Of a stretch of DNA of 64,000 bases, positions 1-64,000 are shown one piece after another. Under the pieces are notes generated by a model. It did no database searches and had not been told where the DNA came from. It was given only the letters and a program-made list of their open reading frames with translations. Made by a program: the position numbers and the translations under genes. Positions within the stretch are counted from its first letter, which is position 1. Each line of letters opens with the position of its first letter. The stretch is taken from contig VGCZ01000002.1 of the NCBI GenBank assembly GCA_016869975.1, positions 62,001 to 126,000 of the forward strand. Reading direction: 5' to 3'. Source of the DNA: Alphaproteobacteria bacterium. GTDB lineage: Bacteria > Pseudomonadota > Alphaproteobacteria > Reyranellales > Reyranellaceae.

Positions 1-795
1 GAGCAGGCCGCCAAGGCGGGAACCGCGAAGCCCGCGCCGAAAGCGGCACCGGCGCCCGCCGCCACCAAGGAACCGTCGGCACCGCAATTCGTCGTACCGG
101 GCGAGGCGACGACCAGGATCCCGCACACCTCGATCCGCAAGGTCATCGCGCGCCGCATGACCGAGTCCAAGCAGACGGTGCCGCATTTCTACCTGACGGT
201 GGATTACGAGATCGACGCGCTCCTGGAAGCGCGCAAGGCGATCAACGCGCTGGCCGAGAAGAGCAAAGGCAGCAAGGTCTCGGTCAACGATATGGTGATC
301 AAGGCCTGCGCCATGGCGCTGCGCGATCACCCCGACGTCAACGCCTCGTGGAGCGAGGAGGCGATGATCCAGTACAACACGGTCGACATCGCCGTGGCGG
401 TGGCGACCGATCGCGGCCTGGTGACGCCGATCGTGCGCAACGCCGACCTCAAGGGCCTGGGCCGCATCGCCACCGACATGAAGGACCTCGCCGCGCGCGC
501 CCGCGAGGGCAAGCTGAAGCTCGACGAGTTCCAGGGCGGCGGCTTCACCATCTCCAATCTCGGCATGTACGGCATCAAGGACTTCCTCGCCATCATCAAC
601 CCGCCGCAGGCTGCCATCCTCGCGGTCGGCGCCGGCGAGGAGCGCGTCGTGGTGCGTAACGGCCAGATGGTGATCCGCAACGTCATGAGCTGCTCGCTCT
701 CGGTCGATCACCGCGTCGTCGACGGCGCGCTCGGCGCCACCTTCCTGCAAACGCTGCGCTCGTACATCGAGCAGCCAGCGACGATGTTGCTGTAG
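1..795 (+). CDS. pdhC: pyruvate dehydrogenase E2 (dihydrolipoamide acetyltransferase), 3' part
   Basis: The frame is open from base 1, so the gene begins upstream of the window; the lipoyl domain is not seen. Visible are an Ala/Pro/Lys-rich linker (bases 1-85), a peripheral-subunit-binding/linker remainder, then the catalytic acetyltransferase core. The core carries the family signature SVDHRVVDGA, with the catalytic His codon at 709-711. E2 transfers the acetyl group from E1 to CoA and forms the core of the cytoplasmic complex. It is followed 9 bp later by lpdA (E3) and then by lipA, which makes the lipoyl cofactor, so the context fits PDH better than the 2-oxoglutarate complex. The ATG at 157 is internal, not the start. 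Confidence 0.93.
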   Translation, partial: EQAAKAGTAKPAPKAAPAPAATKEPSAPQFVVPGEATTRIPHTSIRKVIARRMTESKQTVPHFYLTVDYEIDALLEARKAINALAEKSKGSKVSVNDMVIKACAMALRDHPDVNASWSEEAMIQYNTVDIAVAVATDRGLVTPIVRNADLKGLGRIATDMKDLAARAREGKLKLDEFQGGGFTISNLGMYGIKDFLAIINPPQAAILAVGAGEERVVVRNGQMVIRNVMSCSLSVDHRVVDGALGATFLQTLRSYIEQPATMLL

Positions 796-804
796 GGGGT
801 CGCG

Positions 805-2217
805 ATGGCCGACACCAGCTTCGACCTTATCGTCGTCGGCAGCGGACCGGGCGGCTACGTCACCGCGATCCGCGCGTCGCAGCTCGGCATGAAGACGGCG
901 ATTGTCGAGCGCGAGTTGCTGGGCGGCATCTGCCTGAACTGGGGCTGCATCCCGACCAAGGCGCTGCTGCGCTCGGCCGAGGTCTATCACCTGATGAAGC
1001 ATGCCGACGCCTATGGGCTGTCGGCGAGCGGCGTGGCGTTCGACGCCAGGAAGGTCGTCGAGCGCAGCCGCAAGGTCGCGGGTCAGCTCAACGGCGGCGT
1101 GACCTTTCTGATGAAGAAGCACAAGATCGCGGTCTTCATGGGCAACGCCAAGCTCGACGGCGTCGCCGGCGGTCTGCGCAAGGTCGCGGTCGCCGGCAAG
1201 GACGGCAAGAGCACCGCGCTGACGGCCAAGAATGTGATCCTCGCCACCGGCGCGCGGGCACGCGAGCTGCCGGGCATGGAGGCCGACGGCAAGCTGATCT
1301 GGACCTATCGCGAGGCGATGGTGCCGCTTGCGATGCCGAAATCGCTGCTGGTGATCGGCTCGGGCGCGATCGGCATCGAGTTCGCCAGCTTCTATCGCAC
1401 CTTCGGCGCCGAGGTGACCGTGGTCGAGGTGATGGACCGCGTGTTGCCCGTGGAGGACGCGGACATCTCCGCCTTCGCCCGCAAGGCGTTCGAGAAGCAG
1501 GGCATGAAGATCATGACCAGCGCCACGGTGAAGGCATTGACGAAGGGCGCCAATTCCGTGACCGCTACGGTCGAGATCGGCGGCAAGACGCAGGACATCA
1601 CCGTCGAGCGCGTGATCTCCGCCGTGGGCATCGTCGGCAATGTCGAGAACCTCGGGCTGGAAGGCACCAAGGTGAAGGTCGACCGCACGCATGTCGTGGT
1701 CGATGGCTGGGGTGCCACGGGCGAGCCCAATGTCTACGCCATTGGCGATCTCACCGGCCCGCCCTGGCTGGCGCACAAGGCGAGCCACGAGGGCGTCACT
1801 TGCGTCGAGAAGATCGCCGGCGTCAAAGGCGTGCATCCCTTCGAGACCAAGAACATCCCGGGTTGCACCTACTGCCATCCGCAGGTCGCCAGCGTCGGCC
1901 TGACCGAGGCGGCGGCCAAGGCGGCCGGGCACCAGGTCAAGGTCGGCCGCTTCCCGTTCATCGGCAACGGCAAGGCGATCGCGCTGGGCGAGGCCGAGGG
2001 GCTGGTCAAGACCGTCTTCGACGCCAAGACCGGCGAACTCCTGGGCGCACACATGGTGGGCGCCGAGGTCACCGAGCTGATCCAGGGCTACACCATCGCG
2101 CGCACGCTTGAGACCACCGAGGCCGAGCTGATGCACACGGTTTTCCCGCATCCCACGCTCTCGGAAATGATGCACGAGTCGGTGCTCGACGCCTACGGTC
2201 GCGTGCTGCACATCTGA
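805..2217 (+). CDS. lpdA: dihydrolipoyl dehydrogenase (E3)
   Basis: 470 residues, the usual length for the family. FAD-binding GSGPGG lies at residues 12-17, the redox-active disulphide is in GGICLNWGCIPTK (C43 and C48), an NAD-binding GSGAIGIE motif follows, and the C-terminal HPTLSE carries the active-site His-Glu pair near residue 449. The enzyme reoxidises dihydrolipoamide of the E2 subunit using NAD+. It sits 9 bp after the E2 gene in the same operon. The start ATG is the first in frame after the E2 stop. The assignment as the PDH-linked E3 rests on the neighbouring E2 gene. Confidence 0.96.
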   Translation: MADTSFDLIVVGSGPGGYVTAIRASQLGMKTAIVERELLGGICLNWGCIPTKALLRSAEVYHLMKHADAYGLSASGVAFDARKVVERSRKVAGQLNGGVTFLMKKHKIAVFMGNAKLDGVAGGLRKVAVAGKDGKSTALTAKNVILATGARARELPGMEADGKLIWTYREAMVPLAMPKSLLVIGSGAIGIEFASFYRTFGAEVTVVEVMDRVLPVEDADISAFARKAFEKQGMKIMTSATVKALTKGANSVTATVEIGGKTQDITVERVISAVGIVGNVENLGLEGTKVKVDRTHVVVDGWGATGEPNVYAIGDLTGPPWLAHKASHEGVTCVEKIAGVKGVHPFETKNIPGCTYCHPQVASVGLTEAAAKAAGHQVKVGRFPFIGNGKAIALGEAEGLVKTVFDAKTGELLGAHMVGAEVTELIQGYTIARTLETTEAELMHTVFPHPTLSEMMHESVLDAYGRVLHI

Positions 2218-2221
2218 GGCC

Positions 2222-2710
2222 ATGCGCAGCGAGCGGGAGATTCTCGAATTCATCCGCCAGGCGTTGCGGGAGAAGGAAGAGGCGCGTCTCGCCGAGGAAA
2301 TCCGCCTGCGCGAGGAGATCGAGCAAAAGAAGGTCTTCCACCAGGCCGCGCACGCGGTGCTCCGGCACGTCGTCCTGCCGGGCATGGTGCGTCTCCACAA
2401 CCTCAGCACCCAGGCCGGGCTGCGTACGGCGATCGGCGACACTGGCGATTTCTATCTGCCCGAGCAGACCGACTCGACGCTGGTGGCGAAGTACGCCATG
2501 CCGCTGCCGAAGGCGGCATCCGACTTGCCACTCTGTGTTTCGTTCAAGGCTGTGTTCCCCGTCGGCTTCGCGGTCTACTACACCGATATCGACAAGTCGC
2601 AGGCCGACGCCAAGGGCGTCGTCGAGGAAGTGCCGCTCGAGGATGTCACCCCAGAGTTGGTCGAGGACCGCCTGCTGCGCGTGCTGCGCAACCACCTGCA
2701 TGAGATGTGA
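2222..2710 (+). CDS. hypothetical protein, possible N-terminal coiled coil
   Basis: 162 residues, starting 4 bp after the lpdA stop and so probably translated from the same mRNA. The first ~40 residues are dense in Glu/Arg/Lys with Leu/Ile spacing (EILEFIRQALREKEEARLAE), which looks like an amphipathic helix or coiled coil. The rest is a compact alpha/beta-looking domain with no signal peptide or membrane segment. I do not recognise the family. Its position between lpdA and lipA suggests a link to lipoate-dependent dehydrogenases, but that is inference from location alone. Confidence 0.72.
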   Translation: MRSEREILEFIRQALREKEEARLAEEIRLREEIEQKKVFHQAAHAVLRHVVLPGMVRLHNLSTQAGLRTAIGDTGDFYLPEQTDSTLVAKYAMPLPKAASDLPLCVSFKAVFPVGFAVYYTDIDKSQADAKGVVEEVPLEDVTPELVEDRLLRVLRNHLHEM

Positions 2711-2717
2711 CCCACGC

Positions 2718-2795
2718 GTCATGCCGAGCGAAGCGAGGGATCTCCTCGACACGATTCCATGCTCGCGGGAGACTTCTCGCCGCGCTCTGAATGAC
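2718..2795. repeat. dispersed palindromic repeat, copy 1 (degenerate)
   Basis: The left arm starts GTCATGCCGAGCGAAGCGAG and the right arm ends CGCGCTCTGAATGAC, so the element is an imperfect inverted repeat. It belongs to the same family as the perfect copy at 21291-21353. It lies between the hypothetical gene and lipA. Confidence 0.7.
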
Positions 2796-2847
2796 GCGGT
2801 GCTTGGCCGCCTTGACGCCGCCGTCGCAAGGGATCACCTCTAGCGCC

Positions 2848-3798
2848 ATGGACCCTACACACGACAGGCGCGCCGAGCGTCATCCCGAGAAGGCGCACCG
2901 GCCGGACAATCCAGTCGCGCGCAAGCCGGCGTGGATCCGCGTCAAGGCGCCCAACTCACCGGAGTACGCCGAGACGCGCCGGCTGATGCGCGAATACGGG
3001 CTGAGCACGGTCTGCGAGGAGGCGGCCTGCCCAAATATCGGGGAGTGCTGGAAGCAGAAGCACGCCACCTTCATGATCATGGGCGACACCTGCACGCGGG
3101 CCTGCGCCTTCTGCAATGTGCGCACCGGCATGCCCGGCACGCTCAACCCGCACGAGCCGGCCAATGTCGCGGAGGCCGTCGGCAAGCTCGGGCTGAGCCA
3201 TGTTGTCATCACCTCGGTCGATCGCGACGACCTGCCTGACGGCGGCGCGGGGCACTTCGTCGAGGTGATCGAGGCGATCCGCCGCGCCTCACCCGAGACG
3301 ACGATCGAGATCCTGACGCCGGACTTCCTGCGCAAGCGCGGGGCGATCGAGCGCGTGGTCGCGGCCAGGCCCGACGTCTTCAACCACAACCTCGAGACGG
3401 TGCCACGGCTCTACCCGACGATCCGTCCGGGCGCGCGCTACTTCGCCTCGCTGCAGCTGCTGGCCAAGGTCAAGGAAACCGACCCGGCGCGCTTCACCAA
3501 GTCCGGCCTGATGGTCGGGCTGGGCGAGACCAGGGGCGAGATCCTGCAGGTGATGGACGACCTGCGCGCCGCCGATGTCGATTTCCTGACCATCGGCCAG
3601 TACCTGCAGCCGACGCCCAAGCACGCCACCGTCGAGCATTTCTGGACGCCCGACGAGTTCGCCCAGCTCGCCAGCGCCGCCCGGGGCAGGGGATTCCTGA
3701 TGGTCTCGGCCTCGCCGCTGACGCGCTCCAGCTACCACGCCGGCGACGACTTCCAACGCCTGCGCGCGGCGCGCGAGGCCAGGCTGGCCTCAGGCTGA
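2848..3798 (+). CDS. lipA: lipoyl synthase
   Basis: Radical-SAM enzyme that inserts two sulphur atoms into protein-bound octanoyl groups to make lipoate. The two iron-sulphur clusters are visible: the auxiliary cluster [12 protein letters not shown] (C56, C61, C67) and the SAM cluster CTRACAFC (C82, C86, C89). The C-terminal RSSYHAGD contains the conserved serine region. The frame stays open upstream to 2791, but homology begins after the ATG at 2848; the upstream extension is encoded by the palindromic repeat, so 2848 is the better start (316 residues). It acts on the E2 subunit encoded just upstream. Confidence 0.95.
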
Positions 3799-3804
3799 GC
3801 GCGC

Positions 3805-4269
3805 ATGCCGGTTCATCGCGAACGGCGGGTGTTGCCCTACACGCCGCGCCAGCTCTTCGACCTCGTGGCAGACATCGAGGCCTATCCGCAGTTCCTGCCG
3901 TGGTGCATCGGCGCGCGCATCCGCAAGCGCGAGGGCGCGCAGATCGTCGCCGACCTGGTCATCGGCTTCCGCCTGTTCCGCGAGCGCTTCACCTCGAAGG
4001 TCACGCTGCAGCCGGACGATCCAGGCGGGCCACGCATCGACACGGTCTACGCCGATGGTCCGTTCAAACGGCTGGAGAACCACTGGATCTTCCACTCGCA
4101 TCCGGAAGGCTGCGACGTCGAGTTCTTCGTCGACTTCGAGTTCAAGTCACTGCTGCTGCAGGCGACCGTCGAGATCCTGTTCCACGAGGCCGTGCGCCGC
4201 ATGGTCGCCGCCTTCGAAGGCCGCGCCGCCAAGCTCTACGGCGCGGTACCCCGGGCGCGGCCGGCCTAA
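3805..4269 (+). CDS. Coq10/RatA-type START-domain protein
   Basis: 154 residues, starting 6 bp after lipA. The N-terminal pattern (VLPYTPRQLFDLVADIEAYP followed by FLPWC) and the C-terminal helix ending in a FEGRAAKLYG-like tail are typical of the polyketide-cyclase/START proteins annotated as Coq10 (ubiquinone-binding) in mitochondria or RatA in bacteria. The domain forms a hydrophobic pocket; a role in ubiquinone handling is the family expectation. No signal peptide, so it is probably cytoplasmic or membrane-peripheral. Co-occurrence downstream of lipA is common in alphaproteobacteria. The toxin label RatA should not be taken literally here. Confidence 0.88.
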   Translation: MPVHRERRVLPYTPRQLFDLVADIEAYPQFLPWCIGARIRKREGAQIVADLVIGFRLFRERFTSKVTLQPDDPGGPRIDTVYADGPFKRLENHWIFHSHPEGCDVEFFVDFEFKSLLLQATVEILFHEAVRRMVAAFEGRAAKLYGAVPRARPA

Positions 4270-4301
4270 GGCTTCGCAGTCGGGCGCGCTACACCACCAC
4301 T

Positions 4302-4330
4302 GTCATCCCGAGCGTAGAGAGGGATCCAGG
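4302..4330. repeat. dispersed palindromic repeat, copy 2 (one arm)
   Basis: GTCATCCCGAGCGTAGAGAG followed by GGATCCAGG matches the left arm of the family at 21291-21353 with a few changes. The opposite arm is not clearly preserved. It sits between the convergent START-domain gene and the ABC binding-protein gene, in a 129-bp gap that otherwise holds nothing I can name. Confidence 0.55.
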
Positions 4331-4398
4331 GTGGCCGCATAGATCCCCCTGAGTTCACGCTGGAACGGCCATCGATCAGATGATCGACCTCCGACCGT

Positions 4399-5412
4399 TC
4401 AGTTGCCGGCCGCGGCGACCAGTGCGGCCCAGCGCTCGAGGAACGGCTTGCGCTGTGCGGCGGCCTCGTCCTCGTCGATTGCGAACACCTTGATCTTCGC
4501 CAACTCCGGCAGGTCGGCGTGCTTGCCGACCTCGATGTCGGTGCGCGCCGGGCGGCGGAAGGCATTTTCGAGCAACGCGATCTGCGCTTCTTTCGAGGCC
4601 AGCAGGTCGCAGACCTGCCGCGCCGCCGCGCCGGCCGGCGCGCCCTTGATCAGCGCGAAGAACTCCGGCGTCGTGAAGGTGCCGTCCGCCGCGTAGACCA
4701 GCTTGATCTCCTTCTGGCCGCCGGCGACGTAGGTATAGGCGTTCGATTCGAAGGTCAGGCCCAACGGGTACTCGCCCTGGGCGACGCTGCGCAGCACGGT
4801 CGGCGCCGACGCGGTCACCTTGACGTTGTTGGCGAGCGCCTTGAGCCCGGCCGCGCCCAGCATCTTCTCGACGCCCCACAGGATCGTGTACGCGGTCGAG
4901 GAGTTGGCGGGATCGGCGATGGTCACCTTGCCCTTGAACTTCGGGTCGAGCAGATCGGCATAGCTCTTGGGCGCGGGCAGGCCGCGCAGCTGGGCGCTGT
5001 TCATCATGATGACTGCGACGTGGATGTTCGCCGCCGTCCACTGATCCTTCGGGTGGCGCAGGCTTTCGACGAAGGCGGCGGAATCCTTGACCTTGTAGGG
5101 CTCGAACAACTGGCTGAAAGCGCCCATCGTGTTGGCGCTCGACGACCAGAAGACATCGCCCTGCGGCTTGGCCGCCTCGGCCTCGATCCGGCGCAGCAGC
5201 TGGCCGCTGCCGCCGGTGACCGTGCTGATCTTGAGCTTCGGCAACTGGGCGCGCGCCACGTCCATCACCGCCTCGACGGCCTGGGCGGAGTTCGAGGTGT
5301 AGATGATCGCCTGGGCCGCGGCCTGGGCAGCGGCCGTGCGCGCCAGCGTCGGCAGGAGGCCGCCGGCGGCGAGCCCGGCCAGAGCGGCGCGGCGTGTAAG
5401 CGTCGGGATCAT
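4399..5412 (-). CDS. ABC transporter periplasmic substrate-binding protein (iron(III)/extracellular family 1 type)
   Basis: 337 residues from the ATG at 5412, which has a strong GAGGAGG ribosome site; an upstream in-frame start is less likely. The N-terminus has an Arg-Arg pair (LTRRAALAGLAAGG) and a hydrophobic core ending AAAQA, an export signal of Tat or Sec type. The mature part is a type II binding protein of the Fe3+/aminoethylphosphonate/polyamine class. I do not see the adjacent tyrosine pair that binds iron in FbpA-type proteins, so iron is not a safe prediction. It is the last gene of the minus-strand operon, after the permease and ATPase. Confidence 0.86.
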   Translation of the reverse strand: MIPTLTRRAALAGLAAGGLLPTLARTAAAQAAAQAIIYTSNSAQAVEAVMDVARAQLPKLKISTVTGGSGQLLRRIEAEAAKPQGDVFWSSSANTMGAFSQLFEPYKVKDSAAFVESLRHPKDQWTAANIHVAVIMMNSAQLRGLPAPKSYADLLDPKFKGKVTIADPANSSTAYTILWGVEKMLGAAGLKALANNVKVTASAPTVLRSVAQGEYPLGLTFESNAYTYVAGGQKEIKLVYAADGTFTTPEFFALIKGAPAGAAARQVCDLLASKEAQIALLENAFRRPARTDIEVGKHADLPELAKIKVFAIDEDEAAAQRKPFLERWAALVAAAGN

Positions 5413-5466
5413 GGCAGGTCCTCCTCGAATTTCATGTGGTAGCGCCCGTTGGTACACATGCGTCGC

Positions 5467-7113
5467 TTACGACCGCGACGAGAAAAGATCGACCCTGAAC
5501 AGCTTGGTCGCGACGACGATTGGCACCACGATGACCGCGATCAGGATCAGGCCGTAGGCCGAGGCCTGCGCCATCAGGTTGCTGTCGATCAGCTTGAAGA
5601 TCTGGATCGGCATGGTCTCTCTGCCGCCCGAGTAAACGATGATCGACGCCGATAGTTCGGCGACGGTGGTTGTCCAGGTCAGCACCGCCGCCGCCGCCAG
5701 GGCCGGCACCATCAGGGGCAGCACGACCCTGAGGAAGGTTCGGCCCGGCGGCACGCCGAGGCTGACCGAGGCTTCCTCGATCGAGCGGGGGATATTGTAG
5801 AGCGTAGAGGAGGCGTTGCGCAGGCCGAACGGCAAGCGCCGGATGATGTAGGCGAGCACGATGATCGCCGCGGTCCCGGTCAGCGGCAACCAGCCCCCGT
5901 TGAAGGCGTGAATCAGGCCGATACCGAGAGCGGTGCCCGACAGGGCGAGCGGAATCGCCGTCAGGTAGTCGAGCGTCATGGTCAACGCGTTGTTGCGCTT
6001 GACGATGAGGTAGCCGAGCAGGGCCGAGAGCACGATGGCGATCGCCGTCGCCGCCGCGGCGTAGGTCAGCGTGTTGACCATGGGTCCCGGCGCATTGATC
6101 AACACGCGCTCGAGATTGGCCGTGGTCCATTCGCCCCAGCGCATCACCGGCCCGCGCGCCCGGGTGAAGGCACCGGCGATCACGGCCATCAGCGGCATGA
6201 GCGAGATCAGCACAACCGCGCCGCCGACGAGCGCGAACAGCCCGGCCGCGAGCCCGGACAGGCGTGCGGGTCGCGCGACGCGACCCTGAGTCACCTCGAA
6301 GCGACCACGCGACACGATCCAGCGCTGCGCGAACAACACGATCATCACCAGAGCGGTCGACACACTGGCCAGCGTGCTCTGCAGCACCGGGTTGGCGCTC
6401 GTCTCAGAGACTGCGGCCTGGTAGGTCATCACCGATAGCAGCTCGACCCGTCCGCCGAGGATCATGGCGAGCGCGAAATTGCCCACGACCAGGGTGAAGA
6501 TCAGCAGGGCGCTGGCCAGCACCGACGGCAGCACGACGGGCAGCAGCACCTTCCAGCGCGAGCGCACGGGCGAAGTACCGAGACTCTGCGCCGCCTCCTC
6601 GAGCTGGACGTCAAAGCCGCGAATCGCCGCCAGCGTGCCGATATAGGCGTAGGTGTAGTAGATGAAGGTCATCGCGGCGACGAGGCCGAACCAGCCGTAG
6701 AAACTCGGCAGGGTGACGCCGACCTCGAGCAGCCAGCGGCGCAGCAGGCCGTTGTTGCCCAGCAGCATCAGCCAGGTCTGGGCCACGATCACCTCCGGCG
6801 TCACCAGGGTGATGATCGGCAGGATCGAGACGATGCCCTTGCCAGGGAAGTCGTAGCGCGCGCTGAGATAGGCCAGCGGTACGCCGACGGCGAGCGCCGC
6901 GATTGTAACGAGCACGCCCAGCAGGATCGTGTTGCCAATCGCGCGCACGTACTTCGGATCGCCGATCAGGGTCGCCCAGCCCGACCCCTTGCCGCCGTCC
7001 ACGCCGAAGCTGCCGTAGAAGATGTTCGCGACAGGATAGAGCATGAACACCACGAGCAGGGCCAGCAGCGCCAGCGACAGCCACGTCCAGATCGAGCGAA
7101 GATCGACGCTCAT
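5467..7113 (-). CDS. ABC transporter permease, two fused permease domains (FbpB type)
   Basis: 548 residues with about twelve hydrophobic segments arranged in two halves. Each half carries an EAA-type cytoplasmic loop (LEEAAQSLGTSP near residue 195 and IEEASVSLGVPP in the second half) that contacts the ATPase. Duplicated permeases of this length are typical of the iron/thiamine/phosphonate importers in which one protein forms the whole channel. The start overlaps the end of the upstream ATPase gene by 4 bp, so the two are translationally coupled. Confidence 0.9.
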   Translation of the reverse strand: MSVDLRSIWTWLSLALLALLVVFMLYPVANIFYGSFGVDGGKGSGWATLIGDPKYVRAIGNTILLGVLVTIAALAVGVPLAYLSARYDFPGKGIVSILPIITLVTPEVIVAQTWLMLLGNNGLLRRWLLEVGVTLPSFYGWFGLVAAMTFIYYTYAYIGTLAAIRGFDVQLEEAAQSLGTSPVRSRWKVLLPVVLPSVLASALLIFTLVVGNFALAMILGGRVELLSVMTYQAAVSETSANPVLQSTLASVSTALVMIVLFAQRWIVSRGRFEVTQGRVARPARLSGLAAGLFALVGGAVVLISLMPLMAVIAGAFTRARGPVMRWGEWTTANLERVLINAPGPMVNTLTYAAAATAIAIVLSALLGYLIVKRNNALTMTLDYLTAIPLALSGTALGIGLIHAFNGGWLPLTGTAAIIVLAYIIRRLPFGLRNASSTLYNIPRSIEEASVSLGVPPGRTFLRVVLPLMVPALAAAAVLTWTTTVAELSASIIVYSGGRETMPIQIFKLIDSNLMAQASAYGLILIAVIVVPIVVATKLFRVDLFSSRS

Positions 7114-8177
7114 GACGCCAGCACCAACGTCTTGGCGGGGTCGAAGGACAAGGCGACCTCGTCATCGACCGCATAGCTGTCGTGGCCCGTGCCCCAGCAA
7201 TCGACGGCCAGCTTCTGGCCGCCGACGAGCGTCATGACATAACTGGTCTTGGAACCGAGATACTGGCGCTGCCGCACCCGGGCTGTGATCGCGCCCGGCG
7301 CGGCGCCAACGGCAGGCGATACGCCGATATCCTCGGGCCGAGCGACCAACTTGGCGGCGCCGGCTGGCACGGGCTGTGGCGCATGCCCGGCGAGAGGACG
7401 CCCGCCGAGTTCGGCGGTGACGGCGGTGTTCGCCACGGCCGGCGTGGCCAGTGACACATCCACGACATTGGCGGCACCGATGAAGTCGGCGACATAGCCG
7501 GTGCGCGGCGCCCGGTATATCTCGGCGGGCGTGCCGACCTGCTCGAGACGACCCGCGTTCATGACGCCGATGTGATCGGACATGGCCAGCGCCTCGTCCT
7601 GGTCGTGGGTCACGAAGATCGTGGTGATGCGCGCCTCGCGTTGCAGCTCGACGATGGTGGCGCGCACCTGATGGCGCAGCTTGGCGTCGAGATTCGACAG
7701 CGGCTCATCCATCAGCAGGACGTCGGGCTTGATGACCAGCGCGCGGGCCAGCGCGACGCGCTGCCGCTGGCCGCCCGACAGAGCCGCCGGACGCCGAGCA
7801 TCGAGGCCAACAAGGCCGACCCGTTCGAGCGCTTCTCCGACACGTGTCGTGATCGCGCTCTCGACGACCTGCCGGGCGCGCAAGCCGTAGGCCACGTTGT
7901 CGAATACCGTCTTGTCGGGGAACAGCGCGTAGTCCTGAAAGACCATGCCGATGTTGCGCCTGTGGGCCGGCAAGTGGGCCACATCATTGGCCCCGAACAA
8001 CAGCCGGCCGGACTCGACCGGCACGAAGCCGGCAATGGCGCGCAGCAAGGTCGTCTTGCCGCAACCGCTGGGGCCGAGCAGGGTGAACAGCGTGCCGGGC
8101 TCGATGGTGAGCGACAGGCCATCGATGACGCGCTTGCTGTCGTAGCGGATGCCCAGCTCCTCGATGGCGATCTTCAT
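7110..8177 (-). CDS. ABC transporter ATP-binding protein (FbpC/PotA type)
   Basis: 355 residues. Walker A GPSGCGKTT at 35-43, signature LSGGQ at 133-137, Walker B VLLMDEP near 153-159, followed by the switch His in THDQDEA. The ~120-residue C-terminal extension is a TOBE-like regulatory domain, as in polyamine, iron and maltose importers. It energises the permease encoded by the overlapping downstream gene. The substrate cannot be read from the ATPase. Confidence 0.93.
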   Translation of the reverse strand: MKIAIEELGIRYDSKRVIDGLSLTIEPGTLFTLLGPSGCGKTTLLRAIAGFVPVESGRLLFGANDVAHLPAHRRNIGMVFQDYALFPDKTVFDNVAYGLRARQVVESAITTRVGEALERVGLVGLDARRPAALSGGQRQRVALARALVIKPDVLLMDEPLSNLDAKLRHQVRATIVELQREARITTIFVTHDQDEALAMSDHIGVMNAGRLEQVGTPAEIYRAPRTGYVADFIGAANVVDVSLATPAVANTAVTAELGGRPLAGHAPQPVPAGAAKLVARPEDIGVSPAVGAAPGAITARVRQRQYLGSKTSYVMTLVGGQKLAVDCWGTGHDSYAVDDEVALSFDPAKTLVLAS

Positions 8178-8195
8178 GAAGCCTGGCTCCCCATG

Positions 8196-9005
8196 TCAGG
8201 TCGAAAGGGCGGCCTCGATCAGGGCGCGGGCCTCGGCGTGGCGGGCGGCGTCGCCGGCGGCGAGCACGCGCGGGCCGCTGGTCAAGGTGAGGGGACGTCC
8301 CTCCCAATCGGTGATTGCGCCGCCGGCGCCCTCGACGATCGGCACGAAGGGCGCGAAGTCGTAGACCTGGAAGCCGGTGTCGATCGCCAGGTCGGTGCGT
8401 CCCGAGGCGAGAAGACCGTAGGCCATGCAGGCCGTCCCGTAGATCCGCCACGCCGTGGCCGTCCGCAGCGCGTCGAGGGCGGGCCGTTCCCGGTCGGAAA
8501 AGAAGTCGGGATTGCTCGATGTCAGGATCGCGCGCGATAGCGCATCGCAGGCACGTGCACGGCAGGGACCGTCGGTATGACGGGTGGTCCGGCCGCGGGC
8601 GCCAATCCAGCGATCCGGTGTCGCCGCCTGGTCGATCACGCCGATGATCGGCGCGCCGTTGTGGGTGAGCGCGATCAACGTGCCGTAGACCGGCGAGCCG
8701 GCGATGAACGGCGCGGTGCCGTCGATCGGGTCGAGGACCCAGACAAGCTCGGCGTCGATGGCGGTCGGCCCGCCTTCCTCGCCCAGGATGCCGTGCGACG
8801 GGTAACGATCGGCGATCAGGACGCGCAGCCGTGCCTCGATCTCGAGATCGAAGCGGGTGACGAAGCTGCGGTCGGGCTTGGTTTCGGCGTCGGGCCGAAC
8901 CCGCCCGGCCGGCGCTAACATCGCGTGCGCGGTATCGGCCAACTCAACGGCGAAGGCGATCCACTCGTCGAGGACGCGGTCGGAGAGGGCGCTTGGCACG
9001 GTCAT
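8196..9005 (-). CDS. inositol monophosphatase family enzyme, possibly histidinol-phosphatase (HisN) type
   Basis: 269 residues. Metal-binding motifs of the Mg2+-dependent IMPase fold are present: GEEGG, DPIDGTAPF, and a C-terminal DFAPFVPIVEGAGG in place of the usual WD-x-AA motif. The family removes phosphate from small sugar or amino-alcohol phosphates. HisN-type histidinol-phosphatases have this length and the PIV-x-x-AGG ending, but no other histidine gene is nearby. It sits between the epimerase (start abuts that gene's stop) and the ABC ATPase (18-bp gap), so it belongs to the same operon; its substrate is unknown. Confidence 0.85.
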   Translation of the reverse strand: MTVPSALSDRVLDEWIAFAVELADTAHAMLAPAGRVRPDAETKPDRSFVTRFDLEIEARLRVLIADRYPSHGILGEEGGPTAIDAELVWVLDPIDGTAPFIAGSPVYGTLIALTHNGAPIIGVIDQAATPDRWIGARGRTTRHTDGPCRARACDALSRAILTSSNPDFFSDRERPALDALRTATAWRIYGTACMAYGLLASGRTDLAIDTGFQVYDFAPFVPIVEGAGGAITDWEGRPLTLTSGPRVLAAGDAARHAEARALIEAALST

Positions 9006-9947
9006 CTACCGTCCCGCCACGGGCAGGCCGTCGCCGAAGGGATCATCAGGGTGTCGCAAGAGGGTGGCCTCGCCGGTGATATAGGCGCGGCCGGTGATGC
9101 TGGGGATGATCTCGCCCGAAGCGTCGCGCCGATAGCGCGCCGTGAAGATGCCGCCAACGATGCTTTCCTGCACCCAAGGCTGCCCGGGGGCCAGCTTTCC
9201 CGCAGCGGCGAGGCAGGCGATCTTGGCGCTGGTGCCGGTGCCGCAGGGTGAGCGGTCATAGGCGCCACCCGGACACAGGACGAAGTTGCGGCTGTCGATG
9301 CCGGGGCGGCTGGGCGTGCCGTAGAACTCGATATGATCGACCGGCGCGCCGTCGCGGCCGGTGATGTTTTGTGCCTTGAGCGCCGCCGTCACCGCCTCGG
9401 CCTGGCGCGTCAGCTCCGCGACATTCGCCATGACGAGCGCGACCGGCGCGTCGTTGACGCAGAAGAACCAGTTGCCACCCCAGGCCACGTCGCCGGTCAA
9501 CGTGCCGAGGCCCGGCACATCGACGCGCACCGCCTCGCGATGGCGGTAGCTGGCGACGTTCTCGATCGTCACCTCGTTGCCGGCCGCGAGTTCGACCTGC
9601 ACCACGCCGACCGGCGTGTCGAACCGGTGCGTTCCCGGGCCGATCCGGCCGAGATGGGCCAAGGTCACTGCGGTGCCGATGGCGCCGTGGCCGCACATGC
9701 CGAGGTAGCCGACATTGTTGAAGAAGATCACACCGGCCACGCAGCCCGGCGACTGCGGCTCGCAGAGCAACGCGCCGACCAGCGCGTCGTAGCCGCGCGG
9801 CTCGTTGATCGTGAAGCTACGGTAGCGGTCGAAGGCGTCGGCGAAACGCTGGCGGCGGGCGGCGAGCGGGCCGGCGCCCAGCGGCGGTCCCCCATCGACG
9901 ATCACCCGCGTCGGCTCGCCCTCGGTGTGGCTGTCGATCACCCGCAT
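9006..9947 (-). CDS. proline racemase family, probable 4-hydroxyproline 2-epimerase
   Basis: 313 residues. Both catalytic cysteines of the two-base racemases are present: C85 in MCGHGAIGT and C235 in DRSPCGTGTSA. Two cysteines fit proline racemase or hydroxyproline 2-epimerase and argue against the 3-hydroxyproline dehydratase branch, where one is replaced. The neighbouring DapA-family gene (7-bp gap) encodes the kind of lyase that acts on pyrroline-4-hydroxy-2-carboxylate in the bacterial D-hydroxyproline route, which favours hydroxyproline as substrate. The D-hydroxyproline oxidase that should act between the two is not in the window. Confidence 0.88.
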   Translation of the reverse strand: MRVIDSHTEGEPTRVIVDGGPPLGAGPLAARRQRFADAFDRYRSFTINEPRGYDALVGALLCEPQSPGCVAGVIFFNNVGYLGMCGHGAIGTAVTLAHLGRIGPGTHRFDTPVGVVQVELAAGNEVTIENVASYRHREAVRVDVPGLGTLTGDVAWGGNWFFCVNDAPVALVMANVAELTRQAEAVTAALKAQNITGRDGAPVDHIEFYGTPSRPGIDSRNFVLCPGGAYDRSPCGTGTSAKIACLAAAGKLAPGQPWVQESIVGGIFTARYRRDASGEIIPSITGRAYITGEATLLRHPDDPFGDGLPVAGR

Positions 9948-9954
9948 CGAGCGC

Positions 9955-10896
9955 TCAGGCGTTGGCTTTCGACCAGGTGCGGTACCATTCCTTGAAGAGC
10001 TTCAGCTGGCTCTCGGCGTAGTGCTTCTGGCTGGTCGTCAGCTGGTCGGTGGCGCAGAAGTTCAGCGCGTATTCCGGGTTGCCCTCGACGACCATCAGGT
10101 GCTTGTAGAACAGTACGAGGTCGACGCCCTCGTCGAACGACGACAGCACGCCGAGCGCGCGGTCGAGTTCCTCGGCCTTGCGGCGTGCCTGGGAGTCGCC
10201 GGCCGCGGCCTTCTGAGCCAGCGCCACAAGGTGCAGCACCTCTTTCGGCAGCACGTTGCCGATGCCGGTGATGGCGCCGACCGCGCCGCAATTCACGTAG
10301 CCGTGCACGACCTGGGTGTCGACGCCGACCGTCAGCATGACGTCGGGATCGGCGCCGGCGATGTGCTCGGCGGCGTAGCGCAGGGCCGCGGCGCCGCCGA
10401 ACTCCTTGAAGCCGACCAGGTGCCGGTACTTCTGGCGCAAGGCGAAGAACAGCTCGGCCTTGGTCTCGAAGCCATAGTAGGGGCTGTTGTAGATGACGGA
10501 GGGCAGGCCGTCGGCGGCGTCCAGCACCGCCTCGAAATGCGCCCGCTGCGCCGCCGCCGAGGAGCCGCGCGACAGCACGCGTGGGATGATCATCAGGCCC
10601 TGCGCGCCGACCCGCTTGGCGTGGGCCGCCAGCGCGACCGCGCGCATCGGGCTCTGCGCGCCGGTGCCGACGACGACCGGCACGCCGGCCTTAACCAGCC
10701 GCGCGACGCCCTCCTGGCGCTGCTCGTCGGACAGCAGCGGCCAGTCGCCCATCGAGCCGCAATAGACCACCGCCGACATGCCCAGCCCGACCAGCTCCTT
10801 GCCTTTGCGCACCAGCGCGTCGAAGTCCGGTTCGCGCCGATCGGTGCACGGTGTCATGAGCGCCGGGATGGTGCCGGTGAAGATCCTGGATGCCAT
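9955..10896 (-). CDS. DapA/N-acetylneuraminate lyase family protein, probable hydroxyproline-pathway deaminase
   Basis: 313 residues from the ATG at 10896, which has a GAGGGAG ribosome site; the frame stays open further upstream, but that part lies in the control region and has no homology. The Schiff-base lysine is K164 (GFKEFGG) and the helper tyrosine Y136 (YNSPYYG), so it is an active class I lyase-type barrel. Family members include dihydrodipicolinate synthase, but next to a hydroxyproline-type epimerase the likelier role is the deaminase producing 2-oxoglutarate semialdehyde. First gene of the six-gene minus-strand operon. Confidence 0.87.
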   Translation of the reverse strand: MASRIFTGTIPALMTPCTDRREPDFDALVRKGKELVGLGMSAVVYCGSMGDWPLLSDEQRQEGVARLVKAGVPVVVGTGAQSPMRAVALAAHAKRVGAQGLMIIPRVLSRGSSAAAQRAHFEAVLDAADGLPSVIYNSPYYGFETKAELFFALRQKYRHLVGFKEFGGAAALRYAAEHIAGADPDVMLTVGVDTQVVHGYVNCGAVGAITGIGNVLPKEVLHLVALAQKAAAGDSQARRKAEELDRALGVLSSFDEGVDLVLFYKHLMVVEGNPEYALNFCATDQLTTSQKHYAESQLKLFKEWYRTWSKANA

Positions 10897-11036
10897 GGTT
10901 CTCCCTCTCGTCCCACGGTTCGACAGTCCCGCATCGAGACCTTTCGATTCGGTACATGATGGCGGCGCCGTGCTAGGCTTGTCTTGGCGAAACACGCAGT
11001 GGCCTGTCAGGAATCGGCACAATCCCTTCGATCGCC
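10897..11036. promoter_or_regulatory. divergent control region between catabolic operon and AraC regulator
   Basis: 140 bp between two divergent starts. It must hold the promoter for the minus-strand operon and the promoter for the AraC-type gene, and is the obvious place for the regulator to bind. I see no convincing -35/-10 pair or clear repeated operator half-sites by eye. Confidence 0.45.
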
Positions 11037-11807
11037 ATGCGCCACAGCACACCTTCCCCCGACGACGCCCGCCTTCGTCTGCTCGCCGCGCTCGATCGCC
11101 CCTACGGCGGCGACGAATTGTTCGACGCGGTATCCGATACGGTGTTCTTCCTCAAAGACGCGAAAGGCCGCTATGCCGCGGTCAACCAGACGCTGGTCGC
11201 GCGGACCGGCGCCAAAGACAAGAGTGAGTTGATCGGCCGAACCGCCGGCGACGTGTTCCGCGGCGTGCTGGGCGAGCGGATCATGGCGCAGGATCTTTCG
11301 GTGATCACCTCCGGCCGACCTGTCCACGGGCAACTCGAGCTGCACCTCTATCCCGGCGGCGAGGAGGGCTGGTGCCTGACCTGGAAGGAACCGCTGATGG
11401 GCCGGGACCGGCGGGTCGTCGGCCTGTGCGGTATCTCTCGCGACCTGCAGGCGCCGTCGCGCGCGCCGGACGACCTGACAAGCCTGTCGCGCGCGATCGA
11501 CTATCTCCACGAGCACATCGATGCGCCGCTGCGCGTCGGCGACCTGGCGAAGCGCGCGGGGCTGTCGACGTTCCAGCTCGACCTGCGCATGCGGGCGCTA
11601 TTCGGCGTGACAACGGGGCAGTATCTGATGCGCGCCCGCATTGAGCTCGCGTGCAGCCGACTGCGGCATTCCACCGACTCGATCAGCCGCATCGCCCAGG
11701 ATTGCGGCTACAGCGACCAGGCCGCTTTCACGCGCCAGTTTCGCAAATCCGTCCGCCTCACGCCATCGCAGTACCGGAAGCTCCACGCCAGAAATGCCGC
11801 GCGCTGA
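11037..11807 (+). CDS. PAS domain-AraC family transcriptional regulator
   Basis: 256 residues. The N-terminal half (about 20-130) is a PAS-like sensor (DAVSDTVFFLKDAKGRYAAV, then a Lys/Glu-rich PAS core); the C-terminal half (about 150-250) has the two helix-turn-helix motifs of AraC/XylS proteins, ending in the signature DCGYSDQAAFTRQFRKSV. AraC proteins usually carry a cupin-type sensor, so the PAS fusion is a less common architecture. It is divergent from the transporter/epimerase operon and is the likely ligand-responsive activator of it. Confidence 0.9.
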   Translation: MRHSTPSPDDARLRLLAALDRPYGGDELFDAVSDTVFFLKDAKGRYAAVNQTLVARTGAKDKSELIGRTAGDVFRGVLGERIMAQDLSVITSGRPVHGQLELHLYPGGEEGWCLTWKEPLMGRDRRVVGLCGISRDLQAPSRAPDDLTSLSRAIDYLHEHIDAPLRVGDLAKRAGLSTFQLDLRMRALFGVTTGQYLMRARIELACSRLRHSTDSISRIAQDCGYSDQAAFTRQFRKSVRLTPSQYRKLHARNAAR

Positions 11808-11890
11808 ACGGGGCGATGTCGATGGGCGCCGTCGATCTGGTCACCGCGAGGTACGCCGAAGGGCAACTGGCGCCAGCGGGCGTCACCCGC

Positions 11891-12388
11891 TCACACCGCT
11901 TCGCACAACAGCGCGAGCGCCGTCTCGACCGCGCGGGCTCGGATCTCGTCGCGATCGCCAGGGAACACGTGCCGCGCCGTCACCGTCGGACGGCCGCGTC
12001 GCGCGCAACCAAAATGTACCAGCCCGACCGGCTTCTCGGCGCTGCCGCCGCCCGGCCCGGCGACGCCGGTGATCGAGACCGCGACATCGGCGCCTGACTC
12101 CGCCAACGCGCCTTCGGCCATGGCGCGCGCCACGGGCTCGCTCACCGCGCCGTAGGACAGCAGCGTGACGCGCGGCACGCCGAGCATCTTCTCCTTCGCT
12201 TCGTTGGAGTAGGTGGCGAAGCCGCGATCGACGACATCGGACGAGCCGGGGATCGCGGTCAGGGTCGCGGCGACGAGGCCGCCGGTGCACGACTCGGCGG
12301 TCGCCAGCTTCAGGCCCGCGCGCCGGTAGCGGTCGAGCAGATCGGTGGCCAGGGCACGCCAGGCGCCAGGGAAGAAGGCGTCGGTCAT
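11891..12388 (-). CDS. pncC: nicotinamide-nucleotide amidase (CinA C-terminal domain)
   Basis: 165 residues from the ATG at 12388, which overlaps the ispDF stop (ATGA). Motifs of the CinA amidase domain are present: [17 protein letters not shown] near the N-terminus, [16 protein letters not shown], and [15 protein letters not shown]. The enzyme deamidates NMN to NaMN in pyridine-nucleotide salvage. The N-terminal molybdopterin-like domain of full CinA is absent, as is common in stand-alone PncC. The frame is open far upstream through ispDF, but that part is a shadow of ispDF. Confidence 0.93.
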
Positions 12389-13590
12389 GTCTGCTCCTGA
12401 ACCGGCACGACGACCGTGGCGAGGGCCTGCGCGGCGATGCCCTCGCCGCGGCCGGTGAACCCCAGCTTCTCCGTCGTCGTCGCCTTCACCGCGACGCGGT
12501 CGATGGCGATGCCGAGGATCCCGGCAATGCGCACACGCATGCGCTCGCGATGCGGGCCGACCTTGGGGCGCTCGCAGATGATGGTCAGGTCGAGGTTGAC
12601 GACGCGGCCGCCGCGCCTGGCCACGAGATCGGCGGCGTGGCGCAGGAAGCGATCGGACGACACGCCCCGCCATCGCGGATCGGACGGCGGGAAGTGCTGG
12701 CCGATGTCGCCGGCGCCGATCGTGCCCAGGAGCGCGTCGGTCAGCGCGTGCAGCGCGACGTCGGCGTCGGAGTGGCCGGCCAGGCCGTGGCTGTGCGGCA
12801 CCGGCACGCCGCAGAGCGTGACCGAGTCGCCGGGGCCGAAGGCGTGGACATCGAAGCCGGTGCCGGTGCGGGTTTCCATCGGTCCGTCCAGCTCCCGTTC
12901 GGCGCGCGCGAGATCGGCGCTGGTGGTGATCTTGAAATTGCGCTCGGCGCCTTCGACCAGGGCCACGCGGTAGCCGGCGGTCTCGGCAACCGCCGCGTCG
13001 TCGGTCAGCGCCGTGGCCTCGTCGTCGCCCAGCGCGGCGACGGCGCGGTGGGCGGCGAGGATGCGCTCGAAACGGAAGACCTGCGGCGTCTGGGCGCGCC
13101 ACAGGCCCTGACGTGGGACGGTGGCCGCGACCATCGTATCGGCGTTGCCGCGCTTGAGCGTGTCGGCCAGCGGCAGGGCCGCCAGCGCGCCATCGACACC
13201 CTCCCGGTTGGCCGCCTCCAGGGTGCGGGTGATGGTGTCGGCGTCGATCAGCGGACGGGCCGCGTCATGGATGGCGACCAGGTCGAACCCGTATCCGTCC
13301 AAGGCCTCCAGCCCGTTGAGCACCGAGCGCTGCCGGGTGGCGCCACCGATGATCGGCGCCGGCAGGTCGAGCCCGCTCAGGGCGGCGTCATGGAGCGGTC
13401 GGTCGGCGGCGGCGATCACCACCTGAACCCGCTCGATCCGGGGATGGCTGGCGAAGGCCTGGACGGCGTGGCGCAGCACAGCGACGCCCGACAGGCCCAG
13501 ATATTGCTTCGGCAGGGGCGCCCCGACGCGGTGGCCACGGCCGGCGGCGACGATCAACGCGGCGGTTCGCGGGACGGCGGAGGGGGGCAT
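12385..13590 (-). CDS. ispDF: bifunctional IspD/IspF isoprenoid biosynthesis enzyme
   Basis: 401 residues fusing two steps of the MEP pathway. Residues 1 to ~230 are the CTP-dependent cytidylyltransferase IspD ([19 protein letters not shown]). From ~238 is IspF, the 2C-methyl-D-erythritol 2,4-cyclodiphosphate synthase, with metal ligands in [11 protein letters not shown] and [15 protein letters not shown]. The ispE step between them is not encoded nearby. Fused IspDF is typical of alpha- and epsilonproteobacteria. It overlaps pncC by 4 bp and is divergent from dusB across 85 bp. Confidence 0.95.
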
Positions 13591-13675
13591 CGAATGAATA
13601 TATAGCGTTGAAAGTGCCGGGGCGACGCGCTAGCTGTGTGGTCATGAAATGCGCAGATCGGAAATTGCCTAAAAA

Positions 13676-14710
13676 ATGAGCACGAATGAATTACAACCGA
13701 TCGTGATCGGTCCCGTGACCCTGGAGGCGCCGGTAATCCTGGCACCGATGTCGGGCGTCACCGACCTGCCGTTCCGCCGGCTGGTGAAGAGCGAGGGAGC
13801 AGGGCTGGTGGTGTCGGAGATGATCGCCAGCCAGGCGATGATCCGCGAGAACCGCAAGACCCTGCTGATGGCCGCGCGCGGCGAGGACGAGAACCCGATG
13901 GCGGTGCAGCTCGCCGGCTGCGAGCCCGAGGTGATGGCCGAGGCGGCCAAGCTCAACGAGGACCGCGGCGCGCACATCATCGACATCAATTTCGGCTGTC
14001 CGGTGAAGAAGGTGGTCAACGGCCATGCCGGCTCCTCGCTGATGCGCGACGAGGTGCACGCCGCCAAAATCCTCGAGGCCACCGTCAAGGCGGTGAAGAT
14101 CCCGGTGACGCTCAAGATGCGCAAGGGCTGGGACGAGCGCACGCAGAACGCGCCCAGCCTTGCGCGCATCGCCGAGCAGAGCGGCATCCGCATGATCACC
14201 GTGCACGGCCGCACGCGCTGCCAGTTCTACGAGGGCCGCGCCGACTGGGCCTTCATCCGCGCGGTCAAGGAGGCGACGCGCCTGCCGGTGATCGTCAACG
14301 GCGACATCGTCTCCTACGACGACGCGGCGATGGCGCTCGGCCAGTCCGGCGCCGACGGCGTCATGATCGGCCGCGGCGCCTATGGTCGGCCCTGGTTCCT
14401 GCGCCAGGTCGCGCAGTTCCTGCGCACCGGCGAGCGGCCGGCCGACCCACCGCTGCGGCACCAGTACGAGCTGCTGTCACGCCACTACGAGGACACGCTC
14501 GCCCACTACGGCGCGCATGCCGGCGTGCGCATGGCGCGCAAGCATATCGGCTGGTACTCCAAGGGCCTGCCGGGCTCGGCCGAGTTCCGCTCGACGGTCA
14601 ATCGCGTCGCCGACCCGGACGAGGTGCGCCGCCTTGTGGCCGCGTTCTACGCCGCCGCCATCGATCGCGGCGAGACCCGCACCTACGTGCCCGAGCGCGA
14701 GGCGGCCTGA
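13676..14710 (+). CDS. dusB: tRNA-dihydrouridine synthase (NifR3 type)
   Basis: 344 residues. FMN-barrel enzyme that reduces specific uridines in the tRNA D-loop. Visible are the N-terminal [13 protein letters not shown], the catalytic Cys C108 in [11 protein letters not shown], and the phosphate-binding [16 protein letters not shown]. It lies one base before ntrB, the historical nifR3-ntrB-ntrC arrangement of alphaproteobacteria, so it is probably co-transcribed with the nitrogen regulators. Confidence 0.95.
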
Positions 14711-14711
14711 G

Positions 14712-15851
14712 ATGAGCCCGCGCGCCGCCGCCGTCGCGCGATCCCGATCGGGCGATCCGGCGCCGACCGCCGACGCGATCCTCGCCGCGCTGGTCGAGGC
14801 GACCCTCGTGGTCGGCGGCGACGACACCATCCTTTACGCCAACCCGGCGGCGGAGCAGTTCTTCGGCACCGGCGCGGCGCTGCTGATCGGCCATCCGCTC
14901 GGCGAGTTCCTGCCCCACGACTCGCCCGCCTTCTCGCTGCTGACACAGGTCAGGCTGAGCGCGGCGGCGGTGAGCGAGAGCGGCCTGACCTTGAGCTCGC
15001 CGCGCATCGGCGCGCGCTTCGTCGCCATCCAGATGGCGCCGGTGCAGGACGGCGACGATCGCGTGGTGATCTCGCTGCTGGAGCAGTCGATCGCGCGCAA
15101 GATCGACAACCAGATGCTGCACCGGGGCGCGGCGCGTTCGGTCAGCGCCATGGGCTCGATGCTGGCGCACGAGGTCAAGAACCCGCTGTCGGGCATTCGG
15201 GGCGCCGCGCAGCTCATCGAGCAATCGCTCGGCGAGGACGAACGCGAGCTCACCCAGCTGATCTGCGAGGAGACCGACCGTATCGTCGCCCTGGTCGACC
15301 GCATGGAAGCCTTCGCCGACGGCCGCCCCGTCGAGCGCGGCCCGATCAACATCCATCAGGTGCTCGGCCACGTGCGCAAGGTCGCCGAGGCCGGCTTCGG
15401 CCGACGCGTGCGCTTCGTCGAGACCTACGACCCGTCGCTTCCCCCGGTCTGGGGTAATCGCGACCAGCTCATCCAGGTGTTTCTCAATCTGGTGAAGAAC
15501 GCCTGCGAGGCGGTCCCGGAGGAAGGCGGCGAGATCATCCTCTCGACCGCCTATCGGCAAGGCGTGCGGCTTGCCGTTCCGGGCGTGCGGACCAAGGTGC
15601 ATCTGCCGCTGGTCGTCTCGGTGCAGGACAACGGTCCGGGCATCGCGGACGCGATTCGCGAGCAGGTGTTCGACGCGTTCGTCACCAGCAAGGTCAACGG
15701 CACTGGGCTCGGACTCGCCCTGGTGGCCAAGATCGTCAATGACCACGGAGGGGTCGTCGAGTTCGACAGCGAGCCGAGGCGCACGGTCTTCAACGTCATG
15801 CTGCCCATGCAGCCGGTGACGCGCGAAGAGCCGTGGCGTCCCGGCGGCTAG
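14712..15851 (+). CDS. ntrB: nitrogen regulation sensor histidine kinase NtrB (GlnL)
   Basis: 379 residues from the ATG at 14712, one base after the dusB stop; the frame is open upstream but overlaps dusB. A PAS domain covers about 20-125, the phosphorylated His is H153 in [13 protein letters not shown], and the ATPase domain has DNGPGI and GTGLGLALV boxes. No membrane segments, so it is cytoplasmic and under control of PII proteins in known systems. It phosphorylates NtrC, encoded 16 bp downstream. Confidence 0.95.
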
Positions 15852-15867
15852 GCAACGGAGCCTCTCA

Positions 15868-17355
<1,488 letters not shown>

Positions 17356-17383
17356 GTTTGGCGGCCACGGTAAGCCATTCCCC

Positions 17384-17480
17384 GTCGCCCTGAGCGCGCG
17401 GAGGACCCTGCAGTGGCGCGAACGGCGGCACCTTGGCTTGGCCGAAGTACCCCTGGATCCTCCACTTCGCTCGGGATGAC
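17384..17480. repeat. dispersed palindromic repeat, copy 3 (degenerate, long loop)
   Basis: The right arm (GGATCCTCCACTTCGCTCGG then GATGAC, ending 17480) clearly matches the family; the left arm (GTCGCCCTGAGCGCGCGGAG from 17384) is diverged. It lies in the 231-bp ntrC-ntrY gap. The rest of the gap contains an A/T-rich stretch (17525-17540) that could be part of the ntrY promoter, with no firm -35. Confidence 0.55.
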
Positions 17481-17586
17481 GCGGTGAAACGCCCTATGGC
17501 GGCATCTGCGCCGGGATCGATCCTGTGATAAACTATTATCCCCTGGCCGGTGCGCCCAGCGCGCCGCCGCCCAAGACTACGGTGCA

Positions 17587-19842
17587 ATGAGCGTTCCATC
17601 GGCCTCCGCTCCGCGGCAACCCCAGATCGTCCTGCTGTCGCGCGTCGGGCAGCTGTTCACCGGACGCGTCGCGGCGCTGGCGTTGGTCGTGCTGGCGATG
17701 GCTGCCGGCGCGCTCACCTACGCGGCGTTCGGCGGCCTGCTGCCGATGACCTTCGCCAATCGCTGGTTCGTCGGCGGCCTGCTGGCGGCGGACATCGTCA
17801 TCGCCATCGGCCTCGCCGCCGTGGTCGTCGCCCGCGTCGTGCGCACGTTGATGGAGCAGCGCCGCGGCGCCGCCGGCGCGCGCCTGCATGTGCGCATGGT
17901 GCTGTTGTTCGGCCTGTTCGCCGTGGTGCCGACCTTCGTCGTCGCCATGGTGTCGGGCTACTGGCTGTCGATCGGCCTGCAGGAATTCGTCAACGAGCGC
18001 ATCGCGCGTGGCATGGACAGCGCCCGCCTGATCGGCAACACGGCGCTCGAGCCGCAGCGCGCCGCCGTGCTGGCCGATGTCGAACGACTGTCGAGCGCGC
18101 TGCAGCAGCTCGGTCCTGAAACGGTCGGCGACGCCGACCGCGCGCAGGTGGCGCTCGGTCGGCTCGCGGCCGGCTTGCCGACCCTGATGGACGCGCTGAT
18201 CGTCGATTCGTCGGGCACGGCCATCGCCTCGGTCGCGCTGCTGCCGGGCCGTGTCGCGCCGTCCTACGTGCCGCCGCCCCCCTCGATGGCGCGCGCAGCG
18301 GCGGAAGCCGGCGCGTTGATCGAACTCCGGCAGACCGGCGTCTATGTCGTGCTGCACCTGTTCACCGGCGGCGAGCTGTTCCTGGTGACCGGCCACACCG
18401 TCGATCCCGGTCTGTGGTTCCATGTCGACCAGATCACGCGCGCCGACGCCTTCCTGACACAGCTGGAGAACAACTCGATCGACAACCAGCTGCGCGTCTT
18501 CGCGGTCTACGCCGTGATCGCCGTGCTGATGCTGCTGTCGGCGGTGTGGCTGGCCCTGACCTTCGCCTCGCGGCTGGCGCAGCCGATCGGCAATCTGATG
18601 ACGGCGGCCGACCAGGTGCGCAAGGGCGACCTCTCGGCGCGGGTATCCGAGGACGGCGCCGATGGCGAGCTCAAGCGGCTGGTGCGCGCCTTCAACCGCA
18701 TGGCCCGCCAGCTCGACGAGCAGCGTCGCGACCTGGTCGACGCCAACCGCCAGCTCGACGAGCGCCGCCAGCTCACCGAGGCGATCCTGTCAGGCGTCTC
18801 CGCCGGCGTGCTCAGCATCGGCGCCTCGGGCGAGGTGCTGCGCGCCAACCGCTCGTCCGCCGACCTGTTGGGCCTGCCGTCCGACGAGATCGAGGGCCGC
18901 CGGCTGCCCGACGTGCTGCCCGAGCTGGGCGACGCGCTGGAGCAGGCGCGCGCCCGGCCTGACCGCGCCTACCAGCGGCAGATCGAGATTCGCCGCGACG
19001 GCGTGTCGCGCACCCTGCTGGTGCGTATCTCCACCGAGCTGGGCGAGGACGAAATCAGCGGCAACGTCGTGACCTTCGACGACGTCAGCGACCTTATGAC
19101 GGCGCAGCGCATGGCCGCCTGGGCCGATGTGGCGCGCCGCATCGCGCACGAGATCAAGAATCCGCTGACGCCGATCCAGCTCTCCGCCGAGCGGCTCAAG
19201 CGCAAGTATCTGCGCCAGATCACCGACGATCCCGACACCTTCACCATCTGCACCGACACCATTGTGCGGCAGGTCGGCGACATCGGCCGCATGGTCGACG
19301 AGTTCTCGTCCTTCGCTCGCATGCCCCGGCCGACGCTGGCCAACGAGGACATCAAGGAACTCTGCCAGCAGGCGTTGTTCCTGCAGCGCACCGCCCAGCC
19401 GCAGATCGAATTCATCGCCGAGCTGCCCGAGGCGCCGCCGATCGTGGTCTGCGACCGGCGCCAGATCGGCCAGGCGCTGACCAACCTGCTGAAGAACGCC
19501 GGCGAGGCGATCGAGGGACGCGCACCGCCGCCGGATGGCGGCAAGCTGCCGCCAGGCCAGATCAGCCTGCGCCTGCTCGATCGCGGTGGCGAGGTGCGTG
19601 TCATCATCGAGGACAACGGCAAGGGCCTGCCGCGCGAGGGCCGCGAGCGGCTGGCCGAGCCCTATGTGACCACGCGGGCCAAGGGTACGGGGCTTGGCCT
19701 GGCGATCGTCAAGAAGATCATGGAAGACCACGGCGGCGCGCTAACGCTCGAAGATCGCGAGGGTGGCGGAGCCCGCATCTCTTTGCTATTCCAGCGCGCC
19801 ACGTCCCAGGCCCGTCCGGCGAGCGCCGCCGCGTCCAGCTGA
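17587..19842 (+). CDS. ntrY: nitrogen regulation sensor histidine kinase NtrY
   Basis: 751 residues. The N-terminal region has several membrane segments (three within about the first 130 residues, another near 300-325) flanking a periplasmic loop, then HAMP, PAS, HisKA and ATPase domains. The phosphorylated His is H521 in RRIAHEIKNPLTP; ATPase boxes DNGKGLP and GTGLGLAIV follow. NtrY is the membrane partner of NtrX and affects nitrogen and redox/envelope responses in alphaproteobacteria. The ntrX gene starts 33 bp downstream. Confidence 0.95.
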   Translation: MSVPSASAPRQPQIVLLSRVGQLFTGRVAALALVVLAMAAGALTYAAFGGLLPMTFANRWFVGGLLAADIVIAIGLAAVVVARVVRTLMEQRRGAAGARLHVRMVLLFGLFAVVPTFVVAMVSGYWLSIGLQEFVNERIARGMDSARLIGNTALEPQRAAVLADVERLSSALQQLGPETVGDADRAQVALGRLAAGLPTLMDALIVDSSGTAIASVALLPGRVAPSYVPPPPSMARAAAEAGALIELRQTGVYVVLHLFTGGELFLVTGHTVDPGLWFHVDQITRADAFLTQLENNSIDNQLRVFAVYAVIAVLMLLSAVWLALTFASRLAQPIGNLMTAADQVRKGDLSARVSEDGADGELKRLVRAFNRMARQLDEQRRDLVDANRQLDERRQLTEAILSGVSAGVLSIGASGEVLRANRSSADLLGLPSDEIEGRRLPDVLPELGDALEQARARPDRAYQRQIEIRRDGVSRTLLVRISTELGEDEISGNVVTFDDVSDLMTAQRMAAWADVARRIAHEIKNPLTPIQLSAERLKRKYLRQITDDPDTFTICTDTIVRQVGDIGRMVDEFSSFARMPRPTLANEDIKELCQQALFLQRTAQPQIEFIAELPEAPPIVVCDRRQIGQALTNLLKNAGEAIEGRAPPPDGGKLPPGQISLRLLDRGGEVRVIIEDNGKGLPREGRERLAEPYVTTRAKGTGLGLAIVKKIMEDHGGALTLEDREGGGARISLLFQRATSQARPASAAASS

Positions 19843-19875
19843 TGGCCCACATATAGAGCCTCCGACCCCCACCCC

Positions 19876-21264
19876 ATGGCCCACGAAATCCTCATCGTCG
19901 ACGACGAGCGCGATATCTGTACACTGATCGCGGGTATCCTCGAGGACGAAGGCTACGCCACGCGTCGCGCGCATGACAGCCGCGAGGCGGTCGAGGCGTT
20001 CCGCGCGCGCCGGCCGTCGTTGGTGATCCTCGACGTCTGGCTGCAGGGCAGCGAGCACGACGGCCTCGAGGTGCTGAAGATCATCAAGCGCGACGATGCC
20101 TCCGTGCCCGTCGTGATGATCAGCGGTCACGGCACGATCGACACCGCCGTCGCGGCGATCAAGTCGGCGGCCTACGACTTCATCGAGAAGCCGTTCAAGT
20201 CCGACCGCCTCCTTCTGGTCGTGCAGCGCGCCATCGAGGCGGCGAGCTTGCGCGCCGAGAACGCCGCGCTGCTGAAGCGCGCCGGCGGCGAGGAGACCCT
20301 GATCGGCAGTTCGCCGTCGATGAGCCAGCTGCGCGCCGCGATCGATCGCGTGGCGTCCACCGGCAGCCGCGTGCTGCTGAGCGGTCCGCCCGGTTCGGGC
20401 AAGGAGCTGGTGGCGCGCCTGATGCACCGCGCCTCGAAACGCGCCGGCGGTCCGTTGGTCATGGTCAATTGCGCCGCCTGGTCGGCCGAGCGCCTCGACA
20501 TGGAGCTGTTCGGCAGCGAGAACGCCGAGGGCGACGGCGTCGCCGTGTTCGGCGCTTTCGAACAGGCGCATGGCGGCACCTTGCTGCTCGACGAGGTCGG
20601 CGAGCTGCCGGCCGCGACCCAGGGCAAGGTGATCCGCGTCCTGCAGGAGCAGGCCTTCTTCCGCGATGGCGGCAAATCCAGGGTCGAGGTCGATGTCCGC
20701 GTCATCGCCGCGACGACGCGCGATCTGCAGCCCGACATCGCCGCTGGCCGCTTCCGCGAGGACCTGTTCCACCGCCTCAATGTCGTGCCGATACGCGTGC
20801 CGTCGCTCGCCGAGCGGCGCGACGATATCCCCGAGCTCGCCAACCACCTGGTGCGCCGCGTCGCCGCCGCCGCCGGCCTGCCGGCGCGCCAGATTGGCGA
20901 GGACGCCATCGCGGCGCTGCAGAGCTACGACTGGCCGGGCAACGTGCGCCAACTGCGCAACGTCATCGAGCATCTGCTGATCGTGGCGCCGGCCGATGGT
21001 GCTGCGCCGCTGCGCGCCGACATACTGCCGGCCGATTTCGGCGACATCTCGCCCTCGGTGCTGCGCTGGGAGAAGGGCGGCGAGATCATGCAGCTACCGC
21101 TGCGCGAGGCGCGCGAGGTCTTCGAGCGCGAGTACCTGATGGCCCAAGTGACGCGCTTCGGCGGCAACATCTCACGCACCGCCACCTTCGTCGGCATGGA
21201 ACGCTCCGCGCTGCACCGCAAGCTGAAGTCGCTCGGCGTTCACGGCGAGGAGCGGGGGAGCTGA
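19876..21264 (+). CDS. ntrX: response regulator NtrX
   Basis: 462 residues. Receiver domain with phospho-acceptor D53 (LVILDVWLQ), AAA+ domain with Walker A SGPPGSGKE near 169-177 and GGTLLLDEVGELP, and a C-terminal Fis-type helix-turn-helix. The sigma-54 contact loop GAFTGA found in NtrC is missing: the matching segment (about residues 213-230) reads SENAEGDGVAVFGAFEQA. This protein therefore probably does not activate sigma-54 in the NtrC manner. Loss of this loop is, to my knowledge, usual in alphaproteobacterial NtrX. Confidence 0.95.
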   Translation: MAHEILIVDDERDICTLIAGILEDEGYATRRAHDSREAVEAFRARRPSLVILDVWLQGSEHDGLEVLKIIKRDDASVPVVMISGHGTIDTAVAAIKSAAYDFIEKPFKSDRLLLVVQRAIEAASLRAENAALLKRAGGEETLIGSSPSMSQLRAAIDRVASTGSRVLLSGPPGSGKELVARLMHRASKRAGGPLVMVNCAAWSAERLDMELFGSENAEGDGVAVFGAFEQAHGGTLLLDEVGELPAATQGKVIRVLQEQAFFRDGGKSRVEVDVRVIAATTRDLQPDIAAGRFREDLFHRLNVVPIRVPSLAERRDDIPELANHLVRRVAAAAGLPARQIGEDAIAALQSYDWPGNVRQLRNVIEHLLIVAPADGAAPLRADILPADFGDISPSVLRWEKGGEIMQLPLREAREVFEREYLMAQVTRFGGNISRTATFVGMERSALHRKLKSLGVHGEERGS

Positions 21265-21290
21265 CGCGTGGCGGTCGACCAATCCAATCT

Positions 21291-21353
21291 GTCATCCCGA
21301 GCGCAGCGAGGGATCTAGGATGACCCTGGATCCCTCGCTGCGCTCGGGATGAC
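21291..21353. repeat. dispersed palindromic repeat, copy 4 (perfect 25-bp inverted repeat)
   Basis: The arms at 21291-21315 and 21329-21353 are exact reverse complements of each other (25 of 25), separated by a 13-nt loop. The left arm begins GTCATCCCGAGCGCAGCGAG. As RNA it would form a very stable hairpin between ntrX and the transaminase gene, and it could separate the two transcripts. This is the best-preserved member of the family in the window. Confidence 0.92.
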
Positions 21354-21373
21354 AGACTCCGGGGACTGATCCG

Positions 21374-22234
21374 ATGTCGCGTATCGCTTACGTCAATGGC
21401 CGCTACGTGCCGCATGGCTCCGCGCGGGTGCATATCGAGGATCGCGGCTACCAGTTCGCCGACGCGGTCTACGAGGTGATCGGCATCGCCGACGGCCGCT
21501 TCCTTGACGAGGACCCGCATCTCGACCGGCTCGCGCGCTCGCTCGAGGAGCTGCGCATCGCCTGGCCGATCGAGCGTCGGGCGTTGAAGTTCGTGCTGCA
21601 CGAGGTGGCCCGGCGCAATCTGGTGCGCCACGGCCTGGTCTATTTCCAGGTCTCGCGCGGCGTGGCGCGGCGTGACTACGGCTTTCCCAAGAACGCCAAG
21701 CCGGCGCTGGTCGTCACCTGCAAGCACACCGCGCCGCCGTCGCCCGAGACCGGGCCTGGTGTCGCGGTGATCAGCACGCCAGATCTGCGCTGGAAGCGCG
21801 TCGACATCAAGACCACCGGCCTGCTGGGCGGCGCGCTGGGCAAGCAGAAGGCGCGCGAGAACGGCGCCTTCGAGGCCTGGCAGGTGGACGAGAAGGGCTT
21901 CGTCACCGAAGGGACGTCGAGCAACGCCTGGATCGTCACGGCCGAGGGCGAGCTGGTGACGCGCCCGCTTGGTAACGACATCCTGGCCGGCGTCACGCGC
22001 GGCACCGTGGCGAAGGTCGCCGCGACCCTGCAGCTCAAGCTGACCGAACGCCCATTCACCATCGCCGAGGCGCAGCGCGCGCGCGAGGCCTTTATGACCA
22101 GCGCGACCTCGTTCGTGACCCCGATCGTGAGGATCGACGGCAAGGCTGTGGGCGAGGGCAAGCCCGGCGACACCGCCCGGCGGCTGCGCGCGGAGTACTT
22201 CCGCGCCGTGTCGGAGACGGCGCCCTTCCTGTGA
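21374..22234 (+). CDS. dat: PLP-dependent class IV aminotransferase, D-amino acid transaminase type
   Basis: 286 residues. The fold-type IV PLP lysine is K146 (VDIKTTGLLGGALGKQ). The N-terminal YVNGRYVPHGSARVHIEDRG and the central EGTSSNAWIV, which binds the cofactor phosphate, fit D-alanine transaminase; branched-chain aminotransferase and aminodeoxychorismate lyase share the fold. The enzyme would exchange amino groups between D-amino acids and 2-oxo acids, supplying D-Glu/D-Ala for the wall. A dat gene near ntrYX and hfq is common in alphaproteobacteria. Its stop overlaps the next gene's GTG start. Confidence 0.88.
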   Translation: MSRIAYVNGRYVPHGSARVHIEDRGYQFADAVYEVIGIADGRFLDEDPHLDRLARSLEELRIAWPIERRALKFVLHEVARRNLVRHGLVYFQVSRGVARRDYGFPKNAKPALVVTCKHTAPPSPETGPGVAVISTPDLRWKRVDIKTTGLLGGALGKQKARENGAFEAWQVDEKGFVTEGTSSNAWIVTAEGELVTRPLGNDILAGVTRGTVAKVAATLQLKLTERPFTIAEAQRAREAFMTSATSFVTPIVRIDGKAVGEGKPGDTARRLRAEYFRAVSETAPFL

Positions 22235-22911
22235 ACGACGCCCCGCCGCCGCCGCGCGCGGTGATCTTCGACTGGGACAACACCCTGGTCGACACCTGGC
22301 CGACCATCACGCGCTGCTACAACGCGGTTTTCTCCGCCTTCGGCATGCCGCGCTGGAGCGAGGACGAGGCGCGCGCGCGCGCCCATGGCTCGCTGCGCGA
22401 CTATTTTCCCGTGCTGTTCGGCGAGGAGCGCTGGGAGGAGGCACGCGAGATCTTCTACGGCACCTTCACCGCCTGCCACCTGGAGACCTTGCGGCCACTC
22501 GACGGCGCCGCCGAGCTGCTGCGCGATCTGGCCGCGCGCGGCGTCTACCTGGCGATCGTCAGCAACAAGATGGGCCCGGCGCTGCGCATCGAGGTCGGCC
22601 ATCTCGGCTGGAGCGGATGGTTCGGCAAGGTGGTCGGCGCCACCGACGCGGCGCGCGACAAGCCGGCGCCGGATCCGGTCACCATCGCGTTATCGGACGC
22701 CCGGCTGCGGCCCAGCGACGCGGTGTGGTTCGTCGGCGACACCGTCGCTGATCTGCAATGCGCACATGCTACCGGCTGCCTGCCGGTCCTTGTCCGCCCC
22801 GAGGAGCCGGCGGCGGGTGAATTTTCAGCATACCCGCCACGACTTTACGCCCGGAACTGTCGGGCCCTGGGGGCGTTGATGTATGGCGGCGCCGGGACTA
22901 TATCTGCCTAG
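22231..22911 (+). CDS. HAD-superfamily phosphatase, phosphoglycolate phosphatase-like
   Basis: 226 residues beginning with GTG that overlaps the dat stop by 4 bp (GTGA). HAD motif I is DWDNTLVDT with nucleophile D14 and general acid D16; motif II is IVSNK, motif III the KPAPDP lysine, motif IV GDTVADLQCA. The alpha-helical cap (about 28-95) places it in the Gph/beta-phosphoglucomutase group. The true substrate cannot be read from the sequence. Confidence 0.87.
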   Translation: MNDAPPPPRAVIFDWDNTLVDTWPTITRCYNAVFSAFGMPRWSEDEARARAHGSLRDYFPVLFGEERWEEAREIFYGTFTACHLETLRPLDGAAELLRDLAARGVYLAIVSNKMGPALRIEVGHLGWSGWFGKVVGATDAARDKPAPDPVTIALSDARLRPSDAVWFVGDTVADLQCAHATGCLPVLVRPEEPAAGEFSAYPPRLYARNCRALGALMYGGAGTISA

Positions 22912-23005
22912 AGTAAGCGGCACGTGACCTGCGTGTGTATTCGTGTCGCCTGATCCCGAGCACCGGAGCGGCGTTCGGCAACAGCCACCAAAGGGGGCCA
23001 AGAAC

Positions 23006-23266
23006 GTGTCGGAAAAAGCGCAAAACGTTCAGGACGTCTTCCTGAACCACATACGCAAGACCAAGACGCCGGTCACGATCTTCCTCGTCAACGGCGTGAA
23101 GCTCCAGGGCATCGTCACCTGGTTCGACAACTTCTCGGTCCTGCTGCGTCGCGACGGTCACTCGCAGCTTGTCTACAAGCACGCGATCTCGACCATCATG
23201 CCGGTGACACCGGTCCAGCTGTTCGAGAATGAGAAAGCACCCGCAGCCGCCACCGCGGATCATTGA
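23006..23266 (+). CDS. hfq: RNA chaperone Hfq
   Basis: 86 residues from a GTG at 23006 with an AAAGGGGG ribosome site about 8 nt upstream; the frame is open further upstream but the extra residues are not Hfq-like. Sm1 motif ([20 protein letters not shown]) and Sm2 motif with the diagnostic YKHAIST are intact. The hexamer binds small RNAs and U-rich 3' ends. The short C-terminal tail is typical of alphaproteobacteria. The end of the gene overlaps the start of hflX. Confidence 0.96.
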
Positions 23267-24662
23267 TCCCGCCGATATCCCCGAGGGCACGCTGATCGAC
23301 GGCGAGGAGAAGCCGCGCCGTCGACGCGTGTCCGAACCCAGGGACACCGCCGCGGGCCCGGCCCTGGCGGCCGTCATCTGTCCGATCGGGCACGAGCGGG
23401 CCGTCAATGGCGATCAGCCGGCGGCGCGCGACAGCGCCGCCGTGCTCGAGGAAGCGCTGGGCCTGGCGCGCGCCATCGATCTCGACATACGCATCGCCGA
23501 GACGCCGCCCTTGCGCCGGCCGGTGCCCGCGACCCTGCTGGGCCGCGGCGCCGTCGAGCGCCTGAAGACGGCGATCGCGGATCAGCACATCAAGGTGGCG
23601 ATCGTCGACGCCAAGCTCAGCCCGGTGCAGCAGCGCAACCTCGAGAAGGCCTGGAACTGCAAGGTCATCGACCGTACCGGCCTGATCCTCGAGATCTTCG
23701 GCGCGCGCGCGCGCACGCATGAAGGCCGCCTGCAGGTCGAGCTCGCCTCGCTCGACTACCAGCGCAGCCGGCTGGTGCGGTCGTGGACCCACCTCGAGCG
23801 CCAGCGCGGTGGCTTCGGCTTCCTCGGCGGTCCCGGCGAATCACAGCTCGAACTCGATCGCCGCATGATCGAGGCGCGCATCCTGCACATCAAGCGCGAC
23901 CTCGCGAAGGTGAAGCGGACACGCGGCCTGCATCGCGCCGGCCGCAAGAAGGGGGCGATCCCGACCGTGGCGCTGGTCGGCTACACCAACGCCGGCAAGT
24001 CGACCCTGTTCAACCGGATCGCCCGCTCCGACGTGCTCGCCAAGGACCTGCTGTTCGCGACGCTCGATCCGACGATGCGTTCGATCCGCCTGCCCAACGG
24101 GCAGCGCGCGGTGCTGTCGGACACGGTGGGCTTCATCGCCGACCTGCCGACCAGCCTGGTCGCCGCCTTCCGCGCCACCTTGGAGGAGGTCGTCGAGGCC
24201 GACCTGCTCGTGCATGTGCGCGACGTCGCGCACGAGGACAGCGAACGCCAGCGCCACGATGTCGAGTCGGTGCTGCGCGAGCTCGGGCTGGAGGAGCGCA
24301 TCGCCGAGGGCGACATGATCGAGGCGCTCAACAAGATCGACCTGCTGCCCATGGCCGAGCGGGCGCGACTGGAGACCGTATCGTCGACCGGCCGCGACCG
24401 CAGCTCGGTATTCCCGATCTCGGCGGTGACGGGCGAGGGCGTCGACGCGCTGCTGGAGGCGATCGGCGAGCGCCTGTCGGCGGCCGACGCGGCGATCGAG
24501 GTCGAGCTGCCGCTGGCCGACGGCGCCACCATCGCCTGGCTCTATCGCCACGGCGACGTGCGCAGCCGGCACGAGACCGACGACCGCGCCGTGTTCACCG
24601 TGGCGATGGACGCCGAGACCAAAGCCCGCCTGGCGCATCGCCTGGGCCGCGAGCTGGCCTGA
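23229..24662 (+). CDS. hflX: ribosome-associated GTPase HflX
   Basis: 477 residues. The N-terminal HflX domain (about 45-205) is followed by a GTPase domain with G1 [10 protein letters not shown]3 DTVGF and G4 NKIDL. HflX splits stalled ribosomes under stress. The only ATG start, at 23229, lies 38 bp inside hfq; the first ~40 residues are poorly conserved in character, so a later GTG (for example near 23326) is possible. Conserved hfq-hflX linkage supports co-expression. Confidence 0.92.
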
Positions 24663-24687
24663 CGCCCCCCTACCTTCCTCCCCGGGG

Positions 24688-24716
24688 TTGACGCGGGCGT
24701 GGCCGGTTCCTAAAAC
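24688..24716 (+). promoter_or_regulatory. putative sigma-70-type promoter of groES
   Basis: TTGACG at 24688-24693 and TAAAAC at 24711-24716 are separated by exactly 17 bp, and the groES ATG follows 38 bp later. It resembles a housekeeping promoter; no CIRCE element is visible. Confidence 0.5.
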
Positions 24717-24754
24717 CGCGCCCGAAGCCGTATCCAGCCACCGGGGAAAAGCAG

Positions 24755-25042
24755 ATGAACCTCAAGCCCTTGTACGACCGCGTCCTGGTCCAGCCGACCA
24801 ATGCCGAGACCAAGACCAAGGGCGGCATCATCATTCCCGACACTGCCCAGGAGAAGCCGCAGCAGGGCAAGGTGATCGCCGCCGGCAAGGGCGCGCGCCT
24901 CGAGGATGGCCGTCTGCAGCCGCTCGACGTGAAGGTCGGCGACGTGGTGATGTACGGCAAGTGGTCGGGCACCGAGGTCAAGCTCGGCGGCACCGATTAC
25001 GTGATCCTCAAGGAAAGCGACATCATGGGCGTGGTCGGCTGA
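24755..25042 (+). CDS. groES: co-chaperonin GroES (Cpn10), not followed by groEL
   Basis: 95 residues, full length, with the N-terminal [12 protein letters not shown], the mobile-loop region [20 protein letters not shown] and the C-terminal [13 protein letters not shown]. It caps the GroEL ring during protein folding. In most bacteria groEL follows directly; here the next gene is an IMPase-family enzyme, so this is an isolated copy. It may be an extra paralogue, with the standard groESL operon elsewhere. Confidence 0.95.
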
Positions 25043-25061
25043 ACCGACGCGGTTCGACACG

Positions 25062-25895
25062 ATGCTCCGCGACGCCGATATCGAGACCGTCGCCGAACTG
25101 ATGAAGGAAAGCGCGACAGCGGAGCTGCTGTCGCGCTTTCGTCGTTTGGAGCCCGGCGACATCCGCGAGAAGCGCCCGGGCGATCTGGTCACCGTCGCCG
25201 ATGTCGAGTCGGAGCGGCGTCTGGCCGCCGGCCTGTCGAAGATCCTGCGCGGCGCGCCCGTCGTCGGCGAGGAAGCGGTGGCCGCCGAGCCCGGCCTGCT
25301 GGCGCATATCGCCGAGGCCGAGGCCGCGTGGATCGTCGATCCGCTCGACGGCACCGCCAATTTCGCGCGCGGCGACGAGCGCTTCGCCATGATCGTGGCC
25401 TTGGTCGAGCGCGGCGAGACCGTCGCCGGCTGGATCTACGAGCCGGTCACAGGCCGCATCGCCATCGCCACCAGAGGCGGCGGCGCGACGCTCGACGGCG
25501 CGACGGTCGAGCTGCCGGAGACCGGGGCGCTGAACAAGGCGCATGGCTTCGTCGGCTGGAAGATCAAGCGCGAGGTCGAGCAGAATATGCGTGCCGGCGC
25601 CAAGCGACAGTTCGGCGGCCTCAGCACCATGAACTGCGCCGGTAGGGAGTACCTAGAGATCCTTGCCGGCCGCGCCCAATTCTCGCTCTATCGCCGCACC
25701 CGCGCCTGGGATCACGCCGCCGGTACCTTGATGGTGCGCGAGGCCGGCGGGTTGGCCAGCCGTCACGACGGCAAGCCCTATCACCCGACCCAGCCCGACA
25801 CCGCCGGCATCCTCACCGCGCCCGACGAGAAACGTTGGGTCGAGCTCTATGAGCTGCTGCTCGGCGCGCCCGCGCCGCTGCTCGATCGGGCGTGA
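25062..25895 (+). CDS. inositol monophosphatase family protein
   Basis: 277 residues. Metal-site motifs: GEEAVAAEP, DPLDGTANF and the C-terminal WDHAAGTLMVREAGG, all in canonical form. The active Mg2+/Li+-sensitive phosphatase fold is therefore intact; substrates in this family include inositol phosphates, PAP and histidinol phosphate. It starts 19 bp after groES, perhaps on the same transcript. It differs from the IMPase-like gene at 8196-9005 mainly in its C-terminal WD-x-AAG motif, so the two are paralogues, not recent duplicates. Confidence 0.85.
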   Translation: MLRDADIETVAELMKESATAELLSRFRRLEPGDIREKRPGDLVTVADVESERRLAAGLSKILRGAPVVGEEAVAAEPGLLAHIAEAEAAWIVDPLDGTANFARGDERFAMIVALVERGETVAGWIYEPVTGRIAIATRGGGATLDGATVELPETGALNKAHGFVGWKIKREVEQNMRAGAKRQFGGLSTMNCAGREYLEILAGRAQFSLYRRTRAWDHAAGTLMVREAGGLASRHDGKPYHPTQPDTAGILTAPDEKRWVELYELLLGAPAPLLDRA

Positions 25896-25909
25896 AGTCC
25901 CTTCCCCCA

Positions 25910-25943
25910 AGGGTGCGCAAGCGCGCCTGGAGGCGGGGGAAGG
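25910..25943. terminator. inverted repeat between convergent genes, possible terminator
   Basis: CCTTCCCCC (25910-25918) pairs with GGGGGAAGG (25935-25943) around a 16-nt loop, in the 57-bp gap between two convergent genes. There is no T tract, so intrinsic termination is only a suggestion. Confidence 0.35.
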
Positions 25944-25952
25944 TAGGCGTGC

Positions 25953-26549
25953 TCAGCGGCGTCGAAACACCACCGTCAGATTGTTCGCCGGCATCTCGGT
26001 GATGTCGTCGAGGTCGAGGCCGTGCGTGGCGGCGACGTCGGCAACGGTGCCGAGGTCGCGGATACCCCAGCTCGGATCGCGTCGCCGCAGGTCGGCGTCG
26101 AACGCGGCGTTCGACGCGGCTGTATGGGTGCCCTCGCGCATGAACGGGCCGTAGAGCACGAGCGGCGCGCCCGACGGCAATACGCGCGCGGCGCCGCGCA
26201 GCATGCCTTCGGTCACGGCCCATGGTGCGATGTGGATGACGTTGGCGCTGAACATCGCGTCGGCGCGACCCGTCGGCCAGGTGTCGGAAATGGCGTCGAG
26301 AACGCGCGGCGGTTCCACCGTCGACGCCCCATGTTCGCGCGCCCACCCGGTGATGCTGGCGAAGTCCCGGTCGCTGGCGTCGGTGGGTCGCCAGCGCAGC
26401 GGCGCCAGCGCGGCGGCGAAGTAGGCGGCGTGCTCGCCGCTGCCCGATCCGATCTCCAGCACGGTGCCGTCGCGCGGCAACACGCGACGCAGCACGGCGA
26501 GGATGGGATCACGGTTGCGCAGGGTGGCGGGCGCGTGACGAAGGCTCAT
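25953..26549 (-). CDS. DUF938 SAM-dependent methyltransferase-like protein
   Basis: 198 residues. The SAM-binding motif LEIGSGSGEHAAYFA is close to the N-terminus and the sequence FSANVIHIAPW is characteristic of the DUF938 group. The fold is a class I methyltransferase; substrate unknown. It is a single gene, convergent with the IMPase-family gene and divergent from the alcohol dehydrogenase. Confidence 0.87.
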   Translation of the reverse strand: MSLRHAPATLRNRDPILAVLRRVLPRDGTVLEIGSGSGEHAAYFAAALAPLRWRPTDASDRDFASITGWAREHGASTVEPPRVLDAISDTWPTGRADAMFSANVIHIAPWAVTEGMLRGAARVLPSGAPLVLYGPFMREGTHTAASNAAFDADLRRRDPSWGIRDLGTVADVAATHGLDLDDITEMPANNLTVVFRRR

Positions 26550-26677
26550 GCATACCCGATGGCATGGAAGGGACGCGCCGGTAAAGGGCGCGCTGGCCCG
26601 CCCGCGACGGGAAGCAGGACGCGTAGGCGCGATTCGCTCTAAGCTCGCCCCGACAAGATCGACCGGGAGACAACGCC

Positions 26678-27811
26678 ATGAAGATGCGCGCCGCCGTGCT
26701 GACCACCTGTTCCGCGCCGCAGCCTTTCGCCAAGAGCAGGCCGCTCAGCATCGAGGAGATCGAGCTCGATCCGCCGGGCGAGGGCGAGGTGCTGGTGAAG
26801 GTGGGCGGGGCGGGGCTGTGCCATTCCGACCTGTCGATCATCAACGGCGATCGGCCGCGGCCGGTGCCGATGGTGCCGGGCCACGAGGGTTCGGGCGAGA
26901 TCGTCGAGGTCGGCGCGGGCGTCCACGACGTGAAGGTCGGCGACCATATCTGCTTCACCTTCAATGTCAGTTGCGGCCGCTGCCGGCGCTGCCTGGAGGG
27001 CCGGCCGTACATCTGCGAGCGCTCGGTGGCGCCGCGCGCCGCCGGCGCGCTGCTGTCGGGCCAGAAGCGCCTGCGGCGCGGTGGCGAGTTCATCGGTCAC
27101 GCCTCGGGCGTGTCGTGCTTCGCCGAGTACGCCGTGGTCGATCGCGGTTCGGTCGTGGTCATCGACCGCACCTTGCCGCTCGACATCGCCGCCCTGTTCG
27201 GCTGCGCCGTGGTCACCGGCGTGGGCGCGGTGGTCAACACCGCGCAGATCCAGCCGGGCAGCACGGTGGCGGTGGTCGGGCTGGGCGGCGTGGGTTTGAG
27301 CGGCCTGTTGGGCGCGGTGCTGGCGGGCGCCGGGCGCATCATCGCCATCGACCTGTCGGACGAGAAGCTCGGCCTGGCGCGCCAGCTCGGCGCCACCCAC
27401 ACAGTCAACGCCGGCGAAGCGAACCACGTTCAGCAGGTGCACGACCTGACCAGCGGCGGCGTCGACTACGCCTTCGACTTCGCCGGCACAATCAAGGCGA
27501 TGGAGACGGCTTACATGGTGACGCGCTGGGGCGGCACCACGGTGAGCGCCGGCCTGTCGCCCATCGCCGCCAAGTTCTCCTTCGCGCAGAGTGCCCTGGT
27601 CAGCGAGGAGAAGACCATCAAGGGCAGCTACATGGGCAGCTGCGTGCCGGTGCGCGACATCCCACGCTTCATCGGCCTGTACCAGCAGGGCAAGCTGCCG
27701 GTCGACCGCATGGTCAGCCGCCGCGTGTCGCTCGACGAGATGAACGAGGGTTTCGACCGGCTGCAGGCGGTGATCACCGTGCGCCAGCTGCTCGTGCCGC
27801 ACGGCGCCTGA
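26678..27811 (+). CDS. zinc-dependent alcohol dehydrogenase
   Basis: 377 residues of the medium-chain dehydrogenase family. Catalytic zinc ligands C48 (GLCHSD) and H69-E70 (GHEGSGEI); structural zinc cysteines C99, C102, C105 and C113 all present; NAD-binding GLGGVGLSGLLGA. The length and the structural zinc loop fit class III/propanol-type ADHs. It sits 74 bp before a Rieske oxygenase on the same strand, so it may oxidise an alcohol in the same catabolic route, but the substrate is unknown. Confidence 0.92.
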   Translation: MKMRAAVLTTCSAPQPFAKSRPLSIEEIELDPPGEGEVLVKVGGAGLCHSDLSIINGDRPRPVPMVPGHEGSGEIVEVGAGVHDVKVGDHICFTFNVSCGRCRRCLEGRPYICERSVAPRAAGALLSGQKRLRRGGEFIGHASGVSCFAEYAVVDRGSVVVIDRTLPLDIAALFGCAVVTGVGAVVNTAQIQPGSTVAVVGLGGVGLSGLLGAVLAGAGRIIAIDLSDEKLGLARQLGATHTVNAGEANHVQQVHDLTSGGVDYAFDFAGTIKAMETAYMVTRWGGTTVSAGLSPIAAKFSFAQSALVSEEKTIKGSYMGSCVPVRDIPRFIGLYQQGKLPVDRMVSRRVSLDEMNEGFDRLQAVITVRQLLVPHGA

Positions 27812-27885
27812 GCGGGCAGCCGCCGCGACATGCCCTTTGCATTTGGCGCAGGCGGCGTATCCTTCCGGGGTACCCGGAGGTACCC

Positions 27886-29220
27886 ATGACAAGTTCGGCC
27901 GAAGGCGCGGAACTCACCCAGACCGGTCCTGGCACGCCCATGGGTCGGCTCATGCGCGAATACTGGATCCCGGCGCTCAAATCCTCCGAGCTCGTGGCCG
28001 ACGGCGACCCGGTGCGCCTGATGCTGCTCGGCGAAAAGCTGATCGCCTTTCGCGACAGCGCCGGCCGGGTCGGCGTCATGGACCATCGCTGCCCGCATCG
28101 CTGCGCCTCGCTGTTCCTCGGGCGCAACGAGGAGGGCGGCATACGCTGCCTCTATCACGGCTGGAAGTTCGACGTGTCAGGGCAGTGCGTCGACATGCCG
28201 AGCGTGCCGCCGGAGCAGGACTTCAAGCACAAGGTCCGTGCCGACGCCTATTGCACCATCGAGCGTGCCGGGCTGGTCTGGGTTTACATGGGCACGCGCG
28301 CACAAGCGCCACCATTGCCGGGGCTGCAGATCCTCGACGCGCCCGAGGACGAGATCAACATCAGCATGGTCCAGCGCGACTGCAACTACCTGCAGGCGAT
28401 CGAGGGCGAGATCGACACCGCGCATTTCGGCTACCTGCACGGCGGCCACGTCGATCCCGCCAGGCTGAGCGAAGACGAACCGCTCTATCACACGGTCAAC
28501 ATCAGGGCGCCGCAATACCGCGTCGCCGACGTGCCGTGGGGCACGCAGTACGGCGCCTACCGATCGGCGCGGCAGGGCCGGACCTACTGGCGCTTCGCCA
28601 ATTTCCTGTTTCCCTTCTGGACACAGGCACCCAATGGCGAGTTCGACAGCCATGCCCATGGCCGCGCCTGGGTGCCGCTCGACGACCATCACACGATGTA
28701 CGTCTTCATCTGGTGGAAGCGCGCGACGTCGGCGATGTCGCTGCCGCAGCCCGCCTACCGGGACGGCACGCCGATCGGCGGCACAGGGCGCGGCAACAAG
28801 CTGCTGCCCAACACCACCGACTGGCTCGGGCGCTGGCGCATGGCCGACAACGAAGGCAACGATTGGGGCCTCGACCGCGACGCGCAGCGCGGCAACGCGA
28901 TCTACAGCGGCATCGACGGCATCCACTTGCAGGACCAGGCGATCACCGAGAGCATGGGGCCGATCGTCGATCACACGCGCGAGCATCTCGGTCCGTCGGA
29001 CCAGATGATCACCCGCACGCGCCGCCGCCTGCTGATGGCGGTGCGCGCATTGAACGCATCCGGTACCCTGCCGCCCGGCGTCGAGGACGGCAGCGTCTAC
29101 CGAGGCGCGCGCAGCGGCTACTTCGTTAGTGACGACGAGGGCGCGTGGCGCGACATCTATGACCGGCGGCTCGCCGCAGCGCTGCGGCCGGGACCGACCT
29201 CCGCGCGCGCCGCTGAGTAG
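27886..29220 (+). CDS. Rieske [2Fe-2S] aromatic ring oxygenase, phthalate-4,5-dioxygenase type
   Basis: 444 residues from the ATG at 27886 (preceding CCCGGAGG ribosome site); the frame is open far upstream but that part is a shadow of the ADH gene. Rieske ligands C69, H71 (CPHRC), C88, H91 (CLYHGW). The mononuclear iron site is in EIDTAHFGYLHGG. The length and C-terminal part resemble single-component oxygenases (phthalate oxygenase, vanillate/carbazole type) that need a separate reductase; none is encoded nearby. Confidence 0.92.
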   Translation: MTSSAEGAELTQTGPGTPMGRLMREYWIPALKSSELVADGDPVRLMLLGEKLIAFRDSAGRVGVMDHRCPHRCASLFLGRNEEGGIRCLYHGWKFDVSGQCVDMPSVPPEQDFKHKVRADAYCTIERAGLVWVYMGTRAQAPPLPGLQILDAPEDEINISMVQRDCNYLQAIEGEIDTAHFGYLHGGHVDPARLSEDEPLYHTVNIRAPQYRVADVPWGTQYGAYRSARQGRTYWRFANFLFPFWTQAPNGEFDSHAHGRAWVPLDDHHTMYVFIWWKRATSAMSLPQPAYRDGTPIGGTGRGNKLLPNTTDWLGRWRMADNEGNDWGLDRDAQRGNAIYSGIDGIHLQDQAITESMGPIVDHTREHLGPSDQMITRTRRRLLMAVRALNASGTLPPGVEDGSVYRGARSGYFVSDDEGAWRDIYDRRLAAALRPGPTSARAAE

Positions 29221-29230
29221 GCCGGCAGGA

Positions 29231-29320
29231 TGGCGGACGGGGTGGGATTCGAACCCACGGTGAGCTTGCACCCACGCCGGTTTTCAAGACCGGTGCCTTA
29301 AACCGCTCGGCCACCCGTCC
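29231..29320 (-). tRNA. tRNA-Ser (anticodon UGA)
   Basis: 90 nt including encoded CCA. Read on the minus strand, the acceptor stem GGACGGG (5' end at 29320) pairs with CCCGTCC (29235-29241), discriminator G at 29234 and CCA at 29231-29233. The anticodon loop is CTTGAAA with anticodon TGA, stem ACCGG/CCGGT-like, and the T-loop GGTTCGAATCC is standard. The long variable arm (GTGGGTGCAAGCTCAC) is the class II feature of serine tRNAs. Confidence 0.96.
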
Positions 29321-29405
29321 CCGAGTATCGCGCACCTATCACGACTGGCCGGCAGCCGGCCAGCGCGGCGTTGACGGCGGCACCCGCCGGGCGCCTACTT
29401 CCGCG

Positions 29406-29759
29406 ATGAGCACGACCCACACGCTCGCGCCGGTGAAGGACGCCAGCCACCTCTACGAGGCCGAGCACCGGGCCTATCACCTGCAACGCCCGGGCTTCCG
29501 CATCGCCGAGCTGCGGCTGTCGCCGACGCAGAAGGTGCCGTGGCACTACCACAGCAACATCAGCGACACGTTCTACGTGCTGGAAGGCGAGATGCGGCTC
29601 TTCCTGCAGGATCCCAAGCAGGAGGTGCGGCTGAGGCCGGGCGAGAGCTTTGTCGCCGCCGCCGGCCGACCGCATCTGGTGACTAACGCCGGCCAGACGT
29701 CGCTTACCTTCCTGATCATGCAGGGCGTCGGCGAATACGACTACGTACCGCTCGTATAG
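29406..29759 (+). CDS. cupin-domain protein
   Basis: 117 residues forming one cupin barrel. Motif 1 is WHYHSNISDTFYVLEGEM (two His and one Glu metal ligands) and motif 2 includes PGESFVAAAGRPH with the last His. It should bind one metal ion. Small cupins of this sort can be dioxygenases, isomerases or sensors; nothing in the sequence settles which. It is alone between the tRNA and a small membrane protein gene. Confidence 0.88.
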   Translation: MSTTHTLAPVKDASHLYEAEHRAYHLQRPGFRIAELRLSPTQKVPWHYHSNISDTFYVLEGEMRLFLQDPKQEVRLRPGESFVAAAGRPHLVTNAGQTSLTFLIMQGVGEYDYVPLV

Positions 29760-29853
29760 CCCCGTCAGGCATCTTGCGTAGACCGTCCAATCGCGAGATG
29801 GTGCCGGCCGGGATGGCATTAGGCGGCGCGATAGCGCTGCGTGGAGATACGGT

Positions 29854-30012
29854 GTGCCGGGTTACGCGATTGGTCTTCTGCTTATTCTCATGTTGGGCGT
29901 CACTGTCGCCTGGATATTGTTCCGGGGCGGTGAGCGCCTGTTGAACTGGCCGATCAGGATCCTGTTCGGCTTCCTGTTCGTGGTCGCGGTCGCCCTCATC
30001 CTCGGATTCTAG
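29854..30012 (+). CDS. small two-helix membrane protein (52 residues)
   Basis: Begins with GTG at 29854, with a GGAG ribosome site 7 nt upstream (29843-29846), and ends at TAG 30010-30012. Two hydrophobic segments are clear: about residues 4-22 (YAIGLLLILMLGVTVAWILF) and 35-51 (IRILFGFLFVVAVALILG), joined by a short loop with RGGERLLNWP. No family recognised. It ends 14 bp before the convergent dioxygenase beta-subunit gene. Support is the ribosome site, codon choice and the coherent membrane topology. Confidence 0.7.
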   Translation: MPGYAIGLLLILMLGVTVAWILFRGGERLLNWPIRILFGFLFVVAVALILGF

Positions 30013-30025
30013 CGGGCCGGGCGCC

Positions 30026-30526
30026 TCAGATCAGGAACGCCATGTTCCACTGCGGCGCCTCGGCGGTCACCAGCTCGACCACCTTGCGCGCCATGCGCAG
30101 CTCGCCCTCGACGCGGCGCAGGCGGTGGGTGACGCGACCCGGCCAGACGCGCAACGACGTGCCGGCCTGCACCGCCAGCTCGTAGAGCACGAAGTTCGAA
30201 CCGACCGTATAGACGCCGGCCTCGTGGTCGACGGCGAGGATCTCGATGTTCGACACGACACGCCGCATCGGCGAGGGCGGCGTCTGTGCGTGGCGCAGAC
30301 CGGTCTTGAGCTGACGGATGCGCGTGGCCAGCCGGGCGCGGTTGTCGTTGATGTAGGACAGCCGATCGGCGGGATCGTAGTCGGCGCGCCCGCGCGGCAC
30401 CCAGTACTGCATGTCGTCGGCGACCAGCGCCTCCCACTCGTCGTAGCGCGACTCGTCGGCCAGCCGCGCCTCGAGATATAGGAAATCCTCGATCTCGCGG
30501 CGCAGCTGCTCGGGCAGGGGAGTCAC
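30026..30526 (-). CDS. aromatic ring-hydroxylating dioxygenase, beta subunit
   Basis: 166 residues of the NTF2/SnoaL-like beta-subunit fold. It starts with GTG at 30526, which overlaps the alpha-subunit stop (GTGA), so the pair is translationally coupled. Recognisable pieces are FLYLEARLADESRYDEWEAL near the N-terminus and the central DNRARLATRIRQL. The beta subunit is structural in alpha3beta3 oxygenases. The frame stays open upstream through the alpha gene, but the coupled GTG is the better start. Confidence 0.9.
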   Translation of the reverse strand: MTPLPEQLRREIEDFLYLEARLADESRYDEWEALVADDMQYWVPRGRADYDPADRLSYINDNRARLATRIRQLKTGLRHAQTPPSPMRRVVSNIEILAVDHEAGVYTVGSNFVLYELAVQAGTSLRVWPGRVTHRLRRVEGELRMARKVVELVTAEAPQWNMAFLI

Positions 30527-31803
30527 GCGCGGCTCTCCATGACGTGGCGGTAATGGCGCCAGAAGGAGCGATTTGTGGTCTCGTCGCTGACATGGCCGAC
30601 GCGCGTGCCGTTGGCTTCGTGGCTCTCGCGCGCGCGGCCGCGGCTGAGATCGACCCAGCCCGGGCCGTTGTCGCTTTCGTTGAGCGGCGGCTTCAGGCCC
30701 TGGAAGCCGAGCTGCATGCGCTCGGCGATGATCGCGTCGTCGGGCACGATGAAGCTCGCCGGCCCCAGCCCCGCCTCGGACTGGCGCACCAGGCGGCGGT
30801 TGAGGGCCGGATCGACGCCTTCGAGCTGCAGCGCGGTATGCACGTGCAGCACCGCGCCGACGTCGACGGGATCGACGCGCGCCACATTGCCCTCGCCGAG
30901 GAACAGGTTGGGAAAGATGAAACCGTGCGGCGGACCGTCCCACAGGAGCCGATCGGCGCGTTCCTTGCCGTGCCGCGCCTCCAGCGCCGCGCAGTAGGAC
31001 GCGACCTTGTCGCGACTGGTGCCCAGCCAGGCCAACTCGCGGCGGTAGCTCGGCCTCAGGTCGAGCTCGTTGACGCCCCCGCCATGGTCGATGGCGCGCG
31101 AAACGTTCTTCGATTCACCGCCGATCACCGTCTCGTCGTAGTAGTTGTCGGGCACGGCGCGCAGCATCGAGGCGTGCACGAAATCAAGGTGGTAGCCGTC
31201 GCTGTCGCTCTCCGGCCACATCTTCCAGTTCGACTCGACGCGATGGCCGATCCAGCCAGCGCCGAAATGGATCCTGCCTGATGGCGACAGATCGCACAGC
31301 CGGTCGATCAGCGCGCGGCCGCCGGCGCCCAGGTGATCGGCAAGCGGCCCGGCGTCGCCCGACATGTTGGCGAAGATGAAGCCACGATGGCTGTCGACCT
31401 GGCCGGCGCGGTCGAGCGGCATGTCGCCACGCGCGGGGTCGAATCCGGCCTTGTGCGACACCGCGCGCAGCGAGCCATCGAGGCCGAAGGTCCAGCCATG
31501 ATAGATGCACTGGAATCGGCTGTCGTGACCACGCTCCTTCCAGCACAGCCGGTTGCCGCGATGGGCGCACCGATTGGCCAGCACGCGGATCGCGCCGTCG
31601 CGATCGCGCACCATGATCACCGATTCGAGGCCGATCGAGCGCGTCACCCAATCGCCCGGCGCGGCGATCTCCGATTCGTGGCCAAGAAAGACCCAGCCGC
31701 GGCGGAAGATGCGATCCATCTCCTCGGCGAAGATCGTCGGATCGGTGTAGAGGCTACCGTGCACCCGATCGTCGCGCACCAGGGTGGCGTATTGGCCCGC
31801 CAT
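30523..31803 (-). CDS. aromatic ring-hydroxylating dioxygenase, alpha subunit (Rieske)
   Basis: 426 residues from the ATG at 31803, which has a GGGAGGA ribosome site. Rieske ligands C79, H81 (CAHRGNRLC) and C99, H102 (CIYHGW); mononuclear iron site in ESDSDGYHLDFVH. With its beta subunit it forms a two-component terminal oxygenase of the benzoate/biphenyl/3-phenylpropionate class. No ferredoxin or reductase gene is nearby, so electrons must come from a partner encoded elsewhere. Substrate unknown. Confidence 0.92.
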   Translation of the reverse strand: MAGQYATLVRDDRVHGSLYTDPTIFAEEMDRIFRRGWVFLGHESEIAAPGDWVTRSIGLESVIMVRDRDGAIRVLANRCAHRGNRLCWKERGHDSRFQCIYHGWTFGLDGSLRAVSHKAGFDPARGDMPLDRAGQVDSHRGFIFANMSGDAGPLADHLGAGGRALIDRLCDLSPSGRIHFGAGWIGHRVESNWKMWPESDSDGYHLDFVHASMLRAVPDNYYDETVIGGESKNVSRAIDHGGGVNELDLRPSYRRELAWLGTSRDKVASYCAALEARHGKERADRLLWDGPPHGFIFPNLFLGEGNVARVDPVDVGAVLHVHTALQLEGVDPALNRRLVRQSEAGLGPASFIVPDDAIIAERMQLGFQGLKPPLNESDNGPGWVDLSRGRARESHEANGTRVGHVSDETTNRSFWRHYRHVMESRA

Positions 31804-31902
31804 GCTTGTCCTCCCGCGTCCTTGGCCGGCATTCAATCGCGCGGGCGGCCGCATGACAAACCGTTTCCGACGCGAGCCGTCGCCTGCGATGCTGCCGCCG
31901 CC

Positions 31903-32895
31903 ATGGCCGACGATCAACGTGAGCGACTCGCCGCCCGCTATCGCCGCTTCGCAGAGGACGAGGCGCGCGGCCGCTCGCCGAGCTACGAAGCCATCACCAC
32001 GGCGATCGCCGACGATCGCGCGACGCTCGATTTCCTGCTGGGTTTGCCTGACGACAAGCGGCAGCCCAACCTGCTGCTGGCGGCGTTGCGCCACCTTTTC
32101 GGGGCGCAACCGGACTGGCCCGCGTTCCGCACCACGTTGCACGACAACGTCGACGCCATCCGCACACTGATGTTGGCGCGCTCGACGCAGACCAACGAGC
32201 CGGCGCGCTGCGGGGTGCTGCTGCCGGTGCTTGCGCGCCTGCCGCAACCGATCGCGCTGATCGAGGTCGGCGCCTCTGCCGGGCTATGCCTGCTGCCCGA
32301 CTTTTACGGCTACGACTATGGACGCCGCGGGTTCGCACCTCGACCGCTGTCGATCGAGGCGCCGATATTCCCCTGCGCCGCGAGCGCCGACACGCCGCTT
32401 CCCGAGGCCTTGCCGTTCATCGTCTGGCGCGCCGGTCTCGACCTCGATCCGATCGACGCCTCCAATCGCGCGCAAGCGGCCTGGCTCGAGACGCTGGTCT
32501 GGCCCGAGCAGACCGAGCGTGCCATCAGGCTGCGCGACGCGCTCAAGATCGCCGCGCTTCAGAAGCCGCGGATCGACCGGGGCGACCTGCTGGGCGACGA
32601 CCTCGCGCGGCTATGCGCGCTTGCGCCCAAGAGCGCGACCCTGGTGGTCTTCCACACGGCCGTGCTGGGCTACGTCGCCGATCGCGCGGAGCGCCAGCGT
32701 TTTGCCGCGTCGGTACGCCAGCTCTGCCCGGTCTGGATATCGAACGAATCGCCGCGCGTTTTCCCCGAGCATGCCGCCGGCGCCGGCGCGCCGCCGAAGC
32801 CGGGCGATTTCCTGATGGCCGTCAACGGCTCGGCGGTCGCCTGGACCGATCCGCACGGCGCATCGATCGAATGGATCGCCGACCCTGTCCTCTGA
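31903..32895 (+). CDS. DUF2332 family protein
   Basis: 330 residues from the ATG at 31903, 100 bp away from the divergent dioxygenase alpha gene; the upstream open frame is antisense to that gene. The sequence shows the DUF2332 pattern: an N-terminal helical part with SPSYEAITTAIADD, then IEVGASAGLCLLPDFYGYDY, which looks like a SAM-methyltransferase-type glycine motif, and a C-terminal WISNE segment. Function of the family is unknown. The acetamidase gene follows after 26 bp. Confidence 0.85.
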   Translation: MADDQRERLAARYRRFAEDEARGRSPSYEAITTAIADDRATLDFLLGLPDDKRQPNLLLAALRHLFGAQPDWPAFRTTLHDNVDAIRTLMLARSTQTNEPARCGVLLPVLARLPQPIALIEVGASAGLCLLPDFYGYDYGRRGFAPRPLSIEAPIFPCAASADTPLPEALPFIVWRAGLDLDPIDASNRAQAAWLETLVWPEQTERAIRLRDALKIAALQKPRIDRGDLLGDDLARLCALAPKSATLVVFHTAVLGYVADRAERQRFAASVRQLCPVWISNESPRVFPEHAAGAGAPPKPGDFLMAVNGSAVAWTDPHGASIEWIADPVL

Positions 32896-32921
32896 TAGCC
32901 TCGCTGGCAGGGGAGGTCTCC

Positions 32922-33821
32922 ATGCCACGCCACGCCTATCTCTTCAGCATCAATCCCAACACGCCGCCGGTGATGAAGGTGCAACCCGACGAGGAGTTCC
33001 GCATCGAGGTGCTGGGCTCCCTGGCAGAGATCGAGGACGTACGCACCGTGCCGGTGCCGTTCACGCCGGAGTGCGAGGGCCACCCGCTGACGCCCATCGC
33101 CGGGCCGATCGTCGTGCACGGCGCCGAACCGGGCGACGCGGTGGCGATCGACCTCTTGGAGATCACGCCCGGCCCCGACGGGGTCACCGCGATCCTCAAG
33201 CAATTTGGCGTGCTGAAGGAGGAGTTCGCCGATCCCAAGGCGCTCGCCTGTCCGATTCGCGATGGCAAGGTGTGGTTCGCCGATCGCATCCCGATCCCGC
33301 TCTATCCCAATCTCGGCACGATCTCGACCATGCCGCCCGACGGCTACAAGCCGAGCTACGCCGGCCCGTATGGCGGCGACTTCGACCAGCGCGACGTCGG
33401 CGTCGGTTCGCGCGTGCACCTGCCGGTGATCCATCCCGGCGCCCAGGTGTTCTTCGCCGATCCGCACGCCGTGATCAGCGACGGCATCATCTCGGGGACC
33501 GGCGTCGAATGCGGCGCCACGGTGCGCGCCCGCATCGGGCTCAACAAGAACGTGGCGCTCGACCGGCCGATCATCGAGCAGAAAGACACGATCCAGGTCC
33601 TCGGTTGGGGGCCGACTGTCGAGGCCGCGACCGAGGACGCCTCGCGCGGCGCGGTCGACTTCGTCGCGTCGCGCACGCCACTGTCGCGCGAGGAGGCCTA
33701 CATGCTGCTGGGAATCACCGGCGAGCTACGCGTCGGTACCTCGCCACGTCCGGTGATGTGCGCCCGCCTGATGATCCCGCGCGCGGTGCTGGAGGCGGCC
33801 GGGATGACGAAGGTGATCTGA
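32922..33821 (+). CDS. acetamidase/formamidase family protein
   Basis: 299 residues from the ATG at 32922 with a GGGGAGG ribosome site 5 nt upstream. The FmdA/AmdA fold is indicated by NPNTPPVMKVQPDEEF near the start, GPIVVHGAEPGDAVAIDLLE, and the central PYGGDFDQRDVGVGSRVHLP. The enzymes hydrolyse short amides to ammonia and acid. Probably co-transcribed with the DUF2332 gene. It is the last housekeeping-like gene before the accessory island. Confidence 0.9.
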   Translation: MPRHAYLFSINPNTPPVMKVQPDEEFRIEVLGSLAEIEDVRTVPVPFTPECEGHPLTPIAGPIVVHGAEPGDAVAIDLLEITPGPDGVTAILKQFGVLKEEFADPKALACPIRDGKVWFADRIPIPLYPNLGTISTMPPDGYKPSYAGPYGGDFDQRDVGVGSRVHLPVIHPGAQVFFADPHAVISDGIISGTGVECGATVRARIGLNKNVALDRPIIEQKDTIQVLGWGPTVEAATEDASRGAVDFVASRTPLSREEAYMLLGITGELRVGTSPRPVMCARLMIPRAVLEAAGMTKVI

Positions 33822-33889
33822 GCCCCCATTTCCTGGATGAACCATGGAACTGGACGGCGTCCAATCAGTGTGAGCCATAGGACGCAACG

Positions 33890-34535
33890 TCTTGTCTCAT
33901 TGGATCTGGGTCGCAGATGGTGCAGCCAGCGGGTGAAGCCAATCCAATGCCCTGCGCCTTGATTTCGACCGCCGCCTCGAGCTGGAGTTCCACGGTCCAA
34001 GCGTCACTTCCGATGCCGGCCTGCTGGCCCATCGCGAACTCGATGACGCGCTCGGCTTGATGGCTGTCGCCCGCCAGCACCTGGTTGATAGTCGCACAGG
34101 TCGGGGAACGGTCGCCATGATCTGGTGGGCATGCTGCGCCAATTGGTGTTCGGCGGGCTTGCCGGATACGAGGATGTGAACAACGCCGACCGTTTGGGAC
34201 TTGATCCCGCAATGTGATGGATCGTCGGCGGCAAGCTGGACGACGCCGCGCCGTGTCGTGGCCAAGGTCGAATGGCGCCCCGGCGAGCTTTGTCCCCGCG
34301 TTGGCTTCATCGTCATCAACCTGTCGCGACCGGCCGAGCGGGTCGTCGCCTTCTAAAACAGGCGCGGAACCTGCGAGCAATGGATCAAGAAAGGCAAGAA
34401 CGCGGTTAAGTGGATGCGCCTGTCGTGCTGCTCGTTCGCCGCCAACGCGGTACGTCTTCAGTTGCACGCGTTGGCCTGCAATCTCACTAACTTCACGCGC
34501 ACCTTGGCCTTGCCCGAGGCGGTCGCTGAGGCATC
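33890..34535 (+). pseudogene. decayed IS1380-type transposase
   Basis: Fragments of one transposase are readable in shifting frames. An N-terminal piece (FDRRLELEFHGPSVTSDAGL, then LLAHRELDDALGL) runs to a frameshift at about 34103-34106; the next piece (RHDLVGMLRQLVFGGLAGYE) ends in a TGA at 34215-34217, where related proteins have Arg. After a large internal deletion (about 34235-34250) the C-terminal piece follows (VVAKVEWRPGELCPRVGFIV) with a TAA at 34354-34356, then WIKKGKNAVKWMRLSCCSFA to about 34520. Full elements are roughly 1.7 kb, so most of the middle is gone. Bases 34536-34744 after it hold nothing I recognise. Confidence 0.85.
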
Positions 34536-34744
34536 AGCGACCAGCCGCGATATCTCCTACATCGTCAAAACCAATGACAGCTTTTCGACAGATGAATAGT
34601 GAATGCCAATGAGGGCCGAACTCAACCAACGTTTGGCAGTCGCGATCCTATCTGGGGTGTCCCTCGTCAAGGCTGTCTTGGCATCCTCGACAGTTGAGTT
34701 GCGTGCTTGTAGGCTCAAACGGTTTCGCGCGTGGGAGTTGGACC

Positions 34745-35137
34745 ATGGCCGTTCGACAAAAGACCTCAGCGCCTCTTTGGGAGAGGATTGCGATCTTCGC
34801 ATTCGGTGTTGTGTTTGTGTCGCTGTTGATTGGCATTGCGGTCGCATTGCCCAATCCAACGAGTGCCCAGTACACGACGTTCCGTATCGCCTTGGCGCTC
34901 GCGGCTGCGGGCGTTGCCGCTCTGATTCCAGGGTTCATCGAGGTGAAGGCGGGTGGAACCAAGACACTGATTCGCGCCGGCGGTGCCGCCGCAGTGTTTG
35001 TCATAGTGTATTTCTTCAGCCCTGCCGCGCTGGAACAATCTGGTTTGGTGACGGCATGCGGCGGCGTGGCGGCTGGCCGCGATATCAGAGGCTCAACTGT
35101 TATCGTCACCAACGCCGGAACGGTTGATTGCAAGTGA
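34745..35137 (+). CDS. three-helix membrane protein with C-terminal GRDIR motif
   Basis: 130 residues from the ATG at 34745 (GGGAG ribosome site 7 nt upstream); an earlier TTG in frame is less likely. Three hydrophobic segments at about 14-35, 45-65 and 75-93 are followed by a ~37-residue tail holding GRDIRGSTVIVTN (111-123), bracketed by C105 and C129. The same motif occurs in the exported TPR protein that follows, whose GTG start overlaps this stop (GTGA). Base composition is lower in G+C than the surroundings. No family recognised; the shared motif and coupling suggest a two-protein unit at the membrane. Confidence 0.8.
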   Translation: MAVRQKTSAPLWERIAIFAFGVVFVSLLIGIAVALPNPTSAQYTTFRIALALAAAGVAALIPGFIEVKAGGTKTLIRAGGAAAVFVIVYFFSPAALEQSGLVTACGGVAAGRDIRGSTVIVTNAGTVDCK

Positions 35138-37290
35138 GATCGCTTGCAGCGTTGCTGCTCGCCTGTGTGCTGCTGGCGTTAGTGCCAGCAGCGCGGCAGG
35201 CGGCGTATGCACAGACAGTGAAGGCCAACCCGTGCAGTGTGTCGGCCGGTCGCGACATTCGCGACAGCGCTGTTACCGTGATCTGTGGCTACACGCCGGA
35301 GCAGGTCAGGGAGTTGATTCAGGCGGCAGGCCTGGACGCCGAGGCAGCGAAGACAAGGGTCAAGGCGCTGAGCGAGAAGTTGCGGGTGTCGGCAGAGGCC
35401 TTGGTGCAGTTCTTCCGCATCCTGGGCGAGAATCGGGTTGAAGACGAGGAACTGCCGTCCAAGTTGCTGGAGATCGCGAAGCTTTACCGCGAGGCGCTGG
35501 ACCGGCTGGCGGTGCTGCGGGGCAAAGACCCGCGCACGGCTGCGCTGGTCGATGAAGCGCGGCGCGTGTTTGAGGCTGGCGACTATGCCAAGGCCAACGA
35601 ACTGCTGGCGAAGGCCGAGACGATCCACAAGGAGGCGAGGAGGCAGGCCGCATTGCTGCGCAAGGAGGCTGCGGAGGCGGAGCGTCGGGAGGCAATGGCG
35701 GAAGTGGGGATGCGCGAGGAGCGGGGACGCATCAGCCTGGCGCGTTTGGCCTATTTGGAGGCGGCGGACCACTTCCGTGTGGCGCTGGATCTGACGCCGG
35801 AGGATGAGCAGTCGCGACGCTCGGCGCTGCGCTGGGCGATGGCGAGCGCCCTCTACCGGCAAGGCGACGAGAAAGGGGACAACGAGGCGCTGCGATCGAG
35901 CGTCGCTGCCTTTCGTGCGGCGCTGGCGGAGCGCACCCGCGAGCGCGTGCCGCTGGACTGGGCGATGACGCAGAACAACCTCGGCGGCGCGCTGGCGGCG
36001 CTTGGACAGCGGGAGAGCGGGACGGGGCGGTTGGAGGAGGCGGTGGTGGCCTTTCGCGCGGCGCTGGAGGAGTACACCCGCGAGCGCGTGCCGCTGGACT
36101 GGGCAGCGACGCAGAACAACCTCGGCACCGCGCTGGCGGCGCTGGGAGAGCGAGAGAGCGGGACCGGGCGGCTGGAGGAGGCGGTGGTGGCCTATCGCGC
36201 GGCGCTGGCGGAGTACACCCGCGCGCGCGTGCCGCTGCACTGGGCGACGACGCAGAACAACCTCGGCGCCGCGCTGGCGGCGCTGGGAGAGCGGGAGAGC
36301 GGGACGGCGCGGCTGGAGGAGGCGGTGGTGGCCTATCGCGCGGCGCTGGAGGAGCACACCCGCGAGCGCGTGCCGATGAACTGGGCGATGACGCAGAACA
36401 ACCTCGGCGCCGCGCTGGCGGCGCTGGGAGAGCGGGAGAGCGGGACGGTACGGCTCGAGGAGGCGGTGGTGGCCTACCGCGCGGCGCTGGCGGAGCGCAC
36501 CCGCGAGCGCGTGCCGCTGGACTGGGCGATGACGCAGAACAACCTCGGCGCCGCGCTGGCGGCGCTGGGATACCGGGAGAGCGGGACGGCGCGGCTGGAG
36601 GAGGCGGTGGTGGCCTTCCGCGCGGCGCTGGCGGAGCGCACCCGCGAGCGCGTGCCGCTGGACTGGGCGATGACGCAGAACAACCTCGGCAACGCGCTGA
36701 TAGCGCTGGGACGGCGGGAGAGCGGGACGGCGCGGCTGGAGGAGGCGGTGGTGGCCTTTCGTGCGGCGCTGGAGGAGCGCACCCGCGAGCGCGTGCCGCT
36801 GGGCTGGGCAGCGACGCAGAACAACCTCGGCAACGCGCTGATGGCGCTGGGACGGCGGGAGAGCGGGACGGCGCGGCTGGAGGAGGCGGTGGTGGCCTAC
36901 CGCGCGGCGCTGGCGGAGCACACCCGCGCGCGCGTGCCGCTGGACTGGGCGACGACGCAGAACAACCTCGGCAACGCGCTGGCGACGCTGGGAGAGCGAG
37001 AGAGCGGGACCGGGCGGCTGGAGGAGGCGGTGGTGGCCTATCGCGCGGCGCTCAGGGAGCGCACCCGCGCGCGCGTGCCGCTGCTGTGGGCGAAGACACA
37101 GACCGATTTAGGCCTCGCCTTACATATGATCGGCGACCGGTACGATGACCCGGAGCTGCTAGGGCAGGCTCTGGCAGCTCTGCGTGCCGCGTTGGAAGAA
37201 TATACGCAGGAGCGCTTTCCGCACGAACGAGCGAGCATACTGGGAAGCGTTCGCCAACTGGAAGAGTTGATGCGCAAGTATCGACGCTGA
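35134..37290 (+). CDS. exported TPR protein with near-identical tandem repeats
   Basis: 718 residues from the GTG at 35134, which overlaps the upstream stop; a TTG six bases earlier is possible. Residues 1-26 are a signal peptide (hydrophobic core, AYA before the likely cut). Then comes the motif GRDIRDSAVTV (39-49) bracketed by C34 and C51, followed by TPEQVRELIQAAG. A charged helical region spans about 75-255. From residue 259 come eight 47-residue TPR-type repeats (consensus core WAMTQNNLGxALAALG) plus one or two degraded ones. TPR arrays bind other proteins; this repeat type is widespread in alphaproteobacteria but its role is not established. Probable periplasmic location. Confidence 0.88.
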   Translation: MRSLAALLLACVLLALVPAARQAAYAQTVKANPCSVSAGRDIRDSAVTVICGYTPEQVRELIQAAGLDAEAAKTRVKALSEKLRVSAEALVQFFRILGENRVEDEELPSKLLEIAKLYREALDRLAVLRGKDPRTAALVDEARRVFEAGDYAKANELLAKAETIHKEARRQAALLRKEAAEAERREAMAEVGMREERGRISLARLAYLEAADHFRVALDLTPEDEQSRRSALRWAMASALYRQGDEKGDNEALRSSVAAFRAALAERTRERVPLDWAMTQNNLGGALAALGQRESGTGRLEEAVVAFRAALEEYTRERVPLDWAATQNNLGTALAALGERESGTGRLEEAVVAYRAALAEYTRARVPLHWATTQNNLGAALAALGERESGTARLEEAVVAYRAALEEHTRERVPMNWAMTQNNLGAALAALGERESGTVRLEEAVVAYRAALAERTRERVPLDWAMTQNNLGAALAALGYRESGTARLEEAVVAFRAALAERTRERVPLDWAMTQNNLGNALIALGRRESGTARLEEAVVAFRAALEERTRERVPLGWAATQNNLGNALMALGRRESGTARLEEAVVAYRAALAEHTRARVPLDWATTQNNLGNALATLGERESGTGRLEEAVVAYRAALRERTRARVPLLWAKTQTDLGLALHMIGDRYDDPELLGQALAALRAALEEYTQERFPHERASILGSVRQLEELMRKYRR
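35908..37035 (+). repeat. eight tandem 141-bp repeats inside the TPR gene
   Basis: Units start at 35908, 36049, 36190, 36331, 36472, 36613, 36754 and 36895; the marker CAGAACAACCTCGG recurs every 141 bp from 35971 to 36958. A ninth, diverged unit covers 37036-37176. The units are near-identical at DNA level, including silent positions, which points to recent duplication or gene conversion. Confidence 0.95.
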
Positions 37291-37342
37291 AGTTCGTGCT
37301 TGGCACGGTGTAGCGAAGGAAATCAATGCGCCCCTCAGCCGA

Positions 37343-38030
37343 TCATGCGCGAAGTGGAGTAACCTTGGCCGTCGCACCGGCCACGAAATCTGCCCACCTT
37401 GTCATGAGATGTCGGCGCTTCTCAAAAAAGGTCGCCATGCCGATATGCGGCCTCGATCTTGCTCTTGACCGCGTGCGCCAAGGCCATTTCGCACACTTCA
37501 TTTGAGAAATTGGTGCGTTCCGACGCCCAGTCGCGAAACGACGAACGGAAGCCGTGCGCGGTGCAATCGATCCCCATTCGCCGCAGCGTCATCAGGAACA
37601 CCATGTTCGACAGCGGCTTGCCAACATCGCGGCCGGGGAACACCAGCTCGCTATCAGGCGCCAGCTCGCGCACACGCCGCAGGACTTCGACGCAGCACGG
37701 CGTCAGCGGGACACGATGCTCTCGCGCGGCCTTCATGCGGTCGGCCGGGATGGTCCACACGGCGGCGTCGAGGTTGATTTCAGGCCATCGCGCACCCAGC
37801 ACTTCGCCCGTCCGGGTCACGATCAGGATCAACACCTCAAAGGCCAGCCTGACCAGTTCGCCACTGTCACCGCCGCGCAGGCACGCAACGAACGCTGGCA
37901 CGTCGGCATAGGGAAGGGCGGTCATATGCGCCGCGCGGTCGTATTGCTTGGGCAAGCCTCTGGCGACGCCATCGATCGGGTTTTCACCTCTGAAATCCTT
38001 CTCCCCCGCCTGTACAGGAAGACAGAGACG
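37343..38030 (-). pseudogene. tyrosine-type site-specific integrase, N-terminally truncated and frameshifted
   Basis: The C-terminal catalytic domain of a P4/DUF4102-type integrase is readable from about 38030 down. Catalytic residues are still present: Arg in TRTGEVLGARW, His and Arg in HGFRSSFRDWA, His in ALAH, Tyr in AYRHGDL. The frame ends at a TGA at 37422-37424 inside a run of six A (37424-37429). With five A the reading continues as EKRRHLMTRWADFVAGA to a TGA at 37343-37345, which matches the family tail. The N-terminal DNA-binding half is absent upstream. It marks the right edge of the island and points back into it. Confidence 0.85.
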
Positions 38031-38116
38031 GTTAATCCCCGTCGCTCGCATCGATCGCCGCCCACTCTCTGCCATGATAGGTCTCCAGGCTGTTGTCCGA
38101 TGAAGAGGGATGGATC

Positions 38117-38368
38117 ATGAAGTTCATAGGCCTGTCGGCGGCGGCCGGCGTCGTGCTACTGGCCTTCGGGGCCTGCACGCCGCAGGACCCGCTCCCGACG
38201 GCGGGCGGCCAGAGCACAGTGTGTACCGGGCAGCGGCAGCAGGTGTGCACGCGCGAGTATCGGCCGGTCTGCGGCACCGACGTGCGCGGCGCCTCGCGCG
38301 CCTATGGCAACGCCTGCGAAGCCTGCGCCGACAAGCAAGTGGTGAGCCACCGGCTGGGAACATGCTAG
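38117..38368 (+). CDS. Kazal-type protease-inhibitor domain lipoprotein
   Basis: 83 residues from the ATG at 38117 (GAGGGA upstream). A signal peptide ends in the lipobox LLAFGAC, with the lipidated Cys at residue 20. The mature part has six cysteines (36, 44, 52, 67, 70, 83) around REYRPVCGTDVRG and AYGNACEAC, the Kazal pattern, so three disulphides are expected. It should be anchored in the envelope and may inhibit serine proteases; inhibition is inferred from the fold. It lies directly beside the integrase remnant, 25 bp before the transglycosylase gene. Confidence 0.88.
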   Translation: MKFIGLSAAAGVVLLAFGACTPQDPLPTAGGQSTVCTGQRQQVCTREYRPVCGTDVRGASRAYGNACEACADKQVVSHRLGTC

Positions 38369-38393
38369 TGACGGCGCAGCAAAGGAGAATCGC

Positions 38394-39278
38394 GTGACGT
38401 CGATTGATCGTCGGAGTTTCGCTGTCGGCGCGGGCGCATTGATACTCTCGTCGGCCGCGCTGGCGCAGGACGCCTGGGGGACCTGGCTGCAGGGCGTCAA
38501 GCGCGAGGCCATGGGCAAGGGCGTGCCGGCCGACATCATCGACCGCGCCTTCGCCGGCCTGAAACCGATCGACCGCGTGCTCGAGCTCGACCGGCATCAG
38601 CCCGAGTTCAAGCTGACCTGGAGCGAGTATCTTGGCCGCGTCGTCACCGAGGAGCGCGTGCGTCGGGGCCGTGAGCTGTTCCGGGAGAACGCTGCGCTGC
38701 TGTCGCGCACGGTAGGACCGCACGGTGTAGCGCCGGAGATCGTCGTCTCGTTGTGGGGCGTGGAGAGTAACTACGGCACGCGCATGGGCGACTTCAACGT
38801 CATCGCCGCGCTGGCCACGCTCGCCTTCAATGGCCGCCGCGCGCAGTACTTCCGCGCCGAGCTGATCGCGGCCCTGCGCGTGCTGGCCGGTGGCCACGTG
38901 CCGTTCGACAAGATGGTCGGCTCCTGGGCCGGCGCGATGGGCCAGTGCCAGTTCATGCCGACGAGTTTCCTGGCACTGGCCATCGATGGCGACGGTGACG
39001 GCAAGCGTGACATCTGGGGCAGCCGCGCCGACGTCTTCGCCTCGGCCGCCAACTATCTTCGCAAGGCGGGCTGGAAGGCTGGGGTGCGCTGGGGCGACGA
39101 ACTGCAGCCCGGCGAGGCCCTGGGCGGCAAGGGCGATCGCATCGTCACGCCGGAAGGCGCCAATGGCCGGCGCTACGCCACCACGGTGAATTTCCGCGCC
39201 ATCCGCGGCTGGAATCCGGCCGATTTCTTCGCCCTGTCCGTGGGCATCCTGTCGGACCGCATCGCCGCGGCGCGGTGA
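38394..39278 (+). CDS. lytic murein transglycosylase, MltB type
   Basis: 294 residues from a GTG at 38394 with AAAGGAG 6 nt upstream. The N-terminus (DRRSFAVGAGALILSSAALA) is an export signal with an Arg pair. The catalytic Glu is E124 in WGVESNYGT, followed by NVIAALATLAFNGRR and the GAMGQCQFMPTSF motif of the MltB family. It cleaves glycan strands of peptidoglycan to anhydro-muropeptides. The C-terminal peptidoglycan-binding domain of larger homologues is absent. rlpA and a PBP5-type gene follow, making a wall-remodelling group. Confidence 0.92.
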   Translation: MTSIDRRSFAVGAGALILSSAALAQDAWGTWLQGVKREAMGKGVPADIIDRAFAGLKPIDRVLELDRHQPEFKLTWSEYLGRVVTEERVRRGRELFRENAALLSRTVGPHGVAPEIVVSLWGVESNYGTRMGDFNVIAALATLAFNGRRAQYFRAELIAALRVLAGGHVPFDKMVGSWAGAMGQCQFMPTSFLALAIDGDGDGKRDIWGSRADVFASAANYLRKAGWKAGVRWGDELQPGEALGGKGDRIVTPEGANGRRYATTVNFRAIRGWNPADFFALSVGILSDRIAAAR

Positions 39279-39370
39279 CCTCACCCCAGGCTGCTGGCGG
39301 GGGAGTGGTTGTGCAGGGCCGCTCTGTGGTATTACTGCAACACCCCTCTCAAGTGCTGATAAAAGAGCCC

Positions 39371-40234
39371 ATGAATTATCCGATCTCCGCAACGCTGCGC
39401 GCCACTGGCGTCGTCATGTCCGTCCTGATGCTGGCGGCCTGTGGCACCACGACGTCCCAGCCTGACGGCCGCAGCAGCTACAAGGTTGGCGGCACCTATG
39501 TCATCGCCGGCCAGGTCTACACGCCGGAAGAAAACCTGCGGTACAACGAGTCGGGCATGGCCTCGTGGTATGGTCCGGGCTTCCACGGCAGGCGCACGGC
39601 CAATGGCGAGGCCTACGATCAGCACGCCATGACCGCGGCGCATCGCACACTGCCGATGCCCTCGGTGGTGCGCGTCACCAACCTCAGCAACGGCAACACC
39701 GTGATCCTGCGCGTCAACGATCGCGGTCCCTTCGCGCGCAACCGCATCATCGACGTCTCGCGCGCCGCCGCCGAGCGCCTCGACATGGTGAAGTCAGGCG
39801 TCGCCAGCGTGCGCGTCGAAATCCTGCCGGAGGAGAGCACACGGGTGAAGGATATCGCGCGAAACGGCGGCAGCGTGTCGGAGCAGATGGCGGCGATGCG
39901 CGGCGCGCCGTCGGCGCCAGCGGTCGCGGCCGTGCCACCGCCGCCTCCGCCGCCGCCGCCACCACAGGCGGTGACGGCGCGCCCGGCGCCCGCGGCACCA
40001 GCGGGTCCCGGCTATTTCGTGCAGGCCGGCGCCTTCACCAGCATTGACGGCGCCGAGCGCGTGCGCGCCAGCCTGGCGCGCTTCGGCGATGGCGCGGTCA
40101 GCCAGACCAGCTTCGGGCCGACCAGCCTCTATCGCGTGCGGCTGGGCCCCTATGCCAGCGCCGACGCCGCGCAATCGGCGGCGGGCCGCGTGCAGCAGGC
40201 GGGCTATCGCGATGCCCGCGTGGTCAACGAGTAG
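39371..40234 (+). CDS. rlpA: septal ring lytic transglycosylase RlpA
   Basis: 287 residues from the ATG at 39371. Lipobox LMLAAC with C24, so an outer-membrane lipoprotein. The double-psi beta-barrel domain has GMASWYGPGFHGRRTANGE and RVNDRGPFARNRIIDVSRAA, with the catalytic Asp of the family in NDRGPF. A proline-rich linker (about residues 193-205) precedes a C-terminal SPOR domain (about 210-287), which binds denuded glycans at the septum. The frame stays open upstream of the chosen ATG, but the lipobox fixes the start. Confidence 0.94.
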   Translation: MNYPISATLRATGVVMSVLMLAACGTTTSQPDGRSSYKVGGTYVIAGQVYTPEENLRYNESGMASWYGPGFHGRRTANGEAYDQHAMTAAHRTLPMPSVVRVTNLSNGNTVILRVNDRGPFARNRIIDVSRAAAERLDMVKSGVASVRVEILPEESTRVKDIARNGGSVSEQMAAMRGAPSAPAVAAVPPPPPPPPPPQAVTARPAPAAPAGPGYFVQAGAFTSIDGAERVRASLARFGDGAVSQTSFGPTSLYRVRLGPYASADAAQSAAGRVQQAGYRDARVVNE

Positions 40235-40255
40235 TCTCGCCAGGGAGTCCGGCGC

Positions 40256-41506
40256 ATGCCGTCTTGGTCACGGTTTTTGATGGGCGGCGCGGCGCTCGCT
40301 GTGGCGGCGTCGCTGGCGCACGCCGTGGCCTCGGCGCAGCAACCTCCCAACAAGCCCAACCGGCCGGCGCCGAGCAAGGCGACGAAACCACCGCGCCAGC
40401 CGCCCAACTTCGACGCGCTGCCGCCATCGCAGATCGGCATCGGTACGCTCGCCAAGACGGCTTATGTGATCGACGCCGTCACCGACACGGTGCTGCTGTT
40501 CAAGGACGCCGACCAGCGCACGGCGCCCTCGTCGATGGCCAAGATGATGACGGTGTACATCATCTTCGAGGAACTCAAAGCCGGCCGCCTGAAGCTCGAC
40601 AGCAAGTTCCGCGTCAGCGAGCGCGCGCGCTCGATGGGCGGCTCGCGCATGTTCGTCGAGCTCGGCACCGAGATCTCCGTCGAGGATCTGATCAAGGGCA
40701 TCATCACGCTGTCGGGCAACGACGCCTGCGTGGTGATCGCCGAAGGCTTGAGCGGCACCGAGGACAATTTCGCCGCGCGCATGACCAAGAAGGCACGCGA
40801 TCTGGGGATGCCCAACTCAGTGTTCCGCAACGCCAGCGGCTGGCCGGCCGAGGGTCAGTACACCACGGCGCGCGACCTCGCGGTCTTGGCGCGGCGCACC
40901 ATTCTGGACTTCCCGGAGTACTACAAATACTACGCGGTCACCGACTTCACCTGGAACAACATCCGCCAGGAGAACCGCAACCGCCTGCTCAGCATCACGC
41001 CGGGCACCGACGGGCTGAAGACCGGCCACACCGAGGAGGGCGGCTACGGCCTGGCGTCATCCACGATACGCGACGGCCGGCGCATCATCCTCGTTGTCAA
41101 CGGCCTGGCCGACATGCGCCAGCGCGCCAGCGAGTCTGCGCGGCTCACCGAGTGGGCGTTCCGCGAATACACCAACAAGGTGGCGTTCCGCAGCGGTGAC
41201 AAGGTGGTCGACGCCCAGGTCTGGCTCGGCGATCAGCGCACCGTGCCGCTGGTCACGCAACGCGCCATCGCCGCGACCGTACCGGTCGGCCAGGACGCCA
41301 ATGTCCGCGTCACCGTGCAATACGACGGGCCGATCCGCGCGCCGATCCGCAAGGGCGACCAGATCGGTAAGGTCCTGGTCTCCGCCGCTCCAGGCGCGCG
41401 CGCCGTCGAGTACCCGCTGTTCGCCGGGGCCGACGTGCCCAGGCTGGGCGCCTTCGGGCGCGCCGTGGGCGTGATCAAGCACTACCTGTTCGGCTGGATG
41501 GCGTGA
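40256..41506 (+). CDS. D-alanyl-D-alanine carboxypeptidase, PBP5/6 type
   Basis: 416 residues. A signal peptide ends near ASAQQ; a Pro/Lys-rich spacer follows. Active-site motifs: S93-M-A-K96, S153-G-N and K255-T-G. The C-terminal ~100 residues form the PBP5 beta domain, ending in an amphipathic helix (GRAVGVIKHYLFGWM) that anchors it to the membrane face. It removes the terminal D-Ala of pentapeptides. Its stop overlaps the GTG start of tmk; rlpA ends 21 bp upstream. Confidence 0.94.
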   Translation: MPSWSRFLMGGAALAVAASLAHAVASAQQPPNKPNRPAPSKATKPPRQPPNFDALPPSQIGIGTLAKTAYVIDAVTDTVLLFKDADQRTAPSSMAKMMTVYIIFEELKAGRLKLDSKFRVSERARSMGGSRMFVELGTEISVEDLIKGIITLSGNDACVVIAEGLSGTEDNFAARMTKKARDLGMPNSVFRNASGWPAEGQYTTARDLAVLARRTILDFPEYYKYYAVTDFTWNNIRQENRNRLLSITPGTDGLKTGHTEEGGYGLASSTIRDGRRIILVVNGLADMRQRASESARLTEWAFREYTNKVAFRSGDKVVDAQVWLGDQRTVPLVTQRAIAATVPVGQDANVRVTVQYDGPIRAPIRKGDQIGKVLVSAAPGARAVEYPLFAGADVPRLGAFGRAVGVIKHYLFGWMA

Positions 41507-42138
41507 GCCCGCGCGGCCGGTTCATCACGCTCGAGGGCGGCGAGGGCGCCGGCAAGTCGACGCAGATCGGCTTGCTCCAGGCGTTCCTGCGCGGCCAGGG
41601 CAGGGAGGTCGTCACTAGTCGCGAGCCGGGCGGCTCACCGGGCGCCGAGATGATCCGCAAGCTGTTGGTCGAGGGACCGGCCGACGCCTGGGATGGGCCG
41701 ACCGAGGCGCTGCTGATGTTCGCCGCGCGGCGCGATCATCTCGTGCGCACGGTATGGCCGGCGATCGAGCGCGGCGCCTGGGTGATCTCCGACCGCTTCG
41801 CCGATTCGACGCGCGCCTACCAGGGCCATGGCCATGGCCTGCCGCTCGACCGTATCGAGCTGCTCTACACGGTGGCGGTCGGCAACTTCGCGCCCGACCT
41901 CACCTTGATCCTCGATCTGCCGGTCGACATCGGTCTCGCGCGCGCTGCCGCGCGCCGTGGCGCGGAGACGCGGTTCGAAGGCCTTGGCCCGGGTTTCCAC
42001 GAACGCGTGCGATCAGGCTTTCGCGCCATCGCGGCGGCCGAGCCGAAACGCTGCGCCTTGATCGACGCGTCTGGCGATGTCGATACCGTGCACCGAGCGA
42101 TCGTGCGCGTGGCGCGCGAACGGCTGGAGCTGGCCTGA
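41503..42138 (+). CDS. tmk: thymidylate kinase
   Basis: 211 residues from a GTG that overlaps the preceding stop by 4 bp. P-loop LEGGEGAGKST (10-20), the DRF motif in VISDRFADSTRAYQGHG, and the LID region RAAARRGAETRFE. It converts dTMP to dTDP. The stop shares a base with the holB ATG (TGATG), a common tmk-holB coupling. Confidence 0.95.
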   Translation: MSPRGRFITLEGGEGAGKSTQIGLLQAFLRGQGREVVTSREPGGSPGAEMIRKLLVEGPADAWDGPTEALLMFAARRDHLVRTVWPAIERGAWVISDRFADSTRAYQGHGHGLPLDRIELLYTVAVGNFAPDLTLILDLPVDIGLARAAARRGAETRFEGLGPGFHERVRSGFRAIAAAEPKRCALIDASGDVDTVHRAIVRVARERLELA

Positions 42139-43241
42139 TGGCGCGCAAGCCGGAGAAGGTCGACGACACGCCGCCCTGGCCATCGCCGCGCACCAATCCG
42201 CGGCTGGTCGGTCATGACGAGGCCGAGCGCGCGCTGCTCGATTCGTTCAATTCAGGCAAGCTGCCGCATGCTTGGCTGATCTGTGGCCCGCGCGGCATCG
42301 GCAAGGCGACCTTGGCGCATCGCTTCGCCCGCTTCCTGCTGGCGGGCGAGCACGGCGGTGGCCTTTTCGGCGCGCCCACCTCGCTCGATGTCGACCTCGA
42401 CAGTCCACCCGCCAGGCGCCTCGTCGCCGGTGGCCACGCCGATATGCGCAATATCGAGATCGGCATCAACGAGCGCACCGGCCGGCGGCGTACCGAGATC
42501 ATCGTCGACGACGTGCGCGACCTCGGCTCGTTCATGCGGCTGACTCCGGCGGAAGGCGGCTATCGCGTCGCCGTGATCGACGCCGCCGACGAGATGAACC
42601 GCAACGCCATGAACGCGGTGCTCAAGCTGCTCGAGGAGCCGCCGCCGCGCGCCGTTCTGCTACTCGTGGCGCACGCGCCGGGTGGGCTGTTGCCCACCAT
42701 TCGCTCGCGCTGCCGCCGGCTGTCCCTGAAGGCGCCACCCGAGCCCGTCGCGATCGAGCTGGTGGGCCACTACATGCCCGACTTGCCGTCGGCCGAGCGC
42801 GCGACCCTGGTACGGCTCACCGAAGGCAGCGTCGGCCGCGCGCTGGAACTGGTGCGCGCCGGCGGGCTGGCGCTCTACGGCGATCTCTTCGGCCTGCTGG
42901 CCGGGCTGCCGCGGCTGGACGCCAACGCGATCCACGCCTTCGCGGAGAAGGTGGCCCGGCGTGGCGACGACGGCGAGCGCGACTTCCGCACCGTCGCCTT
43001 CCTGCTCGACTGGTGGCTGAAATCGCTGCTGCGCCAGGGCGCGACAGGGGAGGCGTCGCCCGATCTCCTGGCCAACGAGGGCGCGCTGCGCCAGCGTCTG
43101 TTGCAGGGTGCCGGCCTTGATCGCTGGATGCAGGTGTGGGAGAAGGTCGCGCACCTGTTCGCCCGCGCCGATGCGGTGAATCTCGACCGTAAGCAGGTCG
43201 TCCTCGGCAGCCTGTTCGCCTTCCAGTCGGCGATCCGCTGA
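42138..43241 (+). CDS. holB: DNA polymerase III delta' subunit
   Basis: 367 residues from the ATG at 42138. AAA+ clamp-loader fold with a Walker A-like CGPRGIGKATL near 49-59, the DDVRDLGSFMRL segment, and the sensor region VIDAADEMNRNAMNAVLKLL with EEPPP. The four-cysteine zinc module seen in many DnaX/HolB proteins is not visible between residues 65 and 110. Part of the clamp loader; linked to tmk and metG as in many bacteria. Confidence 0.93.
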   Translation: MARKPEKVDDTPPWPSPRTNPRLVGHDEAERALLDSFNSGKLPHAWLICGPRGIGKATLAHRFARFLLAGEHGGGLFGAPTSLDVDLDSPPARRLVAGGHADMRNIEIGINERTGRRRTEIIVDDVRDLGSFMRLTPAEGGYRVAVIDAADEMNRNAMNAVLKLLEEPPPRAVLLLVAHAPGGLLPTIRSRCRRLSLKAPPEPVAIELVGHYMPDLPSAERATLVRLTEGSVGRALELVRAGGLALYGDLFGLLAGLPRLDANAIHAFAEKVARRGDDGERDFRTVAFLLDWWLKSLLRQGATGEASPDLLANEGALRQRLLQGAGLDRWMQVWEKVAHLFARADAVNLDRKQVVLGSLFAFQSAIR

Positions 43242-43273
43242 TCGCGCGCCGGACAGGCGGAAGCAGGCGGAGC

Positions 43274-44851
<1,578 letters not shown>

Positions 44852-44859
44852 GCGTAGGC

Positions 44860-45660
44860 ATGTTGGTCGACTCCCACTGCCACCTCGACTTCCCCGAGCT
44901 GGCGAGCGAACAGGACGCCGTCGTCGCGCGCGCCCGCGACGCTGGCGTCGGCGCCATGCTGACCATCGGCACGCGGCTCGATCGCTTCGAGACCGTCCTG
45001 GCCATCGCCGAGCGGCACGCGAACATCTGGTGCAGTGTCGGCGTGCATCCGCACGAGGCCAAGGAGGAGGGGCAGCGCGTCCCCGATCGCCTGGTCGCGC
45101 TGGCGGCGCATCCCCGCGTCGTCGGCATCGGCGAGACCGGTCTCGACTATTTCTACGAGCACAGCCCGCGTGCCGAGCAGGCCGAGAGTTTCCGTGCCCA
45201 TATCGCGGCGTCGCGCGCCACCGGCCTGCCGCTGATCGTCCATACCCGCGATGCCGACGACGACACCATCGCCATCCTGCGCCAGGAGCAGGCGGCCGGC
45301 GCCTTCCCCGGCCTGATCCACTGTTTCTCCTCGGGCCGCGCCGTGGCCGAAGCGGCGCTCGCGCTGGGCATGTATGTCTCGATCTCCGGCATCGTCACCT
45401 TCAAGGCGGCCGAGGATCTGCGCTCCATCGTGCGCGATATCCCGATGGACCGACTGCTGGTCGAGACCGACGCGCCTTACCTCGCGCCGACGCCTAAGCG
45501 CGGCAAGCGCAACGAGCCGGCCTTCGTCGCCCACACAGCGGCCAAGGTCGCCGAGATCAAGGGCGTGAGCATGGCCGAGCTGTCGGCGGCGACGACCGAC
45601 AATTTCTTCCGGTTGTTCGGCAAGACCGATCGCGCCGCCGCCGTCGAGCGCACGGCGTGA
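44860..45660 (+). CDS. tatD: TatD family metal-dependent hydrolase
   Basis: 266 residues from the ATG at 44860. The TIM-barrel amidohydrolase metal site is shown by DSHCHLDF (H6, H8), GIGETGLDYF, LIVHTRDAD, HCFSS and the C-terminal ETDAPYLAP. Family members are DNases active on 3' ends. The gene lies between metG and a metallo-beta-lactamase-fold gene, the usual metG-tatD arrangement. The frame is open upstream through metG as a shadow. Confidence 0.94.
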   Translation: MLVDSHCHLDFPELASEQDAVVARARDAGVGAMLTIGTRLDRFETVLAIAERHANIWCSVGVHPHEAKEEGQRVPDRLVALAAHPRVVGIGETGLDYFYEHSPRAEQAESFRAHIAASRATGLPLIVHTRDADDDTIAILRQEQAAGAFPGLIHCFSSGRAVAEAALALGMYVSISGIVTFKAAEDLRSIVRDIPMDRLLVETDAPYLAPTPKRGKRNEPAFVAHTAAKVAEIKGVSMAELSAATTDNFFRLFGKTDRAAAVERTA

Positions 45661-46436
45661 CGACCAAGGTCACGATCCTCGGCTGCGGAACCTCCGGCGG
45701 CGTGCCGCGCCCTGGCGGGCCGGGCGGCACTGGCGCCTGGGGCGCCTGCGATCCCAAGAACCCGAAGAATGTCAGGCGCCGCTGCTCGATCCTGGTGGAG
45801 GAGGCGGGCAAGACCATCCTGGTCGACACCTCGCCCGACCTGCAGCGCCAGCTGATCGACGCGCGCGTCACGCGGCTCGACGCCGTGCTGTGGACGCACG
45901 ACCACGCCGACCAGACACACGGCATCGACGACGTGCGGCCGCTGGCAATCCACCAGGGGCCGATCGACGCGTGGGCGACGAAGAAGACGCTGGCCTCGTT
46001 GCGCACACGCTTCGGCTACGTCTTCGCCCAGCCCGATGTCAGCGTCTACTCGACGCTCTACAGGGCGCACGAGATCGGCGAGGGGCCGTTCACCGTGGCC
46101 GGGGTGCGCGTCGTGCCGTTCGAGATGGATCACGGCTCGACCGTCGCGCTGGGTTTCCGCTTCGGCGGAATCGCTTACTGCAACGACGTGGTGCGGCTCG
46201 ATGAGCACGCCTTCAAGGCGCTGGAAGGGGTCGACACCCTGATCGTCGACGCCATGCGCTACCGGCCGCATCCCACGCACGCCCATCTCGACCTGACCCT
46301 GGAGTGGATCGCGCGCGTCAAGCCACGCCGCGCGGTGCTGACCAACATGCATGTCGACATGGACTATGATGAGGTGAACCGCGTGACGCCGGCCAATGTC
46401 GAGCCGGCCTATGACGGGCTTGTGCTCGAGGCGTGA
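45657..46436 (+). CDS. metallo-beta-lactamase fold hydrolase, PhnP-like
   Basis: 259 residues from a GTG overlapping the tatD stop (GTGA). N-terminal LGCGTSGGVPRPG and the metal motif WTHDHADQTHGIDD at 79-93. The canonical motif is HxHxDH; here the last His position is Gln86 with H88 two residues on, which may shift one metal ligand. Later ligands appear in MDHGST and NMHVDMDYD. PhnP-type enzymes are phosphodiesterases; there are no phosphonate genes nearby, so the role may differ. Confidence 0.87.
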   Translation: MTTKVTILGCGTSGGVPRPGGPGGTGAWGACDPKNPKNVRRRCSILVEEAGKTILVDTSPDLQRQLIDARVTRLDAVLWTHDHADQTHGIDDVRPLAIHQGPIDAWATKKTLASLRTRFGYVFAQPDVSVYSTLYRAHEIGEGPFTVAGVRVVPFEMDHGSTVALGFRFGGIAYCNDVVRLDEHAFKALEGVDTLIVDAMRYRPHPTHAHLDLTLEWIARVKPRRAVLTNMHVDMDYDEVNRVTPANVEPAYDGLVLEA

Positions 46437-46437
46437 T

Positions 46438-47127
46438 GTGTCTATATTATGGAAAATAATCGGTGGGGCTGTCGTCGCGTTCACGCTGGCATGGCCGGCC
46501 GCCGCGCAGGACGCCGGCCGCTTCAGCGGGCCAACGACGACGTTCAGGACGTACTCGCTGGACGAGACAACCCGGACGCTGATCGACCCCGACGAGGTGC
46601 TGAACCGGCAATACACCGGCCAGACCGCCGAGAGCCTGCTGGAGCTGGTTACGGCGGTCACGGCCGAGGGTTTCGCCCGGATGCGGTCCAGGGCGGTCGA
46701 CGCCGAGGTGTCCTTGCCGCTGGGCTGGCACGCCATCGAGGACAACGAGCGGGTCGCGATCTTCAATCCCAGGCGGACCGTCCGGGTGATCCTGTGGCGG
46801 GTCGACCTCGAGTTCGAGGGCGCGGCCGACATCGACAAGTTCCTGATCGCCAAGGCGGCGGCGCTGCGCACGCGGTTCCCGACCATCAAGGCCAGCTTCG
46901 AGACGCTGTCCACGGGCGAGCGGATCGGGGTGTTCGAGAACGTGCCGCCCAGACGCGGGGATCGCGAGCACCGCGTGGTCGCCGATTTGCTGATCCCGAA
47001 CCCTCAGAACGACAAGCGCGCGTTCCTGGTGACATTGGGGGCGCCACAGAGCGAGGCGGAGCTGTATCTGCCATTGCTGATCCTGATAAAGCGAGATTTG
47101 AAAATAGTTTGGCGAAAGGATCGGTGA
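46438..47127 (+). CDS. secreted protein of unknown function
   Basis: 229 residues from a GTG at 46438, one base after the previous stop; an ATG at 46396 would add 14 residues overlapping the previous gene and spoil the signal peptide. Residues 1-23 are a signal peptide ending WPAAAQ. The mature protein is alpha/beta-looking with no membrane segment (SLPLGWHAIEDNERVAIFNP is typical of its texture). No family recognised. Both ends of the gene are unusually A/T-rich (ATA, TTA, AAA codons), next to the A/T patch downstream. Confidence 0.75.
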   Translation: MSILWKIIGGAVVAFTLAWPAAAQDAGRFSGPTTTFRTYSLDETTRTLIDPDEVLNRQYTGQTAESLLELVTAVTAEGFARMRSRAVDAEVSLPLGWHAIEDNERVAIFNPRRTVRVILWRVDLEFEGAADIDKFLIAKAAALRTRFPTIKASFETLSTGERIGVFENVPPRRGDREHRVVADLLIPNPQNDKRAFLVTLGAPQSEAELYLPLLILIKRDLKIVWRKDR

Positions 47128-47147
47128 AACAAGATCCAATGTGACTC

Positions 47148-47200
47148 TTATATATTTATATTAATTAATTTATATATAATTTACCATAATATATATTATA
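47148..47200. other. extreme A/T patch before mazG
   Basis: 51 of 53 bases are A or T, including TTAATTAATT and several TATATA runs, in a chromosome that is otherwise strongly G+C-rich. It occupies the centre of the 104-bp gap between the unknown secreted gene and mazG. It could supply a promoter or an easily melted site; no DnaA box or clear -35/-10 pair is seen. Confidence 0.9.
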
Positions 47201-47231
47201 CGATAAATGCAACAGCAGCTGCAGGGCCACG

Positions 47232-48053
47232 ATGGATAAGCCGACGCCTGACGACCTGCCCGCCGATCCGATGGAGCGGCTGATCGCCATCATGGCTTGG
47301 TTGCGCCATCCCGAGCGCGGCTGCCCTTGGGATCGCGAACAGGATTTTGTGAGTATCGCGCCGTATACTATTGAAGAAGCTTATGAAGTCGCGGATGCGA
47401 TCGAGCGCCGGGATATGGCCGATCTGCGCGACGAACTGGGTGACCTGCTGCTCCAGGTCGTCTACCACGCCCGCATGGCCGAGGAAGAAGGCGCCTTCGC
47501 CTTCGCCGACGTGGCGGCCGCCATCAATCGCAAGATGATCGACCGCCATCCCCATGTTTTTGGCCCGGAATCCGTCCGCGACGCGACCGCCCAGACGGCC
47601 GCCTGGGAAGCCGCCAAGGCAGCCGAGCGCGCCGGCAAGGCTCAGCCCGACGACAGTGTGCTGGACGGGGTCGCGCGCGCCCTGCCCGCGCTGCTGCGCG
47701 CGGAGAAGCTGCAGAAGCGCGCCGCCCGGGTCGGTTTCGACTGGGGCGCGCCAGGGCCGGTCATCGACAAGATCGAGGAGGAGATCGGCGAGGTCCGCGC
47801 CGAGATCGCGGCTGGCGCCCCGGTCGAGCGTTTGACTGACGAGATCGGCGACGTGTTGTTCGCCGTCGCCAACCTGGCGCGGCACCTGAAGATCAATCCC
47901 GAGGCGGCGCTGCGCGCTACCAACGACAAGTTCACCCGCCGCTTCCGCCACGTCGAACAGTCGCTCAAAGCCCAAGGGCGCTCCCCTGAAACGGCCAGCC
48001 TCGAGGAGATGGAAGCCTTGTGGGTCGAGGCCAAACGGGCCGAGCGGCCCTAA
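47232..48053 (+). CDS. mazG: nucleoside triphosphate pyrophosphohydrolase
   Basis: 273 residues with two MazG repeats. The first has RGCPWDREQ (29-37), the helix pair EEAYEVADAIE and DELGDLLLQVVYHARM; the second has EEIGEVRAEI and DEIGDVLFAVANLAR. The enzyme hydrolyses NTPs to NMP and pyrophosphate and helps remove aberrant nucleotides and tune ppGpp. The first ~60 codons use more A/T-rich codons than the rest. The stop overlaps the convergent CYTH gene by 4 bp. In many relatives mazG is next to hflX, which here lies 22.5 kb away. Confidence 0.94.
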   Translation: MDKPTPDDLPADPMERLIAIMAWLRHPERGCPWDREQDFVSIAPYTIEEAYEVADAIERRDMADLRDELGDLLLQVVYHARMAEEEGAFAFADVAAAINRKMIDRHPHVFGPESVRDATAQTAAWEAAKAAERAGKAQPDDSVLDGVARALPALLRAEKLQKRAARVGFDWGAPGPVIDKIEEEIGEVRAEIAAGAPVERLTDEIGDVLFAVANLARHLKINPEAALRATNDKFTRRFRHVEQSLKAQGRSPETASLEEMEALWVEAKRAERP

Positions 48054-48583
48054 TCGGCGGCGGCGACCGACGGCTTCAGCCGCCGCGCATAGGCGGGATC
48101 GGCGAGCTTCTTGGAGCTGAAGCGCTCGTCGCCGCGGGCAACCAGGAACTCGATATGGGGCGCGAGAATAGCGGGCGGAGCCGGCGGCTCCTCCCTGCCC
48201 TCCGGCATCTCGACCTCGGCCAGGGCGAAATAAGTCCGCCCCTCGTGCTTGAAGAAGTCGATGTCCCACAGGCATTCGCCATCGGGGATCGTGTAGCGCA
48301 CCTTCTCCAGCGTTTCGCGGCGCAAGGTCCACAGGCGCTCGAAATCCTGCGCGTCGATCTCGCGCTCGATCTCGACCATCGCGCCATCGACCGGCCGCTT
48401 GTAGGAGAAGATGTGGCTCACCGTCCCGTCGCGATCGAAGCGGCGGATGCGCAGCCCCACCGTGTCGAGATAGGCCTGCCGGATGGCGGCGCGGCGGATC
48501 GCCGGCCGCACGGCCGCCAATGCCCGCTCCAACTCGCCACGCGGGTCGTCGAGGACGAATTTGCGTTCGTTTTCGATCGGCAT
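48050..48583 (-). CDS. CYTH domain protein
   Basis: 177 residues from the ATG at 48583. The CYTH signature ExExK is present as E4-N-E-R-K8, followed by alternating Arg/Lys/Glu strands (LRIRRFDRDG, SYKRPVDGAMVEIEREI) that line the triphosphate tunnel. Family members are adenylate cyclases of class IV, thiamine triphosphatases or inorganic triphosphatases; the sequence does not decide. It faces mazG tail to tail with a 4-bp overlap and is divergent from the aldolase gene. Confidence 0.87.
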   Translation of the reverse strand: MPIENERKFVLDDPRGELERALAAVRPAIRRAAIRQAYLDTVGLRIRRFDRDGTVSHIFSYKRPVDGAMVEIEREIDAQDFERLWTLRRETLEKVRYTIPDGECLWDIDFFKHEGRTYFALAEVEMPEGREEPPAPPAILAPHIEFLVARGDERFSSKKLADPAYARRLKPSVAAAD

Positions 48584-48676
48584 GGAGCGAGCGTAGTCCC
48601 GCCCGTCCCGACAGACGACGCCCGAGTTGCCGCAGCCTGGGGATTGTGTTGCGCGCATGCCGACGGGCGTGGCCTG

Positions 48677-49822
48677 ATGGAGCCCATGACCGAGACGCTG
48701 GATACCCTGCCGACCCCCGCCCTGATCCTCGATCGCGCCATCCTGCTGCGCAACACCAGGCGCATGAGCCAGCGGTTGGCGGCCGCCGGCGTGGCGCTGC
48801 GCCCGCACGTGAAGACCGCCAAGTCGCTGGAGGTGGCGCGGCTGGCGACCGAAGGCCATGACGGGCGCATCACCGTCTCGACCCTGGCCGAGGCGCGCTA
48901 TTTCGCCGCCGGCGGCTTCAAGGACATCTTCTACGCCGTGGGCATCGTGCCTTCGAAGCTGCCGGCGGTCGGCGCGCTGCGCCGCCAGGGCGTGAACTTG
49001 CGGGTGGTGACCGATAATCTGCCGGTGGCGCGCGCCATCGCCGTGGCGGGACGCGCCGGCTCCTCCTTCTCCGTCTTCATCGAGATCGACAGCGGCGCCG
49101 GCCGCGCCGGCCTGCCCTACCCCGATCTTTCCGCCTTGATCGAGATCGCCCGCACGTTGCATGACGCGCCCAATGTCGAGCTCGCCGGCGTCATGACGCA
49201 TGGCGGGCACTCCTATCACGAGAACACCGTGGCCGGGATCCGCCGCGCCGCCGACCAGGAGCGCACCGCCGTGACGGCGGCGGCGAGGATGCTGCGCGAG
49301 GCCGGCCTGCCCTGCCCGATCGTCAGTGCCGGCTCGACGCCGACGGCGATGCACGCGGCGGGCTTCGACGGTATCACCGAGATGCGGCCCGGCGTCTATG
49401 TCTTCAACGACCTCGACCAGGTCGGTATCGGCTCCTGCGGTTCCGGCGACATGGCGCTGTCGGTGGTGGCTTCGGTGATCGGCCACTACCCGCATCGCAA
49501 CCAGCTGCTGATCGACGCCGGCGCGCTGGCGCTGTCGAAGGACATCAGCGCCCAGGAATTCATGCCCAAGGCGGGCTACGGCACGATCAAGGATTCGCCG
49601 GTGCCCGAACTGGCCGTGGTCGCCTGCTCGCAGGAGCACGGCTTCGTCGGCGCCGACGCCGCGCTGCCCTACGACAAGCTGCCGATCGGCTCGCGCCTAC
49701 GCATCATGCCCAACCACGCCTGCATCACGGCCGCGGCCTACGACCGCTACTACGTCGTCGACAGCGAGCAAGGCGATGGCCGCACCGTCGTGGCGACCTA
49801 CGATCGGGTCAATGGCTGGTAG
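48677..49822 (+). CDS. D-threonine aldolase/DSD1-type PLP enzyme (alanine racemase fold)
   Basis: 381 residues (or 378 from a second ATG at 48686). The PLP lysine is K46 in RPHVKTAKS; the fold type III barrel shows EIDSGAGRAGL and SAGSTPTAMHA. The C-terminal NHACIT provides the His-x-Cys metal site typical of DSD1-like D-serine dehydratase and D-threonine or 3-hydroxyaspartate aldolases. It cleaves beta-hydroxy D-amino acids or similar. The true substrate is open. Confidence 0.87.
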   Translation: MEPMTETLDTLPTPALILDRAILLRNTRRMSQRLAAAGVALRPHVKTAKSLEVARLATEGHDGRITVSTLAEARYFAAGGFKDIFYAVGIVPSKLPAVGALRRQGVNLRVVTDNLPVARAIAVAGRAGSSFSVFIEIDSGAGRAGLPYPDLSALIEIARTLHDAPNVELAGVMTHGGHSYHENTVAGIRRAADQERTAVTAAARMLREAGLPCPIVSAGSTPTAMHAAGFDGITEMRPGVYVFNDLDQVGIGSCGSGDMALSVVASVIGHYPHRNQLLIDAGALALSKDISAQEFMPKAGYGTIKDSPVPELAVVACSQEHGFVGADAALPYDKLPIGSRLRIMPNHACITAAAYDRYYVVDSEQGDGRTVVATYDRVNGW

Positions 49823-50786
49823 GCTCGCGCGCCGGACGCTGGCCGGCGCGTTGTTTCTGCCCTTGGCCGCACCGGCTCTCGCGCAGACCCGTTACGACGT
49901 CGGCGCCCGGGTGATGACCGTGCCGCATCCCGGCCTCGCCTCGATCCCGGTCACGGTGTGGTTTCCGGCGCCGGGCAGCGGCGCCGTCGCCAAGCAGGAT
50001 CGCAAGCCGGCGCCCGGCAAACGCCGCCTGATCGTGATCTCGCACGGCTCCGGTGGCGGCCTCGACAATCACGGCGACACGATCCACGCGTTGGTCTCGG
50101 CCGGCCTGCTGGTCGCCACGCCGATGCATCCCTACGACAACCGGCAGGACATGAGCGGCATCGGCAGCGACCTCCAGCTGCTCGGCCGCCCCAACCACAT
50201 TGTGCGGGCGCTCGACGCTATCCTGGCCGATCCGATCTTGGCGCCGGTGATCGACCCCTCGCGCATCGGCTTCATGGGTTTCTCGGCCGGCGGCTACACT
50301 GGCCTGGTGCTGGCTGGCGCCGTGCCGGATTTCAGGCTCGGCCTGGCGCATTGCGCGCGGAGCGACGCCGATTCCTTCTTCTGCAATTCAATGAATCGCG
50401 GCGGCGTGCGGCGCGCGCGCACCGATTTGAAGGCCGCGCACGATCCACGAATCCGCGCGGCCGTGCTGCTGGCGCCGGCCTACAGCATCTTCTTCGACCG
50501 CCACGGGTTGGCCGACGTGAGCATCCCGCTGCGCATCTACCGCGCCGCCAACGACACGACGGTACGCGCCGCCACCGGCGAGGAGCACCTGCTGAAGCTG
50601 TTACCCAAGCCGCCCGAATACGTCGTGATCCCCGGCGGCGACCACAACGTATTCCTGGCACCCTGTGGCCCTGGCATGCGTGGCCCGGCCTGCGTCGATC
50701 CCAAGGGTGTCGACCGCGTGGCGATCCACCGCGTCATGAACGCGGAGATCCTCGACTTCTTCGACCGCACCTTGGGCAGGGACTGA
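49812..50786 (+). CDS. secreted alpha/beta hydrolase (dienelactone-hydrolase-like)
   Basis: 324 residues from the ATG at 49812, overlapping the end of the previous gene; a longer start at 49776 would bury the signal peptide. The N-terminus MAGRLARRTLAGALF followed by LAAPALAQ is an export signal. The nucleophile elbow is GFSAGG with S158, preceded by the oxyanion region VISHGSGGG. The likely acid and His are near the end (GGDHNVF contains His). Probably a periplasmic esterase or lipase-like enzyme; substrate unknown. Confidence 0.86.
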   Translation: MAGRLARRTLAGALFLPLAAPALAQTRYDVGARVMTVPHPGLASIPVTVWFPAPGSGAVAKQDRKPAPGKRRLIVISHGSGGGLDNHGDTIHALVSAGLLVATPMHPYDNRQDMSGIGSDLQLLGRPNHIVRALDAILADPILAPVIDPSRIGFMGFSAGGYTGLVLAGAVPDFRLGLAHCARSDADSFFCNSMNRGGVRRARTDLKAAHDPRIRAAVLLAPAYSIFFDRHGLADVSIPLRIYRAANDTTVRAATGEEHLLKLLPKPPEYVVIPGGDHNVFLAPCGPGMRGPACVDPKGVDRVAIHRVMNAEILDFFDRTLGRD

Positions 50787-50788
50787 AC

Positions 50789-51445
50789 TCAGCCGGGCAG
50801 CTGGACGTATCCTGGCCGGCCCGGCTGCGACGGCGGCATCGGCGCGCTCTTGAAGGCCGGCAGCGCCTCGCAGCGATCCGTGAAGCGGCAGAGATGGGGT
50901 AGCTGCTGCTTCAGCTCCGGCCGGATGAGCATGATGAAGCTGACAACAACCGCTGTCGTGATGTCTGCCTGACTCAGGCGCGGTGTGCCAGCGACCCATC
51001 CTGATCCGGCGTGCGCGGTGAGTTCCTCCAGTCGGCGCAATCCGCCCAGTGACTGGCTCTCATTGTGATCAATCCAGGGCTGATGAACCTTCTCCTCCGG
51101 CCGGAAACGCCGTTCGTAGAAAGCCCATTGCTGCTTGTCCATGCTGGCGAGCGCGATGGCGGTGACCTGCATGACCCGGCGCCGCTGCCGGCCGGACGGC
51201 GGCACCAGCGCGCGATCAGGCCCCACCATCTGGTCGATCTCGTCGAGGATGGCGTAGCTCTCGACCAGAGCCTCGCCATCGTCGAGCACGAGCGCGGGGA
51301 TGCGCACCAAAGGATTGTGCATACGCACCTTCTCCGGCGTCTGCACCGTGGAGGTGAACTGCAGCTCGAACGGGACGCCGAGTGCATGCAGACTGACCCC
51401 GACGCGGCGGGTGAAAGGCGACAGGTAGTGGCCGATCAGTTTCAT
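50789..51445 (-). CDS. glutathione S-transferase family protein
   Basis: 218 residues. The N-terminal thioredoxin-like domain has LSPFTRRVGVSLHALGV near 8-24 and the cis-Pro segment RIPALVLDDGEALVES; the C-terminal part is helical. No obvious catalytic Cys, so a Ser/Tyr-type GST is likely. It is convergent with the secreted hydrolase, 2 bp apart, and divergent from the cysteine hydrolase gene. Confidence 0.87.
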   Translation of the reverse strand: MKLIGHYLSPFTRRVGVSLHALGVPFELQFTSTVQTPEKVRMHNPLVRIPALVLDDGEALVESYAILDEIDQMVGPDRALVPPSGRQRRRVMQVTAIALASMDKQQWAFYERRFRPEEKVHQPWIDHNESQSLGGLRRLEELTAHAGSGWVAGTPRLSQADITTAVVVSFIMLIRPELKQQLPHLCRFTDRCEALPAFKSAPMPPSQPGRPGYVQLPG

Positions 51446-51501
51446 CGCGAAAACCTAGCAGCGCTCTGGCCGTCCGACGCATGAGGTTGCATAACACCGC
51501 C

Positions 51502-52032
51502 ATGAAACAGGCACTCCTGATCATCGATATGCAGCAAGGCTCATTCACGCCACCGACTGCGCGGCACGACGCCGTCGCGTTGGTGGTGCGGCTGAACCGC
51601 CTGGCCGAAACGGTGCGGCGGCGCGGCGGCGCTGTCGTCTTTATCCAGCACGACGGGCCCGAGGGCGATCCGCATCATCCGTCATTGCCCGGCTGGCGCC
51701 TGATGCGCGAGCTCGACGCGCAGATGACGGATACGGTGATCCGCAAGCGCGCCTGCGATTCCTTCCTCGACACCGGTCTCGACGAATTTCTGCGCCAGCA
51801 GGATGTCGAGCAGATCATCATCACGGGCTGCGCTACGGATTACTGCGTCGACACCACGGTGCGCAGCGCCTTGGCGCGACGCTGGTCGACCATCGTGCCG
51901 TCGGACGGCCACACCACGTCGGATCGACCGCATCTGCCGGCAACAAAGATCATCGAACACCACAACGCGATCTGGGCTGATTTCATCGCGCCCGCCGGAC
52001 CGGCGATCCTGCGCCGCTGCGCCGACGTGTGA
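51502..52032 (+). CDS. cysteine hydrolase, isochorismatase family
   Basis: 176 residues from the ATG at 51502 (an earlier ATG at 51481 adds seven residues and overlaps the promoter side). Motifs: LLIIDMQQGSF with the catalytic Asp, and ITGCATDYCVDTTVR with the nucleophilic Cys in DYC. Family members hydrolyse nicotinamide, isochorismate or N-carbamoyl compounds. It stands alone on the plus strand before a palindromic repeat. Confidence 0.9.
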   Translation: MKQALLIIDMQQGSFTPPTARHDAVALVVRLNRLAETVRRRGGAVVFIQHDGPEGDPHHPSLPGWRLMRELDAQMTDTVIRKRACDSFLDTGLDEFLRQQDVEQIIITGCATDYCVDTTVRSALARRWSTIVPSDGHTTSDRPHLPATKIIEHHNAIWADFIAPAGPAILRRCADV

Positions 52033-52034
52033 CC

Positions 52035-52088
52035 GTCATTCCGAGCGCATCGGGGACTCTCGAGATTCCTCGCTACGCTCGGAGTGAC
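52035..52088. repeat. dispersed palindromic repeat, copy 5
   Basis: GTCATTCCGAGCG at the left pairs with CGCTCGGAGTGAC at the right with one mismatch; the middle is more diverged than in the copy at 21291-21353. It lies between the convergent cysteine hydrolase and SDR genes. Confidence 0.75.
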
Positions 52089-52098
52089 GGAGGGCTCG

Positions 52099-52866
52099 CT
52101 ATAGCGAGTTCACCGTGTGGCCGCCGTCGACGGTGATATCGGCGCCGGTCATGAAGGCGCCGGCGTCGGAGGCCAGCAGCAGCAGCGGCCCGTCGAGATC
52201 GCCGGGCTTGCCCAGGCGACGCTGCGGCACGCGCGCGATCAGGCGCTTGCCGGCTTCGGTCTGCCAGAACGCCGCGTTCATCTCGGTCTCGATGTAGCCC
52301 GGCGAGATCGCGTTGACCTGGATCTGGTAGCGCGCCCACTCCATCGCCAGCACGCGTGTGAGGTGCAGCAGCCCGGCCTTGGCCGCGTTGTAGGGCGCGA
52401 CCTGGCCGATGGTGCGCAGACCGAGGATCGAGGCGATGTTGATCAGCCGGCCGGGCTTCTTCGCCTTCACCCAGCGCTGCGCCGCTGTCTGCGCCACCAG
52501 CCAGGCGCCGCGCAGATTGGTATTGCTGACCTCGTCCCAGTCTTTCTCCAGCATGTCGAGCGCCGGCTTGACGATGCTGATGCCGGCGTTGTTGACGACG
52601 ATGTCGCAGACACCCAGCGCAGCTTCGGCGTCGTCGAAGGCGGCGCGGACCTGCTCACCCGACAACACGTCCATCGCCACGGCGTGCGCGCGCTGGCCCT
52701 TGCCCCTGAGCTCGGCCACCAGGTCGGCGAGCCGGTCGGCGCGCCGCGCGGTGACCACCACGGCGGCGCCGTTGTCGGCGAGCGTGCGCGCGAAATGCAG
52801 GCCCAGCCCCGACGAGGCGCCGGTGACCATCGCCACCTTGCCGCTGAGGTCGAAAGTCTTGGACAT
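52099..52866 (-). CDS. short-chain dehydrogenase/reductase
   Basis: 255 residues. NAD(P)-binding TGASSGLG, structural NNAG, and catalytic Ser-Tyr-Lys (IASILGL... with Y-N-A-A-K). A classical SDR; the Arg pair after the second beta strand (TARRADRL) suggests NADP. C-terminal GADITVDGGHTVNSL is typical. It is divergent from a second SDR across 48 bp, which is not a close copy. Substrate unknown. Confidence 0.9.
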   Translation of the reverse strand: MSKTFDLSGKVAMVTGASSGLGLHFARTLADNGAAVVVTARRADRLADLVAELRGKGQRAHAVAMDVLSGEQVRAAFDDAEAALGVCDIVVNNAGISIVKPALDMLEKDWDEVSNTNLRGAWLVAQTAAQRWVKAKKPGRLINIASILGLRTIGQVAPYNAAKAGLLHLTRVLAMEWARYQIQVNAISPGYIETEMNAAFWQTEAGKRLIARVPQRRLGKPGDLDGPLLLLASDAGAFMTGADITVDGGHTVNSL

Positions 52867-52914
52867 GGGTCAGGCTCCCGCGTTTGATGCGCGCCGTTAT
52901 AAGCGGGGATAACC

Positions 52915-53679
52915 ATGGACCTCAATCTCAAGGGCAAGCGCGTGCTGGTCACCGGCGGGACCAAGAGCATCGGCCGCGCGATCGTCGACACCTTCGTCGC
53001 CGAGGGCGCGATCGTCGGTTTCTGCGCCCGCGACCAGGCCTTGGTGACCCAGCGCGAGGGTGAATGGCGCAACAGCGGCTTCAAGGTCACCGGCAGCGCG
53101 CTCGACGTGACCGACGCCGCCAAGCTCAAGGCCTGGATCGACGGCTTCGCGCGCGACAACCAGGGTATCGACCACTTCGTCGCCAATGTCAGCGCGCTGG
53201 GCAGCCCCAATACGGCGGAGGGCTGGCGCCAGGCCGTCGAGGTCGATCTGCTGGCCACGGTCGATGCGCTCGCCATCGTACAGCCGCATCTGGAGAAGAG
53301 CGCGCCCGGCTCGACCGCCTGTGTCATCGGTACGGTCGCGCTGGTCGAGGTCTCGACCCCGACCTCGCCCTACCGCTCGGTGAAGGCGGCGCTGACGCCC
53401 CTGGTGAAGTCGCTGGCGATCGACCTGGCGCCCAAGGGCGTGCGCGTCAACATGGTCTCGCCCGGTACGATCATCGAGGACGGCAACACCTGGGGCCGCC
53501 AGCGCGACGCCAACACACCGCGCTATCAGGACTCGATGAAGCGCAACCCGACAGGCCGCATGGGCACGCCGCAGGAGATCGCCAACACGGTGGTCTTCCT
53601 CGCCAGCGACCGCTCGAGCTTCACCACGGGCATCAACATGGTCGTCGACGGCGCCATCACCAAGCGCATCCAGTATTAG
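52915..53679 (+). CDS. short-chain dehydrogenase/reductase, atypical motifs
   Basis: 254 residues. The cofactor loop reads TGGTKSIG and the NNAG position reads VANVSA. Tyr and Lys of YRSVK are in place, but the Ser normally 13 residues before the Tyr appears to be Thr (VIGTVAL). The C-terminus has the usual FTTGINMVVDGA. It is probably an active but divergent SDR. Divergent from the preceding SDR gene. Confidence 0.88.
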   Translation: MDLNLKGKRVLVTGGTKSIGRAIVDTFVAEGAIVGFCARDQALVTQREGEWRNSGFKVTGSALDVTDAAKLKAWIDGFARDNQGIDHFVANVSALGSPNTAEGWRQAVEVDLLATVDALAIVQPHLEKSAPGSTACVIGTVALVEVSTPTSPYRSVKAALTPLVKSLAIDLAPKGVRVNMVSPGTIIEDGNTWGRQRDANTPRYQDSMKRNPTGRMGTPQEIANTVVFLASDRSSFTTGINMVVDGAITKRIQY

Positions 53680-53805
53680 GTCGCGTCCTCGATCCGCGAC
53701 CGGTTCTCCGCAGCGCTTGCGCCCGATGGACAACCGGGCCTAATGCACATGTCACAGGCGTCCTCGCGGGTATGGCCCGGCAAGCTCTTGTAGGAGAACC
53801 ACCCA

Positions 53806-54327
53806 ATGTCCGTTTCATTCTACGATGCCAGCGTCGCAAGCTATCTTCAGTCGCTCGACGCGGTTGGACGTTTCCTAGAGAAGTCACACGCGCATTGCGT
53901 AGAGAAGGGTATCGACCCGCAGGAGGTCGTGAAGGCGAGCATCCATCCGGATATGTTGCCCTTCCGGTTTCAGGTGATCTCGATCGCCCATCATTCGGCC
54001 GGCGCCGTCGAGGCCGTGAAGACCGGAACCTTTGCGCCGCCAAAGGATCCCGGAACACTCGATTGGAACGGCCTCGCGCAACTCGTGTCGGCCGCGCGAA
54101 CCGCGCTGGGCGCGGTCGATCGGGCGGCGTTCGAGGCGCAGGCCGACAACGACGTGGTCTTCAAGCTCGGCGAGCGCGCGATTCCGTTCCGGGCGAGCGA
54201 CTTCATCCTGTCGTTCTCTCTGCCCAACTACTATTTCCACGTAACGACGGCCTACGACATCCTGCGCGGCCGCGGCGTTCCCCTCGGCAAGCGTGACTTT
54301 CTCGGCATGTTCCGCATGAAGCGCTGA
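53806..54327 (+). CDS. DUF1993 family protein
   Basis: 173 residues. The pattern FYDASVASYLQSLDAVGRFL at the start and the central HPDMLPFRFQVISIAHHSAG are those of DUF1993, a helical bundle related to DinB-like proteins. No metal-triad function has been established for the family. An AGGAG ribosome site lies upstream. It ends 32 bp before the convergent peptidase gene. Confidence 0.88.
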   Translation: MSVSFYDASVASYLQSLDAVGRFLEKSHAHCVEKGIDPQEVVKASIHPDMLPFRFQVISIAHHSAGAVEAVKTGTFAPPKDPGTLDWNGLAQLVSAARTALGAVDRAAFEAQADNDVVFKLGERAIPFRASDFILSFSLPNYYFHVTTAYDILRGRGVPLGKRDFLGMFRMKR

Positions 54328-54359
54328 CGGTTGGGCCGCCTCTCCGCCGGCGCACACGG

Positions 54360-55784
54360 CTACTGCTTCGGCCGGTTGAAGTGGTCGGCGATGACCTGGG
54401 CCATCGCCATGGTGACTCGCTTGCCGGTGGGGATGTGCAGGAACTCGTTGGGACCGTGCGCGTTGGAGTGCGGTCCCAGCACGCCGGTGATGACGAACTG
54501 CACACCGGGGAATTTCTCGCCCAGCATGGCCATGAACGGGATCGAGCCGCCCTCGCCCATGTAGGCCGGCGGCTTGCCGAAGGCGTCGGTCGAGGCCTTG
54601 GTCAGCGACGCTTCCAGCCATGGCGCCAGCTCGGGCGCGTTCCAGCCGGTCGATCCATCGCCGAACTCAACCTCGACCTCGGCGTCGTTGGGCGCCGCCG
54701 CGTTCAACGCCTTGGTCACCGCCGCAACCGCGACCTTGCCGTCGAGCGTCGGCGGCAGGCGCAGGCTGAGCTTCAGCTTGGTATAGGGCAGCAGCACGTT
54801 GCCGGCCTCCTCGACCGGCGTCAGGCCCTCGCCGCCGATCACGGCGAGCTGCGGCCGCCAGGTGCGGTTCAGCACCAGGTCGGCACGATCGCCGCTCATC
54901 GGCTTGGTGGCGCCGGCGAAGGGGTACATCGCCGAGACCTGCTCGCCGAGGATCTCCGCCGCCGCGCGCGCCTGGGCGATGCGCGCCGGCGGCACCTGGA
55001 CATAGAGGTCGTCGAGCAGGATGCGGCCGGTGTTCTCGTCCTCGATGCGCGACAGGAGCTGGCGCGCGATGCGGAAGCTGGAGGGCACGATGCCGGAGGC
55101 GGCGCCGGAATGGACGCCCTCGGTCAGCACGCGCACCGTCAAGGTACCGCTCGCCAGGCCACGCAACGACGTCGTCATCCAGAGCTGATCGTAGTTGCCG
55201 GCGCCGGAATCGAGACAGATCACCAGCGACGGCTTGCCGATCCTGGGCGCCAGATGATCGATGTAGAACGGCAGGTCGTAGCTGCCCGATTCCTCGCAGG
55301 CCTCGATCAGCACGACGCAGCGCGCGAAGGGCAGGTTCTGCGCCCTCAGCGCCATCAGCGCCGTGAGCGAGGCGAACATGGCATAGCCGTCGTCTGCGCC
55401 GCCACGGCCGTAGAGCTTGTCGTCCTTGATCAGTGGAACCCATGGGCCGAAGCCCTCGAACCAGCCCTTCATCTCGGGCTGCTTGTCGAGGTGGCCGTAG
55501 AGCATCACGCAATCGGAGCCGGTGCCGGGGATGTCGATGAAGATCAGCGGCGTGCGGCCGGGCAGCCGCTCGACCGTGAGCGTGGCGCCGGGGAACTTGC
55601 CGAGGTGGCGCCGCGCCCAGGCCTCGAACATGGTCACGGCCTGCTCCATGTAGCCGTGCTTCTCCCAATCCTTGTCGAAGCTCGGCGACTTGTTGGGAAT
55701 CTTGATGTACTCGAACAAGGTCGGCACGATCTCGTCGTCCCACATGGCGTCGACGAAAGTCTTGAGCGACTGGGTATCGGGCAT
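54360..55784 (-). CDS. M20 family metallopeptidase (dipeptidase/carboxypeptidase G2 type)
   Basis: 474 residues from the ATG at 55784; the frame stays open further but overlaps the divergent transporter. Di-zinc ligands: H-x-D in LYGHLDKQ, D in GRGGADDG, E-E in EACEESGS, D in CLDSGAG, and His in HSNAHGPNEF. A lid/dimerisation domain occupies the middle. It probably releases amino acids from small peptides or amidated amino acids. Divergent from an MFS transporter, which might import the substrate. Confidence 0.92.
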   Translation of the reverse strand: MPDTQSLKTFVDAMWDDEIVPTLFEYIKIPNKSPSFDKDWEKHGYMEQAVTMFEAWARRHLGKFPGATLTVERLPGRTPLIFIDIPGTGSDCVMLYGHLDKQPEMKGWFEGFGPWVPLIKDDKLYGRGGADDGYAMFASLTALMALRAQNLPFARCVVLIEACEESGSYDLPFYIDHLAPRIGKPSLVICLDSGAGNYDQLWMTTSLRGLASGTLTVRVLTEGVHSGAASGIVPSSFRIARQLLSRIEDENTGRILLDDLYVQVPPARIAQARAAAEILGEQVSAMYPFAGATKPMSGDRADLVLNRTWRPQLAVIGGEGLTPVEEAGNVLLPYTKLKLSLRLPPTLDGKVAVAAVTKALNAAAPNDAEVEVEFGDGSTGWNAPELAPWLEASLTKASTDAFGKPPAYMGEGGSIPFMAMLGEKFPGVQFVITGVLGPHSNAHGPNEFLHIPTGKRVTMAMAQVIADHFNRPKQ

Positions 55785-55862
55785 CTCGGCAACCTTGCGA
55801 CAGCGGGCTGGCGCGACACTCGCGCATGGACTGGGCGGTGGCAATAGGGCCATGGTGCCGGC

Positions 55863-57068
55863 GTGAATCCGCCCGCCCGCTCCGCCACCGACTGGAAGCT
55901 CGCCATCCTGCTGATCGTCGCCGGCATCGCCGCGGCGACGCAGATCGGCAAGGTGCCGCCCGCTTTGCCGGCGATCCGCGCCGAACTCGGCATCGACCTG
56001 CGCGCCGCCGGCTGGTTCGTCTCGCTGGTCAATCTCATGACGGCGCTGATCGGCATCCTGATCGCGCTCGCGGCCGATCGCATCGGTCATCGCCGCCTGG
56101 TGATCTTCGGCCTGCTGCTGGGCAGCGCCGGCAGCGCGGCGGGCGCCCTGACGCACTCCGCCACCCTGCTCTTTGCGCTCCGCATCCTCGAAGGCCTCGG
56201 ATTCCTGTCGGTCGCCGTGCCGGTGCCCGCGCTAATCCTGCGCGTCACCGCCGTGGCCGACACACGGCGCATGATGGGCTACTGGGGCGCCTACCTGCCG
56301 GCGGGTGCCGGCGCGATGGCCTTCGCCTCGGCCGGGCTGCTGCCCTGGATGGGTTGGCACGGCGTGTGGTGGGCGAGCGCGCTGCTGCTGCTGGTGATCG
56401 CGCTCGCCATCGTCGCCTCGAAGGCTGGCCTGGGCGACAACGCCCTGCCGCTGGCGCCCGGCCGATCATTGTGGCGCGACATCGCCACGACCGCCGGTTC
56501 GGCCGGCCCGCTCGCCATCGGCATCTGCTTCGGCCTGTATTCGGGCGCGTGGTTCGCGCTGATCGGCTTCCTGCCGACCCTGCAGGTCGAGACCCTGGGC
56601 TTCTCGATCCCGCTGGCGGCCGCGATCGGCGCCGGCGTCATCGCCATCAATGTCTGCGGCAGCCTGGTCGCCGGGCACCTGCTGCATCGCGGCGTGTCGC
56701 GTTTTGCCGTGCTGTCAGGCACGGCGCTGATCATGGTCGCGACGGCGGCGCTGGTGTTCCTGGACTGGCTGCCGCCGCTGGCCCGCCTGGCCATGGCCTT
56801 TGCCTTCTCGGCCTCGGCCAGCGCCATTCCCGGCGCGTTGTTCGGCGCGGTTCCGGTGCATGCGCCGCGTCCCGACCTGATCGGCGCCACGACGGGCGTG
56901 CTGATGCAGTGCTCGAACATCGGCTCGCTGCTTGGACCGCCGGCGGTCGCCGCGCTGGTCTCGGCCGGCGGCTGGTCGTGGGCGGCGCTCTACACCACCC
57001 CCGCCCTGCTCGGCTCGATCGCCGCCGCCTGGGTGCTGCACCGGCGTGAGGCCGCGAAGGCGAAGTGA
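55863..57068 (+). CDS. MFS transporter
   Basis: 401 residues from a GTG at 55863, 78 bp from the divergent peptidase. About twelve hydrophobic segments; the loop between helices 2 and 3 has ADRIGHRRL, the major-facilitator signature. The length and the N-terminal PALPAIRAELGIDLRAAGWF resemble the cyanate/nitrate-type (CynX/NarK-like) group. Substrate unknown. Its last codons and stop lie inside a 25-bp sequence repeated before the dsbA gene. Confidence 0.9.
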   Translation: MNPPARSATDWKLAILLIVAGIAAATQIGKVPPALPAIRAELGIDLRAAGWFVSLVNLMTALIGILIALAADRIGHRRLVIFGLLLGSAGSAAGALTHSATLLFALRILEGLGFLSVAVPVPALILRVTAVADTRRMMGYWGAYLPAGAGAMAFASAGLLPWMGWHGVWWASALLLLVIALAIVASKAGLGDNALPLAPGRSLWRDIATTAGSAGPLAIGICFGLYSGAWFALIGFLPTLQVETLGFSIPLAAAIGAGVIAINVCGSLVAGHLLHRGVSRFAVLSGTALIMVATAALVFLDWLPPLARLAMAFAFSASASAIPGALFGAVPVHAPRPDLIGATTGVLMQCSNIGSLLGPPAVAALVSAGGWSWAALYTTPALLGSIAAAWVLHRREAAKAK

Positions 57069-57073
57069 CAGGA
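57049..57073 (+). repeat. 25-bp direct repeat, left copy
   Basis: Identical over 25 bases to 58582-58606. It covers the last codons and stop of the MFS gene and the first bases after it. With the right copy it brackets the deiminase gene and the decayed dsbA fragment. Confidence 0.95.
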
Positions 57074-57331
57074 AGCGCTTGGAAGCGCGACCTTGCTCAT
57101 CCCGAGCGTCACGGCGTGGCCAGCATATCGATCGATATCGCCTCTGGTACGATCTGTCGGCGACGTCGAGCCGACAGGAAGCGCCGCGAGCGCGCCATGG
57201 CGCTCGACTTAAGAGCGCGGTACGACTTGTTCCGTCTTGCGCCAACAGGGCGCATCTATCGCGCCACAGTCGATCTGACGAGACCGCCGGCTCTTGGATA
57301 CGTAACCGCGCGAAAACATCGGCGTGATTGA
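57065..57331 (+). pseudogene. decayed copy of the 5' end of the FrnE-type dsbA gene
   Basis: The frame from 57065 (88 codons) begins MTGSAWKRDLAHPERHGVAS and continues SIDIASGTICRRRRADRKRR then ERAMA. The matching region before and into the intact gene at 58600-58740 reads MTGPVNGRSLVHPLRPGVAV, then IDIVSDTICPWCYIGKKRFE and RAVA. The two align in the same frame for about 46 residues, but the CPWC active site has become CRRR. After that the similarity fades. This is a partial, non-functional duplicate; an expressed product is unlikely. Confidence 0.82.
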
Positions 57332-57333
57332 TC

Positions 57334-58479
57334 TCACTGACGCTGTGGAGCAGCCATGCCGACAGGCTGCTGCTGAGTAGCGCAATGGATGCCACCGCCA
57401 GCCTCGCCAATCGGATCGATGTTCAGGCTGACGACTTCGCGGCCAGGATACAGCTGGCGCAGGATGCTCGCGGCCGCCATGTCTTGCCTATCGTTGCCAA
57501 ACTCGGCCGAGATGACCGCACCGTTGCATACGTAGTAGTTCACATAGCTCGAGACGAAGTCGGTTTTGACGGAGCGAACTCTGGACGGGTCCGGCTCGGC
57601 CACGACGACGATATCGAGCGACCGCCCGCTGGCATCCTTCGCGCGCTTGAGAATGTCGTACGTCTCGAAGGCCGAGACGCTCCAAGGATCGCCATCCGTC
57701 TTCTTGCGCGGAAGCTGGATCAGCACCTGACCGGGTTTGACGAAACGCGCGAGGGCGTCGATGTGGTAGTCGGTGATATCCTCACCCTTGACCCCAGGCG
57801 CCCAGATCATTTTCTGGCCCCCCAGGGCGTCCAGCAGTCGAGCCTCTATCGCCTCTTTCGAACCGCGATTCCGGTTCTTGTTCACCCAGCAGCTCTCGTG
57901 CGCCAGAAGCGTTCCAGCTCCATCCGTCTCGACACCGCCGCCTTCGCCAACGACGCCACTGTTGAACAGCTTGAGACCGATATTCTCGGCTACGCGGCTG
58001 GCGATGCGCCCATCATCGTGATGCGACTGCTTGTTGCCCCAGCCGTTGAAGTTGAGCTCGGCGACCGCCAGTTCTCCGGATGCGGATCGCACGAATGTCG
58101 GGCCGGAGTCCCGACACCACAGGTCCTCGGTCGCGATCGGCCAGACGTCGATTCCAGTGCCCAGGCTTTTGCGGACAGCCGCCTTCTGGTCGGGCCTCGC
58201 CAGCATGACCACGGGTTCGAACTTCGCGATCGTCGAAGCGATCAGCGCGATGCTTGAACGGACAGCCTCCAGGGCTTTCGCCGAGCCGTAGATAGCCGTG
58301 CGCGAAGGCCATTGCATGAACGTGCGGGCGTGCCGCTCGGATTCGAGTGGCATGCGGAAGCCGGATGATCGCGCGGAAGGTCCCAGTGAGGGACCCTGGC
58401 CGATGGAATCGGAAGGCCGCAGCGTCAAGTGAGCACCAAACACGAGCGAAGACGGCAAGAACTGTCGGCGAGTCACCAT
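57334..58479 (-). CDS. exported agmatine deiminase/peptidyl-arginine deiminase family protein
   Basis: 381 residues. The start VTRRQFLPSSLVFGAHL is a Tat-type export signal, unusual because agmatine deiminases are normally cytoplasmic. Pentein-fold motifs: EDLWCRDSGPTF, GEGGGVETDG with the catalytic His region near NKNRNRG, and the nucleophile C366 in GGGIHCATQQQP. It would convert agmatine (or a similar guanidine) to the carbamoyl compound. The gene is on the opposite strand to its neighbours, looks less G+C-rich and lies between two copies of a 25-bp repeat, so it was probably inserted. Confidence 0.87.
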   Translation of the reverse strand: MVTRRQFLPSSLVFGAHLTLRPSDSIGQGPSLGPSARSSGFRMPLESERHARTFMQWPSRTAIYGSAKALEAVRSSIALIASTIAKFEPVVMLARPDQKAAVRKSLGTGIDVWPIATEDLWCRDSGPTFVRSASGELAVAELNFNGWGNKQSHHDDGRIASRVAENIGLKLFNSGVVGEGGGVETDGAGTLLAHESCWVNKNRNRGSKEAIEARLLDALGGQKMIWAPGVKGEDITDYHIDALARFVKPGQVLIQLPRKKTDGDPWSVSAFETYDILKRAKDASGRSLDIVVVAEPDPSRVRSVKTDFVSSYVNYYVCNGAVISAEFGNDRQDMAAASILRQLYPGREVVSLNIDPIGEAGGGIHCATQQQPVGMAAPQRQ

Positions 58480-58581
58480 AACGTCATAGTATGATGGCGT
58501 GTCCTCGGATCAAGCTGTCTATCGGCTCGAGACTGCCGACGGGAGTTCGTGGAACAACGCGTCGCGCGCTGCACAGGCGCC

Positions 58582-58606
58582 AGGCCGCGAAGGCGAAGTG
58601 ACAGGA
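58582..58606 (+). repeat. 25-bp direct repeat, right copy
   Basis: Exact match to 57049-57073. Here it is not part of a transporter gene; it lies 52 bp upstream of the dsbA start and is a fossil of the MFS 3' end. Confidence 0.95.
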
Positions 58607-58657
58607 CCCGTCAACGGGCGTAGCCTTGTTCACCCCCTACGGCCTGGAGTTGCCGTC

Positions 58658-59320
58658 ATGTTGATCGATATCGTCTCCGACACGATCTGTCCGTGGTGCT
58701 ACATCGGCAAGAAGCGCTTCGAGCGCGCCGTAGCCGAAAGCGGCCGTGCCGACGTCATGGTCGCGTGGCGCCCGTTCCAGCTCAATCCCGACATGCCGGC
58801 CGACGGCATGGCGCGCGAGGCGTACCTGAAGCTGAAGTTCGGCGGCGGCGACCGCTCGAAGCAGATCTACCGCGCCATCGCCGAGAACGGTGCCGAGGAA
58901 GGGATCAACTTCCAGTTCGACCGCATCCAGCGCACGCCCAACACGGTCAATTCGCATCGCTTGATCCACTGGTCCGGCCCCAAGGGATTCCAAGACGAGG
59001 TCGTGGATTCGATGTTCAAGGCCTATTTCGAGGAAGGCCGCGACATCGGCTCAGTCGGCACGCTGATAGAGTGCGCCGTGCGCGCCGGTGTCGACGAGAA
59101 GGAAGCCCGCGACTTCCTGGAGAGCGACGAGATCCGCCAGGAAGTCGTCGCCGCCGACGTCTACGCCCGGCGCATGGGCGTGAGCGGCGTGCCCTGTTTC
59201 ATCGTCAATCGCAAGTACGCGGTGTCCGGCGCCCAACCGCCCGCGGCCTTCGCCGAGGTCTTCAACCTCGTGGCGCAGGAAGAACGCACGGCTGCCGCCG
59301 GGCAGGCGCAGTCGGTCTGA
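58658..59320 (+). CDS. DsbA family oxidoreductase, FrnE type
   Basis: 220 residues from the ATG at 58658. The redox motif is CPWC (C11-C14) in SDTICPWCYIGKKRF; a helical insertion follows, and the cis-Pro segment is SGVPCFIV. No signal peptide, so it is the cytoplasmic FrnE/2-hydroxychromene-isomerase-like branch, implicated in thiol redox and stress. The upstream frame is open to 58499 but those codons correspond to the duplicated spacer. Confidence 0.92.
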   Translation: MLIDIVSDTICPWCYIGKKRFERAVAESGRADVMVAWRPFQLNPDMPADGMAREAYLKLKFGGGDRSKQIYRAIAENGAEEGINFQFDRIQRTPNTVNSHRLIHWSGPKGFQDEVVDSMFKAYFEEGRDIGSVGTLIECAVRAGVDEKEARDFLESDEIRQEVVAADVYARRMGVSGVPCFIVNRKYAVSGAQPPAAFAEVFNLVAQEERTAAAGQAQSV

Positions 59321-59326
59321 CGCCGC

Positions 59327-60103
59327 TCAGTCGTATCGGATTGCTCCGTCGCTGTCGCGCCGCGCGCCGCGGTGATCCGCGTATAGCCTGCGCACCCAGG
59401 CAGCGCCGGGATGATCCTGCCGCCGCGCTATCCATGTGGCGAAGCCGGCGGCCATCGGCTTCGGCCGGCTCATCGGCGAGTTCGGCGGATCGACGGCCAT
59501 GGCGAGCATCGAGGCGGCGGCGATATCGGCGACGCTGAGCGTGTCGCCGGCGAGGTAACCGCTGGCGCCAACCTCCCGTACGACGAAGTCCAGCGCCTCG
59601 TCGAGCGCCACGTTGCCGTCGGCCACCGCACCCGGGCGGTCGATCCCGTTGCCCTTGCGCACCATCCCTTTCGCCAACGGCAAGGCCGCGCGATAGATCA
59701 GCCGGCGCAACGGCGGCTGGCCGTCGGCGAAGACGTCGCGGAAGTAGCCGAGATCACCCAGCAACGCGTCCAGGGTCGCGCGTCGGATACGCGGACCCCA
59801 GTCCTCGTCGAAGCGCTTCTCGATAGCCAGCGCCCGCTCGCGCGTCTCGCGATCGGCCGGCAGCAGGCTGGGTATCGCGCCGCGTCCCTCGAGCGCCTGG
59901 AGGATCGCGGCCGACCCCGCGATCCAATGCCCGTCGAGTTTAAGTACCGGCGTCGCGGTCTGGCCCGTCAACTTCTTCACCTGGCCCATATGCGGGCCCG
60001 GCAGCAGGCTGCGCCTGACATGCGGCAGGCGCTTGATGTCGAGCGCCCATCGCGCCTTCTCGTTGTACGGCGAGTAGCGGAACTGCAGCAGTTCGATGTC
60101 CAT
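59327..60103 (-). CDS. glutathione S-transferase family protein
   Basis: 258 residues from the ATG at 60103 (GGGGAGAG just upstream; a GTG at 60115 is the alternative). Thioredoxin-like part: LLQFRYSPYNEKARWALDIK and the cis-Pro region TATPVLKLDGHWIAGSAAIL; helical C-terminal domain after about residue 90. Convergent with dsbA (6-bp gap) and divergent from a TetR regulator, which probably controls it. Confidence 0.88.
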   Translation of the reverse strand: MDIELLQFRYSPYNEKARWALDIKRLPHVRRSLLPGPHMGQVKKLTGQTATPVLKLDGHWIAGSAAILQALEGRGAIPSLLPADRETRERALAIEKRFDEDWGPRIRRATLDALLGDLGYFRDVFADGQPPLRRLIYRAALPLAKGMVRKGNGIDRPGAVADGNVALDEALDFVVREVGASGYLAGDTLSVADIAAASMLAMAVDPPNSPMSRPKPMAAGFATWIARRQDHPGAAWVRRLYADHRGARRDSDGAIRYD

Positions 60104-60130
60104 GTCTCTCCCCACCGATACATGTCAATA

Positions 60131-60145
60131 AACCTATGGTATGTT
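60131..60145. promoter_or_regulatory. possible TetR operator in divergent gst-tetR gap
   Basis: AACCTA-TGG-TATGTT is an imperfect inverted repeat (5 of 6 matches) in the A/T-rich centre of the 69-bp gap between the two divergent starts. TetR proteins usually bind such palindromes next to their own gene. Seen by eye only. Confidence 0.35.
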
Positions 60146-60752
60146 ATATGTCCTACAACGGAAACACCAGCGATGCCTCCGAGCAAGGAACACACGGCGC
60201 GCAGCCGCCAGGCCATCCTCGATGGCGCCGGCCGACTGTTTCGCGCGCGCGGCTACGAGACGACGTCGATCGATGACGTGACGGCGGCGGCCGGGCTGAC
60301 ACGCGGCACCTTCTACGCGCACTTCGAGTCCAAGGAGGCGCTGTTGAGCGAGGTGCTGCGCGCCAATTACGGCCTGGTCCGCATGATGCGCGGACGCAAG
60401 GCGCGGGATCCTCAGGGGCTGCGGCGCGAGGCGTGGCGGATCCTGCGCGACTACCTGGCGCCAGCCCACATTGCCGAAGTCGGCCCTGGCTGCACCCTGG
60501 CGGCGCTGTCCGGCGACGCCGCCCGCGCCGGCCCCGAAGCGCGCGCCGCCTATGCCGAGACGCTGGCGAGCCTGGTTGCGGAGTTCGAGCGCTCACTGCC
60601 GCGAAAAGGCGCAACCGCCGATCCCGCCGCGCTGGCCGCCATCGTCAGCGTCGGGGCGGTGATCCTGGCGCGCGCCTGCGCCGATCGGCCGGCGGTATCG
60701 GGCCGCCTGCTGCGCGCCGCGGGGCGCGCGATGGCGGCCGAGCTGGAGTCTA

Positions 60753-64000
<3,248 letters not shown>

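Follow-up and report, generated by a model that had tools for sequence, protein, structure and literature searches.

The genomic neighborhood analyzed here, a window of 64,000 nucleotides from an alphaproteobacterial genome of the family Reyranellaceae, contains an MFS transporter gene and a dsbA-like gene that are separated by a gene for an agmatine-deiminase-like protein; this gene was very probably inserted between the two on this genome's own branch, with a long duplication of the target. The observations behind this reading are the repeat that flanks the gene, the empty site in relatives, the identity of the native copy of the junction and the absence of the deiminase from congeners. The history proposed in the initial annotation, namely, an original MFS-dsbA junction that was doubled, with the deiminase gene between the copies, is supported in its essentials: the junction of the congener G001 is covered twice here, and neither G001 nor the congener G003 carries a deiminase.

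The doubled junction and the empty site in relatives

The MFS gene (55863–57068, plus strand; PF07690, E 1.4e-32) is complete and ends inside the duplicated segment, and the dsbA-like (FrnE-like) gene (58658–59320, plus strand) is intact and encodes a DSBA domain (PF01323, E 1.9e-43) with the CPWC motif. Alignment of the repeat and comparison with congeners define a left copy (57035–57202) and a right copy (58568–58735) of the junction, both on the plus strand, which form one direct repeat of 168 bp, ungapped and at a constant offset of 1533; the repeat runs from the final 33–34 bases of MFS through the spacer to dsbA codon 26. The copies bracket 1365 bp of unique inserted DNA (57203–58567) that is missing from the congeners G001 and G003. 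Within the repeat, blocks of 39 nt (57035–57073/58568–58606), 68 nt (57091–57158/58624–58691) and 30 nt (57172–57201/58705–58734) are 92%, 74% and 80% identical, and the copies differ at 50 of the 168 bases. The 25-bp perfect repeat reported initially (57049–57073 and 58582–58606) is present and forms the core of this longer one; outside these 25 bp, the alignment of 57074–57330 with 58607–58870 is still far better than chance: its local score is 43, whereas 2000 dinucleotide-preserving shuffles average 11.4 (sd 1.6) and never exceed 20. No further homology was detected in the left copy past 57202 (score 12, equaled or exceeded in 89 of 1000 shuffles) or in the right copy before 58568 (score 10; 336 of 1000).

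Each copy is half functional gene and half remnant. The left copy retains an intact MFS end (tail, stop codon and five further bases, 57035–57073), followed by a decayed spacer and a decayed dsbA start (57125–57202); the right copy consists of an MFS-tail remnant (58568–58606), the spacer and the intact dsbA start. The fossil of the MFS tail recognized in the initial annotation is real, with 39 bases of the MFS end retained outside any MFS gene, and so is the change of CPWC to CRRR in the left copy (TICPWCYIGKKRFERAV versus TICRRRRADRKRRERAM). The extent given there for the left alignment (57065–57210) holds to within a few bases, but the right copy begins 14 bases upstream of the position assigned to it; about 20 of the 46 residues attributed to the start of dsbA precede the dsbA start codon and hence belong to the spacer rather than to dsbA proper.

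In both G001 and G003, the MFS gene (94% and 90% identical, respectively) and dsbA (97% and 95%) adjoin in the same orientation, about 56 and 50 bp apart, and neither genome contains any match to the deiminase. The direct junction expected in relatives was accordingly seen in both testable congeners; the third one, G002, is 67% complete and contains neither the MFS gene nor dsbA, and so is uninformative. Among the genomes of the family in which the two genes are linked, nearly all spacers are at most 98 bp long, often 14–20 bp, the exceptions being the present genome, with the deiminase, and G011, with a GNAT gene; in G006, the two genes are on separate contigs. Conservation of the pair across the family implies that the plain junction is ancestral and that the deiminase is a gain in this genome. 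The right copy, with dsbA intact, is 91% identical to G001 over the 168 bp and is the native junction, the left dsbA start being the decayed one.

Two other changes were observed at this junction. In G011, which belongs to another genus, a minus-strand GNAT acetyltransferase gene (G011:C45, 4829–5284) lies in a 549-bp gap between MFS and dsbA; the ends of this insertion have no flanking repeat, and it is an independent insertion at the same junction. In G003 (G003:C4, ~431360–431380), an 11-bp deletion at the MFS end shifts the frame beyond the usual stop, into the spacer before dsbA.

In chains of alignments along the contig, the sequence of the relative is covered twice at the scar, with overlaps of –167 bp (G001) and –156 bp (G003). 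It is the sole case of a doubled target among about 46 indels longer than 60 bp on the 183-kb contig (chain against G003), with no similar scar longer than 30 bp on this genome's side at the others, a base rate that is drawn from this one contig. Apart from gene-content gaps, the level of divergence from G001 and from G003 stays roughly constant over 52–63.5 kb, with nothing to indicate that a larger tract was imported.

The inserted gene and its surroundings

The deiminase gene (57334–58479, minus strand) belongs to the PAD_porph family (PF04371, 322 bits, above the gathering score of 25) and scores 238 bits against the NCBIfam equivalog agmatine_aguA (TIGR03380), below the cut-off of 381.8; by these profile matches, the product is related to, but is not confirmed as, an agmatine deiminase. 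In an alignment with solved agmatine deiminases, its conserved catalytic motif GGGIHC, with Cys366, aligns with GGNIHC of 3h7c, and its N-terminus is, by eye, twin-arginine-like (TRRQFL). Open reading frames and Pfam profiles identify it as the sole credible gene in 57203–58567, with no transposase in this interval. The GC content at third codon positions is 0.75, compared with 0.88–0.92 in the neighboring genes. In a tree of 69 relatives, the deiminase pairs with that of Bradyrhizobium sp. U87765, then with G021 of the same family, followed by uncultured Alphaproteobacteria, with G004, G011 and G031, also of this family, further out; such scattered presence fits horizontal acquisition, and the low GC3 and the closest relative in Bradyrhizobium are as expected for an acquired gene. 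Neither a donor molecule nor a close donor gene was found: the best tblastn matches, Bradyrhizobium sp. U87765 among the GTDB species and G021, reach 70% (75% for the closest relative over the tree alignment), and the non-coding ends of the insert have no match in 75 genomes of the family.

With the insertion in place, any former MFS-dsbA transcript would be broken; dsbA and the deiminase gene now diverge across 58480–58657, dead MFS tail included, and MFS and the deiminase gene converge on the dead dsbA start. A consensus search of 56900–58800 detected neither promoters nor intrinsic terminators. The conserved dsbA start is the ATG at 58658; upstream of it, no stop codon interrupts the frame as far back as a GTG at 58499 (58499–59320, 273 aa), so that the open frame spans the dead MFS tail, though not in the MFS reading frame.

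Other differences from the two congeners lie nearby. A stretch of 716 bp with a GST gene (50784–51499) is missing from both, without the loss or gain of a single base at the site, which in relatives looks like a two-gene stop/start overlap (CCATGA), and without doubled relative sequence. Between dsbA and mfd, GST and TetR-like genes (59334–60751) are missing from both congeners, which have 100–124 bp there; this is a second gain, at most 2 kb from the scar. No convincing scar was found at the GST insertions, a 17-nt pair of 82% identity at 59317/60790 being within chance. Finally, in place of about 0.7 kb at 53678–54358, G001 has 135 bp and G003 1.7 kb of wholly different sequence, which makes this a variable intergenic spot.

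Divergence of the left remnant and alternative histories

As a neutral clock, we used four-fold sites, 8.9% of which (of 10,961) have changed privately on the branch to this genome (26 of 345 within MFS and dsbA). A clock based on spacers was set aside since the spacers that survive in BLAST blocks are biased towards conserved ones; a further ground was that the simple gene caller missed some genes, the MFS gene included. By the four-fold clock, the MFS remnant in the right copy, with 1 private change in 39 bases (up to 3.5 expected, P 0.14), is consistent with insertion on this branch. The left dsbA remnant carries 36 private changes in 129 bases, compared with at most about 11.5 expected for the whole branch (P ~6e-9); its proportion of changes also departs from that of the right MFS remnant (Fisher P 0.0003). 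In the spacer, which is non-coding in both copies, there are 16 changes on the left versus 5 on the right (relative-rate chi-square 5.8). The claim that one dsbA start decayed holds insofar as the left start is dead, with the ATG changed to ATA, but the divergence is about three times the neutral expectation for the branch, and simple neutral decay since insertion does not account for it. The changes are even across codon positions (6, 9 and 8), with no sign of protein constraint, and they raise the GC content from 0.612 to 0.659, which rules out AT-drift. Three sites are common to the left and right copies and differ from both congeners, weakly placing the duplication within this branch. At 57125–57138 in the left remnant, the dsbA start ATGTTGATCGATAT has become a perfect palindrome, ATATCGATCGATAT, through two changes.

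A possible, if somewhat unlikely, source of the excess is complex templated mutation, that is, template switching at or after insertion in addition to single-base decay; this would be a refinement of the insertion with target duplication rather than an exclusive rival to it. Several features of the left copy, all identified by tests that were chosen after the sequence had been seen, point in this direction: the changes are clustered (P 0.02); 57069–57092 is similar to an out-of-register piece of the beginning of dsbA (CAAGAAGCGCTTCGAGCGCG; score 14, P 0.001 by shuffling); a perfect 8-bp hairpin, CTGTCGGC-GACGTCGA-GCCGACAG (57154–57177), is present in the left copy only and arises in just 1.6% of runs of simulated decay; and the predicted fold of the left copy (–55.2 kcal/mol) is far more stable than those obtained when decay of the right copy is simulated (–33.8, sd 6.1), although against shuffles of the left copy itself z is only –2.1. 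The hairpin does not occur elsewhere in the genome. Together, these features are suggestive of a part of the excess being patchy and hairpin-forming. However, transitions outnumber transversions (32 versus 15), which is the pattern of ordinary point mutation; once the two densest patches are removed, about a quarter of the sites that are left still differ; and a hairpin favored by selection between convergent genes would give the same picture. The more specific version, in which clustered, templated changes overwrote the left remnant at the insertion itself, through replication with template switching, seems distinctly improbable; if true, the scar would record an error-prone replicative insertion and not a simple crossover followed by slow decay.

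Alternatively, the left remnant might have been diverged already on arrival, if the incoming molecule carried a non-working junction copy from another lineage and the crossover fell inside the 25-bp identical block, so that the left copy joins the native MFS end to a donor remnant. Such an origin would explain both the drop in identity right after this block and the combination of high divergence in the left remnant with low divergence in the right MFS remnant. It is, nevertheless, unlikely: given the even distribution of changes over codon positions and the destruction of both the ATG and CPWC, the donor copy must already have been dead; no donor was found in the 75 genomes of the family or in GTDB species; and the three shared sites lean towards an origin from this lineage's own dsbA.

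The apparently excessive divergence of the left remnant for this branch could also be taken to mean that insertion and duplication predate the split of the three species, with G001 and G003 having lost the deiminase through recombination between the junction copies, which would restore the plain junction exactly. Gene loss via flanking repeats is known from the HpyAII locus of Helicobacter pylori, which recombination between its 80-bp repeats deletes or restores (PMC7494987). We consider this history very unlikely because the MFS remnant in the right copy would be equally old and unselected, yet has 1 private change in 39, because two or more losses are required, and because the three sites shared by the copies weakly put the duplication within this branch. 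An assembly artefact or chance similarity, conceivable in an assembly of 96 contigs, can be dismissed with near certainty: a collapsed or copied read would not leave the copies different at 50 of 168 bases, their alignment score exceeds that of the shuffles by 19 sd, and both copies match the junction of the congeners.

Possible routes of insertion and comparison with known systems

Under insertion with target duplication on this branch, one breakpoint would lie on the left near dsbA codon 26 and the other on the right within the last 11–12 MFS codons, and the segment between them would have been doubled, leaving each neighbor one complete copy; with breakpoints inside both genes and the target doubled, both neighbors would have stayed whole. 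The right copy would then have persisted as a working dsbA with a dead MFS tail, and the left one as a working MFS end with a dead dsbA start that decayed later. We infer that insertion and duplication were a single event. The initial annotation had the duplication come first and the deiminase placed afterwards; the history stands, except that the cargo may have come in with the duplicating event. As the most likely route, we tentatively favor a single crossover in which the chromosome recombined with a molecule that bore both the deiminase gene and a copy of the junction; the alternatives are template switching during replication and a tandem duplication that was subsequently split or replaced by the cargo. 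A search that detected the Bacillus subtilis control found no Ku gene in the present genome (rated 100% complete), so Ku-dependent end joining with fill-in is unlikely as the route of duplication. The genome also has a ComEC-family gene; this fits with DNA uptake, although such genes are common.

Sequenced single crossovers in E. coli left duplications of 109–950 bp (PMC3240628). The present locus resembles these in the partial duplication beside the inserted DNA and in its size; the E. coli cases, however, involved a laboratory plasmid with engineered homology. The HpyAII restriction-modification locus, which is flanked by repeats of 80 bp (Aras et al. 2001, cited in PMC7494987), likewise has direct repeats that allow gene loss or regain; those repeats are reported to recombine, whereas the longest identical stretch remaining here is 25 bp.

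Gene gain by insertion with target duplication has already been described, mainly in H. pylori; Nobusato et al. (2000) reported insertions with long target duplications from the comparison of strains 26695 and J99 (cited in PMC1643837). As in those cases, a gene found in one genome is lacking from the genome compared with it, the direct target repeats are long (168 bp at an offset of 1533, far exceeding the duplications made by insertion sequences), and the site is empty and undoubled in close relatives, here G001 and G003. Restriction-modification systems are frequent, although not required, as cargo in the H. pylori cases; the present insertion, in an alphaproteobacterium, carries a deiminase gene on its own, and decay has taken one of the duplicated copies down to about 70% identity. 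The unequal decay of the two remnants poses a concrete question on how such insertions form. The locus shows how a single gene can join a tight gene pair with neither neighbor broken, the target being doubled such that each keeps one good end, and provides a clear, roughly datable case from an organism other than H. pylori that involves no restriction-modification system.
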